Below are positions 1 through 9,600 of a DNA stretch of 9,600 nucleotides, piece by piece. The notes under the pieces were generated by a model that made no database searches, had not been told where the DNA came from, and saw nothing but the letters and a program-made list of their open reading frames with translations. The DNA lies in NCBI GenBank assembly GCA_020061125.1, contig JAGUYV010000110.1, positions 1 through 9,600 on the forward strand, in the 5' to 3' direction. The stretch is from a bacterium (GTDB lineage Bacteria; UBP15; UBA6099; DSWB01). A program made the translations under genes and the position numbers. Numbering within the stretch: position 1 is the stretch's first letter; each line of letters opens with the position of its first letter.

Positions 1-72
1 CAGGCGGCTCAGGTTGCGGATGTCGCGGATAACTGCGGTGTAAAAGAAAAAATCGTGCGTGAATCCGTTTAT
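1..72 (-). pseudogene. Fragment reading like the end of a PAS domain (partial, low confidence)
   Basis: On the minus strand, the frame after a stop at 73-75 stays open to the window edge. It reads as 24 residues ending FYTAVIRDIRNLSRL. That ending strongly recalls the last beta strand and linker of PAS sensor domains, which commonly end in a 'VIRDIT' type motif. No ATG is visible in the frame, and the reading overlaps the tRNA terminator hairpin and its T-tract, which here would encode the run of Phe. It may be the remnant of a sensor gene truncated next to the tRNA, or chance. The opposite strand is also open here in one frame but runs straight into the tRNA, so it is less likely. The call rests on one short motif. 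Confidence 0.25.
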
Positions 73-87
73 TCACAGCGCACGATT
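42..87 (-). terminator. Rho-independent terminator of tRNA-Asn
   Basis: Bases 51-58 (AATCGTGC) pair perfectly with 80-87 (GCACGATT). An inner stem, GTGAAT 59-64 with ATTCAC 71-76, stacks across a three-base bulge and a 6-base loop. Read on the minus strand, the stem is followed by a T-rich tract (TTTTTTCTTTT, about 52-42). It lies directly downstream of the tRNA, as expected for a terminator of a single-gene tRNA transcript. Confidence 0.75.
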
Positions 88-90
88 CAA

Positions 91-162
91 CTCCCCGGGT
101 CGGATTCGAACCAACAACCTTGCGGTTAACAGCCGCCTGCTCCACCATTGAGCTACCGGGGA
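91..162 (-). tRNA. tRNA-Asn (anticodon GTT)
   Basis: The minus strand folds as a full cloverleaf. The acceptor stem TCCCCGG (162-156) pairs with CCGGGGA (98-92), leaving G at 91 as discriminator. The D-arm is GCTC/GAGC. The anticodon loop CTGTTAA carries GTT, so it decodes Asn codons. The variable loop is 5 bases (AGGTT), and the T-arm GTTGG/CCGAC has the loop TTCGAAT. The first anticodon-stem pair is a G-A mismatch. No CCA is encoded: the bases after the discriminator read TTGA. A promoter lies upstream and a terminator downstream, so it appears to be transcribed alone. Confidence 0.96.
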
Positions 163-198
163 TCGAGAGCAGGTCTGCCAACGCCCAGACCATGGAAT

Positions 199-227
199 AA
201 TGTAATGCGTTTCGGGGCAAAGGTCAA
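199..227 (-). promoter_or_regulatory. Sigma-70-type promoter for tRNA-Asn
   Basis: On the minus strand, TTGACC (227-222) is followed by a 17-base spacer and TACATT (204-199). These are close to the -35 and -10 consensus at ideal spacing. Transcription would start near 192, giving a leader of about 30 bases before the tRNA. The promoter points away from the marC-type gene. Confidence 0.7.
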
Positions 228-237
228 TGGTTTTTTT

Positions 238-302
238 CCGGCTTCCGGCTTCCGGTAAATCAAAATCAAAAGCAAAAGCAAAGGCAAAGGCAAATGCAAA
301 AG
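238..302. repeat. Short tandem repeats in the gap between tRNA promoter and MarC-family gene
   Basis: Two simple repeats lie side by side. At 238-255 the heptamer CCGGCTT occurs twice and is followed by CCGG. At 261-302 there are seven direct hexamers: CAAAAT, CAAAAG twice, CAAAGG twice, CAAATG and CAAAAG. The stretch 163-433 otherwise holds only the tRNA promoter, then very G-rich sequence up to the MarC start codon. No promoter or strong ribosome binding site for that gene was recognised. The hexamer array is A-rich on the plus strand, in sharp contrast to its surroundings. Confidence 0.8.
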
Positions 303-433
303 ATTAGGGCAAAGAATACCGCGGAGGCGCGGAGGGGCGGAGGGGGGCACTGGCGCGGGGCGGCGGCGGGGGTTATGATATGCTCTGGGCGCGGCGGCGG
401 GCCGCGCTATCTTGGCTCGGACGGGCGCGCGCT

Positions 434-1027
434 ATGGATCTTTTGGATAATCTGCTCAAGGCGTTCATTCCGATGTTCGTGGCCGTGGATCTGATCGGGG
501 TGGTGCCGTTCTTCCTGGGGGTGACTTCGGGCATGGATGCGCGGCGGCGCGCGCGCCTGGTGCGCCAGAGCGTGGCTACGGCGTCTCTGATCGCTATCGC
601 GTTCGTGTTCGCGGGCCGGGCGCTGTTCGCGTTCATGGGCATTTCGATCAGCGATTTCATGATCGCGGGCGGGGCGGTGCTGTTCATTATTTCGGTGTCG
701 GACCTGGTGTCCCACGGCAAGGAGGAGGCGGCGCCGGATATGAGCGTGGGGGTGGTGCCGCTGGGTACGCCGCTGCTGGCGGGTCCGGCGGTGCTGGCCA
801 CGGCGGTGATTCTGCTGGGAAATTACGGGGTGCTGGCCACGGTGCTGTCGGTGGTGATCAATCTGTTTCTGGCCGGGCTGGCGTTCCATTATTCGCATGT
901 GATTGTGCGGGTGCTGGGCCGCAGCGGTTCGCGGGCGTTTTCCAAGATTATGCAGCTTGTGCTGGCGGCGTACGGGATTATGATGATCCGCCAGGGCCTT
1001 GTGAATCTGATTAAGGATTTTTCCTAA
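434..1027 (+). CDS. MarC-family integral membrane protein
   Basis: A 197-residue hydrophobic protein of the MarC (UPF0056) family, located in the inner membrane. The biochemical function of this family is unsettled; despite the name, a role in multiple antibiotic resistance is not supported. About six hydrophobic segments are visible. Two half-helix motifs typical of the family occur: 'FVAVDLIGVVPFF' at residues 15-27, where the usual Asp-Pro is Asp19-Leu20, and 'PLGTPLLAGPAV' at 109-120, where the usual AGPG is AGPA. I chose ATG 434 because the family begins with this M-D-L motif just before the first helix; an ATG at 380 would add 18 Arg-rich residues not seen in the family, although a G-run lies upstream of it. 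The gene precedes the glycosylase by 18 bases, probably as one transcript. Codon use leans to G- and T-ending codons. Confidence 0.88.
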   Translation: MDLLDNLLKAFIPMFVAVDLIGVVPFFLGVTSGMDARRRARLVRQSVATASLIAIAFVFAGRALFAFMGISISDFMIAGGAVLFIISVSDLVSHGKEEAAPDMSVGVVPLGTPLLAGPAVLATAVILLGNYGVLATVLSVVINLFLAGLAFHYSHVIVRVLGRSGSRAFSKIMQLVLAAYGIMMIRQGLVNLIKDFS

Positions 1028-1045
1028 TTTTCCCACGGGTTTGCG

Positions 1046-1735
1046 ATGATGGGTATCCAATCCAACGGTGAGCCGCCGGGCGCGGCGCTGATGGCGCTGT
1101 ACGAGGCGTCGTTTGCGGCGGTGGGGCCGCTGCACTGGTGGCCGGGCCGCACGCGGTTCGAGGTGTGCGTGGGGGCGATTCTCACGCAGAATACGGCGTG
1201 GCGCAATGTGAAGCGGGCCATTGACAATCTCAAGCGGGCGCGCGTGCTCTCGCCCCGGGCTATGCGCGATATCCCCCAGCAGGAGCTTGCGCAGCTTATC
1301 GTGCCTTCGGGCTATTACAACATGAAGGCGGGCAAGCTCAAGAATTTTGTGAATATGCTGTTCGACGGGTACGGGGGCAGCCTGGACAGGCTGTTTGCGC
1401 GGGACCGCATGGAGCTGCGCGAAATTCTGCTCGGGGTGAACGGTATCGGCAAAGAGACCGCGGATTCGATGGTTCTGTATGCGGCGGGCAAGCCGATTTT
1501 CGTGATAGATGCGTATACGAGGCGGATTTTGTCGCGGCACGGGCTGGCGCGCGCGGATGCGGATTACGACGAGCTGCGCCTTTTGTTCGAGGACAATCTG
1601 CCCGCGGACGCGCGGCTGTTCAATGAGTACCACGCGCAGATTGTGTTCGTGGGGCATCATTATTGCAAGAAGACGCCGCAGTGCGGGGCGTGTCCGCTGG
1701 GCGCGCTGCTGCCCCCCGGCGGCCCGGCGGCCTGA
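1046..1735 (+). CDS. Endonuclease III-like DNA glycosylase (COG2231/MagIII type)
   Basis: A 229-residue HhH-GPD base-excision repair protein. The N-terminal WWPG (31-34) and 'FEVCVGAILTQNTAW' (38-52) match the endonuclease III-related family that includes Helicobacter MagIII, a 3-methyladenine DNA glycosylase. The helix-hairpin-helix is 'LLGVNGIGKETADS' (128-141), and the catalytic Asp is D155 in VIDAYT. The lysine that gives classical endonuclease III its lyase activity is Glu137 here, so a monofunctional glycosylase is likely; the substrate cannot be read from sequence. The C-terminus carries C207-x5-C213-x2-C216 of a [4Fe-4S] motif, but the expected fourth cysteine at 222 is Leu. A one-base shift near 1706-1709 would put a Cys codon (1710-1712) exactly there, so this end may be frameshifted. 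The start is ATG 1046 or 1049, with a weak ribosome site. Confidence 0.88.
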   Translation: MMGIQSNGEPPGAALMALYEASFAAVGPLHWWPGRTRFEVCVGAILTQNTAWRNVKRAIDNLKRARVLSPRAMRDIPQQELAQLIVPSGYYNMKAGKLKNFVNMLFDGYGGSLDRLFARDRMELREILLGVNGIGKETADSMVLYAAGKPIFVIDAYTRRILSRHGLARADADYDELRLLFEDNLPADARLFNEYHAQIVFVGHHYCKKTPQCGACPLGALLPPGGPAA

Positions 1736-1815
1736 AATCCCGCGCGGGGCCGTGCCGGACAGGGCGGGGGATGGTTTAATCCTGGAGACAGTGAGAGCCG
1801 GGCGCACGCAAAAAG

Positions 1816-1863
1816 CAGGTACAGGCACGCGGAAAAACGCCGCGTTCCCAGTCCCTGTTTTTT
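1816..1863 (+). terminator. Probable terminator after the MarC/glycosylase pair
   Basis: ACGCGG (1827-1832) pairs perfectly with CCGCGT (1840-1845) around a 7-base loop. An outer CAGG (1816-1819) pairs with CCTG (1854-1857) across an imperfect internal loop. Six T follow at 1858-1863. The hairpin is imperfect but well placed, 80 bases after the glycosylase stop. Confidence 0.5.
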
Positions 1864-1956
1864 GCTGCATGTGCAAATTGTGAGAGAGTTCAAGGGTTTT
1901 TCGACAGCCTTATCTCATTCCCCGGTTTTTCGCCCGCGCCGCTCCGCTGCATGTGC
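1864..1956. repeat. Direct repeats in the 1736-2094 gap
   Basis: The 11-mer GCTGCATGTGC occurs at 1864-1874 and again at 1946-1956. Between the copies, GGTTTTTCG occurs at 1895-1903 and 1924-1932. The rest of the 359-base gap holds the terminator before these repeats and a promoter candidate after them. I see no convincing gene in it, though GC-rich frames stay open by chance. The repeats could be regulator half-sites upstream of the signalling genes or simple chance. Confidence 0.5.
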
Positions 1957-1997
1957 GCTCGATTTCAAGGCGCAAACCCGCGCGCGCGGATTTCAGG

Positions 1998-2026
1998 TTG
2001 CGGCGCCGCCCGCCCTTCCTTAGAAT
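1998..2026 (+). promoter_or_regulatory. Candidate sigma-70 promoter for the response regulator/kinase pair
   Basis: TAGAAT (2021-2026) is a good -10 element, and TTGCGG (1998-2003) is a weak -35 exactly 17 bases upstream. Transcription would start near 2033, with a leader of about 60 bases. An imperfect inverted repeat (CGCAAACC near 1971-1978 against GGTTGCG 1997-2003) overlaps the -35 and might be an operator. Confidence 0.45.
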
Positions 2027-2094
2027 ATATACGAACAAACTGTGCGGTTTTATTAGCGGGCCGCGGTTTTTTTATTCAGAATCGAGATCTCTCC

Positions 2095-2517
2095 ATGAGC
2101 GATACAAAAACAATACTAATAGTGGACGACGAGCCTGACATCCTGTTCTTTTTCACCCTTACGCTGGAGCAGGAGGGCTACACCGTGATATCGGCCGGAA
2201 ACGCGGACGACGCCATCCGCAGGGCGCGCGAGGCGTTGCCGGATCTCATCTGCCTTGATATCATGATGCCAAGGAAGTCCGGCCTGGCATGTTACAAAAC
2301 CCTCAAGCAGTTCCCGGAACTGCGCGGCACGCCGGTGCTGATCGTGAGCGCGTTCGGCCAGCCCCAGGATTTCAAGGGCGAGCGGTTCCGCACCATCATC
2401 CAGGACCCGGACATTCCCGAGCCGAGCGGCTACCTGGAAAAACCCGTGAAAGCGCCGCACTTCGCGGCCGTGATCCGGAGCCTCATCGGCCCCCCGGAGA
2501 AAGAGAGCGGCTCATGA
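2095..2517 (+). CDS. Receiver-only response regulator
   Basis: A 140-residue protein that is a single CheY-like receiver with no output domain. The acidic pocket D11-D12-E13, phospho-acceptor D55 (in CLDIMMP), switch residue S85 and K116 (in LEKPV) are all present. About 30 residues separate S85 from K116, where a CheY-type receiver has roughly 20. The extra stretch (about 89-110, 'QDFKGERFRTIIQDPDIPEP') lies in the beta4-alpha4 to beta5 region that usually contacts partners. The start at ATG 2095 gives the standard receiver N-terminus just before the first beta strand. The ribosome site is weak (GAGA about 8 bases upstream). The stop overlaps the kinase start in ATGA, so the two are translationally coupled and D55 is probably phosphorylated by that kinase. 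With no DNA-binding part, it presumably acts through protein contacts or a phosphorelay. Confidence 0.92.
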   Translation: MSDTKTILIVDDEPDILFFFTLTLEQEGYTVISAGNADDAIRRAREALPDLICLDIMMPRKSGLACYKTLKQFPELRGTPVLIVSAFGQPQDFKGERFRTIIQDPDIPEPSGYLEKPVKAPHFAAVIRSLIGPPEKESGS

Positions 2518-4328
2518 GCCAGTCCGACCTGCACACCTGGTTTCTGTCCGAACTCTTCGATCAGATCCCCATGAAAATCGCGGTGATAAACCGCGACCTG
2601 AAAATTGTGCGCGCGAACCGGCATTTCACGGAAGTATTCGGGGACTGGAGCGGGCGGCGCTGCTACGATGTGTACAAGGACCGCGCCTCGCGGTGCGAAC
2701 ACTGCAACGCGGAACGCGCGTTCACCGAGGGCATAAGCTGCGTGTCCCGCGAGTACATGACAGACAAGGAAGGGGCCACGCACTACTATCTGGTGCATAT
2801 GACCCCGCTGCGCACCGATGACGGAAACATCCCGTTCATCGTGGAAATCGCCATAGATGTCAGCCAGATCGTGAATGTGCAGCAGGAATACGAGTTGCTG
2901 TTCGACAGCGTTCCGAATTACATCACCATCCTGGACCGGGACCTGCGCGTGGTGCAGGCCAACCGTGCGTTTCGCGAGGTGTTCGGCAACTCGGTAGGGG
3001 GCGCGGCCGGCGATTTCTGCTACCGCAAATACAAGCAGCAGGACAGCCCGTGCGGCAACTGCCCGGCGCTCAAGGCGTTTGAGACCGGCAAGGTCAACAC
3101 CGCCACCATGAAGGGCCTGGATAAAAACAAGGAAGCCGTGCACTATGTGGTCACGGCCTCGCCGCTCACCAACGACCGGGGCGAAGTGGTCAATGTGATG
3201 GAGATCGCCACGGACATCACCCTTGTGCGCACGCTCGAAGCCCAGCTCGAACAGGCCTTCAAGCTGCAGGAAACCGCCATCGCCAGCTCGTTCGACGGCA
3301 TGATCATCGCCGGCCCGCACGGCGGCATTCTGCTCTTCAACAAGTCCGCCGAGGACATCACCGGATACGCCTCCGGCGACATCCGCGTGTTCGACGACCT
3401 GCGCGCCATCTTCCCCGAGAATTTTCTGTGGGCCATCTGGGACGAGCAGGGGTCGTGCGTGCTGCCCGACGCGACGATCCAGTCCAAGAGCGGCGAACCC
3501 GTGCCCGTGCGCCTGTCCGGCACCATATTGAAAAACGGCAACGGAGTGTTCGGGTCCGCGATATACATACACGACCTGCGCAAGATCAAGCAGCTCGAGA
3601 GCGAGAAGCTGGTGGCCGAGCGACTGGCGGCCGTGGGACAGACCGTGGCCGGGCTTGCGCACGGCATCAAGAACATCCTCACCGGGCTGGAGGGCGGGCT
3701 GTTCGTGATGAACTCCGGCCTGCGCAAAGCCGATGTGGACATGATCCACAAAGGCCTGTCCATGCTGGAGAGCAACATCGAGCGCATCACGCATTTCGTC
3801 AAGGAATTCTTGAGCTTCGCGCGGGGCCGCGAGCCGTCCGTGCGCCTAGCCGACCCCGCGGCGCCCGCGCACGAAATCGTGGAGCTGTACAAAGACGCCG
3901 CGAAAAAGGAAGGAGTGCGCCTGGACGCCAGCGTGCCCGAGTCCCTGCCGCCCGCGCCCATAGACCCCGACGGCATTCACACCTGCCTGGCCAATCTGGT
4001 GTCCAACGCCATTGACGCCTGCCTCATGAGCGACAACACGGACCACGCGGTCACCTTCAAGGTCTGGGAGAGGGATGGCGTGATCTGCTATGAAGTTTCG
4101 GACAACGGCATCGGCATGGATTACGAGGTCAAGAAAAAGCTGTTCACCAGTTTTTTCAGCACCAAAGGCTCGCACGAAGGCACGGGCCTGGGGCTGCTGG
4201 TGACGCGCAAAATCATACAGGAGCACGGGGGCCGCATTACCTTCGATTCCGCGGAAGGGCGGGGCGCCACATTCCGCATCGAACTGGACCGCGCGCGCCT
4301 GCCCGCGCCGCCGCAACACCAGGAATGA
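2514..4328 (+). CDS. Soluble PAS-PAS-PAS sensor histidine kinase with Cys-rich PAS domains
   Basis: A 604-residue kinase with no membrane segment, so cytoplasmic. PAS1 (about 10-118) and PAS2 (about 125-240) are diverged copies. Both carry C-Y-x2-Y-K followed by C-x2-C at identical spacing (C50, C61, C64 and C169, C180, C183). PAS3 (about 250-362) lacks these cysteines. A short helix leads to the phospho-acceptor H383 in 'GLAHGIKNILTGLEGG', a variant H-box seen in many Desulfobacterota kinases. The ATPase domain has an N-box (NLVSNAIDAC, 494-503), G1 (DNGIGMD, 530-536), an F-box ('FTSFFSTKG') and G2 (GTGLGL, 556-561). All catalytic motifs are intact. The start ATG overlaps the upstream regulator's stop. 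The cysteines could bind a metal or cluster, or form a thiol switch; which of these is unknown. Confidence 0.93.
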   Translation: MSQSDLHTWFLSELFDQIPMKIAVINRDLKIVRANRHFTEVFGDWSGRRCYDVYKDRASRCEHCNAERAFTEGISCVSREYMTDKEGATHYYLVHMTPLRTDDGNIPFIVEIAIDVSQIVNVQQEYELLFDSVPNYITILDRDLRVVQANRAFREVFGNSVGGAAGDFCYRKYKQQDSPCGNCPALKAFETGKVNTATMKGLDKNKEAVHYVVTASPLTNDRGEVVNVMEIATDITLVRTLEAQLEQAFKLQETAIASSFDGMIIAGPHGGILLFNKSAEDITGYASGDIRVFDDLRAIFPENFLWAIWDEQGSCVLPDATIQSKSGEPVPVRLSGTILKNGNGVFGSAIYIHDLRKIKQLESEKLVAERLAAVGQTVAGLAHGIKNILTGLEGGLFVMNSGLRKADVDMIHKGLSMLESNIERITHFVKEFLSFARGREPSVRLADPAAPAHEIVELYKDAAKKEGVRLDASVPESLPPAPIDPDGIHTCLANLVSNAIDACLMSDNTDHAVTFKVWERDGVICYEVSDNGIGMDYEVKKKLFTSFFSTKGSHEGTGLGLLVTRKIIQEHGGRITFDSAEGRGATFRIELDRARLPAPPQHQE

Positions 4329-4332
4329 GGAG

Positions 4333-4378
4333 CGAAAACCGCAAATCCTAGCCGTTTTCGTGAATTAGTTTTCAAACT
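4333..4378 (+). other. Inverted repeats between kinase and second regulator
   Basis: CGAAAAC (4333-4339) is mirrored by GTTTTCG (4354-4360) around a 14-base loop. A compact palindrome, AGTTT-TC-AAACT, follows at 4367-4378. No T-tract follows the first hairpin, so it is at best a weak terminator for the kinase transcript. The second, lying about 33 bases upstream of the next promoter, could be an operator. Confidence 0.35.
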
Positions 4379-4410
4379 GAATCTATAGGCAATCCCGCGT
4401 CCGGGCAGGT

Positions 4411-4440
4411 TTGACAACCATTATCAGATTTATGTATAAC
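4411..4440 (+). promoter_or_regulatory. Strong sigma-70 promoter of the second response regulator
   Basis: A perfect -35 TTGACA (4411-4416) is followed by an 18-base spacer and TATAAC (4435-4440). The local sequence is AT-rich compared with the surroundings. The predicted start is near 4447, about 43 bases before the gene. This means the second receiver can be expressed apart from the kinase operon. Confidence 0.75.
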
Positions 4441-4475
4441 GGAAGTGTGGAAATCGTGAAAGGTGGAATTCTCAC

Positions 4476-4481
4476 AAGGAG
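4476..4481 (+). promoter_or_regulatory. Consensus Shine-Dalgarno of the second response regulator
   Basis: AAGGAG ends 8 bases before ATG 4490 and fixes that start over the in-frame ATG at 4463. It is the best ribosome site in the window; the other genes have weak sites or rely on coupling. Confidence 0.85.
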
Positions 4482-4489
4482 ACAGAATC

Positions 4490-5005
4490 ATGACAAGTCC
4501 CGCAGACAAAACCATCCTGGTGGTGGATGACGAACCCGATGTGCGGACATACCTCGAAGTGGCGCTCAAGGACGCCGGGTTTAATGTGATCACGGCGCAG
4601 GACGGCCTCGACGCCCTGGAGCGGCTCAAAGAAACAGTTCCCGACCTCATCTCACTGGACCTGGTCATGCCGCGCAAAACCGGCAACAAGTTCCTCTACG
4701 AGATGAGAAAAAACAAGGAATGGTCGTGCATTCCCGTGCTGATCGTCACCGCTCACAGCCGGGACGAAATGGGCAAGGGCGATCTGGACGAGATCATGCA
4801 GAACATGACCCTGTCCGGACCGGGCGTGATCGAGAAGCCGGTGAACGCGCACAAGTATGTCAACGCAATCAAAACCATTCTGAACATCGAAATTGCGGAC
4901 GAAGCCGAGGACCCCGTGGCCATGAAGCAGGCGTTGCAGGAAAAGCTCATGAGCGCGGACAAGGAAACGCTCAAGAAAGCGCTCGAAGCGTTCGGCAAGA
5001 AATAA
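4490..5005 (+). CDS. Response regulator: receiver with short C-terminal helical tail
   Basis: A 171-residue CheY-like receiver. It shows D13-D14-E15, phospho-acceptor D57 (SLDLVMP), switch T87 (VTAHS) and K116 (IEKPV). As in the first regulator of this cluster, the T87-K116 interval is lengthened (about 90-112, 'RDEMGKGDLDEIMQNMTLSG'), and both share the PRK(S/T)G signature after the acceptor. So the two are probably paralogues of one receiver subfamily. Residues about 130-171 form an acidic/lysine-rich, likely helical tail with no recognised DNA-binding motif. The start is set by the AAGGAG site. The gene follows the kinase by 161 bases but has its own strong promoter, and it ends at a strong terminator. 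It may be a second target of the kinase or answer to another one. Confidence 0.92.
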   Translation: MTSPADKTILVVDDEPDVRTYLEVALKDAGFNVITAQDGLDALERLKETVPDLISLDLVMPRKTGNKFLYEMRKNKEWSCIPVLIVTAHSRDEMGKGDLDEIMQNMTLSGPGVIEKPVNAHKYVNAIKTILNIEIADEAEDPVAMKQALQEKLMSADKETLKKALEAFGKK

Positions 5006-5039
5006 CCCGCGCGGCGCGCGCAGCATCAAGTCAACACAG

Positions 5040-5071
5040 GCGGCCCGGCCCTGATGCGCGGGCCGCTTTTT
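5040..5071 (+). terminator. Strong rho-independent terminator after the second regulator
   Basis: GCGGCCCG (5040-5047) pairs perfectly with CGGGCCGC (5059-5066) around an 11-base loop, followed by five T (5067-5071). It sits between two convergent transcription units. On the minus strand no T-tract follows the stem, so it should stop cytochrome-operon transcripts only weakly. Confidence 0.88.
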
Positions 5072-5084
5072 CATGAGGAAAATC

Positions 5085-6914
5085 TCATTTGAACGAGTGG
5101 CACTCGGAGCAGTCCATGTCCATGGTGTGCTCCGCGTTGATGGATGCGTGGCAGGACAGGCACTTGGCCGGGAGCTGATGCCAGGTGTGGGGCAGATGGC
5201 AGCCCTGGCAGTCCAGGCCGCCGTGCGCCTTGTGCATGTCCGAGCCGGCCGTGGATTTGTGGCACGAGTAGCAGGCCTCGGGCTTGAGTTTCGAGGGCCG
5301 CTGCAGCGATTCGTGGCAATTGCCGCATACGGCGTGGCCCTTGAGCTTCATATCCGAATGGCATCTGACGCAGGCGTCAAGCTCGTGGCACGAGGTGCAG
5401 GACTTGAAGCTCTGATTGGCGGTGTTGTGTTCGAGCATCCAGCCCGCGGCCTTGTGGGTTTTGCCCTGTTCGTGGCAGCGGCGGCAGTCGGCGTTCACAT
5501 GGCACACGAAGCAATTGCTCATGTCATAGGTGGCGACCTGCCCGTGCGTGTCGTTCCATTGCTTCATATAGTGGTCGGGCGGGCGCGTGCGCTTGTGGCA
5601 TGCGTTGCAGTATTGATCCTCGTGGCAGAGGCTGCAGTTGCGGTCCTTGTCGCGGCTGCCCTGGGCGTGCTGCGCGCCCCAGTTGGCCTGCTGGTGCGAC
5701 AGGGGCAGCTTGTGCTTGTGGCACGATTCGCAGAATTCGTCGGCGTGGCACATGGAGCACGAGTCCATGTTGCGGATGGCGCTGATGCCGTGCTGTTTCT
5801 TCCAGGCGTCCGCGGGCTTGTGCGTGGCCGGCAGGTTGTCGCTGTGGCAGGTGTTGCAGGAGTCCCGCGTGTGGCACTTGAGGCAGGTGGGCATGGCGTC
5901 CCGCTTCACATTGGTGTGCATTTCGTTGAAATCCGAAGAATGGATGCGCGCGTTGAGGCCCTTGTGGCAGGACAGGCAGAAGCCGGGCTGGTGGCAGTCT
6001 ATGCAGGTCTCGAGGTCGCCGCCCTTGCCCGCGTCCCGCGCGTTGATTTCAACGCCATGGTGCGAGAGCCAGTTGCCCTCGTGGTGCAGCTTGCTCTTGC
6101 CCTCGTGGCAGTCGTTGCAGTATTTTTCGGTGTGGCACGAGGAGCATTCCTGGTGCTGGACGGCTTCGGCCCCGGTTCTGTGCTTTTTGTTCCAGCCTTT
6201 TTCGTGCAGGGTGAAGCCGTCGTGGCACGAGTCACAGAAATCCTGTGCGTGGCAGCGGCTGCACACGGGCGCGCTTTCCGCGGCCATGATGCGGTGCCCG
6301 TCGTACCAGTCTTCCTTGTGTTCTTCCATAATGCCGTGGCAGTCCGCGCAGGATTGGAACGAGTGGCATGCCTGGCACTCGCGGGTTCCCTTGCGTCCCT
6401 TGACGCGGTGCACATTGAGCCAGTTGCCCGAGTGCGGGTTGATGGTGTGGGGCTTGTGGCAGTCGTAGCATTTTTTCCGCGACTCGGGCAGGGAATACTC
6501 CACGCGCTTGCCGTGCGTGACCAGCATATGGCATGTCTCGCAGCTTGACGCTTCCTGGTGATCCTTGTGCGGAAATTCGAGGTTTTCGATTTTGACCACA
6601 TCGGACATGTCTTCATGGCAACTGATGCAGCCCCTGGAGACCGCCGGTTTCTTTCCGGCGGCAGAACTGCGGGTAAGCGCCGCGGAAATCATTTTGCGTC
6701 CCGAAGGCGCCTGGTAGTGGCATTTGTCGCAGGTGACGTCCCTGTGAGTGGACAGGCGCCAGGTCTGGTACGCTTCTCGCATCTGGTGGCAGAGCAGGCA
6801 CGTTGGGCCGGGCCGCCTTGCGTTCAATGCGAACGGAGCGGCGAAGACCAGAACGAGCACAAGCGCGGCCACGGGCAGGGCGATGCGCAGCGTTTTGTTC
6901 GTTCCGGTCTTCAT
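5085..6914 (-). CDS. 28-haem periplasmic cytochrome c (Hmc-like multihaem protein)
   Basis: A 609-residue protein with 28 CxxCH haem-binding motifs, counted one by one. Residues 10-31 are a hydrophobic signal or anchor; cleavage after LNA-32 is possible. Right after it, C39-x2-CH-x-M, Y49, W52, S55-x-H57 and C62-x2-CH copy the NapC/NrfH haem-1/2 pattern, suggesting a quinol- or membrane-proximal haem pair. Haems 3-5 follow (C96, C125, C149). Residues 180-505 are eight tandem di-haem modules, then a degenerate ninth (506-519) and a C-terminal cluster (C530, C548, C569, C585, C602). Extra histidines suffice for bis-His ligation of the modules. The start overlaps nothing and lies 2 bases after the NrfD-family stop, without a Shine-Dalgarno, so translation is probably coupled. 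Compare HmcA of Desulfovibrio, which has 16 haems. The likely role is electron transfer between the membrane module and periplasmic or outer partners. Confidence 0.94.
   Translation of the reverse strand: MKTGTNKTLRIALPVAALVLVLVFAAPFALNARRPGPTCLLCHQMREAYQTWRLSTHRDVTCDKCHYQAPSGRKMISAALTRSSAAGKKPAVSRGCISCHEDMSDVVKIENLEFPHKDHQEASSCETCHMLVTHGKRVEYSLPESRKKCYDCHKPHTINPHSGNWLNVHRVKGRKGTRECQACHSFQSCADCHGIMEEHKEDWYDGHRIMAAESAPVCSRCHAQDFCDSCHDGFTLHEKGWNKKHRTGAEAVQHQECSSCHTEKYCNDCHEGKSKLHHEGNWLSHHGVEINARDAGKGGDLETCIDCHQPGFCLSCHKGLNARIHSSDFNEMHTNVKRDAMPTCLKCHTRDSCNTCHSDNLPATHKPADAWKKQHGISAIRNMDSCSMCHADEFCESCHKHKLPLSHQQANWGAQHAQGSRDKDRNCSLCHEDQYCNACHKRTRPPDHYMKQWNDTHGQVATYDMSNCFVCHVNADCRRCHEQGKTHKAAGWMLEHNTANQSFKSCTSCHELDACVRCHSDMKLKGHAVCGNCHESLQRPSKLKPEACYSCHKSTAGSDMHKAHGGLDCQGCHLPHTWHQLPAKCLSCHASINAEHTMDMDCSECHSFK
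5400..6377 (-). repeat. Eight tandem di-haem modules inside the cytochrome
   Basis: Modules begin at residues 180, 218, 257, 304, 344, 386, 427 and 468, with lengths 38, 39, 47, 40, 42, 41, 41 and 38. Each reads CxxCH-x4-CxxCH, then 5-8 residues, His, 3-6 residues, Trp (Phe in the fourth), three residues and His. The DNA copies have diverged: no long identical stretches are apparent. The two non-motif histidines per module (for example H199/H207, H237/H245, H448/H457) are natural distal haem ligands. Confidence 0.9.
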
Positions 6915-6916
6915 CG

Positions 6917-8134
6917 TTACAGCGCGGGCCGTTTCTCGATTTCGGGCAGTTCCATGCCCGCGCGCAGTTTGTCGTCGTAATCCTGCTTGAACGGTTCTTC
7001 CTCGGGAAATATGGCGAAGTGCTTGACCGCGAAATAGAACGCCACGAACCCGATGCCCACCATAAATGCCGAAATCATGAATTCAGGGAAAGTGGGGAAA
7101 TAGTTCACGCCGTGATACGCGGAGAAAGCCGTCACCGACACATTCATCCTGTTGAGCACGAAGCCGAGAATCACGAGCACGGAGATGAGAAACATGCCGC
7201 GCCGCGTGCCGCGCACCCGGGGCATCATGATCAGCGCCAGGGGCAGCACGATAAGGGCCATTTCGAGCAGGAACATGCGCACTTCCGTGGAATTCAACTG
7301 GTAGAGCATGGAGAATGCGGCCTTGTTCTTGAGGTCAATGAGCTTGAGTGCGAAATACAGCGCCAGCAACAGCCCGGCCATGCGCAGCAGCGCGTCCAGC
7401 ACTTCGGTGTCGAGCTGCTTGCGGAAAAACCGGTAGCTCATGAACGACTCGAACACTGTGGTGGCCAGACCCGCGAACACCGCGGACACGAAGAAAAAGA
7501 TCGGCAGCAGGGGCGAGTACCACAGGGGATGCACCTTGTACGGCGCGATCAGGAACACCGTGCCCAGGGACGACTGGTGCAGGGTGCTTAGCAGCACGCC
7601 CACGATGACCAGCGGGATGATGAGCCGCCGCAGGAAGGCCACGGCCCTGTGCATGCGCAGCCGCTCCAGGATAACCGGCAGGAATTCGATGGTGAGCACC
7701 GAGGTGTAAACGGTCACGCACAGAGACACTTCGAACATGACCGAATGGGGGTTCCACATGAACAGGGGATGCCAGATGGCGTAGGGGCGTCCGATGTCGT
7801 ACATAAGCGCCACGGACACCAGAATGTAGCCAAGATAAGCGGTGAGCACGGTGGGGCGCGTAATGTGGTGGAACCGCTCGATGTTGAAGATGTAGACCAT
7901 GGCCGTAATGGTGAATCCGCCCGCGGCCAGGCCCACGCCGCACAGCACATCGAACCCGACCCACAGGCCCCACGGCACCTTGTCGCTCAAAGCCGACACA
8001 TCGCCCAGCCCGTGCGTGAACCGCACAAAGCTGTAATACGCGCCCGCGATCAGAACGAACGCCAGCACAAAAGTCCACAAGGTGGGTTTGAACCCGGCCC
8101 TGTTTCTGATTGCGGTTGTGCTGATCAGCGACAT
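6917..8134 (-). CDS. NrfD/HybB/HmcC-type integral membrane subunit
   Basis: A 405-residue quinone-interacting membrane subunit of the NrfD/PsrC superfamily, closest in appearance to HybB and HmcC. Ten hydrophobic segments are visible. Family signatures include WGLWVGFDVLCGVGLAAGGF (near 55-74), an 'IWHPLFMWNPHSVMFEV' block after helix 3, 'LSTLHQSSLG' after helix 5 and 'HPLWYSPLLP' before helix 6. It would pass electrons between the quinone pool and the ferredoxin or cytochrome encoded on either side; the direction is not readable. A Shine-Dalgarno-like AAGGCGG sits 6 bases before ATG 8134 and overlaps the end of the ferredoxin gene. It lies 12 bases after that gene and 2 before the cytochrome, so one operon is near certain. 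Its tail after the last helix is charged and soluble. Confidence 0.93.
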   Translation of the reverse strand: MSLISTTAIRNRAGFKPTLWTFVLAFVLIAGAYYSFVRFTHGLGDVSALSDKVPWGLWVGFDVLCGVGLAAGGFTITAMVYIFNIERFHHITRPTVLTAYLGYILVSVALMYDIGRPYAIWHPLFMWNPHSVMFEVSLCVTVYTSVLTIEFLPVILERLRMHRAVAFLRRLIIPLVIVGVLLSTLHQSSLGTVFLIAPYKVHPLWYSPLLPIFFFVSAVFAGLATTVFESFMSYRFFRKQLDTEVLDALLRMAGLLLALYFALKLIDLKNKAAFSMLYQLNSTEVRMFLLEMALIVLPLALIMMPRVRGTRRGMFLISVLVILGFVLNRMNVSVTAFSAYHGVNYFPTFPEFMISAFMVGIGFVAFYFAVKHFAIFPEEEPFKQDYDDKLRAGMELPEIEKRPAL

Positions 8135-8146
8135 GCGTTTCCGCCT

Positions 8147-9040
8147 TCAGTCTGTTTTCTCTTGGGCGTCAGGCTCCTGCGGTTGCGCGGATTCCTGTTC
8201 GTTCGCATGGGCGGTTTTCCCGCGCTCTTCGCGCACGCGCTCCAGCCGCCGGTTCACGATCCATGTGACTCCGGCCATGAGCACCCCGGCCAGCACCACG
8301 ATGTCCGGCAGGCGGTGCAGCACATTCCAGGTGAGGATGGGCAGGGGTTCGTCGCGGAATGCCGGAAGGAACGGAATGTTCTCAAAAGGAACCGCGGACA
8401 GGTACATGGTGCCCGTGCCCCCGAGTTCGTGTTCGCCGTAAATGTAGGGGTGGTACTTGTCCGGGTTGTCCTGGATGCGTTTGCGGGCCAGGGCGATGAG
8501 GTCCTTGCGTTTGCCCATAATCGTGGCGCCGTACGCGCATGCCTGGGCGCAGCCCGTGAGCTTGCCCTGGGACACCCGTTTTTCGTAGCACATGTAGCAT
8601 TTTTCCACGCGCGGCGTCATGGAGTCCCATTCGTATGTCGGGATGCCGAAGGGGCACGCCATCATGCAGTAGCGGCACCCGATGCAGCGGTCCTCGTCGT
8701 AGATCACCGGCCCGAGCGCGGTTTTCTGGAGCGCCGCCACCGGGCACACGGATTCGCAGGCGGGCTTCACGCAGTGCATGCACAGGCGCCGCACGAAGGC
8801 GTCCCCGATTTTTTTCACAACCGTGTATGTATCTTTGTTGAGGTCTTCGTCGTTGCGGTTGGGAAGCTCGTTTACTTCCTTGCACGCCATGAAGCAGGCC
8901 ATGCATCCGGTGCAGCGCACGGTGTCAATCAGCAAACCCATATAGTCGTCCGGGTCCGTTTGATGGTGCGCGTGCGGGGACAGGCCGAAGGTTTTTTTGT
9001 TGTTCTTGCCGTCAGACAATGGTTCGGGGCCGCGGCGCAT
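8147..9040 (-). CDS. Four-cluster ferredoxin subunit with C-terminal membrane helix (HmcB/HybA-like)
   Basis: A 297-residue electron-transfer protein with 16 cysteines in four motifs: C43-x2-C-x2-C-x3-C53, C87-x2-C-x4-C-x3-C99, C119-x2-C-x2-C-x3-C129 and C148-x2-C-x12-C-x3-C168. Together these suggest four [4Fe-4S] clusters, as in HmcB, HybA and NrfC. One hydrophobic segment (about 246-262) lies near the C-terminus and is followed by NRRLERVREER and a polar tail. The start is uncertain. ATG 9040 adds 33 polar residues with RR but no hydrophobic core, so this is not a convincing Tat signal. ATG 8941 gives the usual family opening MGLLIDT-x-RC. Neither has a good Shine-Dalgarno. It lies 6 bases after the GcvH-like gene if 9040 is used. 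It likely bridges the NrfD-type subunit and a redox partner. Confidence 0.92.
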   Translation of the reverse strand: MRRGPEPLSDGKNNKKTFGLSPHAHHQTDPDDYMGLLIDTVRCTGCMACFMACKEVNELPNRNDEDLNKDTYTVVKKIGDAFVRRLCMHCVKPACESVCPVAALQKTALGPVIYDEDRCIGCRYCMMACPFGIPTYEWDSMTPRVEKCYMCYEKRVSQGKLTGCAQACAYGATIMGKRKDLIALARKRIQDNPDKYHPYIYGEHELGGTGTMYLSAVPFENIPFLPAFRDEPLPILTWNVLHRLPDIVVLAGVLMAGVTWIVNRRLERVREERGKTAHANEQESAQPQEPDAQEKTD

Positions 9041-9046
9041 GCGCGA

Positions 9047-9600
9047 TTATCTGCGCCACTCCTCCTGATAAATGAATTGATCCTTGAAAAGAACCCAGGT
9101 TTCTTCGCCCATGCGTTCGAGGGCGCCGTTCACATCCAGTGCGCCGCCGTCCGGCGCGGCGGCGTCGCCGTGCCGGATGCGTTCGAGCAGGAAGAAACGG
9201 ATGCGCCTGGCTTCCCGGTCGAGCCAGCGCGCGGCCCGGTCTCCAAGCATCATGTGGTGAATGTCTTCCTCGGGCCTGTGGGGCCGCACTGCGAATATCC
9301 AGCCCTTGCCGTACGGGTCCTGCTTGATCAGGTCCGGGTCGCCGACGGCGTCCGCGTTTACCTCGGACACCGTGCCCGTGACGGGCGCGGTCAAAAACAG
9401 AACCTTTTCTCCCTGGCGCAGCATGACCGCTTTTTCGCCCTGGCGCAGGGCAGCTCCAGGCTCGGGCGCGCGCACTTCATCCAGCGGGCCGATGACCTGG
9501 TGCAGAAGATCGTTGGCCCCGGCCACGGCGTCGCCGCCCGGCTGCCAGTGAACCCACATGTGGCCGCGGTGATGGAATGCGCCGGGCGCGATCCGGTGGC
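9047..9600 (-). CDS. GcvH-like (lipoyl-domain fold) protein, N-terminus outside window
   Basis: 183 residues are visible; the frame continues past the window edge, and an internal ATG at 9559 lies mid-domain, so it is not the start. GHMWV (visible residues 12-16), 'GANDLLHQVIGPLDEV', 'APVTGTVSEVN' (71-81) and 'DPYGKGWIF' match glycine cleavage H protein in order. The lipoyl-lysine region is not canonical: counting back from the conserved Pro72, the usual Lys position is Glu64, and Lys65 is offset by one. A C-terminal extension of about 75 residues ('HHMMLGDRAARWLDREARR' onward) is absent from true GcvH but, from memory, typical of GcvH-like proteins found beside redox complexes in anaerobes. 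Its operon is all electron-transfer genes, with no glycine cleavage partner in view. The role is unknown; lipoylation is doubtful. Confidence 0.82.
   Translation of the reverse strand, partial: HRIAPGAFHHRGHMWVHWQPGGDAVAGANDLLHQVIGPLDEVRAPEPGAALRQGEKAVMLRQGEKVLFLTAPVTGTVSEVNADAVGDPDLIKQDPYGKGWIFAVRPHRPEEDIHHMMLGDRAARWLDREARRIRFFLLERIRHGDAAAPDGGALDVNGALERMGEETWVLFKDQFIYQEEWRR
9404..9448 (-). repeat. 27-base offset internal duplication in the GcvH-like gene
   Basis: Two 18-base segments, 9431-9448 and 9404-9421, differ at two positions and both encode LRQGEK, 27 bases (nine codons) apart. The second copy falls exactly where a true H protein has its lipoyl-lysine loop. It may be a small duplication or convergent wording of a charged loop. 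Confidence 0.7.

Follow-up and report, generated by a model that had tools for sequence, protein, structure and literature searches.

Genes of the locus

Four genes on the minus strand of the window, by which we mean the whole 9,600-nucleotide stretch analysed and which is an entire contig, follow one another in the order GcvH-like, 4Fe-4S, NrfD-type and cytochrome, with gaps of 6, 12 and 2 bases (Table 1). The cytochrome gene is the last of this cluster. On the 3' side lies a convergent response regulator, and on the 5' side the contig ends within the GcvH gene; hmcD, hmcE and hmcF were sought beside the cluster, where the 5' view stops inside that gene. The plus strand carries a response regulator, a PAS histidine kinase and a second response regulator (2095-5005), which converge on the cytochrome operon; the best match of the second regulator is the DVU0259 family, under the cut-off. 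Apparently unrelated to the redox genes are those at 380-1735 (plus strand), which by eye encode a MarC-like membrane protein and an endonuclease III-like one.

Table 1. Coordinates of the cytochrome, its parts and the genes beside it
Feature	Positions	Strand	Basis
28-haem cytochrome c, 609 aa	5085..6914	-	CxxCH motif reading
Residues 1-77, uncleaved membrane helix and NapC/NrfH-like haem pair, CxxCHxM (M45)	6684..6914	-	
Residues 96-179, c7/c3-like haems 3-5 and half-unit H..W..H	6378..6629	-	
Residues 180-505, eight full di-haem modules CxxCH-x4-CxxCH...H...W/F...H, 16 haems	5400..6377	-	
Residues 506-529, ninth di-haem pair, truncated	5328..5399	-	
Residues 530-609 and stop codon, C-terminal part, five further haems	5085..5327	-	
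NrfD-family membrane subunit, HybB/HmcC type, 10 predicted helices	6917..8134	-	Pfam NrfD
HybA/HmcB-like 4Fe-4S protein, C-terminal membrane helix, no Tat signal	8147..9040	-	
GcvH-like protein, cut by contig end	9047..9598	-	Pfam GCV_H, 63.2 bits

The NrfD protein is nearest to the HmcC and HybB models, in each case under the cut-off (HmcC, NCBIfam, 331.8 bits against 550), and has 10 hydropathy peaks. In an alignment, residues R89, Y99, E148 and H184 of HybB are kept as R93, Y103, E150 and H186; mutating any of these HybB residues impairs H2 oxidation in Hyd-2 (PMC8076601). QrcD has been shown to be electrogenic with menaquinone, and the same has been proposed for HybB and HmcC (PMC6303296). 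The conserved partners of the closest NrfD relatives (47-56% identity) are GcvH-like genes, and this type of cytochrome is absent from their clusters.

The FeS protein scores 244 bits against the HmcB model, under the cut-off of 420. Positive charges come after its tail helix (240-258 by hydropathy), an arrangement shared with exported HybA. Ahead of its first FeS motif there is no twin-arginine signal of the sort present in E. coli HybA. Likewise, the 10 closest FeS relatives keep the tail helix and have no Tat signal, though such a signal does occur more widely in the family. A tail-anchored FeS protein without a signal has already been described, and co-export with a partner is its presumed route (PMC10924467).

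At the position of the lipoyl-lysine, the GcvH-like protein has Glu and its relatives have Lys, Arg or others (alignment with E. coli GcvH), and several relatives start with a hydrophobic, helix-like stretch when read by eye. GcvH-like genes stand beside FeS-NrfD pairs in many lineages (L035-L043), up to three of them in tandem in L037 and L038; the FeS proteins encoded with them are likewise free of Tat signals, and the aligned GcvH-like proteins do not conserve the lipoyl-lysine. Those of L039 and L040 bear a response-regulator receiver. Elsewhere (L045, L047, L054), NrfD-like frames 600-650 aa long, each containing six CxxCH motifs, are apparently NrfD fused to a multihaem domain.

A 28-haem cytochrome with an NrfH-like head

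Direct counting confirmed the 28 CxxCH motifs originally predicted in the 609 residues of the cytochrome; composition-preserving shuffles give a mean of 0.5 and a maximum of 4 (2000 trials). All 56 cysteines lie within the motifs, as do 28 of the 61 histidines, leaving 33 outside. Residues 113-185 match Pfam Cytochrome_C7 (61.8 bits).

The N-terminus forms a membrane helix at residues 7-33 (hydropathy and AF2 helix), with no lipobox and no obvious cleavage site by eye. The NapC/NrfH-like haem pair expected at this membrane end was recovered by phmmer, in which NrfH 2j7a matches the head at E=2e-5 and M45 aligns with M49 of CxxCHxM, a methionine that we take to be the haem-1 ligand in NrfH. TIGR03153 also matches residues 14-77, with 31.4 bits, under its cut-off of 134.2. 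The N-terminal helix and CxxCHxM head are like those of the NrfH/NapC quinol dehydrogenases, a likeness limited to the first 60-150 residues. An alignment with six other cytochromes outlined a head pattern (helix, CxxCHxM or near, SxH-CxxCH, CxxCH, H..H, CxxCH, CxxCH) that is common to cytochromes of an Actinomycetota MAG, of Aquicultor and of paralogues in the same genome.

An array of di-haem modules

The stretch that the original prediction singled out is exactly residues 180-505, and the gene itself reaches far past it. As predicted, it holds eight tandem units of about 40 residues (38-47 aa, starting at residues 180, 218, 257, 304, 344, 386, 427 and 468). Each consists of CxxCH-x4-CxxCH and at least two non-motif histidines flanking a tryptophan (a phenylalanine in unit 4), so that the spare histidines anticipated for bis-His ligation are present in every two-haem unit. 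The array is preceded by a half-unit (residues 149-179) and followed by a ninth CxxCH-x4-CxxCH pair (506-529) that is without the H..W..H part; two-thirds of the haems of the cytochrome sit in this row of repeated two-haem units. The nine 9-residue CxxCH spacings exceed those of random placement (mean 1.3, maximum 8, 5000 trials).

With CxxCH masked, the units remain alike, scoring 11.1 against -0.7 +/- 1.2 for shuffled units, which supports their descent from a common ancestor. Growth of the array by unit duplication had also been proposed, and here the evidence divides: common ancestry stands, and recent growth within this cytochrome does not. Repeats among the modules at the DNA level are short and 60-85% identical. 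In a poorly resolved tree of the modules, none of the proteins has its modules grouped together, and the units intermix with those of other cytochromes. The order of the modules partly matches that in a 24-haem (p=0.005) and a 22-haem (p=0.017) relative; against a 27-haem paralogue the match is not significant (p=0.25). Recent tandem duplication of modules was accordingly rejected, there being no strong DNA repeat and no grouping of modules by protein. Because the DNA repeats are short and diverged, the modules do not cluster by protein and their order is partly shared with relatives, the array appears from these comparisons to be old, and its growth by duplication is plausible yet not recent.

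Structure prediction gave an AlphaFold model with pLDDT 40.4 and pTM 0.18 for the full-length cytochrome. A 138-residue fragment of 3.5 modules reached pLDDT 60.7 and pTM 0.34, with a like three-helix pattern in every module, and found no match among solved structures (Foldseek, VIA).

Distribution of the module

Across 61 genomes, the best matches beyond the same genome come from the same order and have 24 haems (one protein) or 22 (several). The same genome encodes an array cytochrome of 27 haems, whose gene lies in the region of rnfA, and a second 28-haem cytochrome, in which fewer di-haem modules give way to c7-like spacing. More distant relatives have 10 and 12 haems (Aquicultor, an unidentified bacterium and Methanoperedens) or 22 (the Actinomycetota MAG). 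In a scan of 386 genomes, cytochromes of about 300 aa, mostly with 10-14 haems and 2-4 module pairs, appeared in about 15 others. The scan of genome contigs returned no matches with the single cytochrome sequence and nine loci with an alignment; that of viral contigs returned no relatives. The comparison of repeat number proposed earlier thus places the CxxCH-x4-CxxCH-H-W-H module in 22-, 24- and 27-haem cytochromes of the same order and, in 2-4 copies, in those of about 300 aa. Cytochromes sharing this module differ in copy number, head and gene neighbours, with Rnf near the 22- and 27-haem proteins. The array is not unique, and its origin is not recent.

The 22- and 27-haem array cytochromes adjoin or share a gene region with Rnf genes (L029-L032 in the same order, L026 in the same genome). 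This suggests that bacteria have a haem conduit linked to Rnf, recalling the Rnf-associated cytochrome of Methanosarcina. Another locus of the same genome (L027, contig C512) encodes a Rieske-type protein together with cytochromes that have about 4, 9, 24, 11, 28 and 4 haems.

Comparison with known multihaem systems

The Hmc (HmcABC, with 16-haem HmcA) and Nhc (9-haem NhcA) systems likewise join a multihaem cytochrome to a tail-anchored FeS protein and a HybB-type NrfD (PMC10924467, PMC8076601), and known FeS-HybB-cytochrome modules have 8, 9 or 16 haems (PMC10924467, PMC8076601). Unlike them, the cluster described here has 28 haems, an NrfH-like anchored head, a Tat-less FeS protein and a GcvH-like gene. 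The cytochrome is larger than HmcA, as had been noted, and does not match the HmcA model NF045713 at E<=0.01, which rules out membership of that family. Geobacter GSU1996 (12 haems in four tri-haem repeats) and GSU2210 (27 haems) (PMC10138318) are similarly many-haem single chains, and GSU1996 is also built of repeated domains; however, its repeats are tri-haem c7 domains, whereas the present cytochrome has di-haem modules and a membrane anchor, and TIGR04257, which describes tri-haem repeats, has no match in it at E<=0.01. The large cytochromes of ANME, with 20-86 haem motifs, S-layer domains and archaeal hosts (PMC9012536), are comparable in their very high haem number per chain. Twenty-eight haems are not exceptional, given 27 in GSU2210 (PMC10138318) and up to 86 in ANME (PMC9012536). 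The searches made did not find elsewhere the combination of an NrfH-like head, nine di-haem modules and a GcvH-FeS-NrfD cluster, and a literature search found no publication joining a multiheme cytochrome, NrfD and GcvH. The cytochrome probably represents a known multihaem type scaled up, not a novel machine.

A putative menaquinone-linked redox module

On balance, the four genes seem to encode a redox module of the inner membrane, of the Hmc/Nhc kind, with the 28-haem cytochrome taking the place of the usual multihaem subunit and acting as conduit or capacitor. The cytochrome would then probably be a long electron wire or store, fed by the neighbouring quinone enzyme. We base this on the close spacing of the four genes on one strand, with gaps of 2, 12 and 6 bases, the FeS, NrfD and GcvH families of the partners and the four HybB residues kept. 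The NrfH-like CxxCHxM head, the spare histidines of each two-haem unit and a diderm periplasm, deduced from an Omp85 encoded in the assembly, point the same way, as do the known FeS-HybB-cytochrome modules and another genome in which FeS-NrfD genes are followed by a 4-haem and a 17-haem cytochrome, the latter with a similar N-terminal head.

Judging from its conserved residues, the HybB/HmcC-type NrfD and its tail-anchored 4Fe-4S partner may exchange electrons with menaquinone. The N-terminal helix would hold the cytochrome at the periplasmic face, possibly in a complex with this pair, and the NapC/NrfH-like head would take electrons from the FeS/NrfD pair or straight from menaquinol. From there the di-haem array, if its haems pack linearly, could pass or store electrons towards presumed periplasmic or outer-membrane acceptors at its far end. 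Four observations count against this reading. The FeS protein is without a Tat signal, which leaves its side of the membrane in doubt and allows for a cytoplasmic location; the closest NrfD clusters are without this cytochrome, which may therefore be a loose recruit; an MtrB-type porin was not found in the 79%-complete assembly; and the models (pLDDT 40 for the full length, 61 for the fragment) do not support the linear haem wire of the original prediction, for which edge distances of 3-6 angstrom between haems would be expected.

Storage and conduction are not exclusive roles, and the array might mainly store charge as a periplasmic electron capacitor of the GSU1996 class, with the NrfD module as one of several donors. 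Monomeric periplasmic haem nanowires of 12 and 27 haems have a proposed storage role (PMC10138318), and the several other large array cytochromes of the same genome could share one pool. We regard this as rather unlikely, since the membrane anchor and the NrfH-like head are more in keeping with a conduit fixed in place than with a store that diffuses.

The head could also oxidise menaquinol by itself, making the cytochrome a stand-alone quinol dehydrogenase with its own wire and the GcvH-FeS-NrfD proteins a separate complex. The same build of head and modules occurs without an evident adjacent NrfD in the Actinomycetota and Aquicultor relatives and in the Rnf-linked paralogue, and the missing cytochrome of the nearest NrfD clusters would fit as well. 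Yet 2 bases separate the stop codon of NrfD from the start codon of the cytochrome, both genes being on one strand, and the 12-haem relative of Methanoperedens is also near FeS and NrfD genes, leaving such independence doubtful.

It is very improbable that a cytoplasmic FeS protein feeds the cytochrome across the membrane via NrfD: the Tat signal is indeed absent here and from the closest relatives, in contrast to other members of the wider family, but NrfD-family proteins carry no redox cofactors (PMC6303296), and both the HybA-like positive charges after the tail helix and the co-export envisaged for signal-less proteins (PMC10924467) speak against it.

Implications

An Hmc/Nhc-kind module with this cytochrome would give the FeS-NrfD group a much larger cytochrome than before. 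More tentatively, CxxCH-x4-CxxCH-H-W-H might be an undescribed repeat family of about 2 to 9 copies, swapped between anchors (an NrfH-like head or a lipoprotein-like start) and donors (the NrfD module or Rnf), thereby giving a little-known bacterial phylum haem conduits of tunable length. Such modular wires of varied length would make the relation of repeat number to conduction and storage directly testable in one protein family. The uncultured lineage itself, whose relatives are labelled UBP15, has many large cytochromes associated with NrfD and Rnf.
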